Source: an uncultured Litorivicinus sp. | GTDB taxonomy: Bacteria > Pseudomonadota > Gammaproteobacteria > Pseudomonadales > Litorivicinaceae | Assembly (NCBI GenBank): GCA_902558075.1 | Contig: CACECO010000003.1 | Span: forward strand, 62,001-126,000 | Length of the DNA: 64,000 nucleotides | Direction of reading: 5' to 3' | Position numbers and translations under genes: made by a program | In this document: in pieces, positions 1 through 64,000 of the stretch | Layout: the number at the start of each line of letters is the position of its first letter | Numbering within the stretch: position 1 is the first letter of the stretch | Notes under the pieces: generated by a model | Databases searched by the model: none | What the model saw: the letters and a program-made list of their open reading frames with translations, nothing else | Told to the model about the DNA's origin: nothing

Positions 1-1041
1 ATTGATGGCGACTCAAAGATCCATATTATTCGGTGGCGAAAGGCTTTTACGGTCGGCGGATACGTGCTTGAGCCTGAGGTAGCTGATTATCGACTGACTA
101 TACAATGGCTTGCCTTGACTTTAGTGGTCCTCGCACGATTACTGCTCCTGCTACTGGTTAGCATCCTCGGTCAGGTCAATGACTTATCGTTGACTCCGCT
201 TTGGATTTTAACAGCCCTCATTTTGGCATCGACGACTTACACTTCAATCACATTAATTCACAGATCGCAGTGGCGCGACCTTGAAGTAGCGTTAGATGCG
301 ATGGCGCCTGATTGGATTCCAAGATTATCCAGAGACGTTGGTGGACGTATCCTCGCATGTTGCACGATTCTAGGGATGTTGATTCTTGATAGTGTCTTGC
401 AACTGTCCACATCAATTTGGGTGGTGGGGCTGGGTTTCTTGTTTCTTGATCTGATGCCAACGCGTCATTTCAAACAAGCGCGAGCGATTACTCAGAAACC
501 TCGAGTCCGGATTGAACGAGCGCCAAGAAAAATGATGGACGAGCTGCTCGAGCTACTTCATCTCAAAGGCTCGGGAGTGCACGTGTTACGAACTCAGGTT
601 CCAGAGATACTCTTGCGTGCAAGCGAGGAACTGGTTCGTCAAGGCCAGCCAATTACCGTTCTAGGTCCAGAATCCGAGTTCTTGCCGGGTACGTTAAGGA
701 GTAACTTTGCCTGGGATGCGAGCGACGAGGGTGAATACCATTTCGCTAATTTGATGGAATTGATTGGATTGACCTATTGGCGAGAACGTTTCGGTGATTC
801 ACTCAATTATCAAATCGGACCTAACAATCAAGGTCTCTCATCCTCAGAAGCAGCCGCGTTGGCAGTCGCTCGTGCACTTGCGCAAGGTGCGGATACCTTA
901 ATTTTAATCGATGCGTTAGCGCCTTTATCGGCCGATAGGCAAATGGAGCTACTGAACCGATTAGGTTTTGCGAATTGTCGTATTTTTGTGTTTTCCAGCG
1001 TGTCTGACTTATGGGAAGGTGATACCAATGAACTCGACTGA
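1..1041 (+). CDS. Partial NHLM/SunT-like ABC exporter subunit with degenerate ATPase domain
   Basis: The reading frame is open from the first base, so the gene starts upstream of the window; 346 residues are visible. The first ~25 residues look like the end of a C39 peptidase-like domain. About four hydrophobic segments follow (residues ~30-160), fewer than the six of a normal exporter. A shrunken ABC ATPase domain comes last. I find no P-loop: the stretch between the membrane part and the Q-loop-like segment (GPESEFLPGTLRSN) is too short to hold one. The signature motif is LSSSE instead of LSGGQ (~residue 278). Walker B reads TLILIDALAPL, with Ala where the catalytic Glu should be. It overlaps the next gene by 14 bp. 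By family it would be an export or peptide-processing transporter; as it stands it is probably ATPase-inactive. The ABC fold is clear; the NHLM assignment is inference. Confidence 0.6.
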   Translation: MDGDSKIHIIRWRKAFTVGGYVLEPEVADYRLTIQWLALTLVVLARLLLLLLVSILGQVNDLSLTPLWILTALILASTTYTSITLIHRSQWRDLEVALDAMAPDWIPRLSRDVGGRILACCTILGMLILDSVLQLSTSIWVVGLGFLFLDLMPTRHFKQARAITQKPRVRIERAPRKMMDELLELLHLKGSGVHVLRTQVPEILLRASEELVRQGQPITVLGPESEFLPGTLRSNFAWDASDEGEYHFANLMELIGLTYWRERFGDSLNYQIGPNNQGLSSSEAAALAVARALAQGADTLILIDALAPLSADRQMELLNRLGFANCRIFVFSSVSDLWEGDTNELD

Positions 1042-2860
1042 ATCGCAAGTCTTTCAGCTCGCAGCCGGCAACGTCTCAGCAGGTCTTGCGAGAGACCGCT
1101 TATGGCAGGTCAAAGAAGGTGAGGCGAGACTCCGCCTTCTGATCTCAGACGATGAAATTGGAACCATGCCAGTTCCTGAATCAGGTTGGTTTCTGGTTCC
1201 TGAGTCGAAGTATTTACGTATTCAGTTAATCGCAGACACAGCGATCTCGTTTGAAAGTCGGCTCCCACTTAGTCTGATTCCGCGACTTGGTGATCTTGGA
1301 CGTCATCAGTTGATTCAACCCATCCGTCAGATGATGTCTGTCGTGGGTGTTGATGATAGTGTCATCGACTGGAGCGTGAAGCTAGCGCAACCCACATTCC
1401 GGTCTTGGTTCGGTGAGTCATTGGATCAGTCGATTAGGCTCGCTCAACCAATGTCACCCGATATTATGACGCCACTGATTGCTGATCATGTGCCGCGACC
1501 AATGTTGGAGCAGGATTCGCTACCTGAAGAACGTCGCGCGCTACCTGTCTTGGTGACTGCATCGATCTTATCGATTGTGGCTGTTGTGAGTTGGCTTTGC
1601 GCGTTAGTGACCCTTGAAGCACCAGGTTTTGCGCTGAGTTATCAATATTCTAATGCCGCGCTTGGAAGCCTAGGTATTGTTGCGTTGGCTGTTTGGGTAA
1701 TTCATTTGTTCGCCCAGTATTATCGTGACGTATCACTTGTTGGTTTAGCGGCTGCTTTAGCAATGATGATACTGATCCTTCTTTTCGAAGCCCCAAAAAT
1801 TGCCATCTCGCTGATCTTTTCAGGAGGTCTGATCGGCGTTGCTTATTGGGTCTATGTGCGACGATTGCTTCCTGAACTTCCAGCGATTGACCAGCCCATG
1901 CGTTGGTTATCGCTTCGGTTGTCGCGTGATGGAGTCCCTTCCGTTAGGGAACGTGTACTCAAAGTTTGGGATCAAGCACGTCAGTGGGTTATCGCACGGA
2001 TTGAATTGGTGGCTGAATACAGCCGATTCAGCCGCGCTGTGATTGCTGCAAGTCTGGTGATTCCGGCGATCGCATCAACGGATGAAACCCGACCAGTCGT
2101 TTTAACAGGACTGTCGCTCGGAGCCCTCCTAGTATTAGAACGTTTGCGGGCTGCAATGCCAGTGAGTCTCGAGTCAACACCACAACAGGGTGATAAAAAA
2201 ACGGTGCGGCCTTTAGTGCTGAGTGGGGAAGTGCAATATGAAGACGTTATTTTTCGGCGTCATGCGGGTGAGGCTCCGTTATTCAATCAACTGAGCTTCC
2301 ATTGTCCTGATGACAGTTTGGTTCGTATCACCGCTGCTGAAGGTGCTGGTCTCTCAACGCTCAAACATTTATTACTCCGTCAAGTGACTCCGGAGCGCGG
2401 TATCGTGCGTATTGGTGGAATGGATGTCGCACGGCTAGATCCAACTGTGTTGGCCTATTCTGTGATTATGCTCGATCATCCGCGAGACGCCGACGTTGCG
2501 ACGGTTGGGCAGTGGTTGTTTATCGAACCGGGCATCGAGCCATCGACGCTTGAGATACACCTGCAAGCATTATCTGCCAGCCATTGGATTGAATTGTTGC
2601 ATGATCGCTTAAATGCACCATTGGGAGCTTTGCAATCGATCGCGGGCCCGCTCGGGATGAATCGCCTGAAAATTGCAAGGGCGTTGGCAAGAAAGGGTCA
2701 GCTGATGTGGGTTGATCATTGGTTGATTGGTCTTGACCAGCGCTCGCGAACACACTTCATCGATAGTTTGGTCGAACGCTCAGGGACACGTTTCGTGGTT
2801 GATCGCAATGAATTGCTCAAAGGTCAAGCATCGATTCACTGGGAGGTCTCGCGTGATTGA
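1028..2860 (+). CDS. NHLM-type ABC transporter ATPase/permease, degenerate ATPase
   Basis: 610 residues. The ATG at 1028 has a good ribosome site (GAAGGTGA) and overlaps the previous gene. An N-terminal soluble region of ~170 residues resembles the leader domain of NHLM bacteriocin-system ABC2 proteins. Around six hydrophobic segments follow (~residues 175-370), then an ABC domain (~395-610). The Walker A position reads EGAGLSTL (~438-445), without the invariant Lys. The signature region is GPLGMNRLKIARAL. Walker B reads LMWVDHW (~559-565), with His in place of the catalytic Glu. The frame is intact over 1.8 kb, which suggests selection despite the lost catalytic residues. With the preceding subunit it would form a heterodimeric exporter in which neither site looks competent. 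The substrate is unknown; no precursor peptide gene lies in the visible part. Confidence 0.6.
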   Translation: MNSTESQVFQLAAGNVSAGLARDRLWQVKEGEARLRLLISDDEIGTMPVPESGWFLVPESKYLRIQLIADTAISFESRLPLSLIPRLGDLGRHQLIQPIRQMMSVVGVDDSVIDWSVKLAQPTFRSWFGESLDQSIRLAQPMSPDIMTPLIADHVPRPMLEQDSLPEERRALPVLVTASILSIVAVVSWLCALVTLEAPGFALSYQYSNAALGSLGIVALAVWVIHLFAQYYRDVSLVGLAAALAMMILILLFEAPKIAISLIFSGGLIGVAYWVYVRRLLPELPAIDQPMRWLSLRLSRDGVPSVRERVLKVWDQARQWVIARIELVAEYSRFSRAVIAASLVIPAIASTDETRPVVLTGLSLGALLVLERLRAAMPVSLESTPQQGDKKTVRPLVLSGEVQYEDVIFRRHAGEAPLFNQLSFHCPDDSLVRITAAEGAGLSTLKHLLLRQVTPERGIVRIGGMDVARLDPTVLAYSVIMLDHPRDADVATVGQWLFIEPGIEPSTLEIHLQALSASHWIELLHDRLNAPLGALQSIAGPLGMNRLKIARALARKGQLMWVDHWLIGLDQRSRTHFIDSLVERSGTRFVVDRNELLKGQASIHWEVSRD

Positions 2861-3317
2861 GCAGCAACTGTTCCTTGGTGCATTGACTGAACAGGAATAT
2901 CGACATTGGAAGGATAACTCGGTCATTAAACAGTTGCGACCTGGTGAGACGCTCATTGGTGAGGATGATTTTCCCGATATCCATCTCGTTTTACGTGGTC
3001 AATTTGCAATGTTTCGAGGAGAGCGATCGCCGGGCGTTGTCGGTTTGGATGAATTTCTCACCGGTTGGATGACCGATCGAGAGTGGCTTGCCGATCGGTC
3101 AATGGTACTGATTTATTTGGATTCAGGTCGATTTGGACAAACGTTATCGATCGATCCACGTCGAAAGCACCTATTTCACCAAAGTGTTACACCCATGCTG
3201 GCCGGTCGCTTGTATCGTGATTTATGTGAGACCCAGACTATTCCTATCGCTCTCATGCGTGGATTTGAGCGAGGCGTGACACGTTTCCACGAGCTCCGGC
3301 AGACCTTTTTAAATTGA
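2853..3317 (+). CDS. Small cyclic-nucleotide-binding-like protein
   Basis: 154 residues. The chosen GTG start at 2853 follows a strong ribosome site (GGGAGG, six bases upstream) and overlaps the ABC gene stop, so translation is probably coupled. The middle of the protein (LRPGETLIGEDDFPDIHLVLRG and on) has the glycine-spaced beta-roll pattern of cNMP-binding domains. The phosphate-binding cassette is not recognisable, so nucleotide binding is doubtful. There is no DNA-binding domain and no membrane segment. NHLM transporters often carry related sensor-like regions, so this may be a detached regulatory or assembly part of the exporter. Function unknown. Confidence 0.5.
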   Translation: MIEQQLFLGALTEQEYRHWKDNSVIKQLRPGETLIGEDDFPDIHLVLRGQFAMFRGERSPGVVGLDEFLTGWMTDREWLADRSMVLIYLDSGRFGQTLSIDPRRKHLFHQSVTPMLAGRLYRDLCETQTIPIALMRGFERGVTRFHELRQTFLN

Positions 3318-3380
3318 CGAACGAGCAATCATCTAGTCATCCAGGGGAGATTTTTTATCTGTCAATCATGATTTTTTTGC

Positions 3381-4433
3381 ATGTTGGATGCACCGCAACC
3401 GATGCTTTCAGAGCTGGCGAAGCGTTTTACGGTTTCCAAATCTGAAGCCGGTCTTTTAGTCCCAGTTACCCTGATTCCGCTCGTGATCGAACCGTTGAGT
3501 TACGGGATTTTTCTAAAATAATTCGGTGCGCTCACAATCCTGAAATGGGCCTTACGATTGTTGGCTATTGCTATGGCACGGTCTGGCTTTGTGCATTCCT
3601 ACGAGGGCATGTTGTTTCTTCGGTTGAGTAAGGGTGCGCTGCTTCCCGCGATCATGACGGCAACCATGGCTTATTTAACGTTCGGCCTAGAAGGTCATGA
3701 GCTATCCCGAGTCATGGTACTGTATGTGTCGGCCACAATCTTTGACGGAATGGCGGGTCGAGTAGCCTCCGGTCAGCTGGCTTCGCATATCGAGTGGGCA
3801 TGGATCGCGTGGATGTAGGCGGCTCTGCTTTTGCTCTTAACGATGACTCCATAGAGACGGGCAACGCTACGACCGTTGAATTTGATGAATCTGGAAGCGC
3901 AGCTTATTAAATAGGCAGTAACTGGTCGAGGGTGCGGCCTGATTTTTCTATCGGTCTTTTGTATGTTTTGGGTGTGGCGGATACCTCAATTACTAACCAT
4001 TTCGGATTAATGAAGTCTGTCCAGGTGCTTCGACGGGTTTAGTCGAGCAGAGTTATCTCGAATATAGTATTGGGAGTGTGTCTGCTTTTACGGCTGGTTG
4101 GCTAGCCAACCGATTTGGCGGGCCAATCCATTTTGCGATTATCGGTTTTATTGTAATGATTGGATCTCTTTTCCTGTCACTGGGTGATGTGTGGATGTTG
4201 ATTGCGCAAATATTTCTCATTTGTCTTGGTATGGTTGTCATCCACACGTTGGCCTCCGCAGAGGTCAATCATAATGCCCGTTCGCTGGGTGGTGTTGTCA
4301 ACGGGCCTTATGTCTCATGTTACTACGCTGGTGGGGCATTACTCTGTTCTTAATGGTCCTTGCTGCAATCGGAGGATTGGGTACTTGTTACATGTGGCTG
4401 TATGGCGAGATGCATCAGACACGACGACGATAA
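3381..4433 (+). pseudogene. MFS transporter pseudogene, several frameshifts
   Basis: Pieces of one major facilitator transporter appear in order but in different frames. The N-terminal segment 3381-3521 (MLDAPQPMLSELAKRFTVSK, a first-helix/loop pattern) ends in TAA. A second segment runs about 3522-3818 and includes a helix with LLPAIMTATMAYL. A third covers 4060-4353 (SAFTAGWLANRFGG, the typical inter-helix loop motif), and the last ends in TAA at 4433. At least three frame changes or stops separate them. Nothing suggests programmed frameshifting. It resembles the YnfM/arabinose-efflux type of MFS permease; substrate unknown. The end overlaps the 3' end of the convergent queD-like gene. Confidence 0.75.
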
Positions 4434-4858
4434 GTCGCCGCGTTTTTGTTGTTTTCCCGGCACTCAACTTCGATAAGAAAGGATCGGTGATTGGTTTGTT
4501 CACGGATCCATTTGTCAACATAGTCAAACACAAACTCTGCGGTTCGTTCCATACTGACATTCGGTAACACGCGCAGGTCGACAATTTGTTTGTCATGAAG
4601 ATCCTGAAAAAGTTGTAGTTCGGGATCATCTTCATTGATCAGCGTTGTATGGTCAAACCAGTATGAGAGCCAGGATTTGATGTCTGAGAATTCACCAAAA
4701 TCGAGACCGAACCCAGATTCCGTCAACTCCTTGCATCCAAAAGTCAGTTTGAAACTACGCGAGTAGCCATGGATCAATTTACAATGGCCCTCATGACGCC
4801 ATTGACGATGACTACATGGATAATTGTCGAAGGTTTTGATGGTTTGGTAAACACTCAT
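4415..4858 (-). CDS. queD: 6-carboxytetrahydropterin synthase-like protein (QueD family variant)
   Basis: 147 residues from the ATG at 4858. QueD makes 6-carboxy-tetrahydropterin from dihydroneopterin triphosphate for queuosine and other 7-deazaguanines. The zinc region reads CSHRQWRHEGHCKLIHGYSRSF overall: the usual C-x3-HGH motif appears as CKLIHGY, with Tyr for the third His. The FDHTTL motif and the downstream ED/DP residues are present. This HGY variant is a known subfamily in Proteobacteria, so its activity may differ from classical QueD. The start codon overlaps a possible upstream start of the divergent FAH gene. No other queuosine genes are nearby. Family assignment is firm; exact reaction is less certain. 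Confidence 0.7.
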   Translation of the reverse strand: MSVYQTIKTFDNYPCSHRQWRHEGHCKLIHGYSRSFKLTFGCKELTESGFGLDFGEFSDIKSWLSYWFDHTTLINEDDPELQLFQDLHDKQIVDLRVLPNVSMERTAEFVFDYVDKWIREQTNHRSFLIEVECRENNKNAATYRRRV

Positions 4859-4880
4859 GTCTGAAATTATACGAGGTTTC

Positions 4881-5564
4881 ATGATGTCGATGAATTGGAA
4901 TTCCCCAGCACACCCTGAATTTTTGACGACAGACAATCGCCGTCTACCAGTGAATCGTATATTTTGCATCGCCAAAAATTATGAAGAGCATGCCAACGAA
5001 ATGGGTGGTGAGGTTGATCGCAAAGCACCTGTTCATTTTCAAAAAAGTTTCGATGCACTGACTTTTGGCCCGAATGTTCGCTATCCAAGTCACACAGATG
5101 ACCTGCATCACGAAGTTGAGCTTGTTGCAGTCTTGGGTCAGGGAGGGAACGATTTAAGTCCGGAAGAAGCTGAATCCGTTATCTTTGGCTATGCAGTTGG
5201 TCTGGATTTCACGCGTCGTGATCGTCAGGCTGAAGCTAAAGAGAAAGGTCTTCCTTGGGAAATTGGTAAAAATTTCGATGATGCTGGAGTGATGGGTGTG
5301 GTGACTCCAAGGTCCGAATTGCTGGTAATGGAAAACGCTGCAATTACTCTTGACGTGAATCATCAACCACGTCAGGCGGGGGACATCAATCAAATGGTGT
5401 ACAACACGACTGAGCTCATCGCCTTTCTGTCGACACTTCAGGAGTTGAAAGCAGGTGACCTAATTTTTACAGGAACACCATCAGGAGTGGGTGCTGTGAT
5501 CCGTGGCGATCATCTGGTTGGTCGGATCGATGGATTGGAAGACTTAGCCATTCAACTCGTTTAG
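4881..5564 (+). CDS. Fumarylacetoacetate hydrolase family protein
   Basis: 227 residues, the size of the single-domain FAH enzymes that cleave acylpyruvates or decarboxylate oxaloacetate. Visible family motifs are CIAKNYEEHANEMGG near the N-terminus, HFQKSFDAL, the metal-binding HHEVEL segment, GLDFTRRD and the C-terminal TGTPSGVGAV. I chose the ATG at 4881; 4884 fits the GAGG ribosome site at 4873 slightly better, and 4857 is also in frame. Its last bases overlap the end of the next, convergent gene by 4 bp. Substrate cannot be told from sequence. Confidence 0.8.
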   Translation: MMSMNWNSPAHPEFLTTDNRRLPVNRIFCIAKNYEEHANEMGGEVDRKAPVHFQKSFDALTFGPNVRYPSHTDDLHHEVELVAVLGQGGNDLSPEEAESVIFGYAVGLDFTRRDRQAEAKEKGLPWEIGKNFDDAGVMGVVTPRSELLVMENAAITLDVNHQPRQAGDINQMVYNTTELIAFLSTLQELKAGDLIFTGTPSGVGAVIRGDHLVGRIDGLEDLAIQLV

Positions 5565-5857
5565 GGGAGTCGAATACCGAAGCGACGAAGAAACTTTTTC
5601 TCAAACTCCCAGAAGTATTTAAATTGTCCTGCTAAAGTGCCAATGATGATGAGTAAACATTGATAGACAGCGAAGATCATGAAAATTCGGAGTGGCCAAA
5701 AAACCCAGGGCGACAACGTCTGTGAATTGATCCCAAAAAAATAGAGCACTGGTCCAGCTGCATACACAGCTGTTGAGCCGGTGATTGCGAACACTACAAA
5801 AATAACGATCAACTGTCCTGGTGACTCAGCTTTAAAGACAGACATCAGTTTTTGCAT
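5561..5857 (-). CDS. Small inner-membrane protein (DUF6787-like)
   Basis: 98 residues with two clear hydrophobic helices (LIVIFVVFAITGSTAVYAAG and WPLRIFMIFAVYQCLLIIIG) and a basic, aromatic tail (FWEFEKKFLRRFG). The layout resembles DUF6787 membrane proteins, which have no known function. It starts 38 bp after the M48 peptidase gene on the same strand, so it may be the last gene of the gcv-lipA operon. No catalytic residues are visible. Confidence 0.55.
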   Translation of the reverse strand: MQKLMSVFKAESPGQLIVIFVVFAITGSTAVYAAGPVLYFFGINSQTLSPWVFWPLRIFMIFAVYQCLLIIIGTLAGQFKYFWEFEKKFLRRFGIRLP

Positions 5858-5895
5858 TGAGGATCCTGAGGCAGTAAGCTGAATGGAGATTACCT

Positions 5896-7017
5896 TTATA
5901 AAACTAATGATCGAGCTCGGTGCTTTGCTCGTGCAGAGTTGAGTGTATCACCAGAAGCCGCATAACAGTAACCCAGAAGTAACTCGCTGATGGGATCTTT
6001 TGGATTGAGCTCACGAACTTTCAAAGCTGACTGTACTGCCTGATCGGGCTCTTGATTGGCGACGAGTAGTTCAGCTTGAAGACGCCAGACACTGTGTTCG
6101 TTTGGAAGAATTTTCAGGGCGCGTTCGATAAGCTGCAGCGCCTTTGGAAACTGCTCGTTGGCACCTGCTTTCCTCGCCTCGGTGACAAGCTTCAAACCTG
6201 ATTCTAGAGTTTTAATTTCCTTTTGTGCGTCGACAAATTCGCGACTCATTGATTGACCAGTCGCCGCGAAACGGTTCACTTCTGATTTGATCGCAGCGAG
6301 ACGTTCACGACTGATTGGGTGAGTTCCGAGTAATTTCTGTGCGACTGAATTTCCACCTGCGCCAAGTTTCGCGAGCTTTTCTTGCATGTCAACCGCGCCT
6401 CGAGGATCAAATCCTGCACGGACCATCAGATCAACCCCGACTCGATCTGCTTCCAACTCATTTGATTGGCTGTACTGCCCCATTAAGAAATTTTGACCAA
6501 GTCCCATGATTCGATTTGATCCAGATTTCGTTCCCGGCTCAGAGATCCCGATTTCGATGACTTGTGCAGCCAAACCAACCAAAGCTCCGAATGTTTCGCG
6601 ACCGGTACCGTGAAGCTCAGCACTGTGCGCCATTTCATGGCCTAAGATCGATACTAGCTCCGCCTCAGTCTCAGCTGCCAAGACTAGACCATAGTTCACA
6701 CCCATTTTGCCGCCGGGCAGCGCCGAGGCGTTGATGGACCCATCATTGATAAGGCGGATCTCCCAAGGAAACGGCGAGTCTGCGGTCTTCGCCAAGCGCT
6801 GAATAAGTCCATTGAGGTAGATAGAAGTGACAGGGAATTGGGCTAAATCGCCGCCAGATTGTGCCAAGGCAAATGGATACTGCCGGATTCCTTTTTGGAT
6901 CTCTCTCTTTGGATCTGTAAAGACTTGGACGACCGAATCGATGGGGTCACGGACGGGGTTCTGGCATCCCGTTAGTCCAAAGGCTGCGATCAGGGCTAAA
7001 AATACTCCAAATCTCAT
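5896..7017 (-). CDS. M48-family metalloprotease lipoprotein with TPR tail (BepA-like)
   Basis: 373 residues. The N-terminus has a lipoprotein signal with lipobox LTGC, so the protein should be anchored in the periplasm. The zinc motif HEMAH is at residues 127-131, and the third ligand is in [11 protein letters not shown] (~186-195). The C-terminal ~110 residues contain TPR-like helices ([20 protein letters not shown]). This is the architecture of BepA/YfgC, which handles outer-membrane protein assembly and quality control. The gene overlaps lipA by 4 bp (ATGA), so it is read together with the glycine cleavage genes; that link is probably transcriptional convenience. Confidence 0.85.
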
Positions 7018-8036
7018 AATCGTTTGACCGGGATTGAACGCTCTTTCAACACAGCATTTGAAATTCCCGCATTATTTTTCAAAAGTGCTTGCTCGGCTCG
7101 ATAGCTGGATCGAACCATTGGACCTGAGACAACTTCGAGGAACCCTCGCTCGAGTCCCCATTTGCGGTAGCGATCAAAAGCCTCTGGTGTAACATAACGA
7201 TCAACTGGCAAATGGTTGACTGTGGGTCTTAAATACTGACCAAATGTCACGATATCAACATGATGATCACGCATGTCGTCCATGGCTTGTTTAATCTCGT
7301 CCTCAGTCTCTCCGAGACCTAACATCAGACTCGTTTTTGTAACCATTTGCGGACGATATTTTTTTCCATGTGCAAGCACGGCAAGCGTTTGCAGATAGCT
7401 CGCGCGTGGGTCTCGGACTGGATGTGTGAGACGTTTTACTGTTTCAACATTTTGAGCAAAAACGTCAAGTCCTGAGTCAATAACCTTCTCGACATCAGAC
7501 ATGACTCCTTGAAAGTCAGGAGTTAATGCTTCAACAGCTGTTTCTGGGCTTCTTTGTTTAATCGCACGCACAGTCGCAGCGAAATGATTCGCTCCACCAT
7601 CATCGAGATCATCACGGTTGACGCTTGTTAGAACCACATATTTGAGGCCCATCAAGGCGACGGATTCGGCAGTATTTTTTGGCTCATCGAGATCGAGCCA
7701 TCCCTTGGGGTTTCCGGTATCAACTGCACAAAATTGGCACGCTCGCGTACAAACCGATCCCATGAGCATGATCGTCGCGGTTCCTGCACTCCAGCATTCG
7801 CCGATGTTAGGACACATGGCTTCTTCGCATACCGTTGACAATCGGTGCGTACGGACAATTTTTTTAACCTCTTGATAGCCTTCACCACCTGGGCTCACAA
7901 AGCGCAGCCATTTTGGCTTATCGCCTCGTGGTGCTTTTTCATCAGTTCGGCGTTTTTGACCATTTTTGATCGCTTTCACGCCAACATCGTTGATGATTTT
8001 ATCGCCACTTCTTGGGCGGTCTTTGTGTTCGGTCAT
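7014..8036 (-). CDS. lipA: Lipoyl synthase
   Basis: 340 residues. LipA is the radical-SAM enzyme that inserts two sulfurs into octanoyl-protein to make lipoyl cofactor. The auxiliary cluster motif C-x4-C-x5-C is at Cys70, Cys75 and Cys81; the radical SAM motif C-x3-C-x2-C is at Cys96, Cys100 and Cys103. The C-terminal family signature SSYRAE is present. It overlaps gcvP by 4 bp, so it is translated within the glycine cleavage operon. This makes sense because GcvH needs lipoyl on its lysine. A normal LipA is usually beside lipB; no lipB is seen here. Confidence 0.95.
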
Positions 8037-10864
8037 GCAGCTTCCGTTGGTTTGTCGGTGTACTCAGAAAGTCGTGGACAACTGCACACCAGATTACGGT
8101 CACCATAGACATTATCAATTCGAGCAACAGGAGGCCAATAGCGGTCGGTTTTCAACGAGTTCAACGGGAATGCGGCCTGCTGACGCGAGAACGCATGAGG
8201 CCATTGATCTGCAGTTACCGCCTCAACGGTGTAAGGAGCGTGGCGGAGAATCGAGTTGTCCGCTGATACGTTGCCGGTTTCAATTGCTGTGATTTCTTTA
8301 TGGATGGCAATCATGGCATCACAGAACCTGTCGAGTTCGCAGAGTGACTCACTTTCGGTCGGTTCGATCATCAATGTGCCGGCCACTGGCCAACTCATGG
8401 TCGGCGCATGGAACCCATAATCAATCAATCGCTTTGCAATATCGTCCACAGTCACTCCAGCGCTATCTTTGACCACTCGCGTGTCGAGAATGCATTCGTG
8501 TGCGATTAATCCCTGAGTATCTGTATACAAGATCGGATAATACAGACTTAAACGCTTGGCGATGTAGTTCGCCGATAAAATTGCGTTTTCAGTCGCACCT
8601 GTTAGGCCATCTGGACCCATCATACGGATATACATCCAGGAGATTGGCAAGATCATCGCTGAGCCGAATGGTGCCGCTGATACAGGACCTACGGGCGAGT
8701 CAGAGGGTAATTCAGGATGTCTTGGCATGAAAGGCATTAGGTGTTCAGCGACGCCAATTGGACCAACACCCGGACCACCACCACCATGCGGAATGCAGAA
8801 CGTCTTGTGCAAATTCAGATGTGATACATCAGAGCCAACCAGGCCTGGGCTTGTCAGTCCGACTTGCGCGTTGAGGTTCGCTCCATCGAGATAGATCTGC
8901 CCGCCAACAGAATGTACGCGTCGACACACTTCTTGCACATGCGTTTCAAACACGCCATGCGTCGACGGGTAGGTGATCATGAGGCACGACACCCTGGTTC
9001 CGTATTGCTCGAGTTTGGCGTTCAGATCGTCGAGATCAATATTTCCGTCTCGGTCACATCCGATGACCACTACATCAAGTCCGACCATTTGCGCGGATGC
9101 TGGATTCGTTCCATGCGCTGATGAGGGTACGAGGCAAATGGTGCGGTCGGTATCTCCTCGTGAACGATGATATGCCTGTATCGCGAGTAGTCCTGCGTAC
9201 TCACCTTGTGCACCTGAGTTTGGCTGCAGTGAAATACCGGCATAGTCGGTGATTTCAGCCAACCAGTCGTTCAGGTTTTGTATCATCTCTTGGTAACCAA
9301 GACGCTGATTGTCCGGGGCGAATGGATGAATGTTCGCAAATTCAGACCACGTTATTGGCGCCATCTCAGAGGCCGCGTTTAACTTCATCGTGCATGAACC
9401 CAAAGGAATCATTGCGCGGTCGAGGGCGAGGTCACGATCGGACAGTCTTCGTAGGTAGCGCATCATTTCGGTTTCAGAATGATGCGTATTAAACGGCTCC
9501 TGAGTCATGAAATCGGTCTGTCGTCGCAACTGCTTGGGCAGCATCACGTCACCTTCACCCAACTCAATTCCAAACACTGCGGCCAGTGTCTCGAGTTCGG
9601 CATCAGTGGATGCTTCGTCAAACGAAACCGAGACGGTCGTCGTATTCGCTTTGTGGATGTTAAATCCGCTTTTAAGCGCTTGACTGACAATTGCGTCAGC
9701 ATTAGATACCTGCACCGATACCGTATCAAAGAAGGTTTGGTTGACCATGTTGCCTTGTGCTCTGATTCCCTGCTGGAAGCGGGATGCAAGGCGATGCACG
9801 CGTTCTGCCTGTGCAGTCAAGCCCGATGGACCGTGATAGCAGGCGTAAAATCCAGCAATGTTGGCCAGTAGTACTTGTGCTGTACAAATGTTACTTGTCG
9901 CTTTTTCGCGCCGGATATGTTGCTCGCGTGTTTGCAGAGTGAGGCGAAAGGCGTCACGTCCCTCTGAGTCGATTGACTGTCCGACAAGGCGGCCGGGGAT
10001 GCTCCGTTTCAGTTTGTCAGTCACAGCAAAAAATGCCGCATGTGGCCCGCCGTTGCCCATCGGAACCCCGAAACGTTGTGTCGAGCCCAAGCAAATGTCC
10101 GCACCTAAATGTCCTGGTCCCTCCAGCAGCGTGAGACTCAAAATGTCAGCGGCGACGATCGTCAGAATGCCTTTCTCTTTGGCGTTTTGAATGATCGGTC
10201 CAAGATCAGCCACTGACCCATCGTGGCCGGTATATTGAACGATGAGGCCAAATGCATCATCGAAATCGGGAGTGTTGTGAGCATCAAACTCGATAAGTTC
10301 AAATCCGAGAGGTTCGGCGCGAGTTTTAATTACAGCAAGTGTCTGGCTGAATAAATTCGATGCCACATAAAAGCGTTTTGATTTGGATTTAGAGCTTCGC
10401 TCACAGAGTGTCATGGCTTCTGCAGCTGCAGTTCCCTCATCAAGCAGTGACGCGTTGGCAACTGCCATCCCAGTCAACTCAACGACCATTGTTTGATAAT
10501 TGAAGAGTGCCTCAAGACGACCCTGCGAAATCTCGGGTTGATAGGGTGTGTATGCCGTATACCATGCAGGATTCTCGAGCACATTTCGTTGAATCACAGC
10601 GGGTGTCAGCGTATGGTAATACCCCTGACCAATAAGCGTTCGCACTACCTCATTCTTCGAGGCAATGGCCTTGAGCTCAGCGAGCGCATCGACTTCTGAC
10701 ACTGCATTAGGAAGAGACATCCGTGTCCGTTTACGAATATTCTCTGGAACCACTTGTGCCGCTAGCTCATCCATCGACTGAAGCCCCAGTGTTTTGAGCA
10801 TTAAAGCACGGTCGTCTTCGGACAAACCAATGTGGCGGTCACGAAAAGTCTTTTCCTGATTCAC
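8033..10864 (-). CDS. gcvP: Glycine dehydrogenase (decarboxylating), P protein
   Basis: 943 residues, the full length of the single-chain P protein. It decarboxylates glycine and passes the aminomethyl group to lipoyl-GcvH. The N-terminal half starts with [12 protein letters not shown]. The C-terminal half carries the PLP lysine in [17 protein letters not shown] (~residue 687). The gene begins 12 bp after gcvH with an AGGAGGTAG-type ribosome site and overlaps lipA. Expression should follow the glycine riboswitch in front of gcvT. Confidence 0.97.
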
Positions 10865-10876
10865 TGAAACTACCTC

Positions 10877-11251
10877 CTATAACTCTTCCTGAATGAATGC
10901 TTGATAGTCAGCTTCGTCAAGCAAATCATCTAGCTCAGATGGATCAGACAAATGCATCTTGAAGAACCAACCATCATTCTCTGGATCTTCATTGACCAGC
11001 TCTGGTCGTTCTGAAAGTTCCTTATTGGATTTGATAATCGTTCCAGTGACAGGGGCATAAATGTCACTGGCTGCCTTTACCGATTCAACAACCGCCACTT
11101 CTGCACCTTGATCAGCAGACGTATCAACTTCGGGAAGTTCGACAAAGACCACATCGCCGAGTTGTTCTTGAGCATAAAAGGTGATGCCGACAGTGGCTGA
11201 ATCAATATCCATGCGGATCCATTCGTGCTCGCGTGTGTATTTAACAGTCAT
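10877..11251 (-). CDS. gcvH: Glycine cleavage system H protein
   Basis: 124 residues, normal size. GcvH carries the lipoyl arm that shuttles the aminomethyl group between P, T and L proteins. The lipoylated Lys59 sits in the motif ESVKAASDIYAPVTG. The usual HEW start pattern (TREHEWIRM) is present. It lies 20 bp after gcvT in the same operon. LipA, encoded two genes downstream, supplies its cofactor. Confidence 0.97.
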   Translation of the reverse strand: MTVKYTREHEWIRMDIDSATVGITFYAQEQLGDVVFVELPEVDTSADQGAEVAVVESVKAASDIYAPVTGTIIKSNKELSERPELVNEDPENDGWFFKMHLSDPSELDDLLDEADYQAFIQEEL

Positions 11252-11271
11252 AACAGGGTCCTATTTGTGGC

Positions 11272-12381
11272 TTACAGAGAACGTACGTAGCGCTGTTGAA
11301 CAAAGATCGGGTTACAGACAGCACACGGGAGTGCTTTGCCTCTAACCTCTGCAAATAATTTAGTACCGGGTGTACTCATGTTTTGACTGACATAACCCAT
11401 AGCAATAGGTCCTTCAAAGGTTGGTCCGAACCCACCAGAAGTGATTTCGCCAACCTCATCCCCGGCGCTGTTAGTGATTACGGTATGGTCTCGAAGTGGC
11501 GTACGACCATCCGTAGGAGCAATACCGACTCGCTTTCGAGGCGCCCCGTCATTGATCTGCTGAAGGATGATATCCGCTCCCAGAAAGCCGCCGTCTGTCT
11601 GGCGACGCTTTTGAATAGACCAGAGAAGATCGGCTTCGATGGGCGTAGTTGCCGTTGTCAGGTCGTTTCCGTAGAGACACAGACCGGTCTCCAGGCGCAA
11701 CGAATTTCTAGCGCCAAGACCTACCCAAGTGGTTTCTTCAAGTGCGGTTAATGCCTCTGCAAGCTCTTGGGCTTCTGTGTTCGCAATCGAAATTTCGTAA
11801 CCATCTTCACCTGTATAGCCGCAGCAAGACAGCGTGATGAGGTGACCATTCCAGCTGGTCTGAACTGCGCGCATAAAAACAAGGTCTCTTGCTTCCGGCA
11901 TCATCTGTGTAAGCGCATCGCGCGCTCCAGGGCCCTGCACCGCGATCAACGCATGCGCATCCAAGTAGGTCATTTGAATTGAGTCGGGCAACATCGCCTT
12001 CATATGATCCATGTCGGCCTGCTTACAGGCGCCGTTGACGACTAGTCCCCACGTGGCATCGTCCCAGCGGGTCAGCATCAAATCATCGAGGATTCCGCCA
12101 TTGTTGAGTGTCAGCTGCGAATAACGGATCTGTCCGGGTACCATCTCTTGAAGCGCGGCTGGAACCAGTTTTTCAAGCGCCTCGGTAATGCTAGGACCTT
12201 TAACCAGCAGTTGGCCCATGTGTGACACATCAAATAGTCCAACCGACTCGCGAGTATGAAGGTGTTCGCCTTTGACACCGAGGGGGTATTGAATTGGCAT
12301 CTTGTAATTAGCAAATGGAGCGAACTTCGCACCTTGCTCAGTATGAAATGATTCGAGTGCTAGCGAGTGTAGATCTGTCAT
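11272..12381 (-). CDS. gcvT: Aminomethyltransferase, glycine cleavage T protein
   Basis: 369 residues from the ATG at 12381, chosen because AAGGAG lies just upstream; an in-frame ATG at 12408 lies inside the riboswitch tail. GcvT releases ammonia and makes 5,10-methylene-THF. Family signs are GLFDVSHMGQ near the N-terminus, VQGPGARDAL, GYTGEDGYEI and the C-terminal GEITSGGFGPT. It is first in the operon. A second GcvT-fold protein, the DmdA-like one at 14015-15124, has a clearly different sequence and probably a different substrate. Confidence 0.96.
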   Translation of the reverse strand: MTDLHSLALESFHTEQGAKFAPFANYKMPIQYPLGVKGEHLHTRESVGLFDVSHMGQLLVKGPSITEALEKLVPAALQEMVPGQIRYSQLTLNNGGILDDLMLTRWDDATWGLVVNGACKQADMDHMKAMLPDSIQMTYLDAHALIAVQGPGARDALTQMMPEARDLVFMRAVQTSWNGHLITLSCCGYTGEDGYEISIANTEAQELAEALTALEETTWVGLGARNSLRLETGLCLYGNDLTTATTPIEADLLWSIQKRRQTDGGFLGADIILQQINDGAPRKRVGIAPTDGRTPLRDHTVITNSAGDEVGEITSGGFGPTFEGPIAMGYVSQNMSTPGTKLFAEVRGKALPCAVCNPIFVQQRYVRSL

Positions 12382-12409
12382 GCATGCTCCTTGCAGGCTG
12401 TTTCGCATG

Positions 12410-12575
12410 ACCCATCTGTCATTGACCTGAGAGATTCAGGATAAATCCCTTACTCCGTCGGTGAGCATAGTCAGCTGCTTTCCAGATCCTCGTGACGACG
12501 TAACGGTCCTGTTGCCTGAGAGTTTCCGGGTCGGTTGCTCCTTCGGCGGCTTACGCACTCTCCCGAGACGACGTG
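12410..12575 (-). ncRNA. Tandem glycine riboswitch upstream of gcvT
   Basis: Read on the minus strand, two aptamers lie in a row. Aptamer 1 has GGGAGAG (12558-12564), GCCGCCGAAGGAGCAA (12535-12550), CTCTCAGG (12515-12522) and AGGACCG (12504-12510). Aptamer 2 has ACCGACGGAGTAAG (~12449-12463), CTCTCAGG (12426-12433) and the closing GACAGATGGG (~12411-12420). These are the conserved core elements of the gcvT riboswitch class. The tail runs into the gcvT ribosome site, and no poly-U terminator is visible after aptamer 2. Control of translation initiation is therefore more likely than attenuation. A perfect hairpin (GTGTTAT/ATAACAC, 12575-12590) sits just before aptamer 1. Confidence 0.93.
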
Positions 12576-12888
12576 TGTTATGAATAACACTGAGGAACTG
12601 GAATGATGACCGAAACACCGGCAATCCGCAAGTTCAGGATTTAGATTGGCGGACCCTTGGGTCCTCATTATGAAGCTGCATAATTCAGTTCGGTTCAATA
12701 GTAATCCAATCTTTCATTTCCCCTAAATGCAGGATTTGGATGATCCGTTCAAATTCCCAGATTGATAAAAACATCAATGGGTCTGTCTGGTGGCCACTTA
12801 ATACACTTCAGTCAGATCACATTGTCTTTTCGTAATAGAAGATGCTTCAATTCTTTTTCTCATCGAATGCAAAGTCAGTGGAGCGGGG

Positions 12889-13740
12889 ATGTCAGAGCAA
12901 ATTCAATTCGCAATGCAGAACTGGTCCATCGAGTTTACTCCATCGAACAAAACAAAAATCGATGACTTCAGGCGCGTATTACCGGTTGGAACCACTGTGA
13001 ATGTCACTGCGATTCCAGGCGCGGACCCGGAGTTGATGATATCGACTATTGAACAACTCGCGACCCAAGAAATGAATCCTGTCCCTCATATTGCGGCTCG
13101 AGGTATCGCATCGATCAGTGCGCTCGAGAACATGCTTGCCTTGTACCGAGAGGTCGATGTCACCGAAATTCTCTTAATCGCCGGAGGGTATAAGTCTCCT
13201 GTTGGCATTTTTAAAAGCGCTTTCGAGGTCCTCGAGACTGGGTTATTGCAACAGGTCGGAATTCGCAAGATCGGGGTAGCCGGCCACCCTGAAGGCAGTC
13301 CGGATATCCCAGAGACAGAGTTGAAAAAAGCCCTCAAACAAAAAAATCAGTTTGCAGAAGAAACGGGAATAGCAATGTATCTGGAGACTCAGTTTTGTTT
13401 TGATGCTCAAGCCATTCTTCGTTGGGAATCTGAGATTCGAGCGGATGGTAACCAGTTACCGATTCGGGTTGGTTTAGCTGGCCCTGCTCAGTTGAAGACG
13501 CTCCTGCATTTTGCATTGATTTCTGGTGTCGGTCCGTCATTACAGTTTTTGAAAAAACAGGCACGTCACGTGACTAAATTGCTGTCAGTTCAGGATCCTT
13601 ACGATTTGATTGCTGATCTAGCACCACACATCAACGAACACTCTCCAACCCAATTGCAGTCGCTACACTTCTATTCTTTTGGTGATTTTTCGCAAACCGC
13701 AAGGTTCGCGCACGAACTTGCGATGTCTGGAACGCGATAA
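12889..13740 (+). CDS. Divergent MetF-like methylenetetrahydrofolate reductase
   Basis: 283 residues, FAD-dependent MetF fold. The start ATG follows GGAG. Compared with E. coli MetF, the catalytic Glu region is kept (SIEFTP) and so is the TQF segment (ETQFCFD). The RGD segment with the important Asp120 reads LLIAGGYKSP, with Gly instead of Asp. The AGHPEGSPDI loop is present. This set of changes matches a divergent subgroup rather than housekeeping MetF. The next gene is the DmdA-like demethylase, so the plausible job is oxidising 5-methyl-THF back to methylene-THF after demethylation. That is inferred from context. It lies head-to-head with the gcv operon. Confidence 0.75.
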   Translation: MSEQIQFAMQNWSIEFTPSNKTKIDDFRRVLPVGTTVNVTAIPGADPELMISTIEQLATQEMNPVPHIAARGIASISALENMLALYREVDVTEILLIAGGYKSPVGIFKSAFEVLETGLLQQVGIRKIGVAGHPEGSPDIPETELKKALKQKNQFAEETGIAMYLETQFCFDAQAILRWESEIRADGNQLPIRVGLAGPAQLKTLLHFALISGVGPSLQFLKKQARHVTKLLSVQDPYDLIADLAPHINEHSPTQLQSLHFYSFGDFSQTARFAHELAMSGTR

Positions 13741-14014
13741 GTGGTTTGCGTCAAGTCGCTTTAGCGAAGCATGTACCTTGGCAATGGTGGTCAAGCATCA
13801 CTCGTGAGCGAGCCAAGGCGATCGCACAGTGATGCCTACCACATATCGAACCGGCAAGAATGTTATGCATCAAACTGATTCAACTGCATTCGGGAAACAA
13901 GATTTCGACATGGACTGAGGCGAGTCAGGGGGTGCAGATTGACTTGACGTTACGATTCCGGGATAACGGTTGCTGGGGACCATTTTTAACAATAATTAGA
14001 AGAGTGTGCTTGAC
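13741..14014 (+). other. Gap between metF-like and dmdA-like genes, possible gene remnant
   Basis: 274 bp with no intact gene. One frame reads without a stop from ~13742 to a TGA near 13830 (LRQVALAKHVPWQWWSS is part of it). A short piece in another frame continues to ~13919, ending in KQDFDMD. The composition looks protein-like, so a small degraded gene is possible, but I cannot name it. The 3' part holds the promoter candidate listed separately. Confidence 0.3.
13939..13967 (+). promoter_or_regulatory. Candidate sigma-70 promoter for the dmdA-like operon
   Basis: TTGACT (13939-13944) and GATAAC (13962-13967) are separated by exactly 17 bp, 47 bp before the dmdA-like start codon. The -35 matches five of six consensus bases and the -10 four of six. 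No operator is obvious. If used, it would separate the demethylase genes from the metF-like gene transcriptionally. Confidence 0.4.
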
Positions 14015-15124
14015 ATGCCTATCCAACTTTCAGTTGGCCCGCGGGTCCGAAAGAGTCCTTTTTTCGAAGCGGCCATCCGCGACGGATTGCAAGCCGCCTC
14101 GGTCTATAACCACATGTATATGCCTACAAGTTACGGTGATCCGGTTGGAGAATATGAACGACTCATTCACGGTGTCGCGATGTGGGATGTGGGCGTCGAG
14201 CGGCAGGTTGCGCTGAAAGGCCCCGATTCTCTTGTCTTAGCGAGATTGCTGACAGGACGTAACCTTGATGATTTGACAATCGGCCATGGTAAGTATGCGC
14301 CCTTGTGTGATTTCCGAGGTCGATTGATAAACGATCCTGTGTTGTTGCAATTGGCTGATGATGAGATTTGGCTGTCCATTGCTGATCACGATATTGCATT
14401 GTGGGCAGCTGGGATTGCCGGCGCATATTCGTTGAATGTTGATGTGATCGAACCGGATGTGTCTCCTCTGGCCGTTCAGGGTCCCAAAGCTCAGGCTGTC
14501 TTAGTTGCACTCTTCGGTGATTGGATCAGTGATCTCAAATATTTCGGATTCCAAAAAACAATGCTGGGATCAATTCCGGTTATTGTTGCCCGTTCAGGTT
14601 GGTCGAAGCAGGGTGGCTACGAAATTTATTTGATGGACAGTCGATTTGGAACAGCGCTCTGGGAGCAAGTGAAAGAAGCAGGTAGGGCCTACCAGATTGG
14701 GCCTGGCGCACCTAACTACATCGAGCGGGTTGAAAGTGGATTAATCTCCTATGGTGCTGACACGGACGAGAGGAGCAATCCATTTGAACTGGGATTGGAT
14801 CGATTTATTGATCTTGAGCAATCGTCGGATTTTATCGGAAAGGATGCGCTTCTGAAGATTCGCGACCACGGCGTGAATCGACGATTCAAAGGAATTCTAA
14901 TGGATGGTCCAAAACTCATAGGGACCAACGAGCATCGATGGCAGATCAGTCAACAAGGGCGAGATGTTGGCTATGTGTCTGCGGCTGCATTCAGCCCACG
15001 ACTTGACTCGAATATTGCTGTTGGAATGTTGTCGGTCGAGGCCATGCAAACTGAAGCGCGATTCGAAGTGCATTGTGGGGATTGTGTTAGGTCAGGGATC
15101 GCAGTCGATCTACCCTTAATTTAA
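14015..15124 (+). CDS. dmdA: DMSP demethylase-like, THF-dependent methyltransferase (DmdA type)
   Basis: 369 residues from the ATG at 14015 (a GTG at 14006 is also in frame). DmdA moves a methyl group from dimethylsulfoniopropionate to THF, leaving 3-methylmercaptopropionate. It has the GcvT fold with DmdA-type signs: RVRKSPFFEAA at the N-terminus, YNHMYMPTSYG, MWDVGVERQV, WLSIADHDI, the segment EPDVSPLAVQGPKA, PNYIERVESGLISYGADT and NPFELGLDRF. It differs strongly from the true GcvT at 11272-12381. Neighbours fit a methyl-THF-producing enzyme: a MetF-like gene upstream, an acyl-CoA ligase 13 bp downstream and glyA beyond. Another substrate of this family, such as a different methylated osmolyte or ether, cannot be excluded. 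Confidence 0.7.
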   Translation: MPIQLSVGPRVRKSPFFEAAIRDGLQAASVYNHMYMPTSYGDPVGEYERLIHGVAMWDVGVERQVALKGPDSLVLARLLTGRNLDDLTIGHGKYAPLCDFRGRLINDPVLLQLADDEIWLSIADHDIALWAAGIAGAYSLNVDVIEPDVSPLAVQGPKAQAVLVALFGDWISDLKYFGFQKTMLGSIPVIVARSGWSKQGGYEIYLMDSRFGTALWEQVKEAGRAYQIGPGAPNYIERVESGLISYGADTDERSNPFELGLDRFIDLEQSSDFIGKDALLKIRDHGVNRRFKGILMDGPKLIGTNEHRWQISQQGRDVGYVSAAAFSPRLDSNIAVGMLSVEAMQTEARFEVHCGDCVRSGIAVDLPLI

Positions 15125-15137
15125 CGTCGGAGGTGTC

Positions 15138-16781
15138 ATGGCAAATATCGATCAACTCAACCAGCATATGACAAGCCCTACAGCGGCTAACTTTGTTCCC
15201 CTCAGCCCGTTATCGTTTATCAAGCGAACCGCACAGGTGTTTGGTGATCAGACGGCAACAATTTATAACGGACAACAGCAGTCGTGGCGACAGATCTACC
15301 AACGCTGTTGCGCATTTTCTGATGCACTTAGACGAAATGGGGTGGAAAAAGGCAATGTTGTCAGTGTGTTGGCATTTAATACACCTGAGATGATTGAATT
15401 GCAGTTCTCGGTCGCAATGGCCGGCGGTGTGCTCAATACCATTAATACGCGTTTGGATCCTGAGACGATCGCTGGGATTCTTGATCACGCCGAGCCAAAC
15501 ACCCTAGTGTTTGATTTTGAGTTAGGTGATGTTCTTGTCGATGCATTGTCGCGATGCACCCATCAACCAGCGCATCTGGTGGTGATTTCTTCCCCAGGCT
15601 TGGATTCGCCTGATCAGCCCACCGACGTCATCGATTATGAGGATTTTGTTGAGATGGGAGATCCAGCGGCAGCTTGGTCGTTACCGACATCAGAATGGGA
15701 TGCGTTTGGTTTGAATTACACATCAGGGACGGGTGGTCGGCCCAAGGGTGTTGTGATAAGCCATCGTGGTGCCTATTTGATGGCGATGGGGACAGTGCCT
15801 GCCTGGAATGTACCAATGCATCCGATTTATCTGTACACCGTTCCTCTATTCCACTGTAATGGTTGGGGGCACGCATGGATGAACGCGCTGGTCGCGGGAA
15901 CGATCATATGTATAAAGAAAATTGAAGCGGCCACAATTTTTGATGTCATTTCCAAGTATCGGGTGACTCATTTTGGTGGGGCGCCAGTTGTTCTGAGTCT
16001 GTTAGTCAATGCGCCACTTGAACATAAGAAGCCGTTTGATCATCCAGTGCACGTCATGACTGCTGGGGCGCCACCGCCACCGGCGATTTTGGAGCAGACC
16101 GAGCAGTTAGGCTTGGAAGTGATGCAAGTCTATGGTTTGACTGAAACTTACGGCCACATTATGCATTGTGCCTGGAATACAAGCTGGGATGCGCTTGGGT
16201 TTTCAGAGCGTGCAGAAATCAAAGCTCGTCAGGGGGTTCAGTTTACCCACACTGAGGAGGTCGAAGTCTTTGATCTTGAGCGTGGAGATCCGGTGCCCTG
16301 GGATGGTCGTTCTGAAGGTGAAATCGTGATTCGATCGAATACGGTGATGAAGGGATATCACAAAGATCCACTTGCGACGGAGGATGCGTTCAAAGATGGT
16401 TTTTTCCATTCTGGTGATTTGGCTGTGAGACATCCAGATGGATATATCGAAATCAAAGATCGATTAAAGGATGTCATTATTTCAGGCGGTGAAAATATTT
16501 CGTCAGTCGAGGTCGAAAATATGCTGTATCGGATTCCGGGTGTTGCATGTGCAGCTGTTGTCGCCAAAGAGGACGATAAATGGGGTGAAGTACCCGTTGG
16601 CTTTATTGAGTTGTCTCATGACGCCAAGCCGATTAATGAGGCTGAGGTTATCAAATTTTGTCGCCAGCATTTGGCCGGGTTTAAGACACCAAAACAGATC
16701 ATCTTCGGGGAGATACCAAAAACATCCACGGGAAAAGTTCAGAAATTTGTACTTCGTCATGAGTTGAAGCTGAACTCATGA
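15138..16781 (+). CDS. Acyl-CoA ligase, candidate methylmercaptopropionate-CoA ligase (DmdB)
   Basis: 547 residues, AMP-forming acyl/aryl-CoA synthetase. The phosphate-binding motif reads YTSGTGGRPKGVVIS (~residue 192); the usual TSGTTG has Gly for the second Thr of the TT pair. Other motifs are MQVYGLTETYG (~327), FHSGDLAVRHPDG, KDRLKDVIISGGENIS and the C-terminal STGKVQK with the catalytic Lys. It starts 13 bp after the DmdA-like gene behind a GGAGG ribosome site, so it is probably in the same operon. The obvious candidate substrate is methylmercaptopropionate, the acid product of DmdA; medium-chain fatty acid is the alternative. dmdC and dmdD are not in this window. Confidence 0.75.
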   Translation: MANIDQLNQHMTSPTAANFVPLSPLSFIKRTAQVFGDQTATIYNGQQQSWRQIYQRCCAFSDALRRNGVEKGNVVSVLAFNTPEMIELQFSVAMAGGVLNTINTRLDPETIAGILDHAEPNTLVFDFELGDVLVDALSRCTHQPAHLVVISSPGLDSPDQPTDVIDYEDFVEMGDPAAAWSLPTSEWDAFGLNYTSGTGGRPKGVVISHRGAYLMAMGTVPAWNVPMHPIYLYTVPLFHCNGWGHAWMNALVAGTIICIKKIEAATIFDVISKYRVTHFGGAPVVLSLLVNAPLEHKKPFDHPVHVMTAGAPPPPAILEQTEQLGLEVMQVYGLTETYGHIMHCAWNTSWDALGFSERAEIKARQGVQFTHTEEVEVFDLERGDPVPWDGRSEGEIVIRSNTVMKGYHKDPLATEDAFKDGFFHSGDLAVRHPDGYIEIKDRLKDVIISGGENISSVEVENMLYRIPGVACAAVVAKEDDKWGEVPVGFIELSHDAKPINEAEVIKFCRQHLAGFKTPKQIIFGEIPKTSTGKVQKFVLRHELKLNS

Positions 16782-17551
16782 AAACGCTATCTGAGTTCTC
16801 ATGGTCCGACAGTCTGTTTTGGATTGTTTTCTATGGCTTGGTTGGACTCAGTTGGTTGATCTTAATTGCCAATGAAATGGATGGGCTGTCGTCATTTTCA
16901 ACACTCATCGATTCAATCTGCGTCTCTGCTGCTGAGGCGAGCCTGAGGGAGTTAGCGGTGATGTGGGGATTGATGGTGCTGGCGATGATGTTGCCCACTT
17001 TTCATGCCCATGCGCGTATTCATCAGGATATTCGGTCAAAGGAGTCATGGCCGTCGCATACGTTTGTTCTGGTGTTGGGATTCTTGTTGATCTGGTCAAT
17101 TCTCGTGGTGATCGGTGCGTTCTCTCAACACGCATTGGCGGCCAATGATTTAATCGATTCATCTGGTCGTCAGACCTCGTTGGTCGGCAGTGCGCTGGTT
17201 TTACTATTCGCGGGCGCTTATCAGTTTTCAAGTTTGAAGCGAGCCTGTATGACTCAGTGCGCGTCACCGATGCATTATTTTTTAAAATATTGGCGTGACT
17301 ATCATATCGGAGCACTCCAAATGGGTGTGCATCTTGGTGCCCTGTGTATCGGCTGTTGTTGGGCATTAATGGCTTTAGCTTTTGTCGGGGGAACGATGAA
17401 TGTGTTTTGGATGGCGATTTTAACGGGCCTGATGATCTTTGATAAGCAGCACTATTTTAATCAGCAATGGTCGACGTCTGTTGGTTGGACGCTTATCTTT
17501 ACTGGAGCACTCGTTTTTGTTATCGCATTGACTTTTGAGGTGATCGTATGA
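16778..17551 (+). CDS. DUF2182 multi-pass membrane protein
   Basis: 257 residues with about six membrane helices. It carries the DUF2182 pattern of conserved cysteines: FSSLKRACMTQCASPMHYF in the middle, then LGALCIGCCWALM and GTMNVFWM. The family is annotated as predicted metal-binding membrane protein; function unknown. The start overlaps the ligase stop by 4 bp and the stop overlaps DUF1326 by 4 bp, so all three are translationally coupled. The usual Glu before Lys in the last motif appears as FDKQHYF. Confidence 0.75.
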   Translation: MKTLSEFSWSDSLFWIVFYGLVGLSWLILIANEMDGLSSFSTLIDSICVSAAEASLRELAVMWGLMVLAMMLPTFHAHARIHQDIRSKESWPSHTFVLVLGFLLIWSILVVIGAFSQHALAANDLIDSSGRQTSLVGSALVLLFAGAYQFSSLKRACMTQCASPMHYFLKYWRDYHIGALQMGVHLGALCIGCCWALMALAFVGGTMNVFWMAILTGLMIFDKQHYFNQQWSTSVGWTLIFTGALVFVIALTFEVIV

Positions 17552-18171
17552 ACCAGGCACTACCCAAATGGGAAATCCAAGGCGAATTGATTCTGAACTG
17601 TAATTGCACGGTGTTCTGTCCTTGTGTTGTCAGCCTCGGAGTTCATTACCCGACTGAAGGGCATTGTCAGGCTTGGCTCGGGGTTCATATCGAAAAAGGC
17701 TTTTATGACGATGTTGCCCTTGATTCATTCAATGTTGGAATGGTTCTTGATATCCCCGGTCGAATGTCGAGAGGCGATTGGAAGGTAGGTACTTTTATCG
17801 ATGACAGAGCGGGTGAGCCTGCGTTTCAGGGGCTTAGTCGTATTTTCCGTGGGGAAGCTGGAGGGACAACTCGGCTCTTTTCGATGCTTGTCAGCGAGAA
17901 CCTCGGAACAGAGCAGGCTGCGGTGGCTTTTGAACGTAAAAACGATGAGCGATTACTCACGGTAGACAAAAAAATTGTCGGCGGAGTGAAACCAATTTCA
18001 GGCCCTGATACTACGAAAGATGTGACAGTGAACAACACCAGTTATTGGATGGGTCCCGATATCACAGTGGCTCAGGCGACAAAAGGACGTGTCAGGGCCT
18101 TTGGTCGTGTGTGGGACTTTGAGGGTCGTAGCGCTGAGATTTGTCAAATCAATTGGAGTGGTCCACATTAA
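17548..18171 (+). CDS. DUF1326 protein with CxCxxxCPC motif
   Basis: 207 residues. The N-terminus carries the conserved cysteine cluster CNCTVFCPC (~residues 19-27) with a later HC pair (GHCQAW), a likely metal or redox site. There is no signal peptide or membrane segment, so it should be cytosolic. DUF1326 and DUF2182 occur side by side in many bacteria, but the function of the pair is unknown. Here they follow the DmdA-like gene and the ligase in an overlapping gene string, which links them by position to C1/sulfur metabolism. Confidence 0.75.
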   Translation: MNQALPKWEIQGELILNCNCTVFCPCVVSLGVHYPTEGHCQAWLGVHIEKGFYDDVALDSFNVGMVLDIPGRMSRGDWKVGTFIDDRAGEPAFQGLSRIFRGEAGGTTRLFSMLVSENLGTEQAAVAFERKNDERLLTVDKKIVGGVKPISGPDTTKDVTVNNTSYWMGPDITVAQATKGRVRAFGRVWDFEGRSAEICQINWSGPH

Positions 18172-18174
18172 AAA

Positions 18175-18205
18175 AAGCCGGTCGACGATCGAGTGTCGGC
18201 TTATT
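18175..18205 (+). terminator. Weak intrinsic terminator candidate after DUF1326
   Basis: AAGCCG (18175-18180) pairs with CGGCTT (18197-18202), with an inner TCGA/TCGA match, followed by TTATT. An A-run precedes it. The stem is short and the T-run broken, so termination may be partial. It lies directly after the DUF1326 stop and ~115 bp before glyA. Confidence 0.35.
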
Positions 18206-18319
18206 GGCTGAAATAAAGTTTAAATCGGCTTAAAAAATTATGGATGAAAAGTCAACGCAGGTTGCTTAGACTCCCCAGCCGACCATTTAATTGACAGACG
18301 TTCACGAAGGAGCGCTATC

Positions 18320-19573
18320 ATGTACGCAAGCACATCGACAATCCATGTGTATGATCCGGATCTCGCCATGGCCATGGCGGCCGAAACGAAGCGCCAAGAA
18401 GATCATATTGAATTGATTGCTTCCGAAAATTACGCGAGCCCCCGGGTACTCGAGGCTCAAGGTTCGGATCAAACGAATAAATATGCTGAAGGCTATCCAG
18501 GGAAACGCTACTACGGTGGTTGTGAATATGTGGACGTTGTCGAGCAACTTGCAATCGATCGAGCGAAGGCGCTATTCGGTGCTGCATACGCGAATGTCCA
18601 GCCACATGCAGGTTCGCAGGCAAATGCGGCCGCATACCTGGCATTGATGTCGGCGGGTGATACCGTGCTTGGAATGTCCTTAGCCGATGGCGGGCACCTA
18701 ACCCACGGTGCGTCAGTAAACTTCTCAGGTAAAGTCTATAATGCGGTCCAATACGGGATTGATGCGGATGGTTACTTGGACTACAACCAGCTCTCTGATC
18801 TCGCTGAAGCGCATCAGCCGAAACTGATTTTGGGTGGATTTTCTGCATACTCTCGGGTTGTTGATTGGGGAAAGATGCGGGAAATTGCTGATAATGTGGG
18901 TGCGTATTTCTTGGTTGATATGGCGCATATCGCAGGTCTCGTTGCTGCTGGGGTGTATCCATCGCCGATCCCACATGCGCATGTGGTGACAACAACAACT
19001 CACAAGACGCTTCGTGGTCCACGATCTGGACTGATTCTATCTGGCCAAGACGATGAGACCCTTCATAAGAAACTGAACTCAGCAGTCTTTCCAGGTATGC
19101 AAGGTGGACCATTGATGCATGCCATCGCCGCGAAAGCAGTCGCCTTCAAAGAGGCAATGGAGTCTGGATTCAAAACCTACCAAGAGCAGGTAGTCAAGAA
19201 TGCGCAAGTGATGGCATCAGTTTTCATCAAGCGCGGATTTAAAATTGTGTCTGGAGGGACGGACAATCACCTGATGTTGGTTGATTTGGTTGCTCAAGGC
19301 ATCACAGGTAAAGCTGCCGACGCAGCTCTCGGGGAATCACATATCACGGTGAATAAAAATGCTGTTCCGAATGATCCTCAGTCTCCATTCGTGACGTCGG
19401 GAATTCGGATTGGCACTCCTGCTGTGACAACCCGCGGATTCGTCGAAAGCGATTGCCGTGATTTGGCGGGTTTAATTTGTGACGTACTGGATAGTCTCGA
19501 CGATGAAGCGGTGAAAGCACGTGTCCGAGACGAGGTTAAAGCGATGTGTGATCGCTTGCCGGTGTACCGTTAA
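18320..19573 (+). CDS. glyA: Serine hydroxymethyltransferase
   Basis: 417 residues, full length. GlyA interconverts serine + THF and glycine + 5,10-methylene-THF using PLP. The PLP lysine is in [16 protein letters not shown] (~residue 229). Other motifs are [21 protein letters not shown] and HAGSQAN. The ATG follows a strong ribosome site (GAAGGAG). The position beside the gcv operon and the DmdA-like cluster puts three methylene-THF enzymes together. The 3' end overlaps the convergent acyltransferase gene by 38 bp. Confidence 0.97.
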
Positions 19574-20423
19574 TCATTTGTTCAATTCTGGCGTCTTTTC
19601 CGGCCCAGATTGAATTCATCCAACCCCGGAATGCTTTGAGTTCAGCTAGGGTCTCGGGGGTTTTCTCTAGCCCCTCAGGTAGCTCGATTTTTTCCACATG
19701 AATCATTACTTTCGGGACCTTGCCAGCTAATAGGTTCCATACACCGAGCTTTGCATTTGGGTATGCGAGGGTGATGTCGATAATCCCATCGAGCCGGTCG
19801 TTCAGACAGTCTAGTGCCAGTTGTGGACCGCCCACTTTGGGTTTGAGAAGGTGCTCATAGGGCGAGCGGTTCTTCCGATGCTTTTCTGGAGTGAATCGAG
19901 TCCCTTCCGCAAAATTGACCACCACACACGGTTTATCTGGGTTTCTAGAGAGAACGTCGTGAGCGTAATCGAAATCTCGGTTTTTCAGTTCTGGCCGATT
20001 TTTGATATCTTCCTGGGTATAGCGACGCATAATGGGGAAATCTAGCACCCATGCACAGACATTAATGACCGGCATGTAGACGAGTTCCCACTTCATGAAG
20101 AAGCGAGGAAGCGTTGTTCCCTTACCTAAAACGACCATCACCATCATGATATCGATCCAGCTCTGGTGATTTGCCAAAATGAGATAGGTGCCCTTAGGGT
20201 CAAGCTTGTCGCCTGTGATTACATACTCTGTCTTCACGGTCGTTAGAAGCCAGCGCATGAAGTCAGCCCAAACTACTGTGATACCTGCAGCAAGCTGATA
20301 ACTCAGCTTTTCTGTCGGGGAGAACAGTTTCAGTGGTGAGACGAAGGTTATAAACAAGCCACCTAAAAATGTTGCGACTGCGAGAAAAAAAAGACGTAAA
20401 CTTGAGATCATCCATTTAGCCAA
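19536..20423 (-). CDS. 1-acyl-glycerol-3-phosphate acyltransferase family protein (YihG-like)
   Basis: 295 residues, one or two N-terminal membrane helices and a PlsC-type domain. The catalytic block is [10 protein letters not shown]; the fold-specific [14 protein letters not shown] and FPIMRRY follow, and the substrate-binding motif appears as FAEGTRF. These match the LCLAT1/YihG subgroup, which acylates lysophosphatidic acid or related lysophospholipids at the inner membrane. Its 3' end overlaps the 3' end of glyA. Confidence 0.85.
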
Positions 20424-20487
20424 GGTGTCATTACGTGTATAGATTAGCGCGATTAGGCTTCGTGTTCCTTAATACATTGGATGTTTC

Positions 20488-21171
20488 ATGTTTGACGCAG
20501 TCGTCGTAGAACCAACACAACCTGCTGATAGTGCCGTGATATGGCTGCATGGGCTTGGTGCGAGTGGTCACGATTTTGAGCCCGTGGTACCGCTTTTGGA
20601 TTCGGATATTCATGCGACGCGCTTTATTTTTCCCCATGCACCGCAAATTCCAGTCACTGTGAATGGTGGGATGGTTATGCCGGCTTGGTACGATATTGAA
20701 CATATGGATATTGATCGAACGATCGATGTACGCGGTATTTCGCAATCCGCTGATCGTGTTGATGCGATTGTTCAGGCGCAAATTGACACTGGGATTGATC
20801 CTAATCGGATGATTTTGGTTGGTTTCAGCCAGGGTGGTGCTGTCGCGCTTTACGCTGGAGTTCGCTCCAAGCAACCGTTGGCTGGTGTTCTGGCGTTGTC
20901 AACCTACTGGGTTGGTGATCAAGATTCCGCATTGTCTCCCGGTCGAAATCCAGACACATTACCTATCGAAATTCACCACGGGACGCTTGATCCCGTAGTC
21001 CCCTATATACTTGGAGAGCAAGCGCGTGACTCGTTGTCTGCGCTTGGTTATCCGGTCACGTTTCAGGCGTTCGCCATGCCACATAGCGTGGCGCCTGACC
21101 AACTTCGGGCCATCGGACAGTGGATGGCATTACGTTTGAACTCCGATTCCCCCACAAGGAGCAAGGAATGA
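20488..21171 (+). CDS. Carboxylesterase/phospholipase, alpha/beta hydrolase
   Basis: 227 residues, the acyl-protein thioesterase-like carboxylesterase family. The oxyanion loop is [12 protein letters not shown], the nucleophile elbow [10 protein letters not shown], the catalytic Asp in HGTLDPVVP and the His in AMPHSVAP. No signal peptide, so cytosolic. It lies just before mdh and overlaps it by 4 bp. Substrate unknown, probably short-chain esters. Confidence 0.9.
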
Positions 21172-22190
21172 AACAACCTGTACGTGTTTCTGTCACTGGT
21201 GCTGCCGGTGCGATTAGCTACACAATTCTCTTTAAAATAGCAGCAGGAGAGCTGATTGGTAAAGATCAGCCAGTTATTCTGCAGTTGGTGGAAATTCCAC
21301 CAGCAATGACCGCGTTGAATGGCGTTGTGATGGAATTGATTGATTGCGCGTTTCCATTGGTGGCGGGTATTAGCACGCATGACAATCCAGAAGATGGTTT
21401 CAAAGACGCTGACGTTGTCTTTTTGATCGGTGCCCGCCCGCGCGGCCCTGGTATGGAACGTGCGGACCTGTTGAAAGAGAATGCCAAGATATTCTCGGTC
21501 CAGGGTAAGGCTCTGAATGACCACGCATCAAAGAATGTTCGTGTGTTGGTAGTTGGTAATCCAGCGAATACCAACGCTTTGATCGCAAGCCGGAACGCTC
21601 CAAGCTTGGATCCGCGTCAATTTACAGCAATGACCCGTCTTGATCACAATCGTGCTGTTGGTATTTTGGCGAACCACTTAGGGGTTCAGGCAACTGACGT
21701 TGATGATGCGTATATCTGGGGTAACCACTCGCCAACTCAGTATCCAGATTTGCACCGTGCAACGGTGAAAGGACAGGCTGCGTTGGATCAAATTGACCGT
21801 GCCTGGTATGAAAATGATTACATTCCAACCGTCGCCAAGCGTGGCGCGGCAATCATTGATGCGCGCGGCGCATCATCCGCTGCCTCTGCCGCACAGGCCG
21901 CAATTGATCACATGCGTGACTGGATTCTTGGAACCAATGGTCAAGTTGTGTCAATGGCCGTTCCTGCAGATGGTTCCTATGGGATTGCTCCTGGAGTCAT
22001 TTATTCATACCCAGTGGTCTGTGAGGGCGGTGATTACAAAGTCGTTCAGGGTATCGACGTAAGTGATTTCTCGCGTCGCAAAATGGACGCAACTAATGAT
22101 GAATTGGTTAGTGAACGCGATGCAATCGCAGATTTATTGCCAACAGAGACTGAAGTGAAACTCAACTCAGTCTCGCATCCTGTCGCATAA
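21168..22190 (+). CDS. mdh: Malate dehydrogenase
   Basis: 340 residues from the ATG at 21168, which follows AAGGAGCAAGGA and overlaps the esterase stop. Mdh oxidises malate to oxaloacetate with NAD. The nucleotide loop is [10 protein letters not shown], the substrate Arg loop is [13 protein letters not shown], and the catalytic His lies in [10 protein letters not shown]. This is the cytosolic-eukaryotic-like type of MDH common in Proteobacteria. Confidence 0.95.
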
Positions 22191-22205
22191 TCGGTAACTA
22201 TAAAC

Positions 22206-22225
22206 AAAAAGGGGCATGCGCCCCC
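22206..22225 (-). terminator. GC hairpin with T-run readable on the minus strand
   Basis: GGGGC (22211-22215), ATGC loop and GCCCC (22220-22224) form a stem just after mdh. On the plus strand it is preceded by AAAAA and has no following T-run. On the minus strand it reads as a textbook intrinsic terminator (stem then TTTTTG). It would stop antisense transcripts entering mdh; it may still terminate mdh weakly. Confidence 0.45.
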
Positions 22226-22243
22226 GACCGTTTGGAGTTGCCT

Positions 22244-22624
22244 GTGAATACCCAGCGAGTTTGGTTCGCATTTTTTATTGTCCTTGCTCTGACATTGAAT
22301 TTCGGTTTTTTCGTTGGAGAAATCGATAACCCGTTGCACCATAATCCTTACGAATTGTTCTTTGCGCTGGTCGTATCGTTAATTGCGACAGTTCTAAAAA
22401 TTGGCGATCGTTCACACATGGGTGCCGTGTTATTGGCAACCAGTTTAGTTGCTGATCTTCAGTTGATTGTGGCCGCAGTGATGTGGGGATATGCGACGCA
22501 ACTTACTGGTGCGGTATCTGTCAGTGTGATGGCCAGCGTTGTTTCACTGGCAGGCGGCGCGATGCTTGCGAATATCACCAGCGTCGTTTTGTTAATCGCA
22601 GAGACCATCCAATTAAAACGTTAA
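22244..22624 (+). CDS. DUF6394 membrane protein, partner of K+ channel
   Basis: 126 residues with four hydrophobic segments. The GTG at 22244 is chosen because GGAG lies six bases before it. The sequence (FGFFVGEIDNPLHHNPYEL, then IATVLKIGDRSHMGAV) matches DUF6394. Its stop overlaps the start of the K+ channel gene, so the two are coupled. Function unknown; an accessory subunit of the channel is a reasonable guess from context. Confidence 0.65.
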   Translation: MNTQRVWFAFFIVLALTLNFGFFVGEIDNPLHHNPYELFFALVVSLIATVLKIGDRSHMGAVLLATSLVADLQLIVAAVMWGYATQLTGAVSVSVMASVVSLAGGAMLANITSVVLLIAETIQLKR

Positions 22625-24327
22625 TGAACTTTAATATGCGACGTCGATCGCGAATTCGTGGTGCAGCGATGTGGTTGTTACTGCTGGAGCTACGCACACC
22701 ACTCATCACACTGATCGTTGCCTACTCGATCAGTGTCCTCGGTCTGATTCTCATTCCGGGATCGACGCCTGAGGGTGTTGCCTATCGCCTCTCATTTCTA
22801 GATGCCTTTTATCTGGTGAGCTACACAGCAACCACAATCGGGTTTGGAGAAACCCCATATCCGTTCACTTCAAGCCAGAAACAGTGGATGTTATTTGTGA
22901 TGTACTCCACGGTGATCGCATGGCTTTATGCGATTGGCTCTGTTCTGACGGTGCTCTCCGATCCTGCTTTTCGACGGTTACGCTCTTATCACCGATCGGT
23001 TTCACGAATTCATGGTGTTAAAGATCCATATTGGATTGTTTGTGGCTATGGAGGGGCGGGTAGTCAATTGATTCGCTTTTTGGACCAGTCTAGCAGTCGC
23101 TGTGTGATGATTGAATCAAACGCCACGCGAGCAGATGCAGCCAGACTGTCTGACTTAAGCTACGAGCTTACGATTCTTGTCGGCGATGTCGCAGAGCCGC
23201 AGACGTTGGTTGATGCAGGAATCCAGCGCGCATTGTGTCGTGGTGTAATTGCTTTAACAGATCACGATCAAGTTAATCTGACTGTAGCGACCAATACGCG
23301 GATCCTTGCACCAAGAGTTCCCGTGTATGCGCGCTCGGCGACGGATGCGAATACGCGCAATTTGCGGAGTTTTGATACGGAGGTTGTGGTTGACCCTTTT
23401 CGTGTTGCGGCACGTAGCGTGACACAACTGATCCGTCGGCCAAATGCATATGCGCTTTACCATGAATTGGTTGATCCAGATCTCAATCAAATCGAAGTGG
23501 TTGAAGTGCCATCATCTGGTCATTGGATTCTTTGCGCGACTGGACGGATGGCTGAAACCATGGTCGATGCTTTTGTCCGCGAGCAAATACCCTTTTATTT
23601 GGTGAGTTTGAGATCGCCAGAAATACAGGGTGATTGGCCTTGGATTGAGGGCGTGGGAACTGAAGCGCAAACCTTGCGAGAAGCAGGAATCAGCGAAGCG
23701 GTTGGTATTGTCGCCGGCACTGACGATGACGGTGACAATTTATCTATTTTGTTAACGGCTCAATCAGAAAATCCAACTTTGATAACTGTGGCGCGCAGGA
23801 ATAAGCCAACCAGTGAACCTGTGTTTGGTCAGGGGCATTTTGATTGTGTGCTACGTGAGGGTCGCATTATTGCGCAAGAGCTGTATGCGCGACTGACGAC
23901 GCCATTGTTGCATCAGTTTTTGGGGCGACTCGAGACCATGCCTGAAGCTTTGGTTGATGAAATTTTTGAAAAGCTGAGCGCGCGGCTTGCTGGAAATCGT
24001 CCTGAATTAGCGCATTTCGATTTGACCCTGGATGGCAACGAGGCCCCTGGAGTCATTCCATTTCTGCAAACCATGACGACTCCAAAGCTCGGGGATTTAC
24101 TGGTTGACCCTGGTCTTGATCATCCGAGTATGCCGTTGATTTGCTTGCTCTTGATTCGATTAAATGGAGATCAAGTGCCTTTTCCTGGTGATGGGCTTCC
24201 GTTGGAAGAGGGTGACCAGCTTCTGCTTTGGGGCGCGATGGGAGCACACCACCGGCTGCATGTTCTTGTCAGGCGGGTCGATCTGTTTGAGGCTGTATTC
24301 TCTGCGCGGCGCGAAATGTCCTTTTAG
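22624..24327 (+). CDS. K+ channel with two TrkA/RCK domains
   Basis: 567 residues. Two N-terminal membrane helices flank a pore loop whose selectivity filter is TTIGFGET (~residue 70). An NAD-binding TrkA-N/RCK domain follows with WIVCGYGGAGSQL (~137-149), then a second one (WILCATGRMAETMVD, ~305-320). The C-terminal end resembles TrkA-C (LEEGDQLLLWG). It should be a potassium channel or channel-regulator fusion of the inner membrane gated by nucleotide. The ATG at 22624 overlaps the stop of DUF6394. Confidence 0.85.
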   Translation: MNFNMRRRSRIRGAAMWLLLLELRTPLITLIVAYSISVLGLILIPGSTPEGVAYRLSFLDAFYLVSYTATTIGFGETPYPFTSSQKQWMLFVMYSTVIAWLYAIGSVLTVLSDPAFRRLRSYHRSVSRIHGVKDPYWIVCGYGGAGSQLIRFLDQSSSRCVMIESNATRADAARLSDLSYELTILVGDVAEPQTLVDAGIQRALCRGVIALTDHDQVNLTVATNTRILAPRVPVYARSATDANTRNLRSFDTEVVVDPFRVAARSVTQLIRRPNAYALYHELVDPDLNQIEVVEVPSSGHWILCATGRMAETMVDAFVREQIPFYLVSLRSPEIQGDWPWIEGVGTEAQTLREAGISEAVGIVAGTDDDGDNLSILLTAQSENPTLITVARRNKPTSEPVFGQGHFDCVLREGRIIAQELYARLTTPLLHQFLGRLETMPEALVDEIFEKLSARLAGNRPELAHFDLTLDGNEAPGVIPFLQTMTTPKLGDLLVDPGLDHPSMPLICLLLIRLNGDQVPFPGDGLPLEEGDQLLLWGAMGAHHRLHVLVRRVDLFEAVFSARREMSF

Positions 24328-24757
24328 CAACTATTTTGAAAACGAAACATAAGTTGATTTAAGACTATCCGCTGACGGTTTGTGGCACACTCGTAGAGGT
24401 ATCGGATCCCTTCGATCAGAGACGTGCTCCGAGTTTATTGGTTCCAAAGAACAGGATTAGGCCACTCTTCCTTAATTGAACGTGTCCGTAGAGTCAACGC
24501 AGACCGATCACCTTGGATGACAGTTGTCGGGTGATCAGGTACCCGAGTCAACTTCCTGTTGGTAGGCAACGGATTTATATCCGCGCCTTACGACAATGTA
24601 TTTTGGCTTCTGAATCATTTCGACATAGTGCTTCTTGCCCTCGCCATGCGCGCAGTGGCGTGCGAGCTCGGGCATGTTAAGGGCGCCGGCAAGTGTGATG
24701 AACTGATATTGCTATCATCAGCGACCCAAATTCATTTTTCGATCATTAGGAAAGATT
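24328..24757 (+). other. 430-bp intergenic region with two hairpins, no clear gene
   Basis: No convincing gene. Two good inverted repeats are present: GATCACC...GGTGATC (about 24508-24537) and an imperfect stem of GTAGGC/GCCTTAC with inner CGGAT/ATCCG (about 24561-24590). A minus-strand frame of 46 codons (24535-24675) is open but has no clear ribosome site and overlaps the stems. A small RNA or a long 5' leader for the LysE gene is possible. Confidence 0.35.
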
Positions 24758-25360
24758 TTGAACTGGTTTGTAACTGCCTCTGGATTTACGATTGCGATCG
24801 GTCTAATCGCGGCGATTGGGGCACAGAACGCTCACGTTTTAAGACAGGGGATTGCTGGTCGTCAGGTTGCGGTGACTATTTTTGTATGCATCTTGTGTGA
24901 CACCGTGTTGATGGTATCAGGAGTTTACGGCATGAGTGCAATCGTCAAACTGTGGCCGCCTTTTGATTGGGTAACGCGGATTGGGGGAGCACTCTTTTTG
25001 TTTTGTTTTGGCGTGATGTGTTTCCGGTCTGCGCTGAAGAGTCAAGCTCTAGGCATTGAAGGCCGCGTCATTGAATCCTTCTGGCGGGCGTTTTGGACGA
25101 TCCTTGGGGTGACCTTACTGAACCCACATGTCTATTTAGATACTCTTGTCTTTATCGGTGGTTTAGGTGCGCAATACGGACCTGATGATCAATTGTCGTT
25201 CGTCGTTGGGGCAGTTGCGGCGAGTTGGGTGTGGTTTCTGGCGCTTGGATATGGCGCAAGGTTGCTGAGACCCACTTTCGAAAATCCCAAAGCATGGATG
25301 ATTTTGGATATTGGAATCGGTCTGCTTATGTGGTCAATTGCTCTGACGATTCTGCGATAG
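24758..25360 (+). CDS. LysE/ArgO family amino acid exporter
   Basis: 200 residues with five to six membrane helices. Family motifs GAQNAHVLRQGI near the N-terminus and LNPHVYLDT in the middle are those of LysE/ArgO exporters of basic amino acids. The start is TTG at 24758 with AGGAAAG about six bases before it. The 3' end overlaps the convergent DUF2069 gene by 35 bp. Exact substrate (arginine or lysine) is not settled by sequence. Confidence 0.88.
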   Translation: MNWFVTASGFTIAIGLIAAIGAQNAHVLRQGIAGRQVAVTIFVCILCDTVLMVSGVYGMSAIVKLWPPFDWVTRIGGALFLFCFGVMCFRSALKSQALGIEGRVIESFWRAFWTILGVTLLNPHVYLDTLVFIGGLGAQYGPDDQLSFVVGAVAASWVWFLALGYGARLLRPTFENPKAWMILDIGIGLLMWSIALTILR

Positions 25361-25721
25361 CCTCGAGTTCACGATAGGCATTTCTTGCGAACATCATTGC
25401 GCTGACGAAAGTGGTGGCCGCCAAGATCGATTCCACAATGCCGAACAGTTCTCGACCATCTGTCATTGCATTTAAAACACCTGTCGTAAAAAACAAACAT
25501 GAGACGAAGCTTAGCCAGAGACTCGCTTTGATGTGTTGGTTGAGGACTGGCCGCACGAACGCGATCAAGATGAGGGTCAAGCCAACCGCCCCGATGACTG
25601 TTGCCGGCGGTGTGAGCAACCAAAGCCCAGAAATTCTTAGCGAAATCAGGCCGATTAAAGATATTCTTAACCATACGAAAAACATCAATTTCCGATGGCG
25701 ATAGGTGATGGCATCATTCAT
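25326..25721 (-). CDS. DUF2069 membrane protein
   Basis: 131 residues from the ATG at 25721. Four hydrophobic helices and the FARNAYRELE tail fit DUF2069, a family of small inner-membrane proteins without known function that often sits next to wrbA in gammaproteobacteria. It overlaps wrbA by 8 bp, so translation is coupled. Confidence 0.75.
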   Translation of the reverse strand: MNDAITYRHRKLMFFVWLRISLIGLISLRISGLWLLTPPATVIGAVGLTLILIAFVRPVLNQHIKASLWLSFVSCLFFTTGVLNAMTDGRELFGIVESILAATTFVSAMMFARNAYRELEAIAESSEQLTT

Positions 25722-26292
25722 GTCGACTCCATTTAGCAAGACGTTGCCCAAGGCGAACCGCCATTTCGCGTTCATGCAGGCGGAGTGTGTCGGCGTCCAG
25801 ATGAGTGGGGCCATAGGGCGTTCCACCACCTTCTGTCGCGGCCAATCCAGGGTCGGAGTACGGGCAACCCATAATGACCATCCCGTGATGCAAAAGGGGG
25901 GTCAGCATGGATTGAAGGACAGCTTCATGACCACCGTGTAAAGAGGATGCCGATGCGAAGACACCGGCAGGTTTATCGATCATTTCACCAGACAGCCAGA
26001 GGTCAGAGGTGGTCTCTAAAAAGCCTTTGAGTGGAGCCGCCATCGTACCGAATCGGGCAGGCGAACCCAGTGCCATCCCATCACAGTCTCTCAAATCATC
26101 TTTCGTTGCAAAGAGATAGCCATCCTGACTCTCAAAGTGATCGCCGCTCGGTTCTGCATAGCAGGGCGAAAACGCTGGAATGGTGCGCAGTTTTGCCTCG
26201 CAGCCCCCGTCCTCAATACCGGTAGCGACCGCTTCGGCGAGCGAGGCGACATGACCAGTCCGGCTATAAAAAAGAACTAAAATCTGTGTCAT
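25714..26292 (-). CDS. wrbA: NAD(P)H:quinone oxidoreductase, WrbA family flavoprotein
   Basis: 192 residues. The FMN phosphate loop is [15 protein letters not shown] at the N-terminus, and the flavin-contact segments [10 protein letters not shown] and [10 protein letters not shown] follow. WrbA reduces quinones by two electrons, protecting against oxidative stress. It overlaps proS by 4 bp and DUF2069 by 8 bp, forming proS-wrbA-DUF2069. Confidence 0.9.
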
Positions 26293-27998
26293 TCAATCGT
26301 CATCACAGTGTCAACAACATGAGCCAGAGGCACGCGAAGCACCTGCTGGTCATTCCTTTGTTTGAGTTCGACTTCTGACTCTTCAAGTGTTTTGCTACTA
26401 ACCACAATGCGGATTGGGATCCCGATGAGATCCATGTCGGCAAATCGAGGACCAGGCCCCATATTCCGATCGTCGAGTAACACATCCAATCCGCGATCCT
26501 GAAGTTCTCGCTGGATGCGAAGGGCTTCAGTGTCGACTGATGGGTTTTTATTACCACCAATTGGCACAATGCATATGTCGAAAGGTGCTAACGACGAAGG
26601 CCAGCAGATGCCTCGCTCATCATGACGCTGCTCAATTGCAGCCGCAACAATGCGCGTCACTCCAATACCATAGCAACCCATATACAGGGTCGACTGTTTA
26701 CCGTATTCATCAAGGACCGTCGCGTTCATTGCCTCAGAATATTTCTGCCCTAGCTGGAATACATGGCCAACCTCGATACCCCGACGAATCAGATATGTCC
26801 CCGATCCATCCGGTGTAGGGTCCCCTTCAACGGCATTCCGCAAATCTGCGACTTCGGGCTCATCACAATCACGGTCCCAATTGATACCAAAATAGTGCCA
26901 TCCATCTTGATTTGCGCCTGCCCCAAAATCAGAACAGACTGCAGCTTGGCGGTCAGCAATGATTGGGATTGGACAGTTCACGGGCCCCAGTGAGCCTGGT
27001 TTAGCGCCCATGACGGACTGGATTTCACTTTCTATTGCAAACGCGAGTGGGCTTGCAACCATCGCATGATTTTCTGCCTTAACTTCGTTTAATGTGTGAT
27101 CGCCTCGAACGATGAGTGCAATGAAGTCCGATTCACAGAGGTCAGATGCACGGACGATCAATGTTTTGACTGTTTTCTCGATTGCCAGATCAAAGTCTTT
27201 GACGAGTGCTTCGATTGTTTTTTGCGTCGGTGTCTTGACTTTTCGTAGCCCCTCTTTAGGCGCTTGGCGAGCGCCCGAGGCAACACATTCCGCTTTTTCA
27301 ATGTTGGCTGCGTAGTCAGACCTATTGGAAAACACGATGTCGTCCTCGCCAGATTCCGCCAAGACATGGAATTCCTGCGATCCACTGCCACCAATCGCGC
27401 CTGAATCTGCGAGTACTGCTCGATAGTCGAGCCCAAATCGATCAAAAATCCGACAGTAGGCGTCATACATCGCAAGGTAGCTTTGCTGCATCCCATCTTC
27501 ACTGATATCAAATGAGTAGGCATCTTTCATGATGAACTCTCTCGAGCGCATCACCCCAAAACGTGGCCGAACTTCGTCGCGGAATTTGGTCTGAACCTGA
27601 TATAAATTCAGAGGTAATTGTTTATAGGAGCTGACTTCACGACGGATGATATCCGTTACCACTTCCTCATGCGTTGGTCCTAAACAGAAATCCCGTTCAT
27701 GTCGATCTTGTAGTCGCAGGAGTTCAGGACCAAATTGGGCCCAGCGGCCAGATTCCTCCCATAGCTCGGCGGGTTGGACGCCAGACATTAGAATCTCTTG
27801 TGCTCCTGCACGGTCCATCTCTTCGCGAACAATTTGTTCAACTTTCCTGAGAACCCTTAAGCCGAGTGGTAACCATGTGTAAAGACCTGAGGCAAGTTGT
27901 CGAATCATGCCTGCTCGCAACATTAATTTGTGGCTGATCACCACCGTGTCAACGGGATCTTCTTTCAGTGTTGGCAGTAACAGTTGGGAGGTCCGCAT
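26289..27998 (-). CDS. proS: Prolyl-tRNA synthetase
   Basis: 569 residues, bacterial-type ProRS with the editing insertion between motifs 2 and 3 (about residues 230-390). Motif 2 lies around [21 protein letters not shown], and the motif 3 region [13 protein letters not shown] is present. A C-terminal anticodon-binding domain ends the protein. It charges tRNA-Pro in the cytosol. Start ATG at 27998. Confidence 0.97.
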
Positions 27999-28088
27999 AT
28001 CGCATCCATAGACTATGACTTGGAAAAGATAAAGTATACCGAGCTTCGGCCTCTAGGAGTGGACTGCATCCAGTAGTTTATTTGGACC

Positions 28089-28268
28089 GTGGGTTCTCGA
28101 GTCAATTCGATGGTGAATTGGGTTGGTTTTCTTGCGGCGGGCCTTACCGGATTGATCGAGACCGATGATGATCTCGCGCTATTGGTGGCAATTCGAACGA
28201 TTGAGCAAAAGGCATTCAACCTCGTACTTGGTTTGGGAAGTCGCTTGGTTTCTGAATCCGTGTTTTAG
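28089..28268 (+). other. Possible 59-residue ORF or gene remnant
   Basis: A frame open from 28077 to the TAG at 28268; GTG at 28089 or ATG at 28110 could start it. The translation (containing GFLAAGLTGLIETDDDLALL) is helical and looks coding, but no ribosome site is near. It could be a small protein or the C-terminal relic of a lost gene. I do not recognise the family. The rest of the 317-bp gap between proS and the DUF482 gene (27999-28315) shows nothing else. Confidence 0.3.
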
Positions 28269-28315
28269 GATGAAGGCCAAAAATGTTTGTCAAAGGACCA
28301 ATTCGCTGGACTTTC

Positions 28316-29467
28316 TTAAATGTGAAGTGATTCGTCGGATAGTTTAAACGGTGTGTGTTCATCACATGCCTGAAAATAGTGATCAATATGCATACTTTCT
28401 TTACGCAAGAAAAGTTCGATAGCTCCCGCGAATTCCTGATTTTCAATCCAATGCAAGCTTTGTGTTTTGACGGGTCTAAAACCGCGTGCAATTTTATGTT
28501 CACCCTGAGCTCCAGGATCAAACCGCGCGATTCCTTGCTCGATCGCATCCTCAATCCATTGGTGAAAACAGGTCTCAAAATGCAAACAGTCAACTTCGTG
28601 TAAAGCACCCCAGTAGCGCCCGTAAAGGGTCGTCGCATCACGAAGGCAAAATGACATTGCGATCCGTTGATTCTGCCTGATCGCAAAGGCGACTCGGATT
28701 GCATCGGGGATACGTTCAATCGCATATTCAAAAAATTCACGAGTCAAATAGCCAAGGCTCCCACGGAGCCGATAGGTCTTCTGATAACACTGAAAAAGCG
28801 TATCAATCGCCTCATGGCTTATGTCCTTGCCACTGAACCTCTCGAAAGTGATACCTTGTTCGGCAACACGACGCCGCTCTCTTCTGGCTTCTTTTCGCCG
28901 CTTTGAGTTAAACGTCGCAAGATGATCGTCGAAGCATTGAAATCCTTGATTGATCCAGTGAAATTGAACGCCGGATCGTTCGAGCCACGAGTCGCTCGCT
29001 CGCAAATTTTGGGAGCTCTCCTCGTCTGGAAATAATATGTGCCAGCTCGACACTCGTCCCAAGAGTTCCTCTTTGAGCACTTTCAACAACTGAGCCGTGA
29101 CGGCTCCTCGATCAGCACCTTTTTTTATTAGAATACGTGGGCCAGTCGCCGGCGTGAATGGAATGGCGGTCACGCATTTTGGATAGTAGTTGAGGCCATG
29201 CCGGTGATAAGCATCAGCCCAAGCCCAATCGAATACATATTCACCGTACGAGTCAGATTTTAAGTAGCAAACCATTGCACCAACCAATTCATTATTCTCG
29301 GTGACAGATGCATAAAGTGGCCTCCAACCTGTGCCCTCACCGACGCTTTTTGAGTCTTCAAGTGCGGATAGAAATCCGTGTAATAACCCTGGGTAGCACG
29401 ACGGATTTAAGGCATCCCAAGGGGCTGGGTGGAAGGCGTGGATCGACAGGTGAAGCCCTGCTTGCAT
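28316..29467 (-). CDS. GNAT/FemAB-fold N-acetyltransferase-like protein (DUF482)
   Basis: 383 residues. The conserved blocks are those of DUF482 (COG3146): SYGEYVFDWAWADAY, GLNYYPKCVTAIPFTP, NSKRRKEARRERRRV and CFHQWIEDAIEQGI. The family belongs to the peptidoglycan-transferase-like GNAT superfamily, cytosolic, of unknown substrate. The gene stands alone between proS and DUF3108, both read from the same strand. Confidence 0.85.
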   Translation of the reverse strand: MQAGLHLSIHAFHPAPWDALNPSCYPGLLHGFLSALEDSKSVGEGTGWRPLYASVTENNELVGAMVCYLKSDSYGEYVFDWAWADAYHRHGLNYYPKCVTAIPFTPATGPRILIKKGADRGAVTAQLLKVLKEELLGRVSSWHILFPDEESSQNLRASDSWLERSGVQFHWINQGFQCFDDHLATFNSKRRKEARRERRRVAEQGITFERFSGKDISHEAIDTLFQCYQKTYRLRGSLGYLTREFFEYAIERIPDAIRVAFAIRQNQRIAMSFCLRDATTLYGRYWGALHEVDCLHFETCFHQWIEDAIEQGIARFDPGAQGEHKIARGFRPVKTQSLHWIENQEFAGAIELFLRKESMHIDHYFQACDEHTPFKLSDESLHI

Positions 29468-29482
29468 ATATATCCTTTGTCG

Positions 29483-30175
29483 CTAGGGCGTCCTTGCTTT
29501 TTTGAAAGCTTTGAGCGTCAATGCAAAAAGCCGTAAGTTATCTATTTTCTTGAGCTTAACTAGTTGATAATCAAGCGAGGGAGCAAGCCAAAATTCAAAT
29601 TGGCGCTTGGGGTCTGGATTATCGTCAGTGAGCATAAATTTCTGTGCGTCAATCCGGCCATAGGGCGTATCGAGCGTCTCAAGCTCACCTGCGACCACGT
29701 GGCGAACTTTAACATCATTCCCATCAACCATGGTGATCGACTCAGGCAGAGAACGCTCATTTTTCAGTAGATATGCTAGCTGTAAGCGGAATCCTAACGG
29801 ATCGATGGTGTCATCTGGAATAGCCAATTCAGCCCGTTCTGGCTCATGGAGCCAAGTCAGCGATTGTTTGTTCCAGTTGAACCGAAAATTCCGGCCGGTC
29901 GTTCGTCCGAGAATGCTCTGCGTGTAGTTGTAATCCAGAGGCTTCCAGCCGTTTTCGTCAGTGAATAGCAAATTGGTCGTTTCATTTGCTGAGCCAATAC
30001 TGGCTTTCGCATCGAGTACCATCTCAAAGCGATCACCATTTTGTTGCAGTGTCTCAATGGCCTCAGCCTCGAGTTTGATTCCTACGCTCCAAATCATATC
30101 GTATTTTGCCTCATAGCCTTGTGAAAAGGCTGGTGAAGCAACCAATAAAACGAGCAGTGCGATTCCTCTCAACAT
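29483..30175 (-). CDS. DUF3108 periplasmic protein
   Basis: 230 residues with a signal peptide (ALLVLLVASPAFSQG). The rest is beta-rich and matches DUF3108, typically encoded after purN in gammaproteobacteria; function unknown. It overlaps the purN stop by 7 bp, so it is co-translated with the purine genes. Confidence 0.8.
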   Translation of the reverse strand: MLRGIALLVLLVASPAFSQGYEAKYDMIWSVGIKLEAEAIETLQQNGDRFEMVLDAKASIGSANETTNLLFTDENGWKPLDYNYTQSILGRTTGRNFRFNWNKQSLTWLHEPERAELAIPDDTIDPLGFRLQLAYLLKNERSLPESITMVDGNDVKVRHVVAGELETLDTPYGRIDAQKFMLTDDNPDPKRQFEFWLAPSLDYQLVKLKKIDNLRLFALTLKAFKKARTP

Positions 30176-30747
30176 GCGACAACTCCCAGTGAAAGATCAC
30201 GAATAACAGCGGGATACAAACAGTGTTCGGCTTCAAGGACTCTTCGTCTCAGCGAATCTTCAGAGTCGTGAGCGTGGATAGCTACCTCCATTTGGCGAAT
30301 GATACCACCCGAATCAAGCTCTTCTGTGACCCAGTGAACAGTTGCACCGGCGATTGAATCACCCGCTTCAATCGCACGTCGATGCGTGTTCAGCCCTTTA
30401 TATTTCGGTAGCAATGATGGATGGATATTGACCAAGCGATTTGCATAGTAGTTCACAAACTGAGCAGTCAGGATTCGCATAAATCCAGCCAGCACAATCA
30501 AGTCGGCTTCGTAGTCGTCGATCACTGACATGAGTGCTCGATCAAATTCATACCGATCGGGATAGCGCTGGTGGGGCAGTACCGTCGTCGCAATATTGGC
30601 TCGCTTCGCACACTCTAGGCCAAACGCCTCCACTTTATTGGAGACAACACCAACAATTTCAGCATAACCAAGAAGTCCTTTTAGTTGCCAGTCAATGAGA
30701 GCCTGCAGATTGCTGCCATCTCCTGAGATTAGGCAAACGACCCGCAT
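30169..30747 (-). CDS. purN: Phosphoribosylglycinamide formyltransferase
   Basis: 192 residues. PurN transfers a formyl group from 10-formyl-THF to GAR in purine synthesis. The phosphate loop is ISGDGSNLQAL; catalytic Asn and His are in VNIHPSLLPKYKG, and the Asp in HWVTEELDSG. It shares one base with the purM stop. It is a further user of one-carbon units in this window. Confidence 0.95.
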   Translation of the reverse strand: MRVVCLISGDGSNLQALIDWQLKGLLGYAEIVGVVSNKVEAFGLECAKRANIATTVLPHQRYPDRYEFDRALMSVIDDYEADLIVLAGFMRILTAQFVNYYANRLVNIHPSLLPKYKGLNTHRRAIEAGDSIAGATVHWVTEELDSGGIIRQMEVAIHAHDSEDSLRRRVLEAEHCLYPAVIRDLSLGVVAC

Positions 30748-31811
30748 TACGCGAACGCTCCCGAGAAAACGACTGCTTCAGTCTGGCGTGCGGTGATCTC
30801 GCCAATAACCAACGGTTCTTCTCCGGTTGAGGCAAGTACCTCGGTGACGTTTTCAACGTGTTGTGGCGAGCAGAACATGATAAATCCGATGCCGCAGTTA
30901 AATGTCCTGAGCATCTCTTCGGCACCCACATCACCCTGCACTTTAAGCCATTTAAAAATCGCCGGGCGGGTCCAGGCATCGAGATCGATATGCGCGGTCA
31001 AATGATCGCCAAAAGATCGTGGGAGATTCTCTTGAAACCCACCACCTGTGACATGGACAGCGCCGGTCACCTGACCGGTTGCCATCGCTTTCAGCACGGA
31101 TTTGACATAGATCCGCGTCGGCTGCATGACTGCGTCAAGTACTGTCGAATGCGATGTAAGTTGTTCGGTGTCAGGGTTGATCGCTGCATATGTGAAAATT
31201 TTTCGAATCAACGCATAGCCATTACTATGTGGACCCGAGGAGGGGAGTCCAATTATGACATTGCCCGCTTCGACTCCACTGCCATTGAGAATCCTAGATT
31301 CTTCGGCTACCCCAACGCAAAAGCCAGCCAGATCGTAGTCACCATGTTGGTACATACCTGGCATTTCCGCTGTTTCTCCGCCTGCAAGAGCGCAACCAGA
31401 GAGCTCGCATCCGTGGGCAATTGATGCGATTACTGTTTCAGCGACGTCTACATCGAGCTGGCCAGTTGCGTAGTAGTCTAGGAAAAATAATGGTTCGGCG
31501 TTGGCGACAATCAAGTCATTAACACACATTGCGACGAGATCTTCGCCGATTTGACGATGTCGCTGATAATTGATCGCTAATTTCAATTTTGTCCCGACGC
31601 CATCTGTCCCCGAGACAAGTACTGGGTTTTGATACCCTTCCGGGATCTTGAACAACGCTCCAAACCCACCAAGGGCACCGAGAGATTCTTTGCGAGCAGT
31701 TCGTTTTACGTGTGGTTTGATGCGCTCGACGAGGGCGTTTCCTGCATCAATATCAACACCAGCGTCTCGATATGAGAGACCTACCTGATGATCTTGACTC
31801 ATTGACTTCAT
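30747..31811 (-). CDS. purM: Phosphoribosylformylglycinamidine cyclo-ligase
   Basis: 354 residues. I chose the ATG at 31811, which has AGGAAG just before it; 31802 is an alternative. PurM closes the imidazole ring to form AIR. Family motifs are SYRDAGVDIDAGN, VSGTDGVGTKLKLA, ALAGGETAEMPGMY and HVTGGGFQENLPR. It is the first gene of purM-purN-DUF3108, 67 bp from the divergent DUF2066 gene; the promoters must lie in that gap. Confidence 0.95.
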   Translation of the reverse strand: MKSMSQDHQVGLSYRDAGVDIDAGNALVERIKPHVKRTARKESLGALGGFGALFKIPEGYQNPVLVSGTDGVGTKLKLAINYQRHRQIGEDLVAMCVNDLIVANAEPLFFLDYYATGQLDVDVAETVIASIAHGCELSGCALAGGETAEMPGMYQHGDYDLAGFCVGVAEESRILNGSGVEAGNVIIGLPSSGPHSNGYALIRKIFTYAAINPDTEQLTSHSTVLDAVMQPTRIYVKSVLKAMATGQVTGAVHVTGGGFQENLPRSFGDHLTAHIDLDAWTRPAIFKWLKVQGDVGAEEMLRTFNCGIGFIMFCSPQHVENVTEVLASTGEEPLVIGEITARQTEAVVFSGAFA

Positions 31812-31878
31812 AGCTTCCTGCGTGAATGGTTGCAGAAGTGTATCATTTGCCGACAAACTAGAACCAATGTGAGGTTTC

Positions 31879-32898
31879 ATGACAGCACGATTTTTTTTCG
31901 TCATCACATGTTTGCTCTCGTCGACAGTCAAGGCGCTCGAATATCGTATCGAGGTCGAGGAGCCTTCGTTATTTAACGTCGAAGAGGCAATCGCGAATAC
32001 CATTCACGGAGCCGCTGAGCGGTTGACAGGAATGCCTGAAGCACGAATGGTCAGTGTTGCACCTGATCTTTTCAGTTTGTCCGAGGCGTTAGTCAACTCC
32101 TATGGCTATGATGGCGATACGTTGATCGTTGATATTGATGTTGATGGATTGAAAAGTCGACTTGAGACGGCGGGTATCGCACTGTGGGAGTCTGAGCGTC
32201 CTGAGTTCCTCATTTGGGCGACTGAAGAACGCGGCCTTGAGCGGTTGATGGTCGGTCAGGAATCCAATCTGATCATCGATCGACTGATGGCTGCAAGTGA
32301 GCGCTTTGATGTGCCGATGCAGCGTCCCCTGATGGATCTTGAAGATACGTTGTCTTTGTCTCCTGCGGAGATTTGGGGTGAGTTCGCTGGTGCAGTGACT
32401 AACGCCTCTGCGAGATATGGTATCGCGAATATTTTGGTGGTTGGAGATCGGCCAGGGCGGCAAATACTGAAATATTGGTTATTTGCACCCAATGGTGAGT
32501 ATCGGGCTGGGGAGATCACCGGTGTTGACGCGGATGCACGAGCTTTTTCATTGATTGAAGTTGTTATGCAGTACGCCAGATCGATTTCGGAACCCGTGGA
32601 ACCAGTGCAAGTGGCTGTGTTGGGGAAGCGTGAGTCACTCACATCCTTTACACCATTCGAAGATAATGTAGCAGGACAATGGACGGTGAGGATCGAATAT
32701 AATGATGTGATTAGTTTGATGAATCTGATTGATCATCTCGAAGCATCCGAAGGGGTGACGATAGCAGCCACAGAGATTCGGACCGCTGAGGCGTCAATGG
32801 TATTGAATACAGGCTTGTCACTGGGTGCTACCGATGACTTGGTATCGTCTTTCGAGTCGATACAATTTATTTCGCCTTTGGTGTATTCGCTGAAGTGA
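31879..32898 (+). CDS. DUF2066 exported protein
   Basis: 339 residues with a signal peptide (FFFVITCLLSSTVKALEY). It matches DUF2066, regularly found divergent from purM and upstream of hda in gammaproteobacteria; function unknown, likely periplasmic. The stop overlaps the hda GTG start by 4 bp. Confidence 0.8.
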   Translation: MTARFFFVITCLLSSTVKALEYRIEVEEPSLFNVEEAIANTIHGAAERLTGMPEARMVSVAPDLFSLSEALVNSYGYDGDTLIVDIDVDGLKSRLETAGIALWESERPEFLIWATEERGLERLMVGQESNLIIDRLMAASERFDVPMQRPLMDLEDTLSLSPAEIWGEFAGAVTNASARYGIANILVVGDRPGRQILKYWLFAPNGEYRAGEITGVDADARAFSLIEVVMQYARSISEPVEPVQVAVLGKRESLTSFTPFEDNVAGQWTVRIEYNDVISLMNLIDHLEASEGVTIAATEIRTAEASMVLNTGLSLGATDDLVSSFESIQFISPLVYSLK

Positions 32899-33590
32899 GT
32901 CAACAAAAACAGCCGATCCAAGAGATCTTGAAGCTCGAGAGACCAGCGGGATATTCGTTGGAATGCTGGGTAGAAACCAAGCAACATCAGATCATCATAT
33001 CCCATGTCGATGATTCGCTTCATGGGCGTTCTAATGAGCTTTGGATGTATGGTGCTCCAGGGGTCGGCAAAACGCATTTAGGCCTAGTGATCGCTGAGCG
33101 ATTTCGGTTTGAATACTATGACTGTGGCGAAATCAATCCGGAAACTGTTCCTGAATTATTCGAGTATCTTGATGTGCAATGTGGGGTTATTCTCGATCGT
33201 GTCGATCGGTGGTTGGATAACTCGGCTTCAGAATCAGCACTATTCTCTTGGTGGAAGCGAAAAGAGAATGGACTGGTTCTGGTTTCCGAGACCTCGCCAC
33301 GAGCAGACGGGTTCATCACGTTACCTGATTTAGCGAGCCGCGCTCGTGCTGCAATGATATTGCCCTTAGATGGGTTGGGTGATGAGGGCATTCGACATCT
33401 TTTCCAGTGCCAACTTCAACGCCTGGGTATTGAGTTAGCGCCTGAAGTCATTCGGTTTTTAAGCCCAAGGCTTCCAAGGAATCCAGCCAAATTGATGGAT
33501 TTGCTTGCCGTGATGGATCAAGAGAGCTTGCGCGATCAGCGAAAAATCACCGTTCCCTGGCTGAAACAGCGACTTTTGCGCTTGTCATAA
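32895..33590 (+). CDS. hda: DnaA-like regulatory inactivator Hda
   Basis: 231 residues starting at GTG, overlapping DUF2066. Hda, with the DNA sliding clamp, triggers ATP hydrolysis by DnaA to limit re-initiation. The Walker A is GAPGVGKT (residues 53-60). The DnaA-type sensor II region is [10 protein letters not shown]. No DnaA DNA-binding domain follows. The N-terminal clamp-binding motif is expected near QQKQPIQ but is not a clear consensus. Confidence 0.88.
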
Positions 33591-33592
33591 AA

Positions 33593-33612
33593 TACTGACA
33601 TTATTTTCAGTA
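33593..33612 (+). promoter_or_regulatory. LexA (SOS) box upstream of recA
   Basis: TACTGACATTATTTTCAGTA has the CTG-N10-CAG form of gammaproteobacterial LexA operators and is a near-perfect inverted repeat at its ends. It lies 72 bp before the recA start codon, so recA should be SOS-induced. Confidence 0.9.
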
Positions 33613-33684
33613 TTTCCTGCTGACAGAGCGCTCGAACATCGTTACTCTACACACATAGTTCACCTACACGAGAAGGGGATTTCA

Positions 33685-34728
33685 ATGGATGACAATCGTC
33701 GTAAAGCGCTTGAAGCAGCCTTAAGTCAGATCGAACGACAGTTTGGTAAAGGTGCGGTAATGCGCATGGGGGACGCGCCTCGCGAATCGATTCCAGCGAT
33801 TTCAACAGGATCGTTAGGTCTCGACATCGCACTAGGCATCGGCGGTCTTCCAAAAGGTCGAATTGTCGAAATCTATGGGCCCGAGTCTTCAGGTAAAACC
33901 ACGCTGACATTACAAACGATCTCAGAGTGTCAAAAAGCGGGTGGCACAGCAGCATTTATTGATGCCGAACACGCGCTTGACCCGGTGTATGCCGGCAAAT
34001 TAGGCATCAATGTTGATGATCTTCTCGTGTCTCAGCCCGATACGGGTGAGCAGGCGTTGGAAATTGCTGACATGCTCGTGCGCTCGGGTAGCGTTGATAT
34101 CTTAGTGGTTGACTCGGTTGCGGCTTTGACTCCGAGAGCTGAGATCGAAGGGGATATGGGTGATACGCACGTTGGCCTGCAGGCGCGACTCATGAGTCAG
34201 GCCCTTCGAAAAATCACAGGTAATATCAAACGTTCCAATTGTCTTGTGATCTTTATCAACCAGATTCGCATGAAGATTGGTGTAATGTTTGGTAACCCTG
34301 AAACCACAACCGGTGGTAATGCGCTTAAATTTTACAGTTCGGTCCGTTTGGATATCCGACGCATCGGAAGCGTGAAGCAGGGCGACGAGGTCGTTGGTAA
34401 CGAAACTCGTGTCAAAGTTGTGAAGAACAAAGTGTCGCCACCGTTCCGTCAAGCTGAGTTCCAGGTCATGTATGGACAAGGTATCTACCACATGGGAGAG
34501 GTGCTGGATCTCGGTGTGCAAGAAGGCTTGGTTGAAAAGTCTGGGGCCTGGTATTCCTATAGTGGTCAGCGAATTGGCCAAGGGAAAGCAAATGCGGCTC
34601 AGTTCCTTGATGAAAATAGCGTAATGGCAGATGAAATCGAAAAAATGCTCAGAGATCGGTTGCTTGCGTCTCCAGTTTCTGCTGAAGACACTGCAGAGGA
34701 TGTCGTTGAGGCACCGCCTGAGGAGTAA
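33685..34728 (+). CDS. recA: Recombinase RecA
   Basis: 347 residues, full length. RecA forms filaments on single-stranded DNA, drives strand exchange and activates LexA self-cleavage. Walker A is GPESSGKT (residues 65-72); the L2 loop with [20 protein letters not shown] is intact. The acidic C-terminal tail is typical. The usual downstream recX is not here; it is found at 50639, 16 kb away. Confidence 0.98.
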
Positions 34729-34752
34729 TCGTTCGACAGTGATATTTGCTGG

Positions 34753-35523
34753 GTGGGAGCGACTCTAATCGGAGATCCCTTTTTTTGGGGTCTTGCGTTT
34801 ATGGGACTCATTATCGTTGGTGTTTCCAAAGGCGGTTTTGGCGGCGGGCTTGGGGTCGTCGGTGTGCCTTTCCTTGCGGCAGCGATCCCAGTGAATCAAG
34901 CGGCAGCAATCATGTTGCCTTGCTTGATCATAATGGATCTCGCGGGCATATATGGCTGGCGGGGACAATGGTGTTGGGAGCAACTTAAACGACTATTGCC
35001 GGCGGCGGGTGTTGGTGTTTGCTTCGGCGCACTCAGTTTTCATCTGCTATCAGACAACGCCCTTCGCATCATGATCGGTCTTATTGGTCTTGGATTTGGA
35101 ATGCAATGGTGGGTTCAGCACCTGGGATTCACGCAATCAGTCGAGCAGCAGGTGCCTGGAGCTTGGCATACTCGCTGTTGGAGTATGATTGCTGGATTTA
35201 CCAGTTTTAGCGTGCATGCGGGTGGACCTCCGCTCCAGATTGCGTTGTTGCCTCAAAACCTTGATCCCAAGATGTATGCGGCTACTACAGTGGTTTTCTT
35301 TACTTTCGTTAATCTGGTCAAAGTATTTCCATACTACTGGTTAGACCAATTTACTGATGAGGTTTTATGGACCGCCCTAATCCTTGCCCCAGTTGGACCC
35401 TTCGCAGTTCTGCTTGGGATACTCCTAAATCAAACTGTTTCAGTATTTTGGTTCTATCGCGTATGTTACTTCGGTTTAGTTATATCGAGCCTTCGACTTC
35501 TCTTTATTGGTATGACCACTTAG
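34753..35523 (+). CDS. TauE/SafE family membrane permease
   Basis: 256 residues with about eight hydrophobic segments. The N-terminal motif SKGGFGGGLGVVGVPFLA and the central SVHAGGPPLQIALLPQ repeat are those of TauE/SafE (sulfite/sulfoacetate or other anion export). The chosen start is GTG at 34753; no strong ribosome site is visible. Given sulfur-compound genes elsewhere (DmdA-like), a role in exporting sulfite or organosulfur acids is possible but unproven. Confidence 0.8.
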   Translation: MGATLIGDPFFWGLAFMGLIIVGVSKGGFGGGLGVVGVPFLAAAIPVNQAAAIMLPCLIIMDLAGIYGWRGQWCWEQLKRLLPAAGVGVCFGALSFHLLSDNALRIMIGLIGLGFGMQWWVQHLGFTQSVEQQVPGAWHTRCWSMIAGFTSFSVHAGGPPLQIALLPQNLDPKMYAATTVVFFTFVNLVKVFPYYWLDQFTDEVLWTALILAPVGPFAVLLGILLNQTVSVFWFYRVCYFGLVISSLRLLFIGMTT

Positions 35524-35596
35524 TCGAATTGTGACGACTTGCCTGTGATATGATTTTCGTGCATTTTTCAAATTGTCGATCCACAAAGGTGATTTC

Positions 35597-37051
35597 ATGG
35601 AAACTGGGCAATTAGTCGCAGCACTGGCGGCTGGTGTTCAATCTGAGCGCGTTTTATTTCGAGAGCAGGATACTGCGCCGTATGAGTGTGACGGGCTAAC
35701 GATGTATAAGGCGAAGCCTAAGGTGGTGGTGCTCCCCGAGACTCGAGATGAAGTGTGTCATACCCTCAAAACTTGCAAATCATTAGGTGTACCTGTGGTT
35801 GCACGAGGCGCTGGAACCGGTTTATCTGGAGGCGCTTTACCGCACGCGGATGGAGTTTTATTGGTGATGTCCAAGTTCAGCAAGATACTAGAAATTGATG
35901 AAGACGCACGGATTGCCCGCGTAGAACCAGGGGTCCGAAATCTCGCAATCTCAGAGGCTGTGAGTCACCTCGATCTCTACTATGCACCCGACCCCTCGTC
36001 ACAAATTGCTTGTTCGATCGGTGGGAACATCGCTGAAAATTCGGGTGGCGTTCATTGTCTCAAATACGGATTAACCGTTCATAACGTATTATCAGTGACC
36101 ATTGCGCTTGATGATGGTTCCATACTAACTGTTGGTTCAGATGCGCTCGATTCGCCAGGATATGATTTGCTGGCATTGACCATCGGAAGCGAGGGTCTAT
36201 TGGCAGTTGTTTTAGAAATTACCGTTCGTTTACTTCCGAAGCCCGAAGAAATGCGAGTTGTAATGGCCGCGTTTGATGACGTGACCAAGGCCGGGGACTC
36301 CGTCGGAAATATCATTGCAGCTGGAATCATTCCGGCCGGGCTTGAGATGATGGACGGTCCTGCGGTCGCTGCTGTCGAGGATTTCGTGAAGGCTGGCTAT
36401 CCACTCGACGCTGAAGCATTGCTACTGTGTGAAGTCGATGGGACCACAGCAGAAGTTACAGATGAGCTGGCGCGGGTTGAGGCTATCTTGGAGGAATCAG
36501 GCGCGACCATGCTTCGCGTCGCGACCAATGAGGAAGAGCGACTGTTATTCTGGAAGGGCCGCAAGAGTGCGTTCCCAGCTGTCGGCCGAATTTCACCAGA
36601 CTACTATTGCATGGATGGAACGATTCCACGGAAACATCTGTCGCTTGTATTGAGACGGATGCGTGAAATGTCAAAGCGTCACGGATTGCGTTGTGCCAAT
36701 GTGTTCCATGCGGGTGATGGAAACCTGCATCCGTTAATCCTCTTCGACGCAAACAACCCGACTGAACTGAAGCGTGCCGAAGATTTCGGAGCTGAGATCC
36801 TTGAGCTGTGTGTTGAGGTCGGTGGTACGATCACAGGTGAGCACGGTGTTGGAGTTGAAAAGATTAATGAGATGTGTGTTCAGTTCTCCTCAGATGAACT
36901 CACCCAGTTCCACGCCATGAAAGCTGCGTTTGATCCAACGGGAATTTTAAACCCCGGGAAAGCAGTGCCAACGCTCAATCGCTGCGCGGAGTTTGGAAAA
37001 ATGCATATTCACCATGGGCAAATGCCTCATCCCGAGCTGGAACGATTTTAA
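35597..37051 (+). CDS. glcD: Glycolate oxidase subunit GlcD (FAD-linked)
   Basis: 484 residues from the ATG at 35597 (ribosome site AAAGGTGA). GlcD oxidises glycolate to glyoxylate. FAD-binding type 4 signs: VARGAGTGLSGGALP, PDPSSQIACSIGGNIAENSG and C-terminal ITGEHGVGVEKI. It overlaps glcE by one base. Glycolate is a major algal exudate, which fits the DmdA-like cluster. Confidence 0.93.
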   Translation: METGQLVAALAAGVQSERVLFREQDTAPYECDGLTMYKAKPKVVVLPETRDEVCHTLKTCKSLGVPVVARGAGTGLSGGALPHADGVLLVMSKFSKILEIDEDARIARVEPGVRNLAISEAVSHLDLYYAPDPSSQIACSIGGNIAENSGGVHCLKYGLTVHNVLSVTIALDDGSILTVGSDALDSPGYDLLALTIGSEGLLAVVLEITVRLLPKPEEMRVVMAAFDDVTKAGDSVGNIIAAGIIPAGLEMMDGPAVAAVEDFVKAGYPLDAEALLLCEVDGTTAEVTDELARVEAILEESGATMLRVATNEEERLLFWKGRKSAFPAVGRISPDYYCMDGTIPRKHLSLVLRRMREMSKRHGLRCANVFHAGDGNLHPLILFDANNPTELKRAEDFGAEILELCVEVGGTITGEHGVGVEKINEMCVQFSSDELTQFHAMKAAFDPTGILNPGKAVPTLNRCAEFGKMHIHHGQMPHPELERF

Positions 37052-38115
37052 TGCCCCTAGTCGAGACAATATGCGAGCGCCTGGCAGCGCGAGATCCAGT
37101 CTCTGTTGTTGGTGGTAATACCAAGTCATTCTTGGCCGGTCGTTTAACGGACGAGCCTGTGTCGATGAGAGACCACGCAGGCATCATCAATTATGAGCCA
37201 ACGGAGCTTGTATTAACCGCGAAGAGTGGAACAACACTCCACGAGATTGAGTCGTGTTTACGTGATGCGCGTCAAATGCTTCCGTTTGAACCGCCTCGTC
37301 TCGGGGAGTCATCGACAATTGGTGGCGTGATGGCTTCTGGGCTATCTGGGCCGCGACGGATGCATCTCGGTAGTGCACGTGATTGTGTGTTGGGTGTTCG
37401 TTTGATTAACGGTCTCGGCCAACATATCAAGTTTGGCGGAGAGGTGATGAAAAACGTTGCTGGATATGACTTGTCACGTTTGTCTGTTGGCGCGTTTGGA
37501 ACTCTAGGAGTTTTGACAGAGATTTCTGTTAAAGTTCTACCGATCCCTGAGAAGGAGCAAACCCAAAAGCTGGAGTGCTCGCAGGCAAAAGCACTTGAGA
37601 CGCTAATTTGGATTGGACGTCGACCCTATCCAGTTTCGGCTGCATCTTGGATCAATCAGTCGCTCTACATTCGATTATCAGGTACAGCAAGTGGCGTTGA
37701 ATCAGCTGCTGCGGCAATTGGGGGTGAGGTACTCAACGAGGCTGATCAGTTTTGGTCTGAACTTCGTGATATGACTACCCAAGAATTTAGATGTCCTGAT
37801 CTCTGGCTCTGGCGGATCTCAGTTGCTCCGACCACACCAACTGACGCCCTCAATGCATTTTGTTTTGATTGGGCAGGTGGACAACGTTGGATTACAGCGC
37901 CACCAGACGATTTTTCGCCATTTGAACTTGCTTCACGCCTCGGCGGACATGCGATTTGTTTTGACCGCCAGCGAGGCGTTGGAACGGGTATGCAACCGCT
38001 TGAATCTGGAATCTTGCGACTGAATCGACGCGTCAAAGAAGCGATGGATCCCCACGGTCTGATCAACCGAGGGCGCTTATTGGAGGAGGCTACACATGCA
38101 AACGAATCTTGTTGA
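37051..38115 (+). CDS. glcE: Glycolate oxidase subunit GlcE
   Basis: 354 residues. A shorter FAD-linked oxidase-like subunit; PPRLGESSTIGGVMASGLSG and GGEVMKNVAGYDLSRL are typical of GlcE. It works with GlcD and GlcF. It starts on the last base of glcD and overlaps glcF by 20 bp. Confidence 0.92.
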   Translation: MPLVETICERLAARDPVSVVGGNTKSFLAGRLTDEPVSMRDHAGIINYEPTELVLTAKSGTTLHEIESCLRDARQMLPFEPPRLGESSTIGGVMASGLSGPRRMHLGSARDCVLGVRLINGLGQHIKFGGEVMKNVAGYDLSRLSVGAFGTLGVLTEISVKVLPIPEKEQTQKLECSQAKALETLIWIGRRPYPVSAASWINQSLYIRLSGTASGVESAAAAIGGEVLNEADQFWSELRDMTTQEFRCPDLWLWRISVAPTTPTDALNAFCFDWAGGQRWITAPPDDFSPFELASRLGGHAICFDRQRGVGTGMQPLESGILRLNRRVKEAMDPHGLINRGRLLEEATHANESC

Positions 38116-39310
38116 GCGGTTTGCCAATACTGACCATGGCCGCGAAGCTGAAGCCATCCTCAGGAAATGTGTCCATTGCGGATTCTGTACAGCGACTTGT
38201 CCAACTTATCAGTTGCTTGGCGACGAACTGGATGGGCCTCGGGGACGAATCTATCAAATCAAAGAAATTCTTGAGGGCTCGACTCCAACTACCTCGACTC
38301 AACGACATTTGGATCGATGCCTCACGTGCCGATCCTGCGAGACAACATGCCCGTCAGGGGTTGATTATGGTCGTCTCGCCGATATTGGTCGCAAAATTGT
38401 TGAGGACGAAGTTGGCCGGTCCGTGACCGAGAAATTCATTCGAAAAGCATTGATCTTTGTCATCCCAAATCGGCCACTCTTTGGAATCTTGATGCGCTTT
38501 GGCCAATTGTTCCGTCCGCTGATGCCGAGTGCGATCCGTCGCAAGATTCCGCAACGTACCTCGTCAAGCAGTTGGCCGCAGTCGACGCATACTCGCAAAA
38601 TGCTGGTGCTCGAAGCCTGCGCACAACCCTCGGCCACTCCAAATGTCAATGCATCCGCTGCTCGCGTGCTCGATCGTCTGGGTATTCAGTTGATCGCTGC
38701 AAAAGAGGCTGGTTGTTGTGGTGCTGTGGCCCATCACTTAAGTGATCATAACCGGAGTAATGATGCCTTGAAGCGGAATATTGACGCATGGTGGCCTTTG
38801 ATTGAGCAAGGTGCTGAAGCGATTGTGATTACTGCATCGGGATGTGGCGTCATGGTCAAGGAGTATGGCCATTTGTTAGCCGAGGACTCGCAGTATGCTA
38901 AAAGAGCACAACGCGTTGCCGAGCTGGCCAAAGATCTTTCTGAGGTCTTGGCTGATGAGGATTTAGGTGGACTGAGAGTTCGGGAAGCGAGCACTCTAGT
39001 ATTTCATTCGCCATGCACATTACAACATGGGCAAAAGCTCAATGGTTTGACCGAGGGAGTGTTGAGAGAGCTTGGCTTTGATTTGAAACCAGTGGCTGAT
39101 TCGCATCTGTGTTGCGGTTCAGCGGGAACGTATTCGATTCTGCAACCCGATCTCAGTAGGCGACTTTTAAAAAATAAAGTCGAAGCACTCGAGGCGACAG
39201 GAGCGCCGACAATCGCAACTGCAAACATTGGTTGTCAACTCCATCTGTCGACCGGAGCAAATACTCCGGTCAAACATTGGATTGAGTTAGTCGACGAAGT
39301 TACCGGATGA
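38096..39310 (+). CDS. glcF: Glycolate oxidase iron-sulfur subunit GlcF
   Basis: 404 residues. Two [4Fe-4S] motifs: CVHCGFCTATCP (~residues 26-37) and CLTCRSCETTCP (~76-87). Two CCG domains follow (around AKEAGCCGAVAHH and DSHLCCGSAGTY). It passes electrons from GlcDE to the quinone pool at the membrane. A GAGGAGG ribosome site precedes the ATG. The next gene converges and overlaps by 11 bp. Confidence 0.93.
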   Translation: MQTNLVERFANTDHGREAEAILRKCVHCGFCTATCPTYQLLGDELDGPRGRIYQIKEILEGSTPTTSTQRHLDRCLTCRSCETTCPSGVDYGRLADIGRKIVEDEVGRSVTEKFIRKALIFVIPNRPLFGILMRFGQLFRPLMPSAIRRKIPQRTSSSSWPQSTHTRKMLVLEACAQPSATPNVNASAARVLDRLGIQLIAAKEAGCCGAVAHHLSDHNRSNDALKRNIDAWWPLIEQGAEAIVITASGCGVMVKEYGHLLAEDSQYAKRAQRVAELAKDLSEVLADEDLGGLRVREASTLVFHSPCTLQHGQKLNGLTEGVLRELGFDLKPVADSHLCCGSAGTYSILQPDLSRRLLKNKVEALEATGAPTIATANIGCQLHLSTGANTPVKHWIELVDEVTG

Positions 39311-40292
39311 GAACAACTTTGCCGATTGCTCCACCTGATTCAAGATAGGCATGCGCGTCGGCAACGTCTTCAAATTGGAACTGTTGTTGATCAATCAATG
39401 GCCGTAACTCACCGTCTTCAGCCATCTTACAGAGTGTGTCAAGGCGCGGCTTGATGGTGTGGCGGTTTATCGGATTTGCGACTTGGCCGACCAAGAAAAC
39501 GACGTGGAGCGTTAAACTCTTCGCGTGCATAGGGCCTAAATTATGTGTTGATCGTGCAGCGATGTTGACGACAATACCCCCAAAACGCGCCGCTTCAAAA
39601 CTGGCATCCAAATTATCACCGCCGACTGTATCGAAGACGATGTCGTAGCCTTTACCGTCAGCGTGTTGATTGACGTAATCCTCGACTGAAAGACCACCGT
39701 AGAGAATCGTTTCAGAAGCTCCGAGTTCGCGAGCGTAACCCGCTTTTTGTTCGTTACTGACTGTGGTATGTGCTATTCCACCCAAATGTTTAGCAATCTG
39801 AATCCCAACGTGACCCACGCCACCGCCACCAGCGTGAATAAGGATTTTATCCTCAGCCTTTACTTGCGCTCGATCAGCGAGAGCAAACCAAGCCGTTAGT
39901 GAAACAAGCGGCAAGGCAGCTGCCTCAATGAATGACAAATTCCTTGGTTTTTTGCTAACCAACCGCGCATCGGTCAGCATTTGTTCAGCTAAGGCACCTG
40001 ATGGCAGACCATGGAAACCACCTGCACAACCCCAGACCTCATCTCCGACTTGGAGGTGGTCGACGCCTGAGCCGACTGCCGTCACGATTCCCGAGACGTC
40101 GCTGTGTAAGATCGCCGGGAAAGGCGGTGTGGCTGGAGGAACTACGCCCGATCGAATTTTTAAATCAATGGGGTTAACGCTTGATGCTTTTACATCAATC
40201 ACAACTTGCCCTTCATCTGCTGTGGGTTCAGGCATTTCGTGCAAAGAAAACACTTCTGGACCACCGAAGCCCGAAATAGTCATCACTTTCAT
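39300..40292 (-). CDS. Zinc-type quinone/alcohol oxidoreductase (MDR family)
   Basis: 330 residues from the ATG at 40292 (MKVMTISGFGGPEVF); in-frame starts at 40316 and 40322 also exist. It is a medium-chain reductase: VNPIDLKIRSG, HAGGGGVGHVGIQIAK for NADPH and FDTVGGDNLDAS. The catalytic-zinc ligands of alcohol dehydrogenases are absent, so NADPH:quinone reductase type is likely. It is unrelated in strand to glcDEF. Confidence 0.85.
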   Translation of the reverse strand: MKVMTISGFGGPEVFSLHEMPEPTADEGQVVIDVKASSVNPIDLKIRSGVVPPATPPFPAILHSDVSGIVTAVGSGVDHLQVGDEVWGCAGGFHGLPSGALAEQMLTDARLVSKKPRNLSFIEAAALPLVSLTAWFALADRAQVKAEDKILIHAGGGGVGHVGIQIAKHLGGIAHTTVSNEQKAGYARELGASETILYGGLSVEDYVNQHADGKGYDIVFDTVGGDNLDASFEAARFGGIVVNIAARSTHNLGPMHAKSLTLHVVFLVGQVANPINRHTIKPRLDTLCKMAEDGELRPLIDQQQFQFEDVADAHAYLESGGAIGKVVLIR

Positions 40293-40338
40293 TGGTTTTT
40301 CATCCAGTTTTGTCATCGCCAAGTGCTAGACTTGGACT

Positions 40339-40824
40339 ATGGCAATCGAATCGATCGAGATCAATCTCAAAACGCAAATTTGTCGAGTTTTTGTGACCGA
40401 CAGTGTGCGTGATTATGTATGTTCGACCGCGCTAAACGGGGCAGGTGAACAGGAAGGTTCTGGATGCACCCCACGCGGTTGTCACCGTATACGAGCGATC
40501 GTTGGACTTGGTGAGCCTGAAAACGCAGTCTTTGTCGCCAGGCGTCCGACAGGCGAGGTCTGGACCGAAGAACTACATGATGCATATCCTAATCGTGATT
40601 GGATTTTGGGCCGTATTTTGTGGCTCTGCGGAAATGAGCCGGGTGTCAATCGAGGTGGTCGAGTCGATAGTCAACGGCGTCTTATTTACATCCACGGTAC
40701 GCCGCCATCAGAGCCGATGGGTGTGCCAATGTCGCATGGATGCGTGCGGATGCGTCTTCAAGATATTTGTGAACTGGCGGATCATGTGTCGCCAGGAACC
40801 CTAGTTTCAATTGTGGAAACCTGA
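40339..40824 (+). CDS. L,D-transpeptidase (YkuD) family protein
   Basis: 161 residues. The YkuD active site reads IYIHGTPPSEPMGVPMSHGC followed by VRM, with catalytic His and Cys. No signal peptide is visible at the chosen ATG, so export is unclear; similar short YbiS-like proteins without signals exist. L,D-transpeptidases crosslink peptidoglycan or attach lipoproteins. It is immediately followed by the mscS gene (1-bp gap). Confidence 0.87.
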   Translation: MAIESIEINLKTQICRVFVTDSVRDYVCSTALNGAGEQEGSGCTPRGCHRIRAIVGLGEPENAVFVARRPTGEVWTEELHDAYPNRDWILGRILWLCGNEPGVNRGGRVDSQRRLIYIHGTPPSEPMGVPMSHGCVRMRLQDICELADHVSPGTLVSIVET

Positions 40825-40825
40825 C

Positions 40826-41959
40826 ATGCTTGAATTACTGATCGATTCCATTCTTTCGTTACTTGAAGGCCCGTTGATGGGCATTGGTGTCTCGCCCGTT
40901 GCAGTCCTCCGGAGCGTTGAGCTTTTTGTGATTGTTTTGCTCACCGTTTTTGGATCGTATTTCGTCCGCCGATTTATCGGAACGCTCAAGACACGCGCTG
41001 AAAAAACTCAGTCTCAATGGGACGATACATTTTTTGCGGCACTTCAGGGACCCGCTCGGACGTTAGTTTGGGTAGTTGGTCTGACATTGGCACTCGAGCG
41101 AGCCTCTGTTGGTTTGGACATTGAGGCGATTTTTGCTCCACTGCGTTCTGCTTTGGTGATTGCGACACTGACCTGGGCACTGATCCGATTTGTGGATCGC
41201 GTTCAGCGGCGCATGATGCATGATCCAAAGACCGATGATTTGGATCTAACGACTGTTGAAGCCATTGGGCGGTTGATTCGGATAACGGTACTGATTACGA
41301 GCGGATTGATTATTCTGCAAACGCTTGGATTTTCGGTCTCGGGTGTCCTAGCTTTTGGTGGTTTGGGCGGTATCGCAGTCGGTTTTGCAGCTAAAGATTT
41401 GTTGTCCAATTTCTTTGGTGGGTTGATGATCTTTCTGGATCGTCCATTTGGGGTAGGCGATTGGATTCGCTCCCCGGATCGGGATATCGAAGGAACTGTT
41501 GAGTCGTTAGGATGGCGCCTTACAACGATTCGTACGTTCGATAAGCGGCCGCTATACGTTCCAAATGCGGCATTTTTGTCTATTGCAGTTGAAAACCCAT
41601 CGAGAATGTCCCATCGGCGAATTTATGAATCGATCGGTGTCCGTTACGACGACGCCGATCAGATTCAGATGGTTGTTGAACGCGTAAAGAAAATGCTCGA
41701 ACAGCATCCGGATATCGATTCATCACAAACACTCATGGTGAACTTTAACCAGTTTGGTCCGAGCTCGCTTGATTTCTTTATCTATTGTTTTACCAACACC
41801 ACTGTGTGGACTGAATATCATGTGGTAAAAGAGGATGTGTTGTTGAAAGCTTACAATCTGATTACTGAGCTCGGGGCGGAGGTTGCGTTTCCGACTCAGA
41901 CATTGCATCTGCAGGTTGAGCCTGAGGTTCTGCAAGAACGAACTGTTCAGAAGCAATGA
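40826..41959 (+). CDS. Mechanosensitive ion channel, MscS family
   Basis: 377 residues from the ATG at 40826. About four membrane helices; the pore-lining TM3 segment reads FGGLGGIAVGFAAKDLLSN. The beta domain follows with PFGVGDWI and FLDRPF. It releases solutes on osmotic downshock. The 3' end overlaps the end of csiV on the other strand by 98 bp, a large tail overlap. Confidence 0.92.
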   Translation: MLELLIDSILSLLEGPLMGIGVSPVAVLRSVELFVIVLLTVFGSYFVRRFIGTLKTRAEKTQSQWDDTFFAALQGPARTLVWVVGLTLALERASVGLDIEAIFAPLRSALVIATLTWALIRFVDRVQRRMMHDPKTDDLDLTTVEAIGRLIRITVLITSGLIILQTLGFSVSGVLAFGGLGGIAVGFAAKDLLSNFFGGLMIFLDRPFGVGDWIRSPDRDIEGTVESLGWRLTTIRTFDKRPLYVPNAAFLSIAVENPSRMSHRRIYESIGVRYDDADQIQMVVERVKKMLEQHPDIDSSQTLMVNFNQFGPSSLDFFIYCFTNTTVWTEYHVVKEDVLLKAYNLITELGAEVAFPTQTLHLQVEPEVLQERTVQKQ

Positions 41960-42521
41960 TGACACCAAAGGCCGGATGATCGAGATAATGAATATCGTCT
42001 GAAGACATTTTTCGAAACTCTTTCAGATGATACACCTCATCCAGTGAGGATCCATCAGGCGCTCGCCGTACCCCTGAGCGAGTGACTCTCAGATCGGCAT
42101 CAACCTCAACGAAGCGATCAATCGACCAACGCATATAGCCATTGAGCTGAAAGTCAAGACCCGCCACACCAGTAATACGGAACCAAGGGTTTGATCTTTG
42201 GTTTTTAGTCAGCGGGTGAATCCAACGTTTATGGAATAGGATTTGACCGTTGAGTTGCGTTTGGATTCGAACCGCGGCGTTCCTTAAGATCCGACTTGAA
42301 TTCGGTAATGCCTTTAAGTTCTTAAAGCCTGAATCAAGCGCAAATGACAAGTCGAAGCTGTCTAGAGGCCTCGGTTCTGTTGCCGGAAACACTTCGGTGA
42401 TGGATTGGACGGGTTCAGGACGCGCGAAGACTAATACTTCAAGAGCGTAGGGCCTCACCTCCGCTTGGACAACGGACGTCATCAGAGCGGCGATACAAAA
42501 ACTGATGATCCGATTTGTCAT
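41862..42521 (-). CDS. csiV: Peptidoglycan-binding-like protein CsiV
   Basis: 219 residues with a signal peptide (ISFCIAALMTSVVQAEV). It matches CsiV (PF10972), usually found next to mfd in gammaproteobacteria and reported to act with Mpl/peptidoglycan recycling in Vibrio; periplasmic. Translation starts overlapping the mfd stop (4 bp). The last ~33 codons overlap the mscS gene, and the tail is Pro/Gln-rich. Confidence 0.75.
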   Translation of the reverse strand: MTNRIISFCIAALMTSVVQAEVRPYALEVLVFARPEPVQSITEVFPATEPRPLDSFDLSFALDSGFKNLKALPNSSRILRNAAVRIQTQLNGQILFHKRWIHPLTKNQRSNPWFRITGVAGLDFQLNGYMRWSIDRFVEVDADLRVTRSGVRRAPDGSSLDEVYHLKEFRKMSSDDIHYLDHPAFGVIIASEQFVLAEPQAQPADAMSESETQPPPRAQ

Positions 42522-45500
42522 GCGGTAGCAGGCCTTTTGAGTGCATCAAGTACTTCATTGACAAACCCCAAACGAGCCTCAGATCCGACCGTTTCGCGAA
42601 TGATCTTCAATGCCGTCGCTCCATCGAGTTTATACTCTCTTGGCTTTGACTGTACCAAACTAATGAGCACCATAGGATCGACTTTTGTCTTTTCCCTAAA
42701 TTCGATCCGTCCAGATTGTGATCCGAGCGTGATTTGTTTGATCCCAAGAGACTCAGCAACCAGCCGGACCCTCGCTTGGAAGAATAGATTTTTGACTTGC
42801 GATGGCAATAGTCCAAAACGATCGATCATTTCAATTTCAACCTCTGATAGCGACTCGTCTGATGAGGCTGAGCTGATGCGTTTATAGAGCTCAAGTCTGA
42901 GAGGGACATCGTTCAGATAATCATTCGGAATCAATGCAGGAATTTTTAAATCGACCTCCGCATGCGCTGATTCGGTCTGATCAAAGTCAGGTGTCCGACC
43001 TTCGCGAATGGCGGTCACAGCCTCATCAAGCATTTCCATGTAAAGCGAAAATCCAATGGTTTGCATATTGCCAGATTGATCTTCCCCTAACAGTTCACCC
43101 GCACCTCGAATTTCAAGATCATGAGTGGCCAATTGAAATCCAGCGCCGAGATCGCTTGCAGCCTCGATTGCTTCAAGCCGTTTAACAGCATCGGCGGTCA
43201 TCGACCGGGGGTCAGGTGTCAGTAGATAAGCATATGCTTGATGGTGGGATCGTCCAACACGACCCCTGAGTTGATGGAGCTGAGCGAGGCCAAATTGGTC
43301 TGCTCGCTCAATCAAGATGGTGTTTGCAGACGGGATATCGATTCCGGTTTCGATGATTGTCGAGCACACCAGAACATTATATTTTTTGTGGTAGAAGGCG
43401 GTCATGACATCTTCAAGCTCTCGCTCTCGCATTTGCCCATGCGCAACGACTATGCGAGCCTCTGGAACGAGCTGTCTGATGTCATCAGCAGCGCGTTCGA
43501 TACTCTTGACTTCGTTGTGGAGAAAGTACACCTGACCGCCTCTTAAGAGCTCACGTAAGATCGCCTCTTTGACCAGCGCTTGATCTTTTTGCTTGATGAA
43601 CGTTTTGATCGACAATCGACGAGCGGGTGGTGTCGCAATGACTGATAGGTCGCGAATGCCTGCCATCGAGAGGTTCAGAGTGCGAGGGATCGGTGTGGCG
43701 GTGAGTGTGAGGACATCAACGTCTGATCTATATTTCTTGAGACGTTCTTTTTGCGCGACGCCAAAGCGATGTTCTTCGTCAATGATCAGTATTCCAAGCT
43801 TCGGTAGTTTGAGATCGCTTGATAAGAGTTTATGAGTGCCAACGACGATGTCTACGTGGCCTTTATTTGCCTGGTCGATGACTGCGTTGGTTTCTTTCGC
43901 AGTTTTAAATCGGCTCAGTACTTCGACGGTTACTGGCCAATCCGCAAAACGATCACGGAATGACTCGAAGTGTTGTTGTGCAAGAAGCGTTGTCGGAACC
44001 AACACACATACTTGCTTACCGCTACTGATCGAGGCAAATGCTGCACGCATGGCGACTTCTGTTTTACCGAACCCGACATCACCACAAACCAATCGATCCA
44101 TTGGTCGTGGTGCCTTCAGATCACTCAGGACCGCCTCGATCGAGGTTTCTTGATCCGGCGTCAATTCAAATGGAAAACCTTCGGCAAATCGATCATATTG
44201 TGGTTCATCGATTTGATGCGCATAGCCCTCTTTGGCTGCACGTCTGGCGTAGATATCGAGAAGTTCAGCGGCTTTATCACGAATCTCTTCAGCAGCTTTT
44301 TGCTTGGCTTTACTCCAACGATCGGTCCCGAGTTTGTGCGCTGAGACCGAATCTGGATCGCCACCGGCATATCGGCTCAGTACGCCAAGGTTCGTGACAG
44401 GAATGTAAAGTTTTGCACCACCCTGATACTCGACAGCGACAAATTCATTGATGTCATCACCCAAATCGATCGTTTCGAGTCCTTTGTAATGCCCGACGCC
44501 ATGATCAATGTGAACGATGGGAGCGTCAATTTCGATCTCAGAGAGATCTCGGACAATAAGATCTGTCGCAATTTCATGTTGTTTCCGTCTTCGTCGTTGA
44601 GGCACACGGCGGCCGAATAACTGGCTTTCTGGAACGATCGCAAATTGATCGACCATGATTCCTTGATCCAATAAACCGAGCGTGATTACTGCATTTCGGT
44701 TGCTCGATCGAAAGTCACTGAATCGTTCAATGGGTTCTGGACGTATCCCATGTTTTGCTAATAGCTCAAGAAGTGCTTCACGGCGGCCCGCTGATTCAGC
44801 GACGAAACATACCGTTTGACCACTTTCAATTAACGCCTTGATTCGCGCGGCTGGTTCATCTGCTTTCGCATTAAAAGTGACATCAGGGAGTGGGCGAATA
44901 CGCTCGTGCGTCGAGTCAGGTTCGATGATCTCAATCGAGCCAAAGGCCTTTAAATCAGCAAATAATTCTTCGGTTCGAACAAACAATCGTTGAGGTGGAA
45001 TGAGTGGTTTTCTGCGGTCATATCGTAAGCTTTCGTACCGCGTTGTGACATCGGTCCAAAACTGTTCGAGTGCCTGATACAAGGCGCCAACACGGATCGT
45101 ATGCGTATCGGCTGGTAAGTAATCGAACAAGGTTGCCATCTTGTTGAAAAAAAGAGGAGCATAGTACTCGATCCCCGGTGGCGCGAGTCCCGATGAGACA
45201 TCCTGATAAATCGAACAGTCTCTGGGGTTTCCCTCAAAGGTTTCGTGCCAATTTTGCCGGAATGTGGCGATTCCTGAATCAGTCAGTGGAATTTCTCGTG
45301 CGGGCAGTAGAGTCACTGACTCGACTTTGGTTACTGTGCGCTGGGTATCTGGATCGAACGCTCTCAAACTTTCGATTTTAGTGTCGAACAGTTCCACGCG
45401 TAACGGTTGGTCAGAGCCCATCGGAAAGACGTCAAGAATGGCGCCGCGGACCACAAATTCTCCATGTTCACGGACAGTATCCACGGCATGGTATCCCGAG

Positions 45501-45997
45501 GTCTCAAGCCGTCTTCGCTCCGTATGCAGATCGAATGAATCACCAGTTTTTAAAATGAATCGCTGGCCATCGAGGTGTTCCCGAGGTGGAAGTCGGTGTG
45601 CGAGCGTTTGTATCGGTAGGATCAATAATCCTCGATGCAGGTCGCCGAGCTGACTCAACGCTTTTAAACGCTCAGACGTAATGTCCTGGTGAGGCGAGAA
45701 ACTGTCATAGGGTAGCGTTTCCCAGTCTGGCAAATGTACGATCGGAATATCAGCCAAACCATTGGCCTCTCCTTCGGCATCTAAGTGATGTTCCTGGCCC
45801 AGATAAAAATTTAGGGCATTAGTGAGTTGTTGCGCGTCTTGCGATTTTTCAACCAACACCAGGACTAGTGAATCGGAACGAGATGCTATTTCAGCAATCG
45901 CAAGCGGTATCGCACTTATCGGAATGTTCGAGAGCGTGTGCAGTGGACTGCCGGCTTTCGGTACTGCGTCAATCAGTGGTGGTTGAATTGTCAGCAT
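42518..45997 (-). CDS. mfd: Transcription-repair coupling factor Mfd
   Basis: 1159 residues from the ATG at 45997. Mfd removes stalled RNA polymerase and recruits UvrA. Seen in order: the UvrB-homology N-terminus, the RNA-polymerase interaction domain around GVGHYKGLETIDLG, the helicase with VCGDVGFGKTEVAMRAAF, DEEHRFG, TATPIPRTLN and the C-terminal TRCF domain. No strong ribosome site is visible. It is divergent from pdxB with 70 bp between. Confidence 0.96.
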   Translation of the reverse strand: MLTIQPPLIDAVPKAGSPLHTLSNIPISAIPLAIAEIASRSDSLVLVLVEKSQDAQQLTNALNFYLGQEHHLDAEGEANGLADIPIVHLPDWETLPYDSFSPHQDITSERLKALSQLGDLHRGLLILPIQTLAHRLPPREHLDGQRFILKTGDSFDLHTERRRLETSGYHAVDTVREHGEFVVRGAILDVFPMGSDQPLRVELFDTKIESLRAFDPDTQRTVTKVESVTLLPAREIPLTDSGIATFRQNWHETFEGNPRDCSIYQDVSSGLAPPGIEYYAPLFFNKMATLFDYLPADTHTIRVGALYQALEQFWTDVTTRYESLRYDRRKPLIPPQRLFVRTEELFADLKAFGSIEIIEPDSTHERIRPLPDVTFNAKADEPAARIKALIESGQTVCFVAESAGRREALLELLAKHGIRPEPIERFSDFRSSNRNAVITLGLLDQGIMVDQFAIVPESQLFGRRVPQRRRRKQHEIATDLIVRDLSEIEIDAPIVHIDHGVGHYKGLETIDLGDDINEFVAVEYQGGAKLYIPVTNLGVLSRYAGGDPDSVSAHKLGTDRWSKAKQKAAEEIRDKAAELLDIYARRAAKEGYAHQIDEPQYDRFAEGFPFELTPDQETSIEAVLSDLKAPRPMDRLVCGDVGFGKTEVAMRAAFASISSGKQVCVLVPTTLLAQQHFESFRDRFADWPVTVEVLSRFKTAKETNAVIDQANKGHVDIVVGTHKLLSSDLKLPKLGILIIDEEHRFGVAQKERLKKYRSDVDVLTLTATPIPRTLNLSMAGIRDLSVIATPPARRLSIKTFIKQKDQALVKEAILRELLRGGQVYFLHNEVKSIERAADDIRQLVPEARIVVAHGQMRERELEDVMTAFYHKKYNVLVCSTIIETGIDIPSANTILIERADQFGLAQLHQLRGRVGRSHHQAYAYLLTPDPRSMTADAVKRLEAIEAASDLGAGFQLATHDLEIRGAGELLGEDQSGNMQTIGFSLYMEMLDEAVTAIREGRTPDFDQTESAHAEVDLKIPALIPNDYLNDVPLRLELYKRISSASSDESLSEVEIEMIDRFGLLPSQVKNLFFQARVRLVAESLGIKQITLGSQSGRIEFREKTKVDPMVLISLVQSKPREYKLDGATALKIIRETVGSEARLGFVNEVLDALKRPATA

Positions 45998-46067
45998 GTG
46001 GCGTCGTGACTTTGTCTGAGAGGAAAGTATAGGTGACAATCAATGGTTTCGCTTGAGGGAACTTTCA

Positions 46068-47123
46068 ATGACGATATTGGTGGCTGACGAAGGACTTTTG
46101 GGATTGACCGAGCTTGTTCCCCGTAATTGCGAAATTCGGTGGTACTCAGGGCGCAATATTCCTCAATCTATTTTAAAGGGTGCAGATGCTCTGTTGGTCC
46201 GCTCGACAGCACGGGTATCGGCGCATGATCTCCCCGACTCCATTCGTCTCGTTGGAACAGCGACGATAGGCACCGATCATCTTCCGCTTCAGCACTTGTT
46301 GGACAGAGCGATTCGCGTTGTATCCGCTCCGGGATGTAATGCCTTTGCGGTGACTGATTACGTCCTCTCTCATCTTTTCAGCTGGGCAAAATCGAGAGGG
46401 CGGAACACTAGTGATTTTACGCTGGGCATCATTGGTGTCGGTGCAGTGGGCTCACTGCTTGATGAGCGCGCTCGAGCGTTGGGGATCAAGACCTTACTAT
46501 CAGACCAGCCACGGATTGATTCGGGGGATCGACTCGATCATTTGCCGTTGGTTGATGTTGTTCGGCAGGCCGATGTCATATCGCTGCATGTGCCACGCGT
46601 GACGACAGGTGATCATGTGACAGACCGGCTTCTCGATGAGAAGACTTTGTCACAAATCAAGAGACATGCTTTATTGGTGAATGCATCGCGCGGGCAGGTG
46701 TTGCATGAGCATGATTTACTGAAACAGACGCATTTTGATTTAGTGCTGGATGTGTTTCCAAATGAGCCTGTCATCAGTGATGCACTTATTAGCCGTGCGT
46801 GGCGAATATCACCGCATATTGCGGGTCATTCAGTCGAGGGTAAATATCGAGGAACAAAACTGATACTCAGCGAGACGGCGTCGCTATTAGGGTTTGAATT
46901 AAATCAGCTCGATGAAGAAAAATTTTTAGAGACCGTTGGCGGTATTCGGGTTGTCGGCAATTCCCTGATTGATACGATTCTGACGGTCTGCCCGATGGCT
47001 AAAACGGATCGTGCGCTTCGCGAGATGATATTTCGCGCATTTGAACTAGAAAAACCCCACCGTTTTGATTCAGTTCGAAAGACTTACCGCTTACGACGCG
47101 AATCGGAGCCGTCCCCCCTTTAG
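46068..47123 (+). CDS. pdxB: 4-phosphoerythronate dehydrogenase
   Basis: 351 residues from the ATG at 46068 (ribosome site AGGGA). PdxB is the NAD-dependent 2-hydroxyacid dehydrogenase of vitamin B6 synthesis. The characteristic PGCNAFAVTDYVLS motif, the nucleotide loop GIIGVGAVGSL and the catalytic His in HIAGHSVEGK are present. PLP made here serves GlyA and GcvP. Confidence 0.92.
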   Translation: MTILVADEGLLGLTELVPRNCEIRWYSGRNIPQSILKGADALLVRSTARVSAHDLPDSIRLVGTATIGTDHLPLQHLLDRAIRVVSAPGCNAFAVTDYVLSHLFSWAKSRGRNTSDFTLGIIGVGAVGSLLDERARALGIKTLLSDQPRIDSGDRLDHLPLVDVVRQADVISLHVPRVTTGDHVTDRLLDEKTLSQIKRHALLVNASRGQVLHEHDLLKQTHFDLVLDVFPNEPVISDALISRAWRISPHIAGHSVEGKYRGTKLILSETASLLGFELNQLDEEKFLETVGGIRVVGNSLIDTILTVCPMAKTDRALREMIFRAFELEKPHRFDSVRKTYRLRRESEPSPL

Positions 47124-47174
47124 ATGCTTGCAGAAAGACATGGCTGTCACCGATTTAGGAGACGTGTTGAGTGC

Positions 47175-47335
47175 CTATCCAAGAATCGGTGAAAGCCAGC
47201 ATGCATTCTCGTCAACAGCCTCGTTTCTTAATGCTGCGTAACTCGTCAGTTGGTCTTTCCCTGTCTGGCCGAGGGTGAAGTATTGTGCATCCGGGTGAGC
47301 AAAATAAAAGCCGCTCACTGAAGCTGTTGGCCACA
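47175..47335 (-). pseudogene. metH: C-terminal relic of methionine synthase (metH)
   Basis: The last ~53 codons of MetH in one frame: WPTASVSGFYFAHPDAQYF, then GQTGKDQLTSYAAL and WLSPILG before the TAG at 47175. This is the end of the S-adenosylmethionine-binding activation domain. Everything upstream in MetH is missing. The relic is joined out of frame to the metF relic near 47336, most simply by an internal deletion of a metF-metH operon. Confidence 0.8.
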
Positions 47336-47632
47336 TCGCAATGTGACAATCTGGCGGACCCCCATGCTCGAGTATTCTTCGGCGATTGAATCGATTTCCT
47401 CCTGCGGTGCGCCAACGCAGGTCAGATGCGGAACGAGCTCAAGGTTTGTTTTTGTTAACAAACTCTCAATGACCTGATGCGTGCGCTCCCGAGTGGACCC
47501 ATCAGCACTGTAGGTGATGGAGACAAATTCTGGGTTCAACGAGGCGAGTCGCTCCACAGTTTTTCATAGGCTCGCTTCGGCCTCCGCAGTCTTCGGTGGG
47601 AAAAATTCAAATGACACGCGTAGCGGGTTCAT
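47336..47632 (-). pseudogene. metF: N-terminal relic of metF with internal stop
   Basis: Starts at ATG 47632, overlapping the regulator stop by 4 bp (ATGA). The frame gives VSFEFFPPKTAEAEASL, then a TGA where MetF would have a residue such as Trp, then VERLASLNPEFVSITYSADG and PHLTCVGAPQEEIDSIAEEY, ending after RQIVTLR. About 97 codons remain. The Tyr-Ser-Ala-Asp pattern in place of TYGAGGST also looks relaxed. It cannot produce an enzyme. Confidence 0.85.
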
Positions 47633-48564
47633 GGGCGATCCTGAGTTTTCTCAGAGACCAACAAACTAATATCCAGCACATCGCCAGGCAGTACGTTGGT
47701 TGCGGTAATCTTTAACCCTGCTTCTTCAAGCCAATATTGAATATCGGAAATTGCGATACCCACTGATGGTGGGGTTTTGGCCTGGACAGCTTCAGTAAAT
47801 GCGACCAACAAAAGGCGGCCATGCGGTTTGAGAACGCGTGTCGCTTCTTTGATCAGAGCATCCGGGTTCGATGCGAAATACAGTACCTGGTCAATCGTAA
47901 CGGTATCGAAATGTCGTGCAGGGAATCGCATTTGATACATGTCTTCTTGACGCACTGTCAGGTGTGGAAGATCTGCCTCTGCAAGCGCGTTGCGCGCGAC
48001 CATGACCATTTTTTTCGATAGATCGATGCCGACACCGCTTTCGGCGAGTGGCCCCGCGATCTTCAGCATGCGGCCGGTGCCGGTCGCGATGTCCAGTAGA
48101 TGTCCGACATCTCGCCCCGCTAACGCTTGCTTGACTGCATCACTGAATCTGTATTCATCGCCATGATATTCATGAAGCCTGAGCCAATCGGGAACTTCAG
48201 TTTCGACAAACTCCTCCGAGAGCTTCGCTCGCGCATCACGCAGTTCATTCAGCCGCGCTTGGTCGAGATCCATGAGGTCATCGTCCATTGGCAATTGTTT
48301 CAGCAGACCCGAAACCAGTTGTTGGCAATACGCGTTTTGTGCAACTCGATAAAACACCCAATGTTGTTCACGGAAGCTCTCCAAGACGCCAGCGTCTTGA
48401 AGTAGTTTTAAATGACGGGACACGCGAGGCTGCGATTGGCCGACAATCCGCATCAGTTCTGATACAGTCAACTCCCCTTGAGCGCACAAACGCGTTAGCC
48501 TGAACCGAGTTGGTTCGGCAATCGCCTTTAACACGTCGATATAATCGTAATATGATGTCCACAT
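47629..48564 (-). CDS. sahR: ArsR-family regulator fused to methyltransferase, SahR-like
   Basis: 311 residues from the ATG at 48564 (48576 is also in frame). An ArsR winged-helix domain comes first (LKAIAEPTRFRLTRL, QSQPRVSRHLKLLQDAGVL), then a Class I methyltransferase domain with LLDIATGTGRMLKIA and GVGIDLSKKMV. This architecture matches SahR, the S-adenosylhomocysteine-responsive repressor of methionine-cycle genes such as ahcY, metF and metH. The metF relic overlaps its stop, consistent with that role. A perfect palindrome lies just upstream. Confidence 0.75.
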   Translation of the reverse strand: MWTSYYDYIDVLKAIAEPTRFRLTRLCAQGELTVSELMRIVGQSQPRVSRHLKLLQDAGVLESFREQHWVFYRVAQNAYCQQLVSGLLKQLPMDDDLMDLDQARLNELRDARAKLSEEFVETEVPDWLRLHEYHGDEYRFSDAVKQALAGRDVGHLLDIATGTGRMLKIAGPLAESGVGIDLSKKMVMVARNALAEADLPHLTVRQEDMYQMRFPARHFDTVTIDQVLYFASNPDALIKEATRVLKPHGRLLLVAFTEAVQAKTPPSVGIAISDIQYWLEEAGLKITATNVLPGDVLDISLLVSEKTQDRP

Positions 48565-48579
48565 GCCAGATATCATAAT

Positions 48580-48595
48580 ATAAAGATATCTTTAT
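48580..48595 (+). promoter_or_regulatory. Perfect 16-bp palindrome, candidate SahR operator
   Basis: ATAAAGATATCTTTAT is a perfect inverted repeat centred between the divergent sahR-like gene and the hydrolase gene. ArsR-type proteins bind such sites. It sits 16 bp before the hydrolase ATG at 48612 and next to both possible sahR starts, so it could control both directions and autoregulate sahR. Confidence 0.55.
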
Positions 48596-48611
48596 GTTCA
48601 ATGGAGTTTTG

Positions 48612-49742
48612 ATGTTAGAGCCTACAGTTCGTTTCCACACCGTTCCTCTAAGTCATGCAGAAGGAGTCCTTGGGGTTGCTGTCATTGACCGTCCCAAAGC
48701 CCTCAACGCACTCGATCACACCATGATTCGTGAATTATTACAGATCGTTGAGGCGGTTGAATCAGATGCCGCAATCAAAGGGTTGTGGATCGAATCCTCA
48801 GCCGAGAAAGCATTTTGTGCTGGAGGTGACGTGCGCGATGTCACCAACAATGGCCAAGCTGGGGGGCTAACGGATCTGACGAAATCCTCAGATTACCTTG
48901 CAGATGAATATCTATTGGATGTGTGGTTGCATCATTGTTCCAAGCCGGTGTTTGCATGGGGTGATGGATATATCATGGGTGGTGGCATGGGTGTGTTCCA
49001 AGGCGCAGATGTCCGTTGTGTGACCGAGCATTCGAATTTAGCAATGCCTGAAGTACGGATTGGGTTTGTTCCCGATTGTGGAGGCAGTTGGTTCTTAAAT
49101 CGTGTACCGAATGGTTTGGGTGTTTGTCTTGCAATGAGTGGCGCGACCGTTGGCGCGGCCGATGGTTGTTGGTTAAATTTGGCTGATTGGTTGTTGCCGC
49201 GTGCCGAAAAGTCGGCACTGTTCGAAGCCGTTCTTGGTCTCACATTTGTCTCGAAAGAGACAGCGTTATCGGAGATCGGTGAGATTCTTTATCGGGCGAC
49301 ATCAGAATCGCCCCGACAAGGGCCTTGGGAAGAGAACGGCGCGCGACTAGGTAACAGTATTCGCCACCAGTCACCATTAGCTGTCTGGCATCGGATGCAG
49401 GAGTGGCACCAGGAAATTCCGGAATTATTTGCTGGTCTGGAACAGGCGAGCCCCGGCGCCGCGATGGTCGCAGGCTACCAGCAACAACGAATCAAATTTG
49501 AAAATCTGAGCCAGGCCGTGATTCGGGAACATGACCTTGGGATGCGGTTTTTATCCGACGGTGAGTGGTGCGAAGGCGTGCGGGCGCTGTTGATCGATAA
49601 GGACAAAAGTCCTCAATGGCGGTTCCAATCAGTTCAGGACGTTACATCTGACTGGATTCAGTCGATATTCGCCCCCATGAAGTGGGCAACGACACATCCC
49701 TTGGCAGGCAGACTGTCTGCAAGAGGGTTACCCCACGTTTAA
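48612..49742 (+). CDS. 3-hydroxyisobutyryl-CoA hydrolase (enoyl-CoA hydratase family)
   Basis: 376 residues from the ATG at 48612, five bases after a GGAG site. The crotonase-fold oxyanion pattern is seen in FCAGGDVRDV and YIMGGGMGVFQGADVRCVTE, followed by MPEVRIGFVPDCGGSWFLNR. The length and C-terminal helical part (FLSDGEWCEGVRALLIDKD) fit 3-hydroxyisobutyryl-CoA hydrolase of valine breakdown. The next gene, a 3-hydroxyisobutyrate dehydrogenase, does the following step. Confidence 0.85.
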   Translation: MLEPTVRFHTVPLSHAEGVLGVAVIDRPKALNALDHTMIRELLQIVEAVESDAAIKGLWIESSAEKAFCAGGDVRDVTNNGQAGGLTDLTKSSDYLADEYLLDVWLHHCSKPVFAWGDGYIMGGGMGVFQGADVRCVTEHSNLAMPEVRIGFVPDCGGSWFLNRVPNGLGVCLAMSGATVGAADGCWLNLADWLLPRAEKSALFEAVLGLTFVSKETALSEIGEILYRATSESPRQGPWEENGARLGNSIRHQSPLAVWHRMQEWHQEIPELFAGLEQASPGAAMVAGYQQQRIKFENLSQAVIREHDLGMRFLSDGEWCEGVRALLIDKDKSPQWRFQSVQDVTSDWIQSIFAPMKWATTHPLAGRLSARGLPHV

Positions 49743-49764
49743 TCGAACAACAAGGAACTTCGAT

Positions 49765-50649
49765 ATGGAAGTAGCATTTTTGGGCCTCGGCGTCATGGGT
49801 TACCCGATGGCCGGCCATCTCGCTAAAGCTGGTCACGAAGTAACTGTTTACAACCGAACTACAGCCAAGGCGGATCAGTGGGTCGCTGAATTTGGCGGAC
49901 AAGTTGCTACAACGCCAAAAGATGCGGCAGCCGAACAGGAGATTGTTTTTGCCTGTGTTGGTAATGACAACGATTTGCGTAGCATCACATTGGGTGAGCA
50001 AGGCGCATTTGCTGGGATGAGTGAGGGGGCGTTATTCGTTGACCACACCACAGCGAGTGCAGAAGTCGCCCGTGAACTGGATGCAACTGCTAAATCTCTA
50101 CATGTTGGATTCATAGATGCGCCAGTCTCTGGAGGTCAACAGGGTGCTGAAAATGGTGCACTGACCGTGATGGTTGGTGGAATTCAAGCGAATTTCGATC
50201 GCGCTGCACCGGTGATTGATGCGTTCGCTCGAGCATGCACCTTGATGGGAGAAGTGGGTGCTGGACAGCTGACAAAAATGGTGAATCAGATCTGTATTGC
50301 TGGTTTGGTCGAGGCGTTATCTGAAGGTCTCTCATTCGCTCGTGCAGCCGGACTTGATGCCCACAAGGTTGTTGATGTCATTAGTAAAGGCGCTGCGCAG
50401 TCATGGCAAATGGAAAATCGATATCAGACCATGTTGGCTGACGAATTTGAACATGGATTTGCGGTCGATTGGATGCGCAAAGACCTATCAATCTGTTTAG
50501 CTGAAGCTCGAAAAAATGGCTCTGCGCTTCCGATCACCGCTGCTGTTGATCAGTTCTACGGTGAAGTTCAATCCATGGGTGGCGGTCGTTGGGATACGTC
50601 CAGCTTGTTCGCGCGTTTGGAAGCCATGCGTCAACGTGGTGGCAAGTGA
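49765..50649 (+). CDS. mmsB: 3-hydroxyisobutyrate dehydrogenase (beta-hydroxyacid dehydrogenase)
   Basis: 294 residues. NAD motif FLGLGVMGYPMAGHLAKAG, signature DAPVSGGQQGAENGALTVMVGG and the catalytic Lys in GQLTKMVNQI. It belongs to the MmsB/GlxR family; with the hydrolase 22 bp upstream, oxidation of 3-hydroxyisobutyrate in valine catabolism is most likely. Tartronate semialdehyde reductase is an alternative and would fit the glycolate genes. The stop overlaps recX. Confidence 0.8.
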   Translation: MEVAFLGLGVMGYPMAGHLAKAGHEVTVYNRTTAKADQWVAEFGGQVATTPKDAAAEQEIVFACVGNDNDLRSITLGEQGAFAGMSEGALFVDHTTASAEVARELDATAKSLHVGFIDAPVSGGQQGAENGALTVMVGGIQANFDRAAPVIDAFARACTLMGEVGAGQLTKMVNQICIAGLVEALSEGLSFARAAGLDAHKVVDVISKGAAQSWQMENRYQTMLADEFEHGFAVDWMRKDLSICLAEARKNGSALPITAAVDQFYGEVQSMGGGRWDTSSLFARLEAMRQRGGK

Positions 50650-51079
50650 TCCATTCGACACCTTAATGAATCGCTTGGCCCGTCGAGAGCACTCGCGCGT
50701 CGAGCTTGACCGTAAACTTAAAACTTTCCATCCCGAGCTCCCCCAGCGTGAGCGTATCGAATTGCTTGATCAGTTGGTGGCATTGAATCTGCAATCTGAT
50801 CTGCGATTTGCTGAAATGCTGATTCGATCACGTTTATTTCGTGGACAAGGACGTCGTCGAATTGAACAGGAGCTAATGCAACACGCGATCGACCCGCACG
50901 ATGTAAGTCATTTCTTCGATCAAGCTGAGGATAGCGAGTCTGATCGCTGTCTCGCTGCGCTTAAAAAATGGATGCGTGTTAAAAGAGACCCAACGCGAGA
51001 CAAGGCACTTCGCTTTTTAGCATCACGTGGATTCAATTTTTCGGATGCAACAGAAGCAGTCGACGCGATTTTCCGCTAG
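50639..51079 (+). CDS. recX: RecA regulator RecX
   Basis: 146 residues from the GTG at 50639 (50636 GTG and 50666 ATG also possible). Three-helix RecX repeats; ARREHSRVELDRKL and RFAEMLIRSRLFRGQGRRRI are typical. RecX limits RecA filament growth. It overlaps the dehydrogenase gene and lies 38 bp before alaS. recA itself is 16 kb upstream, so the usual recA-recX pair is split here. Confidence 0.88.
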   Translation: MASDPFDTLMNRLARREHSRVELDRKLKTFHPELPQRERIELLDQLVALNLQSDLRFAEMLIRSRLFRGQGRRRIEQELMQHAIDPHDVSHFFDQAEDSESDRCLAALKKWMRVKRDPTRDKALRFLASRGFNFSDATEAVDAIFR

Positions 51080-51117
51080 CATTGCACCTCATTTGAGTTC
51101 CAGACATTTGAAAAACC

Positions 51118-53715
51118 ATGAAAAGCGCTGAAATCCGTTCGCAGTTCCTTGAATATTTTCAGGAACATGGCCACACCATCGTATCGTCGAGTCCCCTGAT
51201 TCCAGGAAACGATCCGACACTTTTGTTCACTAACGCAGGGATGGTGCAGTTTAAAGATGTGTTCACGGGCGAAGAAACTCGTCCGTATTATCGAGCGACC
51301 ACGTCACAGCGTTGCGTGCGTGCCGGCGGTAAGCACAACGATCTTGAGAATGTTGGTTACACAGCGCGTCATCACACGTTTTTTGAAATGCTTGGGAATT
51401 TCAGTTTTGGTAATTACTTCAAAGAAGATGCTATTCATTTTGCATGGCAATTTTTAACGGAGCGATTGGGGCTTCCGAAAGAGCGCCTTTGGGTAACGGT
51501 GCACCATTCCGATCAAGAAGCTGAAGACATTTGGATTCAAAAAGTTGGCATTGACCCAAATCGGCTCTCCAGACTGGGTGATAGGGATAATTTCTGGTCG
51601 ATGGGTGATACGGGTCCTTGTGGTCCATGCAGTGAAATTTTTTATGATCATGGCCCTGATGTAGCGGGCGGTCCTCCAGGTGCGGAAGATGATGATCTTG
51701 ATCGGTATATCGAGATCTGGAACCTCGTCTTTATGCAATTTGAACAGGCTGCGGATGGGTCACGCGCACCGTTACCGAAGCCATCTGTTGATACCGGTAT
51801 GGGGCTTGAGAGGATTGCAGCTGTGATGCAGGGTGTGCACTCAAATTATGAGATCGATCTGTTCCAGGTGCTATTAAGGGCTGCTGCAGATGCCACGCAG
51901 ACGACAGATCTCGAAGCAAAATCACTGCGCGTGATTGCTGATCACATCCGCAGTTGTTCATTTTTGGTTTGTGATGGCGTTTTGCCCTCGAATGAAGGTC
52001 GTGGGTATGTGTTGCGTCGAATCATTCGTCGCGCAATTCGCCACGGACACAAGCTGGGTTGTGACCAACCCTTTTTTCACAAAATCGTGCATACATTGGT
52101 TGCTGAAATGGGTGAAGCGTATCCGGAGCTCCGTGATAATGAAGATTCCATCGTCGCAGCCTTGAGGCAAGAAGAAGTACAGTTCGCAAAGACCTTGGAT
52201 GCAGGGATGAAGGTCTTGGAGGATGCGGTCGAGTCGCTTCCGGGCAACACACTGTCTGGAGAACTGATTTTCAGGCTTTATGACACGCATGGATTCCCTG
52301 TTGATTTGACCAATGACATCGCGCGAGAGCGTGATCTTGAGCTCGATATCGAAGGGTTTGATCAAGCGATGGCTAAGCAGCGTGAAAAGTCGCGTCAAGC
52401 TTCAAGTTTTGCGGCCGAAGGCCAAGTGCGATTTGATTTGGATCGATCGACGGAATTTCTTGGTTATACGCATCTTAGCGCCAGTGCTGTTGTTGTTGGG
52501 TTGGCGAAAAACGGCCAACAAGTGGAATCACTTACAGCCGGTGAGCCTGGCGTGGTCGTGCTGAATCAAACACCATTTTACGCGGAGAGCGGTGGCCAAC
52601 ACGGAGACTCTGGTTCACTTACATCAGCAGGTGGTTCATTCCAGGTATCTGTAACCAAAAAATATGGTGCGCACTTCGGTCATGAAGGCAAACTTGGTAT
52701 GGGTGGGTTGAAGGTCGGCGATACAGTGAATGCGCGCGTTGAAGGTCCAAGGCGACAGGCGACAGCGCTCAACCATTCGGCGACCCATTTGCTACATGCC
52801 GCACTTCGCGCTGTACTTGGTGAACACGTCACACAGAAAGGGTCACTGGTAACCCATGAGCGCACGCGGTTCGACTTTTCTCACCCGCAGCCAGTCACAG
52901 TTGAAGAGATCGCCGCGATTGAAGCAATGGTCAATGTAGAAATTCGTCGTAACGAGGACGTGGTCACACGAGTCATGCCAATCGAAGAGGCGAAGGCTGC
53001 AGGTGCGATGGCTTTATTTGGTGAAAAATATGATGACGAAGTGCGCGTGCTCTCGATGGGCGAGTTTTCAGTCGAATTATGCGGCGGTACCCACGTCGTT
53101 CGGACGGGTGACATTGGGCTATTCAAAATCATCGCTGAGAACGGTGTTGCCTCAGGTGTTCGTCGAATTGATGCTGTGACAGGTGAAGGTGCCCTTAATC
53201 ATATCCATGCACTTGAGACCACTTTGAATCAAGCGGCAACACTCTTGAAAACAGGCTCAAATGCCGTGCTGTCAAAGATCGAGCAATTAGCTGATCGTCT
53301 CAAGGCTTCAGAGCGTGAAGCGGATGCCTTGAAGATGAAGTTGGCGACAGCTGCCGGCGGCGATTTGTTAGACGATGTTGTCGACGTCGCCGGTGTGCAA
53401 TGTCTGGTTGCAAGTCTTGATGGGCAAGATCCAAAAACGCTACGTGACACCCTCGATCGGGTCAAAAATCGTTTGTCTCAGGGGGTCGTTGTGCTCGCAA
53501 CCGTCCGTGATGACAAAGTGAATTTAATTGCTGGTGTAACAGACAATTTGGTTGAGGAGGTCAAGGCCGGTGATCTGATTGGATTTGTTGCCGCACAAGT
53601 GGGTGGTCGCGGTGGTGGCCGCGCAGATATGGCTCAGGCTGGCGGCACTGAGCCTGCGTCATTACCTGAGGCGCTGAAGTCAGTGCCCGGGTGGCTTGAA
53701 GAACAGTTGAATTAG
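51118..53715 (+). CDS. alaS: Alanyl-tRNA synthetase
   Basis: 865 residues, full length. Class II core starts at the N-terminus ([32 protein letters not shown]), followed by the editing domain with zinc ligands [12 protein letters not shown] and [11 protein letters not shown], and the C-Ala domain ([15 protein letters not shown]). Charges tRNA-Ala. The recX-alaS-lysC order is common in gammaproteobacteria. Confidence 0.98.
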
Positions 53716-53723
53716 GAAGTTCG

Positions 53724-54953
53724 ATGGCGTTGATCGTTCAAAAATATGGCGGCACCAGCGTCGGCACTGTGGAGCTTATCCAAGGTGTTGCGCAGAAAGT
53801 GAAGGGATTCAGAGAGCAGAGTCACGATGTTGTGGTCGTTGTCTCTGCGATGAGCGGAGAGACTAATCGATTGATCGGTATGGCGAGTGAGATTAGTCAG
53901 CAGCCTGTTCCGCGTGAAATGGATGTATTGGTCTCGACCGGTGAGCAGGTGACCATCGCTCTGCTCGCAATGGCCCTGGCCGAACTCGGTTGTGCGGCGA
54001 AAAGTTACACTGGTGGACAAGTCCGTATTCACACGGATAGCGTCCACACCAAGGCACGTATTCAAGCCGTTGATGATAAAAATATGCATGCCGACCTCAA
54101 AGCGGGTCGGGTTGTGATTGTTGCAGGTTTCCAAGGTATGGATGACAGCAATAACATCACGACACTTGGCCGAGGCGGATCAGACACGACTGCGGTTGCC
54201 TTGGCGGCTGCGTTAAAAGCAGACGAATGTCAGATCTACACAGACGTGAATGGGGTTTACACAACCGACCCGCGGGTTGTTGAATCAGCACGTCGTCTGT
54301 CGAAAATCACCTTTGAAGAGATGCTTGAAATGGCGTCTCTTGGGTCAAAAGTTTTGCAGATTCGGTCGGTCGAATTTGCCGGCAAATACAATGTGCCGCT
54401 TCGTGTGCTGTCAACATTTGAAGATGGCCCTGGCACATTGATCACTACTGAGGAGTTAGATTCCATGGAACAACCCGTTATTTCAGGTATTGCGTTTAAC
54501 CGTGACGAAGCAAAGTTAACTTTACTTGGCGTGCCCGATGTTCCTGGTGTCGCAGCAAAAATTTTGGCGCCAGTTGGCGCGGAAAATATCGAAGTTGACA
54601 TGATCGTTCAAAACGTAGGTGCAGATCAGACAACTGATTTTACCTTTACTGTCCATCGCAATAGTGTCGAATCAGCTTATGAGGTGCTACGAGGTGTTGC
54701 CAAAGAATTGGGTGCGCGTGAAGTTCGAAAAGATTCGAAGATATGTAAAGTGTCAGTCGTTGGTGTTGGCATGCGTTCGCATGCTGGGGTGGCGAGTCAG
54801 ATGTTTGAGACACTTGCTGCTGAGGGCATCAATATTCAAATGATCTCGACCTCTGAAATTAAGATTTCGGTCGTGGTCGATGAAAAATATCTCGAGCTAG
54901 CTGTACGTGCTTTGCATCAGGCATTCGAATTGGCGCTTGAGGATGCCAATTAA
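53724..54953 (+). CDS. lysC: Aspartate kinase
   Basis: 409 residues. LysC phosphorylates aspartate in lysine, threonine and methionine synthesis. N-terminal VQKYGGTSVGTVE, TLGRGGSDTTAVALAAAL, and two C-terminal ACT domains (VPDVPGVAAKIL; MISTSEIKISVVVDE) are seen. Feedback regulation is likely. The typical csrA and tRNA-Ser neighbours are absent; tcdA overlaps the end instead. Confidence 0.96.
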   Translation: MALIVQKYGGTSVGTVELIQGVAQKVKGFREQSHDVVVVVSAMSGETNRLIGMASEISQQPVPREMDVLVSTGEQVTIALLAMALAELGCAAKSYTGGQVRIHTDSVHTKARIQAVDDKNMHADLKAGRVVIVAGFQGMDDSNNITTLGRGGSDTTAVALAAALKADECQIYTDVNGVYTTDPRVVESARRLSKITFEEMLEMASLGSKVLQIRSVEFAGKYNVPLRVLSTFEDGPGTLITTEELDSMEQPVISGIAFNRDEAKLTLLGVPDVPGVAAKILAPVGAENIEVDMIVQNVGADQTTDFTFTVHRNSVESAYEVLRGVAKELGAREVRKDSKICKVSVVGVGMRSHAGVASQMFETLAAEGINIQMISTSEIKISVVVDEKYLELAVRALHQAFELALEDAN

Positions 54954-55719
54954 TACGCCAGATGCGTTTCGTGGTATCGATCGCCTGTACGGCGATCATG
55001 CCTATCAGAGGCTTTCAACAAAATGTGTTTATGTTGTCGGTATCGGTGGTGTTGGTTCGTGGGTAGTAGAGAGCTTAGCGCGCTCAGGGATCGGTGAGAT
55101 TCGGCTCGCGGATCTCGATGATATTTGCGTAAGCAACACCAATCGCCAGATCCACGCGCTGTCATTAACGATCGGCCAATCTAAAATTGATGTGATGGCA
55201 GAACGTTGTCGATCGATCAACCCTGAGATCACTGTTCATTGTGATCACGCCTTTATCACGGATAAAACAGTTAATGCGTATGTCGACTCTGATTTTGATT
55301 TAGTGATCGATTGTGGCGATAACCAGATGGCAAAAGCGGCATTAATCAGTCATTGCAAGCGAATTAAAGTTCCTGTGATTACGATTGGAGCTGCGGGTGG
55401 CCGAATTGATCCGAGTAAAGTCCAGGTGCGTGATCTTGCAAAAACAGATGGTGATGCATTGCTCGCGTCGGTGCGTCAAACACTCAGAAATCGCTACGGA
55501 TTTTCACGAAGGCTAGGGAAACGCTTTTCTGTGAGTGCGGTGTATTCCGATGAGCAAACACGTTACCTGCAGGCAGATGGTTCCATCGGACAGCAGAGGC
55601 CGAGCGTTGGAGCGAATCGACTTGATTGTGCAGGATCTTTGGGGGCTGCAACTCATGTCACTGCGGTATTTGCCTTTCAAGCGACCGCTAAAGCGATCGA
55701 TATCCTGCTTACTGAATGA
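54943..55719 (+). CDS. tcdA: tRNA threonylcarbamoyladenosine dehydratase
   Basis: 258 residues from the ATG at 54943, just after TTGAGG, overlapping lysC. TcdA (CsdL) makes the cyclic form of t6A in tRNAs, an ATP-dependent E1-like enzyme. The nucleotide loop is VVGIGGVGSWVVESLARSG, and ADLDDICVSNTNRQIHAL follows. The YGFSRRLGKRFSV C-terminal part is family-typical. The 3' end overlaps the convergent DUF4198 gene. Confidence 0.9.
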   Translation: MPINTPDAFRGIDRLYGDHAYQRLSTKCVYVVGIGGVGSWVVESLARSGIGEIRLADLDDICVSNTNRQIHALSLTIGQSKIDVMAERCRSINPEITVHCDHAFITDKTVNAYVDSDFDLVIDCGDNQMAKAALISHCKRIKVPVITIGAAGGRIDPSKVQVRDLAKTDGDALLASVRQTLRNRYGFSRRLGKRFSVSAVYSDEQTRYLQADGSIGQQRPSVGANRLDCAGSLGAATHVTAVFAFQATAKAIDILLTE

Positions 55720-56500
55720 CCTCGAGCGTTATCGTTGGCCAATGACTAATCCAATCGTATTTGGGGTTGTCGTCGGGCCGAATAACGACTCCGCTGATGA
55801 GATACCGGTCGGCACTCGGTAACTCTAGCTCCACTCGACCATTAGCGTCTGTGAAAGCTTTCGAGATGATAGCTCGATCGCTGTGTCGAAATGCCTTGAC
55901 CAAAACGCCCTCGAGTGGAGTTTGTCCATCGTACAGAGTAAATGCATAGTTTCCAGGGGTGATCTGTGTCCATTGCCCCTCCAGAACCAGCTCAAATGGC
56001 ATTTCTCCGGAGAGCGAGTCATTTACTTTCGCTTGTCCAGCTTTGATGAAACTTTTTGCGACTCGAACATAGCGTTCTGTGACTGGAACGATTTGCGGAA
56101 TCGCGGGGTACTGATTTAGTTGACGTTGGAGACCATCCAGCATGATGTAGTTTGCCCAGCGTTCGTCGTCGTCACCAAATCGTATTGAAAATGGCGTGGT
56201 TTGATGGATTACACGATTGAGACCATCGTCGACTGCAACGGTTGCTGCGGGTCGAGAATCACCTAATAACCCTTTTATCTCATGCTTGGTTTGACCAATG
56301 ACAATAAACGTTGCTGTGTCGACGGTTAGGTAGGGTTGTGCGCTACCACGGAACATTTCTCCAACTTTGAGGGTGAGCTCAACTGTGTTGTTTGCGGCCG
56401 TGTAGTGTTTTGATGGCTCGATCCAAAATTCATGGCCCTGAATTTGCGTGCACGATATCAGAAGTCCAACTGAGAATGTTAGGCTACGGGCTATTGTCAT
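55709..56500 (-). CDS. DUF4198 exported protein, likely metal-related
   Basis: 263 residues with a signal peptide. The mature N-terminus HEFWIEPSKHY carries two His, a common pattern for DUF4198, whose members sit near Ni/Co transport genes. The C-terminal part is an Ig-like carboxypeptidase-regulatory fold (TDANGRVELELPSADRYLI). Function unknown; periplasmic. Divergent from the HupE-type gene by 28 bp, so both are likely expressed from one control region. Confidence 0.7.
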   Translation of the reverse strand: MTIARSLTFSVGLLISCTQIQGHEFWIEPSKHYTAANNTVELTLKVGEMFRGSAQPYLTVDTATFIVIGQTKHEIKGLLGDSRPAATVAVDDGLNRVIHQTTPFSIRFGDDDERWANYIMLDGLQRQLNQYPAIPQIVPVTERYVRVAKSFIKAGQAKVNDSLSGEMPFELVLEGQWTQITPGNYAFTLYDGQTPLEGVLVKAFRHSDRAIISKAFTDANGRVELELPSADRYLISGVVIRPDDNPKYDWISHWPTITLEVIQ

Positions 56501-56528
56501 ATTACCTCTAGGATTTGAGAATGAATCG

Positions 56529-57641
56529 ATGAAACTTGTGGTGTTGGGCGTACTGTTAGCGATTTTGAGTTGGGCCGCAAGTGCGCATGAGACGCGACCC
56601 TCAATTGCGTCGCTTTCAGTGGATTCTCAAGGCGTACTTAAGCTTGAGCTCGTGACCAATATGGAGGCTTGGCTCGCTAATGTTGACCCATCGCTTTCGG
56701 ATACGAACGATTCTCCAAATGCGGCAGTATACGATCGCTTTCGGGCCCTAGACGCAACCGCGTTGGAGGTCGCTATTCGAGACAAGGAGAGAGATTTCAG
56801 TCGAGGCATTGAGATCATCGCAGGTGACCTCCCTATTATAATGACACTCACGTCGTTGAAGGTGCTCCCCGTCGATGATGATGAGCTTCCGCGCGATACC
56901 CAACTGAATTTCGTTGGTGGATTACCTGATGGTGCGGAGAGCGTGAGATATCGAGTCAATGAAACAATGCCCAACACCGCGGTCCGTTTGTTTCTCGATA
57001 ATGCTGAGCCTCGCGTGCAGTTCGTCAAAAATGGTCAGGAATCGAGTGACCTTTCTCTTGACCGGATGATTGAGCGGTCTGTGAGTAGTCTTGTCGTTGA
57101 ATATATCGAACTTGGATTCATGCACATTATTCCTCGCGGGTTAGATCATATTATCTTTATCTTGGGTCTTACGTTGATCTCGAAGCGTTTGGTTGACCTT
57201 GTGATCCAGGTCACCGCCTTTACGGTCGCGCATTCGGTAACACTTGCACTTGGTTTGTATGGAATTGTTGAAGTTCCGGCTTCGATCGTCGAGCCCTTGA
57301 TCGCTGCATCGATTATCTATATCGCTGTTGAAAATATATGGCATCACAAAGTGAATCGATCTCGAGCTATCGTAGTGTTTGCCTTTGGTTTGCTGCATGG
57401 ACTGGGATTTGCGGGTGTTCTTACCGAACTCGGGCTCCCCGCACGCGACTTTGTCGTCGGCCTTTTGTCATTCAACGTGGGTGTAGAGCTCGGGCAATTG
57501 GCCATCATTTTGGGGGCCTATCTATCGATCGGTATTTGGATCGTTCACCATTCATGGTATCGAGTGAGGTTCGCAGTCCCAATGTCTCTGTTGATTGGCC
57601 TTATTGGATGTTACTGGTTTGTTGAAAGGGTAATGAGCTAA
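56529..57641 (+). CDS. HupE/UreJ_2 family membrane protein
   Basis: 370 residues from the ATG at 56529. Signal-like N-terminus ending ASAHETRP, a ~190-residue exposed domain, then about six helices with GFMHIIPRGLDHIIFILGL, TVAHSVTLALGLYG, FGLLHGLGFAGVL and FNVGVELGQLAII. The His-rich helices match HupE/UreJ_2 nickel/cobalt permease-like proteins. The next gene, a cation diffusion facilitator, overlaps by one base. Confidence 0.8.
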   Translation: MKLVVLGVLLAILSWAASAHETRPSIASLSVDSQGVLKLELVTNMEAWLANVDPSLSDTNDSPNAAVYDRFRALDATALEVAIRDKERDFSRGIEIIAGDLPIIMTLTSLKVLPVDDDELPRDTQLNFVGGLPDGAESVRYRVNETMPNTAVRLFLDNAEPRVQFVKNGQESSDLSLDRMIERSVSSLVVEYIELGFMHIIPRGLDHIIFILGLTLISKRLVDLVIQVTAFTVAHSVTLALGLYGIVEVPASIVEPLIAASIIYIAVENIWHHKVNRSRAIVVFAFGLLHGLGFAGVLTELGLPARDFVVGLLSFNVGVELGQLAIILGAYLSIGIWIVHHSWYRVRFAVPMSLLIGLIGCYWFVERVMS

Positions 57642-58759
57642 TGGCGACTGAAGCGCGAACAAACGCGCAACTGATGACGCGTGTCACCCTCATCGGGGCG
57701 ATCCTCGATGGGTTACTGGGAGTGTCCAAGATCGCAATCGGTTGGGTAAGTCAAAGTCATGCGCTCATCGCAGATGGCGTGCATTCACTATCGGATTTGG
57801 GTACCGATGCTTTGGTTATTTTGGCTGCAAGATGGAGTAACGAGGAGCCTGATGCGAATCATCCATACGGTCACGATCGGATCGAAACGATAGCGACCCT
57901 CGTCTTGGGGAGCATCTTACTGGTGGTTGCTGGCGGTATCCTGTATGACAGTTTGCAGCGTGTTGTTGACCCAAGTATTGCGGTTGATCTCGGTGTGGCC
58001 GCATTTGCGATCACGATTGCATCGATCGTGTCCAAAGAGGTGATTTATCGTTACACCGTCTACTATGCGAAGAAGTTAAACTCGAAGTTATTGATGGCCA
58101 ATGCATGGCATTCCAGAACGGATGCTTTGTCATCGATTGCCGTCTTGGTTGGGTTAGTGGGAGTCTCTTTTGATGCGCTGTGGCTCGACGCCGTGGCTGC
58201 TGTGGTGGTTGCGTTGTTAATTGCCAAAATTGCTTTGGGCCTGCTGTGGGATTCGATGCAGGAGTTGATTGATACGGCGTTGCCGGAGGACCAATTGATG
58301 GCGATCCGAGAAAGTGCCATGAATGTGCCTGGACTTCGAGATGTTCATCAGATACGAACTCGAACGATGGCTGGAAAAATCCTTGTTGACCTTCATTTGC
58401 AGGTCGATCCTAGAGTATCCGTGTCAGAAGGGCATGAGATTGGCTGTTGGGTAGCATCGAGCATTCGGAATAAGTTTCCCGATGTGTCGGATATCACCTT
58501 CCATATTGATCCTGAAGACGATGCCGACATCGATCGACAGACACCGACTACGTTAAGACCTTTGAGAAGCGAAGTTAGGCATGCACTGGAGCAAGATTGG
58601 GATGGATTATGCGATATTCAGGAGCTTCGGCTGCATTATCTTCGAGGTAAGATCGATATCGAGGTGTTGACGTCAACTAGTATTACAGCTGCCGAGCTGA
58701 GATCAGCGTCTCACAGACCGTGGGTCGGCCAAATTTCGATACTCAAATCAACCCCGTAG
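57641..58759 (+). CDS. Cation diffusion facilitator family transporter
   Basis: 372 residues. Six membrane helices with the two metal sites: HALIADGVHSLSDLGTD in TM2 and NAWHSRTDALSSIAV in TM5. The HPYGHDRIETIATL loop is typical. A cytosolic dimerisation domain follows, then an extra C-terminal ~75 residues (from about residue 295) that look like a partial second copy of that domain. It exports Zn, Fe, Mn or Co/Ni; context with HupE and DUF4198 hints at Ni/Co/Zn balance. Confidence 0.87.
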   Translation: MATEARTNAQLMTRVTLIGAILDGLLGVSKIAIGWVSQSHALIADGVHSLSDLGTDALVILAARWSNEEPDANHPYGHDRIETIATLVLGSILLVVAGGILYDSLQRVVDPSIAVDLGVAAFAITIASIVSKEVIYRYTVYYAKKLNSKLLMANAWHSRTDALSSIAVLVGLVGVSFDALWLDAVAAVVVALLIAKIALGLLWDSMQELIDTALPEDQLMAIRESAMNVPGLRDVHQIRTRTMAGKILVDLHLQVDPRVSVSEGHEIGCWVASSIRNKFPDVSDITFHIDPEDDADIDRQTPTTLRPLRSEVRHALEQDWDGLCDIQELRLHYLRGKIDIEVLTSTSITAAELRSASHRPWVGQISILKSTP

Positions 58760-58833
58760 TACGAAAAATTGGGTAGGATTATTGTAAAAAGTAATACTGC
58801 AACGTAATCCGGGGGTTTGAGAGCATTTTGCAA

Positions 58834-59025
58834 ATGAAAATTTGGATGCTAGCTATTTGGAGTGTAATGGCCTCTTTTTTAGGAGTTCAATCGAACGCCA
58901 ATCGAGAACGTGATTTTGAACATGGCCGATTTTCAGTCTTTATCGTGGCCGGTTTAATCATGACGTTAATCTTCTTGCTAAGCGTTTATGGGCTTGTCCA
59001 ACTGGTCATGATGTATGTAAACTAA
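58834..59025 (+). CDS. DUF2970 small membrane protein
   Basis: 63 residues from the ATG at 58834. GVQSNANRERDFEHGRFSVF followed by one membrane helix is the DUF2970 pattern; the family is found before cytochrome oxidase genes. Function unknown. Confidence 0.7.
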   Translation: MKIWMLAIWSVMASFLGVQSNANRERDFEHGRFSVFIVAGLIMTLIFLLSVYGLVQLVMMYVN

Positions 59026-59158
59026 TAAGGCCTAATGGGCTCGGGATCTGGATGAATTCTGACCTCGAAGTGTGCTGGAGTGTACACTGACAATCATAAA
59101 CAATTAAATTTATTGAAGTTTTGTTAGGCCCGTATTCACAAACATAGGAGGTGTGCGA

Positions 59159-60253
59159 ATGAGCAAAGCATTTACTTTGGCTCTATCGCTGTTGTCAACG
59201 CCGGCATTGGCAGATTGGCAGTTAAACATGAATGAAGGAGTGACCGCGTTATCACGTGAGATATTCGATTTGCACATGTTGATCTTTTGGATCTGCGTGG
59301 TGATCGGCGTTGCTGTCTTCGGCGTCATGTTCTACTCGATTTTCAAATTCCGGAAATCCAAGGGTGCTGTCGCTGAACATTGGCACGAAAATACCACCGT
59401 GGAAGTGTTTTGGACCGTCATTCCATCCATCATTTTGATTGCGATGGCCGTGCCAGCGACCGCTACCTTGATGGATATGTACGATACGTCAGAAGCGGAT
59501 GTTGATATCCAGATCACTGGCTACCAGTGGAAGTGGAGATATCAGTATCTGGACGAGGACATCGACTTCTTTTCGAATTTATCGACTCCTCGGGAAGAGA
59601 TCGTCAACGAGTCCGCAAAGAATCCGAACTACCTGCTTGAAGTGGATAACGCTTTGGTGATTCCTGCGAATAAGAAGGTTCGGTTCCTGGTCACAGCTAA
59701 CGATGTGATCCACTCGTGGTGGGTGCCTCACTTTGCTGTCAAGAAAGATGCGATTCCAGGATTTATTAATGAAGCGTGGGTCAAGGTCGAAGAACCAGGT
59801 GTGTATCGTGGGCAGTGTACAGAATTGTGTGGCAAGGATCATGGTTTTATGCCGGTGGTCGTCGAAGTGAAATCCGAAGCTGATTACGCGCAATGGGTTG
59901 CAGATCAAAAGGCAATGAAATTAGCGATGGCCAACGAAGCTTCAAAAAAATTCTCAATGGATGAGTTGATTGCCAAAGGTGAGGGTGTTTACCAGGCTGC
60001 ATGCGCAGGCTGTCATCAGCCAAATGGGCAAGGGATCCCAGGGGCATTTCCTGCAATCACAGGAAGTGCAATCGCAACGGGCGCGATTGATGCGCACGTT
60101 GACATCATCGTGAATGGTAAAACAGGCACCGCGATGCAAGCTTTTAAAGAGCAATTATCGGCAGCCGATATCGCTGCTGTTGTAACTTATCAACGGAATG
60201 CGCTAGGTAATACCGTGGGCGATATGGTTCAGCCAAGCGCGATCCAAAAATAA
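59159..60253 (+). CDS. coxB: Cytochrome c oxidase subunit II with fused cytochrome c domain
   Basis: 364 residues from the ATG at 59159 (AGGAGG seven bases before). Signal peptide, two membrane helices (~residues 35-60 and 80-105), then the CuA domain with SWWVPHF and CTELCGKDHGFM. The C-terminal haem-c domain has CAGCHQPNGQG and the distal Met region MQAFKEQL. It receives electrons for the aa3 oxidase. First gene of the cox operon; 133 bp upstream hold its promoter. Confidence 0.95.
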   Translation: MSKAFTLALSLLSTPALADWQLNMNEGVTALSREIFDLHMLIFWICVVIGVAVFGVMFYSIFKFRKSKGAVAEHWHENTTVEVFWTVIPSIILIAMAVPATATLMDMYDTSEADVDIQITGYQWKWRYQYLDEDIDFFSNLSTPREEIVNESAKNPNYLLEVDNALVIPANKKVRFLVTANDVIHSWWVPHFAVKKDAIPGFINEAWVKVEEPGVYRGQCTELCGKDHGFMPVVVEVKSEADYAQWVADQKAMKLAMANEASKKFSMDELIAKGEGVYQAACAGCHQPNGQGIPGAFPAITGSAIATGAIDAHVDIIVNGKTGTAMQAFKEQLSAADIAAVVTYQRNALGNTVGDMVQPSAIQK

Positions 60254-60265
60254 GAGGAAATCATT

Positions 60266-61864
60266 ATGGCTACAGTTGATGTCGATCTACCGCACGTAAA
60301 AGACGAGGATCCTCACCACCACGGTCCTGCAAAAGGACTTGGGCGCTGGTTGTATACCACGAACCACAAAGACATTGGTTCGATGTATCTGATCTTCAGC
60401 TTGTCCATGTTCATGATTGGCGGAATCATGGCGCTGATTATTCGCGCGGAATTATTCCAGCCCGGCTTGCAACTTGTTGAACCTAACTTCTTCAACCAAA
60501 TGACTACGATGCATGGCCTGATCATGGTCTTTGGGGCTGTGATGCCTGCGTTTGTTGGCCTTGCCAACTGGATGATTCCAATGCAAATCGGTGCTCCAGA
60601 TATGGCATTGCCTCGAATGAATAACTGGAGTTTCTGGATTCTGCCCTTTGCGTTCCTGATTCTGTTGTCGTCGTTATTCATGCCGGGTGGCGCGCCAAAC
60701 TTCGGCTGGACATTCTACGCTCCGCTGTCGACGACCTACGCACCAGAATCGGTGACATTCTTTATTTTCGGCGTCCATATTATGGGTGCATCGTCAATCA
60801 TGGGCGCGATTAATATCATTGCGACGATTTTGAACATGCGCGCGCCCGGAATGACGCTGATGAAAATGCCACTGTTTGTGTGGACATGGTTGATTACCGC
60901 TTTCCTCCTGATCGCTGTGATGCCAGTTCTGGCTGGTGTGGTCACTATGATGTTGATGGATATCCACTTTGGAACATCGTTCTTTAACGCGGCAGGCGGC
61001 GGTGACCCAGTCCTTTTCCAGCACGTGTTCTGGTTCTTCGGCCACCCAGAGGTTTACATCATGATTTTGCCTGCATTCGGCATTATCAGTGAGATCATTC
61101 CAACATTCGCCAGAAAGCGCCTGTTTGGCTACTCGTCAATGGTGTACGCAGTTGCTTCGATTGCATTGCTTTCGTTTGTGGTTTGGGCGCACCACATGTT
61201 TACCGTAGGGATGCCATTGGTCGGTGAAGTGTTCTTTATGTTTGCGACAATGTTGATCGCGGTCCCAACGGGTGTCAAAGTATTCAACTGGGTTGCGACG
61301 ATGTTCCGTGGATCGATGACATTTGAGACGCCAATGCTGTTCGCAATCGCGTTTGTGGTTCTGTTCACCATTGGTGGCTTCTCAGGACTGATGCTTGCGA
61401 TTGCGCCGGCTGACTTTCAGTACCATGACACGTATTTCGTTGTTGCTCACTTCCACTATGTCTTGGTGCCGGGTGCGATCTTTTCGATCATGGCCGCGAC
61501 CTATTATTGGTTGCCGAAGTGGACTGGACATCAATTGAATGAAACCATGGGTAAACTCCATTTCTGGTTGTCGTTTGTTGGCGTGAACGTCACGTTCTTC
61601 CCAATGCATTTTGTGGGTTTGGCGGGCATGCCGCGCCGGATTCCTGACTACGCGTTGCAGTTTGCTGATTTCAACAGTATGGCATCCGTAGGGGCATTTA
61701 TCTTTGGATTCTCACAGCTAGTATTTATATACAACGTGATCCAGAATGTCCGCGCCGGAGAGAAAGCAACTGCACAGGTTTGGGACGGTGCACAGGGTCT
61801 TGAGTGGACGATACCGTCACCAGCGCCTTATCACACGTTCTCAAAGCCACCAAAGGTTGATTAA
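60266..61864 (+). CDS. coxA: Cytochrome c oxidase subunit I
   Basis: 532 residues, about 12 helices. Haem a/a3 and CuB ligands are seen: TMHGLIMVFGA, HPEVYIMILPAFGIISEI, WAHHMFTVGM and FVVAHFHYVLV. It reduces O2 to water and pumps protons. 12 bp after coxB. Confidence 0.97.
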   Translation: MATVDVDLPHVKDEDPHHHGPAKGLGRWLYTTNHKDIGSMYLIFSLSMFMIGGIMALIIRAELFQPGLQLVEPNFFNQMTTMHGLIMVFGAVMPAFVGLANWMIPMQIGAPDMALPRMNNWSFWILPFAFLILLSSLFMPGGAPNFGWTFYAPLSTTYAPESVTFFIFGVHIMGASSIMGAINIIATILNMRAPGMTLMKMPLFVWTWLITAFLLIAVMPVLAGVVTMMLMDIHFGTSFFNAAGGGDPVLFQHVFWFFGHPEVYIMILPAFGIISEIIPTFARKRLFGYSSMVYAVASIALLSFVVWAHHMFTVGMPLVGEVFFMFATMLIAVPTGVKVFNWVATMFRGSMTFETPMLFAIAFVVLFTIGGFSGLMLAIAPADFQYHDTYFVVAHFHYVLVPGAIFSIMAATYYWLPKWTGHQLNETMGKLHFWLSFVGVNVTFFPMHFVGLAGMPRRIPDYALQFADFNSMASVGAFIFGFSQLVFIYNVIQNVRAGEKATAQVWDGAQGLEWTIPSPAPYHTFSKPPKVD

Positions 61865-61868
61865 ACTG

Positions 61869-62450
61869 ATGACTGAGCAGAACCAAACAAAAACCAATCG
61901 GCTTGTGGTGCGGCTGGCGACAGCCGCAATCGCAATGTTTGGTTTCGGCTTCGCTTTGGTCCCGTTGTATGATGTTTTTTGTGATATCACGGGACTTAAC
62001 GGAAAAAACTTTAGCCAAGGTCCTGCGGACGTTGCTTCAGTGGATCGGTCTAGGACTGTAAAAGTACAGTTCGTTACCGTTAACCCGGCGGACATGCCTT
62101 GGGAGTTTAAGCCAACTCTTCGCTCTATGCGAGTTTACCCTGGCGAAGATCAAACCACCACGTTTTACGCGAAGAATTCGACTGCGGAATGGATGGTTGC
62201 GCAAGCCGTTCCATCTGTAACGCCATCGGAAGCCGCGCCCTATCTTCACAAGGTGAATTGTTTCTGTTTTGATCGGCAACCGCTGGACGCGGGTACTGAT
62301 ACTGAGATGCCTCTGTTGTTCGTGGTCGACCCAGAGCTACCAGAGCACATTTCAACAATAACGTTATCTTACGCACTTTATGATCTGACTGATGATCAGA
62401 AGGTGACGCAGTTAACACTCGATAATGACAAAGGACGGACATCTTTATGA
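61869..62450 (+). CDS. ctaG: Cytochrome c oxidase assembly protein Cox11
   Basis: 193 residues from the ATG at 61869. One N-terminal helix (AIAMFGFGFALVPLYDVFC), then a beta domain with the copper motif VNCFCFDRQPL. It delivers copper to CuB of subunit I. Four bases after coxA; stop overlaps coxC by 4 bp. Confidence 0.93.
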   Translation: MTEQNQTKTNRLVVRLATAAIAMFGFGFALVPLYDVFCDITGLNGKNFSQGPADVASVDRSRTVKVQFVTVNPADMPWEFKPTLRSMRVYPGEDQTTTFYAKNSTAEWMVAQAVPSVTPSEAAPYLHKVNCFCFDRQPLDAGTDTEMPLLFVVDPELPEHISTITLSYALYDLTDDQKVTQLTLDNDKGRTSL

Positions 62451-63328
62451 GTGGTTCGACATATTACGTTCCAGAACAAAGTAAGTGGCCAATTTTGGCC
62501 TCGGTTTCACTTGGGCTTCTCGCCTATGGTGCGGCAATGACGATTACAGCGATGACCGCTGATCGTGACTCTTTTGGCCCTTGGGTTCTCGGTGGTGGAT
62601 TCCTAATACTGTTCTACGTGATTTTCGGTTGGTTTAAGGACCAGATTCGCGAGGAAGCTGAAGGGCTTCACAGTGACCAGCTTGATCGATCCTATCGCCA
62701 GGGCATGTTGTGGTTCATTTTTTCTGAGGTGATGTTCTTCTGCGCATTCTTCGGGGCGCTCCTCTATGTCCGGGTGTTCTCAGTGCCTTGGATTGGTGGT
62801 GAGGGCGACAAGGGCGTGACGAATATGTTGTGGGAGGGCTTCACTGCCACTTGGCCTTTGTTACAAACGCCTGACATGAAGCAATTCCCGGGTGCATCGG
62901 CGGTGATCGATCCATGGCATTTGCCTTTGGTCAATACAGCATTGCTGATCACGTCAAGTGTTACGGTGACTTTTGCGCATCACGCTTTGAAGGAGAATAA
63001 GCGTGGAGCTTTGGAGGCTTGGTTAGCTGCAACAATCTTGCTGGCTGTTGTCTTTTTGTATTTCCAGGCGGTGGAGTATCACGAAGCGTATACCGAACTG
63101 GGGCTGACGCTCAATTCAGGTATCTATGGTGCGACCTTTTTCATGTTGACTGGTTTCCATGGCTTCCACGTGATGTTAGGTACAACCATGCTGTTTGTCA
63201 TGCTCCTGCGCTGTTTTGATGGGGCTTTTTCACCAGAAAAGCATTTCGCATTCGAGGCAGTCGCTTGGTATTGGCACTTTGTCGATGTGGTTTGGGTTGG
63301 ACTGTTTATTTTCGTCTATATCCTCTAA
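62447..63328 (+). CDS. coxC: Cytochrome c oxidase subunit III
   Basis: 293 residues, seven membrane helices. MLWFIFSEVMFFCAFFGAL and FHGFHVMLGTTMLF, with the final WHFVDVVWVGLFIFVYI, are the standard subunit III motifs. It stabilises the oxidase core. The end overlaps the convergent DUF2909 gene by 4 bp. Confidence 0.95.
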   Translation: MSGSTYYVPEQSKWPILASVSLGLLAYGAAMTITAMTADRDSFGPWVLGGGFLILFYVIFGWFKDQIREEAEGLHSDQLDRSYRQGMLWFIFSEVMFFCAFFGALLYVRVFSVPWIGGEGDKGVTNMLWEGFTATWPLLQTPDMKQFPGASAVIDPWHLPLVNTALLITSSVTVTFAHHALKENKRGALEAWLAATILLAVVFLYFQAVEYHEAYTELGLTLNSGIYGATFFMLTGFHGFHVMLGTTMLFVMLLRCFDGAFSPEKHFAFEAVAWYWHFVDVVWVGLFIFVYIL

Positions 63329-63531
63329 GCGCCGATTCCGTGGGGCTCGAGTAATCCGGTGGCAATTCCGATTGCCACCAGCGCGATGAGCCCCACAGCC
63401 AGTCCAACGCGCCACGCCAGCGCATTCACGACACGCTTCTTGTCGGACGGGTCCTTCATCAGGAAGTAAAGGCCCGAAAATAAAACGCCAACGACGGCTA
63501 AAAACAAAATCACGATTAAAATTTTGAACAT
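63325..63531 (-). CDS. DUF2909 twin transmembrane protein
   Basis: 68 residues from the ATG at 63531. Two helices around KDPSDKKRVVNALAWRVGL are the DUF2909 pattern, a small membrane protein found between coxC and surf1 in gammaproteobacteria. Function unknown. Confidence 0.75.
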   Translation of the reverse strand: MFKILIVILFLAVVGVLFSGLYFLMKDPSDKKRVVNALAWRVGLAVGLIALVAIGIATGLLEPHGIGA

Positions 63532-63569
63532 AGTATTTCTCACTAACTAGAGGGGTGCAGGAAACCACA

Positions 63570-64000
63570 ATGTGGCTAACAAAGAAATGGTGGTTTTTAA
63601 TTGTTGTGATTCCAATCGTCAGTTTGTCTATCAAAGCGGGCTTTTGGCAACTCGACCGCGCGCATCAAAAAGAGGAATTAATCCGGGTTTTGACTGTCGG
63701 CGAATCTTTGTTAACAACAGGTTCTGATATGTTGAACGTAGTAGCGCAAAGCGGAACACATCAAGTCCAACTGACAGTCTACCGTGATACCGGCAAACCG
63801 CTGAGTTTTTTAGATAATCGGATTCAAGACCGAGTTGCAGGTTACGAGGTTTTTACAGAAGCAATGACCTTTGACGGGTCAGCACGGATGTTAGTCAATC
63901 TTGGTTGGGTCCCTGGCATGCAAAGACGAGATGAACTTCCGTCGATCGAAATACCAGCCGTGTTCGAACTGAAAGGGTTATGGGTTCCCGTCACTGACAG
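63570..64000 (+). CDS. SURF1 family oxidase assembly protein, 3' truncated by window
   Basis: Starts at ATG 63570 and is open to the window end; 143 codons are visible. First helix WFLIVVIPIVSLSIKAGF, then WQLDRAHQKEELI, LSFLDNRIQDRVAGYEVF and RMLVNLGWVPGMQR, which are SURF1 signatures. SURF1 helps insert haem a into cytochrome oxidase. The stop lies beyond the window. Confidence 0.88.
   Translation, partial: MWLTKKWWFLIVVIPIVSLSIKAGFWQLDRAHQKEELIRVLTVGESLLTTGSDMLNVVAQSGTHQVQLTVYRDTGKPLSFLDNRIQDRVAGYEVFTEAMTFDGSARMLVNLGWVPGMQRRDELPSIEIPAVFELKGLWVPVTD

Follow-up and report, generated by a model that had tools for sequence, protein, structure and literature searches.

Demethylation of DMSP has a major part in the marine cycling of sulfur and carbon. 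In Pelagibacter, Ruegeria, Phaeobacter and SAR92 it follows the DmdA-DmdB-DmdC-DmdD/AcuH pathway, and a dmdA-acuI gene pair of Roseobacter is described in a section of PMC3338564. In Sphingobium lignivorans SYK-6, the demethylase LigM acts together with a reverse MTHFR (S6MTHFR), which oxidises methyl-THF (PMC12585457; also reported in passages of PMC13001107). A further related system is the PpoB1-PpoB2 tyrosinase operon of Marinomonas mediterranea, the DUF2182 family being now named PpoB2 in Pfam. A literature search under the DUF, COG and Pfam numbers of DUF2182 and DUF1326 returned nothing beyond a PpoB2 review.

The analysed window, a DNA stretch of 64,000 nucleotides, contains a five-gene cassette with elements of these systems. 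Like the DmdA-DmdB-DmdC-DmdD/AcuH pathway, it combines a demethylase of the DmdA type with a CoA ligase whose subfamily is also found next to dmdA in P. inhibens. In contrast to that pathway, it has no dmdC or dmdD, it adds metF2 and the DUF2182-DUF1326 pair, and in the careful tree described below its DmdA does not group with the proven ones. Both the cassette and the SYK-6 module pair a GcvT-derived THF demethylase with an MTHFR homologue. However, the cassette demethylase is of the DmdA type and not LigM, a ligase and the DUF pair are added, and the host, unlike SYK-6, has retained a glycine cleavage operon. If a DmdA-type enzyme does work with a reverse-MTHFR relative here, the principle known from lignin in SYK-6 would also apply to a marine osmolyte. 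Compared to the Roseobacter dmdA-acuI pair, 13 genomes of one family add DUF2182-DUF1326 before dmdA and a gene for an AcuI-type MDR protein, and a GntR gene is divergent there; the cassette lacks acuI and GntR, ends with the DUF pair and possesses metF2 and acs. Unlike the PpoB1-PpoB2 operon, it has no tyrosinase, and the partner of DUF2182 is DUF1326. The features of the window are as follows:

8033..12408, minus strand: gcvT-gcvH-gcvP, glycine cleavage operon, a core operon flanking the cassette on the other side (gcvT assigned with Pfam, gcvH and gcvP from their sequence)
12494..12575, minus strand: glycine riboswitch aptamer before gcvT (Rfam RF00504, 54.8 bits)
12889..13740, plus strand: metF2, short MTHFR-family protein of 283 aa (Pfam MTHFR)
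14006..15124, plus strand: dmdA-like gene, GcvT-fold protein of 372 aa, GTG start (Pfam GCV_T and GCV_T_C)
15138..16781, plus strand: acs, AMP-forming CoA ligase (Pfam AMP-binding)
16778..17551, plus strand: DUF2182/PpoB2-family membrane protein of 257 aa (Pfam PpoB2, formerly DUF2182)
17548..18171, plus strand: DUF1326 protein of 207 aa (Pfam DUF1326)
18320..19573, plus strand: glyA, core gene adjoining the cassette (Pfam SHMT)
47178..47632, minus strand: what is left of the canonical metF-metH operon, some 99 codons of metF and, after them, the final 55 codons of metH

The sequence-only reading had described six contiguous plus-strand genes with short gaps or overlaps, opposite the gcv operon. 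This layout is confirmed by the ORF coordinates and by Pfam, all six products exceeding the gathering scores of their families. The successive intergenic gaps, metF2 through glyA, are 265, 13, -4, -4 and 148 bp, the 4-bp overlaps being those of acs with the DUF2182 gene and of the latter with the DUF1326 gene. The cassette sits on the glyA side of the riboswitch aptamer, which precedes gcvT in all eight relatives' loci searched. A cassette adjoining glyA was found in 9 of 22 genomes of the window's genus, and the order metF2, dmdA-like, CoA ligase, DUF2182, DUF1326 is beyond chance, since it is identical in all nine carriers of the dmdA-like gene. The claim that glyA is a sixth member was rejected: it is a core gene, divergent from the cassette in 7/9 carriers, and in the five cassette-free genomes inspected gcvT faces glyA with no cassette between them. 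The proposed check of the six-gene order thus upheld its first five genes, whereas the orientation of glyA differs. The unit is formed by five genes (12889-18171), and glyA is a flanking core gene outside it.

On the best reading, the cassette takes methyl groups from a methylated osmolyte, DMSP being the likeliest, with MetF2 oxidising, the ligase acting on MMPA and the DUF proteins on copper (probability roughly 0.65). The DmdA-like enzyme would remove a methyl group from this sulfur compound of algae and pass it on to one-carbon metabolism. MetF2 would convert methyl-THF to methylene-THF, as suggested by its PDB relative and by the metF-metH loss in this genome, and the product could be used by the neighbouring core GlyA/Gcv system and by other pathways. 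The CoA ligase, given its recurrent position beside dmdA, may convert MMPA to MMPA-CoA. The DUF2182 membrane carrier is predicted, from PpoB2 and from invariant residues, to hand Cu(I) to the soluble, Cys-rich DUF1326 protein. A copper client or copper need tied to DMSP demethylation is suggested because one DUF1326 subfamily accompanies dmdA. Of the module originally proposed for moving methyl carbon from an algal osmolyte into C1 metabolism, the DmdA-type demethylase, the MetF-type enzyme and the DUF genes were retained. The proposal lost glyA and is weakened by the NF009133 score, by the careful tree and by later DMSP steps not found in most carriers.

The best PDB match of the DmdA-like protein is 3tfh (E 2e-84), labelled "GcvT-like" in the PDB, which we take to be SAR11 DmdA. 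Its score on the DmdA equivalog NF009133 of NCBIfam is 380 bits, below the cut-off of 410, as are the scores of all ten relatives examined, whereas the DmdAs of P. inhibens, Antarctobacter and Marinovum reach 600-681 bits. The amino acid identity is 36% to 3tfh and 40% to P. inhibens DmdA, comparable with the 34.6-40.2% identity to proven DmdAs given, in passages of PMC10746254, for SAR92 DmdAs that complement a dmdA mutant. In a quick tree of 105 rows, the proven DmdAs and the window's clade share one 81-row group (support 98). In the careful tree (56 rows, the other 49 removed by hand), the protein falls in a 49-row group with support 95/97 that excludes the proven DmdAs. In both trees the root is uncertain, 3tfh forms a long branch and one carrier with ambiguous bases (L030) is omitted; in the comparison of both, the protein is far from GcvT. 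It is not a GcvT and appears to be of a type that is sister to the proven DmdAs. The phylogeny that had been proposed as a check places it outside any GcvT clade, so the refuting outcome named with that check did not arise, but in the careful tree it is not among the proven DmdAs. A tryptophan described as key for DMSP in a section of PMC7487153 is retained, but this does not decide the substrate, since the proven P. inhibens DmdA carries tyrosine there. DMSP is the likely substrate of this demethylase. As to its start codon, an in-frame ATG three codons past the GTG is equally possible.

The CoA ligase scores 757 bits on PRK08162 (cut-off 677) and 288.7 bits on PRK07008, the 3-(methylthio)propionyl-CoA ligase DmdB, for which the cut-off is 822. 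The ligase adjoining P. inhibens dmdA PGA1_RS19020 behaves alike, with 773.8 bits on PRK08162 and 313.8, below the cut-off, on PRK07008. Knock-out of this P. inhibens dmdA abolished the DMSP-dependent shortening of the lag phase, according to part of PMC11306105. The cassette enzyme is thus a probable MMPA-CoA ligase. An acyl-CoA dehydrogenase for the DmdC step was not found in 6/9 carriers, of which G009 is 98% complete, G013 91% and the other four 56-78%. The SBP56 methanethiol oxidase was not found in any of the 22 genus genomes searched, and was rejected as the copper client in this genus. Both negatives speak against a complete DMSP pathway. BCCT carriers occur in 3/22 genus genomes, none of them a cassette carrier.

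MetF2 exceeds the cut-off of PF02219 (29.3 against 24 bits). It is not a canonical MetF, since its score on TIGR00676 is only 33.9 bits of the 293.7 set as cut-off. Its sole PDB match is 7xg9/7xlf (E 5e-52), presumably the SYK-6 MTHFR that oxidises methyl-THF; the identity is 35% to 7xg9 and 24% to the canonical MetF of a genus relative. In the window genome (72% complete), canonical metF and metH survive only as remnants and no MetE match was found. As the genome's own metF-metH operon is deleted, methyl-THF formed by the cassette probably has to undergo oxidation. MetF2 is probably a 5-methyl-THF oxidising enzyme; the sequence-only reading had noted that MetF can interconvert methyl- and methylene-THF, and the oxidising direction gains support from the PDB match and the deletion, which also makes it directly testable. 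Canonical metF and metH are kept in 6/9 carriers. Clear loss was recorded in 2/9 carriers (G000, G012) and 0/13 non-carriers (Fisher p 0.16, relatedness ignored; some matches in non-carriers are truncated, possibly at contig ends), and a cassette-linked loss is not claimed. Apart from MetF2, G018 (78% complete) gave one MTHFR-family match, at 36% and interrupted by stops.

The DUF2182 protein scores 167 bits on PF09948 (cut-off 28.7), contains several hydrophobic segments and has Met/Cys positions invariant in 16/16 aligned rows; among the 22 genus genomes, its matches are exactly the nine cassette carriers. The DUF1326 protein (PF07040, 166 bits) carries a CxCxxxCPC motif and one further cysteine, with C18, C20, C24, P25, C26 and C40 invariant in 24/24 rows. 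An AlphaFold model of it, built from three sequences, had a mean pLDDT of 42 and was set aside. It belongs to a DUF1326 subfamily linked to dmdA at 27/37 loci, compared to 0/33 outside, as counted by tblastn with DmdA references. The ratio is 15/25 against 0/33 after omission of loci found through dmdA: 12 linked loci, ten from dmdA searches (eight genus rows, L060, L094) and two plasmids from both searches. A dmdA match directly after DUF1326 in L194 was counted as linked; the sequences behind a separate local dmdA profile may have included GcvT matches. Within the close DUF1326 type, 13/23 loci have GntR (divergent), DUF2182, DUF1326, dmdA and AcuI-type MDR genes consecutively, and their DmdA is close to the bona fide type. 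All these loci come from a single family, and two of them share an identical DUF1326, so that the counts span related genomes. A single transcript is uncertain there, because 508-1650 bp separate DUF1326 and dmdA in 9/13. The pair also stands beside a DmdA of 680 bits (NF009133) on Marinovum and Antarctobacter plasmids. Taken together, 13 genomes and two plasmids have the DUF1326 subfamily and DUF2182 next to bona fide-type dmdA, and several further gene arrangements place them by DmdA-like genes. The two families, taken as extra module parts in the sequence-only reading, look like real partners of dmdA. DUF2182 is a probable copper carrier, the copper role of the pair being inferred from PpoB2 and the invariant residues, and two barely characterised families gain a testable place and a testable metal.

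It is doubtful, though worth weighing, that the chemistry is the same and the substrate another: the DmdA-like clade would take the methyl group from some other osmolyte, a sulfonium or betaine compound, and the ligase would activate the demethylated acid. The careful tree, the NF009133 scores of the protein and its ten relatives, and the missing acyl-CoA dehydrogenase and SBP56 matches all fit this. Yet on a Marivivens plasmid a dmdA-like gene of the same wider clade is consecutive with a ligase, an acyl-CoA dehydrogenase and dmdD, and the DUF pair also occurs at loci of bona fide-type DmdA. It is unlikely that the DUF genes are hitch-hikers that serve metal handling in general and have no link to demethylation. 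DUF1326 is present in 37/369 class genomes, 18/20 such loci inspected are without dmdA, and DUF2182 without dmdA is seen at 8/23 loci of the close DUF1326 type, which all belong to one genus, so the pair is not DMSP-only. Against this stand the subfamily linkage, which persists without the dmdA-found loci, and the several gene orders in which the pair occurs near dmdA.

Quite improbable is a role in methionine supply instead of C1 oxidation, with MetF2 reducing or idle and the cassette a source of methyl-THF for methionine synthesis. DMSP methyl groups do enter methionine in P. inhibens, according to passages of PMC12366255 and PMC11306105, and six carriers still have canonical metF in full, together with a metH. 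However, the window genome has only the remnants and no MetE match, and MetF2 is nearer to 7xg9 than to canonical MetF. The preferred reading, methyl harvest from DMSP with MetF2 oxidising, could be carried further, although we regard the extension as speculative and unlikely: DUF2182-DUF1326 would be a copper-dependent part of DMSP demethylation that disposes of the sulfur product, methanethiol or MMPA, or detoxifies it in hosts without DmdC and methanethiol oxidase, and the cassette a stripped-down, swapped route that takes the methyl group only, via reverse MTHFR, letting some hosts lose metF-metH.

In the nine carriers, the cassette occupies one chromosomal site, in two opposite orientations. 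With regard to an integrase or transposase of the cassette's own, the ORFs of at least 100 aa between gcvT and glyA are the five cassette genes, which the Pfam scan covered, and ORFs overlapping them. Between G009 and G019, seven flanking proteins are 93-98% identical, whereas the five cassette proteins share 44-67%; compared to G013, the cassette proteins of G019 are 94-97% identical. A recombination breakpoint lies near 600 bp into a relative's glyA. These identities indicate that the cassette of one genome was exchanged by homologous recombination in the flanking core genes, and that it is a swappable five-gene block among related bacteria.

In silico analysis of the locus has recovered all six plus-strand genes which the sequence-only reading had placed facing a glycine cleavage operon:

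12889-13740, plus strand: metF2, ORF
14006-15124, plus strand: dmdA-like gene, ORF, below the NCBIfam DmdA cut-off
15138-16781, plus strand: AMP-forming CoA ligase, ORF, PRK08162 (a CoA ligase subfamily model) at 757 bits
16778-17551, plus strand: DUF2182, family assignment clear
17548-18171, plus strand: DUF1326, family assignment clear
18320-19573, plus strand: glyA, family assignment clear
opposite these six genes: gcvT-gcvH-gcvP
12494-12575, minus strand: glycine riboswitch in front of gcvT
47178-47632, minus strand: remnant of the canonical metF-metH operon, from comparison with G009, a genome of the same genus

Between gcvT and glyA, the ORFs of at least 100 residues in the window are the five cassette genes (metF2 to DUF1326) and ORFs overlapping these. 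The gcvT gene of the window is preceded by a single aptamer above the Rfam threshold, as against two tandem glycine riboswitch aptamers at loci L024, L026, L036 and L037.

A close dmdA-like gene has been identified in nine of the 22 genomes of the genus: G000 (the window's genome), G005, G008, G009, G012, G013, G017, G018 and G019. In all nine carriers the five genes lie together, in identical order and adjoining glyA, and a DUF2182 match is found in precisely these nine genomes. The gcvT gene is located on the other side of the cassette in all eight carriers with enough sequence, the contig of G017 stopping earlier. The cassette is co-directional with glyA in the window's genome and G009; in the seven other carriers it is inverted and reads toward gcvT. 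The six-gene island claimed at the outset is thus a unit of five genes in constant order (9/9 carriers), with glyA, away from which the cassette reads in seven, outside it. Among the six of 13 cassette-free genomes inspected (G001, G002, G003, G010, G015 and G020), gcvT faces glyA across 249-1034 bp in five; in G010 gcvT is present and glyA has not been found within the inspected stretch. The longest gap (1034 bp, locus L038 of G002) contains a 150-residue ORF, perhaps another insert at the cassette's site.

Comparison of G009 and G019 revealed 93-98% identity for seven flanking proteins (gcvP 96%, gcvH 96%, gcvT 93%, glyA 94%, yihG 98%, esterase 98% and mdh 97%), as against 44-67% for the five cassette proteins. 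Compared to G013, the cassette of G019 shows 94-97% identity, yet gcvP only 85% and gcvT 79%. In DNA windows of glyA, G019 resembles G013 (92-97%) over the 600 bases closest to the cassette and G009 (91-99%) beyond, save for a G013-like patch at 901-1050; on the gcvT side it is G009-like from the first window onward. The contrast between flanks and cassette, together with the identity switch in glyA, indicates that G019 acquired the entire cassette, in the opposite orientation, through homologous recombination with one end within glyA.

The top PDB match of the DmdA-like protein is 3tfh (E 2e-84), which we take to be the SAR11 DmdA, and the remaining GcvT-family structures match at E 3e-36 or weaker. 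With 380 bits the protein falls short of the NCBIfam DmdA cut-off of 410, and ten relatives score 346-391; the knock-out-proven DmdA of P. inhibens reaches 600 bits, and the plasmid-borne DmdAs of Marinovum and Antarctobacter reach 681 and 680. Two trees have been built from rows without SAR92 and Ruegeria pomeroyi sequences, a careful one (56 of 105 rows) and a quick one (all 105). In the careful tree the window protein clusters with that of G009 and the other cassette DmdAs (support 100/96). An 11-row group (100/99) adds SAR116-type and related proteins, and the 49-row group around it (95/97) excludes both 3tfh and the DmdAs of P. inhibens, Marinovum and Antarctobacter. The quick tree unites the window's clade with these four in a single 81-row group (98). 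The phylogeny called for by the sequence-only reading therefore separates the protein from GcvT, but the careful tree does not support a place inside the proven clade; these results point to a sister-type DmdA. Its identity is 36% to 3tfh and 40.4% to P. inhibens DmdA. As calibration, PMC10746254 gives 34.6-40.2% identity to two proven DmdAs for SAR92 DmdAs with which a dmdA mutant regained methanethiol production. Trp 199 would correspond, the numbering being matched by spacing, to the tryptophan described as a key residue for DMSP in PMC7487153; this residue is not decisive, since the proven P. inhibens DmdA has Tyr at the equivalent position. A second DmdA-like clade (L031, L032, L201) is accompanied by an enoyl-CoA hydratase and by a CoA ligase of the subfamily seen in the window. 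In L031 and L033, GWSSELGYE replaces GWSKQGGYE; L201 is a conjugative Phaeobacter plasmid on which the second-clade gene occurs with an annotated OsmC gene.

Of 587 confirmed loci of relatives, the neighbourhood search proposed for the gene order covered the best 80, with partners sought by tblastn. CoA ligase matches, distant ones included, occur at 16 of these 80 loci, metF2 at four, and DUF2182 and DUF1326 at two each. All five parts were found at one of them, L094 (Rhodobacter sp. UBA10365); there metF2 lies some 2 kb upstream, separated from the rest by a corrinoid methyltransferase-type gene and a LysR-like regulator ORF. A Marivivens plasmid carries the row dmdA-like, AMP-binding, acyl-CoA dehydrogenase and dmdD; the P. 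inhibens PGA1_RS19020 locus comprises acyl-CoA dehydrogenase, dmdD, AMP-binding ligase and dmdA, its ligase scoring 774 bits on PRK08162 (window ligase, 757). Deletion of this dmdA abolished DMSP-dependent lag shortening (PMC11306105). Within the genus, acyl-CoA dehydrogenase has been identified in four of 22 genomes (G005, G007, G008, G012) and was not found in six of the nine carriers, whose completeness is 98% (G009), 91% (G013) and 56-78% (other four). BCCT carriers were found in three of 22 genomes, none with the cassette. The route may therefore end at MMPA-CoA, or the substrate may be other than DMSP. At L034 and L121 the DmdA-like gene is directly followed by what is, from its start sequence, presumably an O-acetylhomoserine sulfhydrylase, which could route methanethiol into methionine; at L049 the genes beyond the ORF after the DmdA-like gene resemble those of L034 and L121.

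MetF2 is not a canonical MetF (33.9 bits, cut-off 293.7). Its sole PDB match is 7xg9/7xlf, named 5,10-methylenetetrahydrofolate reductase and, we assume, S6MTHFR of Sphingobium lignivorans SYK-6. After G99 of MetF2, the residue is Asp in 7xg9 and a canonical MetF, and G, S or N in the eight other alignment rows; in E. coli MetF this Asp presumably adjoins the flavin. Alongside LigM, S6MTHFR oxidises methyl-THF to methylene-THF (PMC12585457, a conference abstract; PMC13001107). In the metF-metH remnant, metF codons 1-99 are joined directly to metH codons 1168-1222; relative to G009, about 4.06 kb is absent, the junction shows an overlap of 3 bases, and codon 23 is an additional in-frame stop. 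In G012 most of metF is gone with a different scar, and metH was not found there. The window's genome (1.5 Mb, 53 contigs, stated completeness 72%) yielded no MetE match and one other S-methyltransferase-family protein (PF02574, 329-residue frame), which we take for a BHMT- or MmuM-type protein. With metF-metH deleted, and provided that this incomplete genome holds no other metH, oxidation by MetF2 would be the only way out for demethylase-made methyl-THF, which would otherwise be trapped. Six of the nine carriers retain a full metF and a metH, and there the methyl group could therefore also reach methionine.

The DUF2182 family bears the present Pfam name PpoB2, copper chaperone. Invariant positions are M62, M66, M70, M71, C161, C190, C193, C194, M198 and M207 in DUF2182 (16/16 rows) and C18, C20, C24, P25, C26 and C40 in DUF1326 (24/24); the N-terminus of the DUF1326 homologue at L188 resembles what we take to be a twin-arginine signal. 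The window DUF1326 matched 44 of 398 phylum genomes. Besides the window's own and one excluded 33-residue piece, 23 long matches (47-66% identity) and 36 others (at most 35%) were obtained, and all 23 close and 15 distant loci were examined. Thirteen close loci carry a divergent GntR, then DUF2182, DUF1326, dmdA (74-83% identity to Marinovum DmdA) and an MDR gene, taken to be acuI through its match to the Antarctobacter MDR gene; the distance between DUF1326 and dmdA is 31-92 bp in four and 508-1650 bp in nine. One further locus has DUF2182-DUF1326-MDR with a dmdA piece, and one DUF2182-DUF1326-ligase. In the remaining eight, all of one genus (L234, L235, L237-L241, L243), DUF2182 is present and dmdA absent. 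In the three of these read (L235, L241, L243), the DUF pair adjoins a gene which, from its start sequence, we take to be phosphatidylcholine synthase-like. No dmdA was found at the 15 distant loci. At class level, where 37 of 369 genomes gave 45 matches, dmdA lies directly beside DUF1326 at two of 20 loci examined (L185, L194), the other 18 being without it. The DUF1326 tree (70 sequences) has a 37-member clade (100/99) that contains all dmdA-linked members: 27/37 within versus 0/33 outside, or 15/25 versus 0/33 minus loci found via dmdA.

PpoB2, the first COG5486 member with a role, takes part in copper transfer to a tyrosinase (PMC2855505). This was the only paper retrieved by COG and Pfam numbers, and none was retrieved by the two DUF names, most subscription journals being outside the scope. 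Neither family appeared in titles or abstract starts of related DMSP and methanethiol oxidase literature among the matches listed, nor is either named in the excerpt of PMC3338564 on the dmdA-acuI pair. A copper role is plausible, one reason being that the methanethiol oxidase SBP56 is reported as copper-dependent (PMC5739008); SBP56 was found in 0/22 genus genomes. No DUF pair occurs within the 11 kb examined near dmdA of P. inhibens DSM 17395. The Antarctobacter plasmid encodes GntR and DUF2182-DUF1326-DmdA-MDR, and Marinovum plasmid pMaD9 DUF2182-DUF1326-ligase-DmdA-alcohol dehydrogenase-SBP56, its record annotating both DUF genes as involved in DMSP breakdown.
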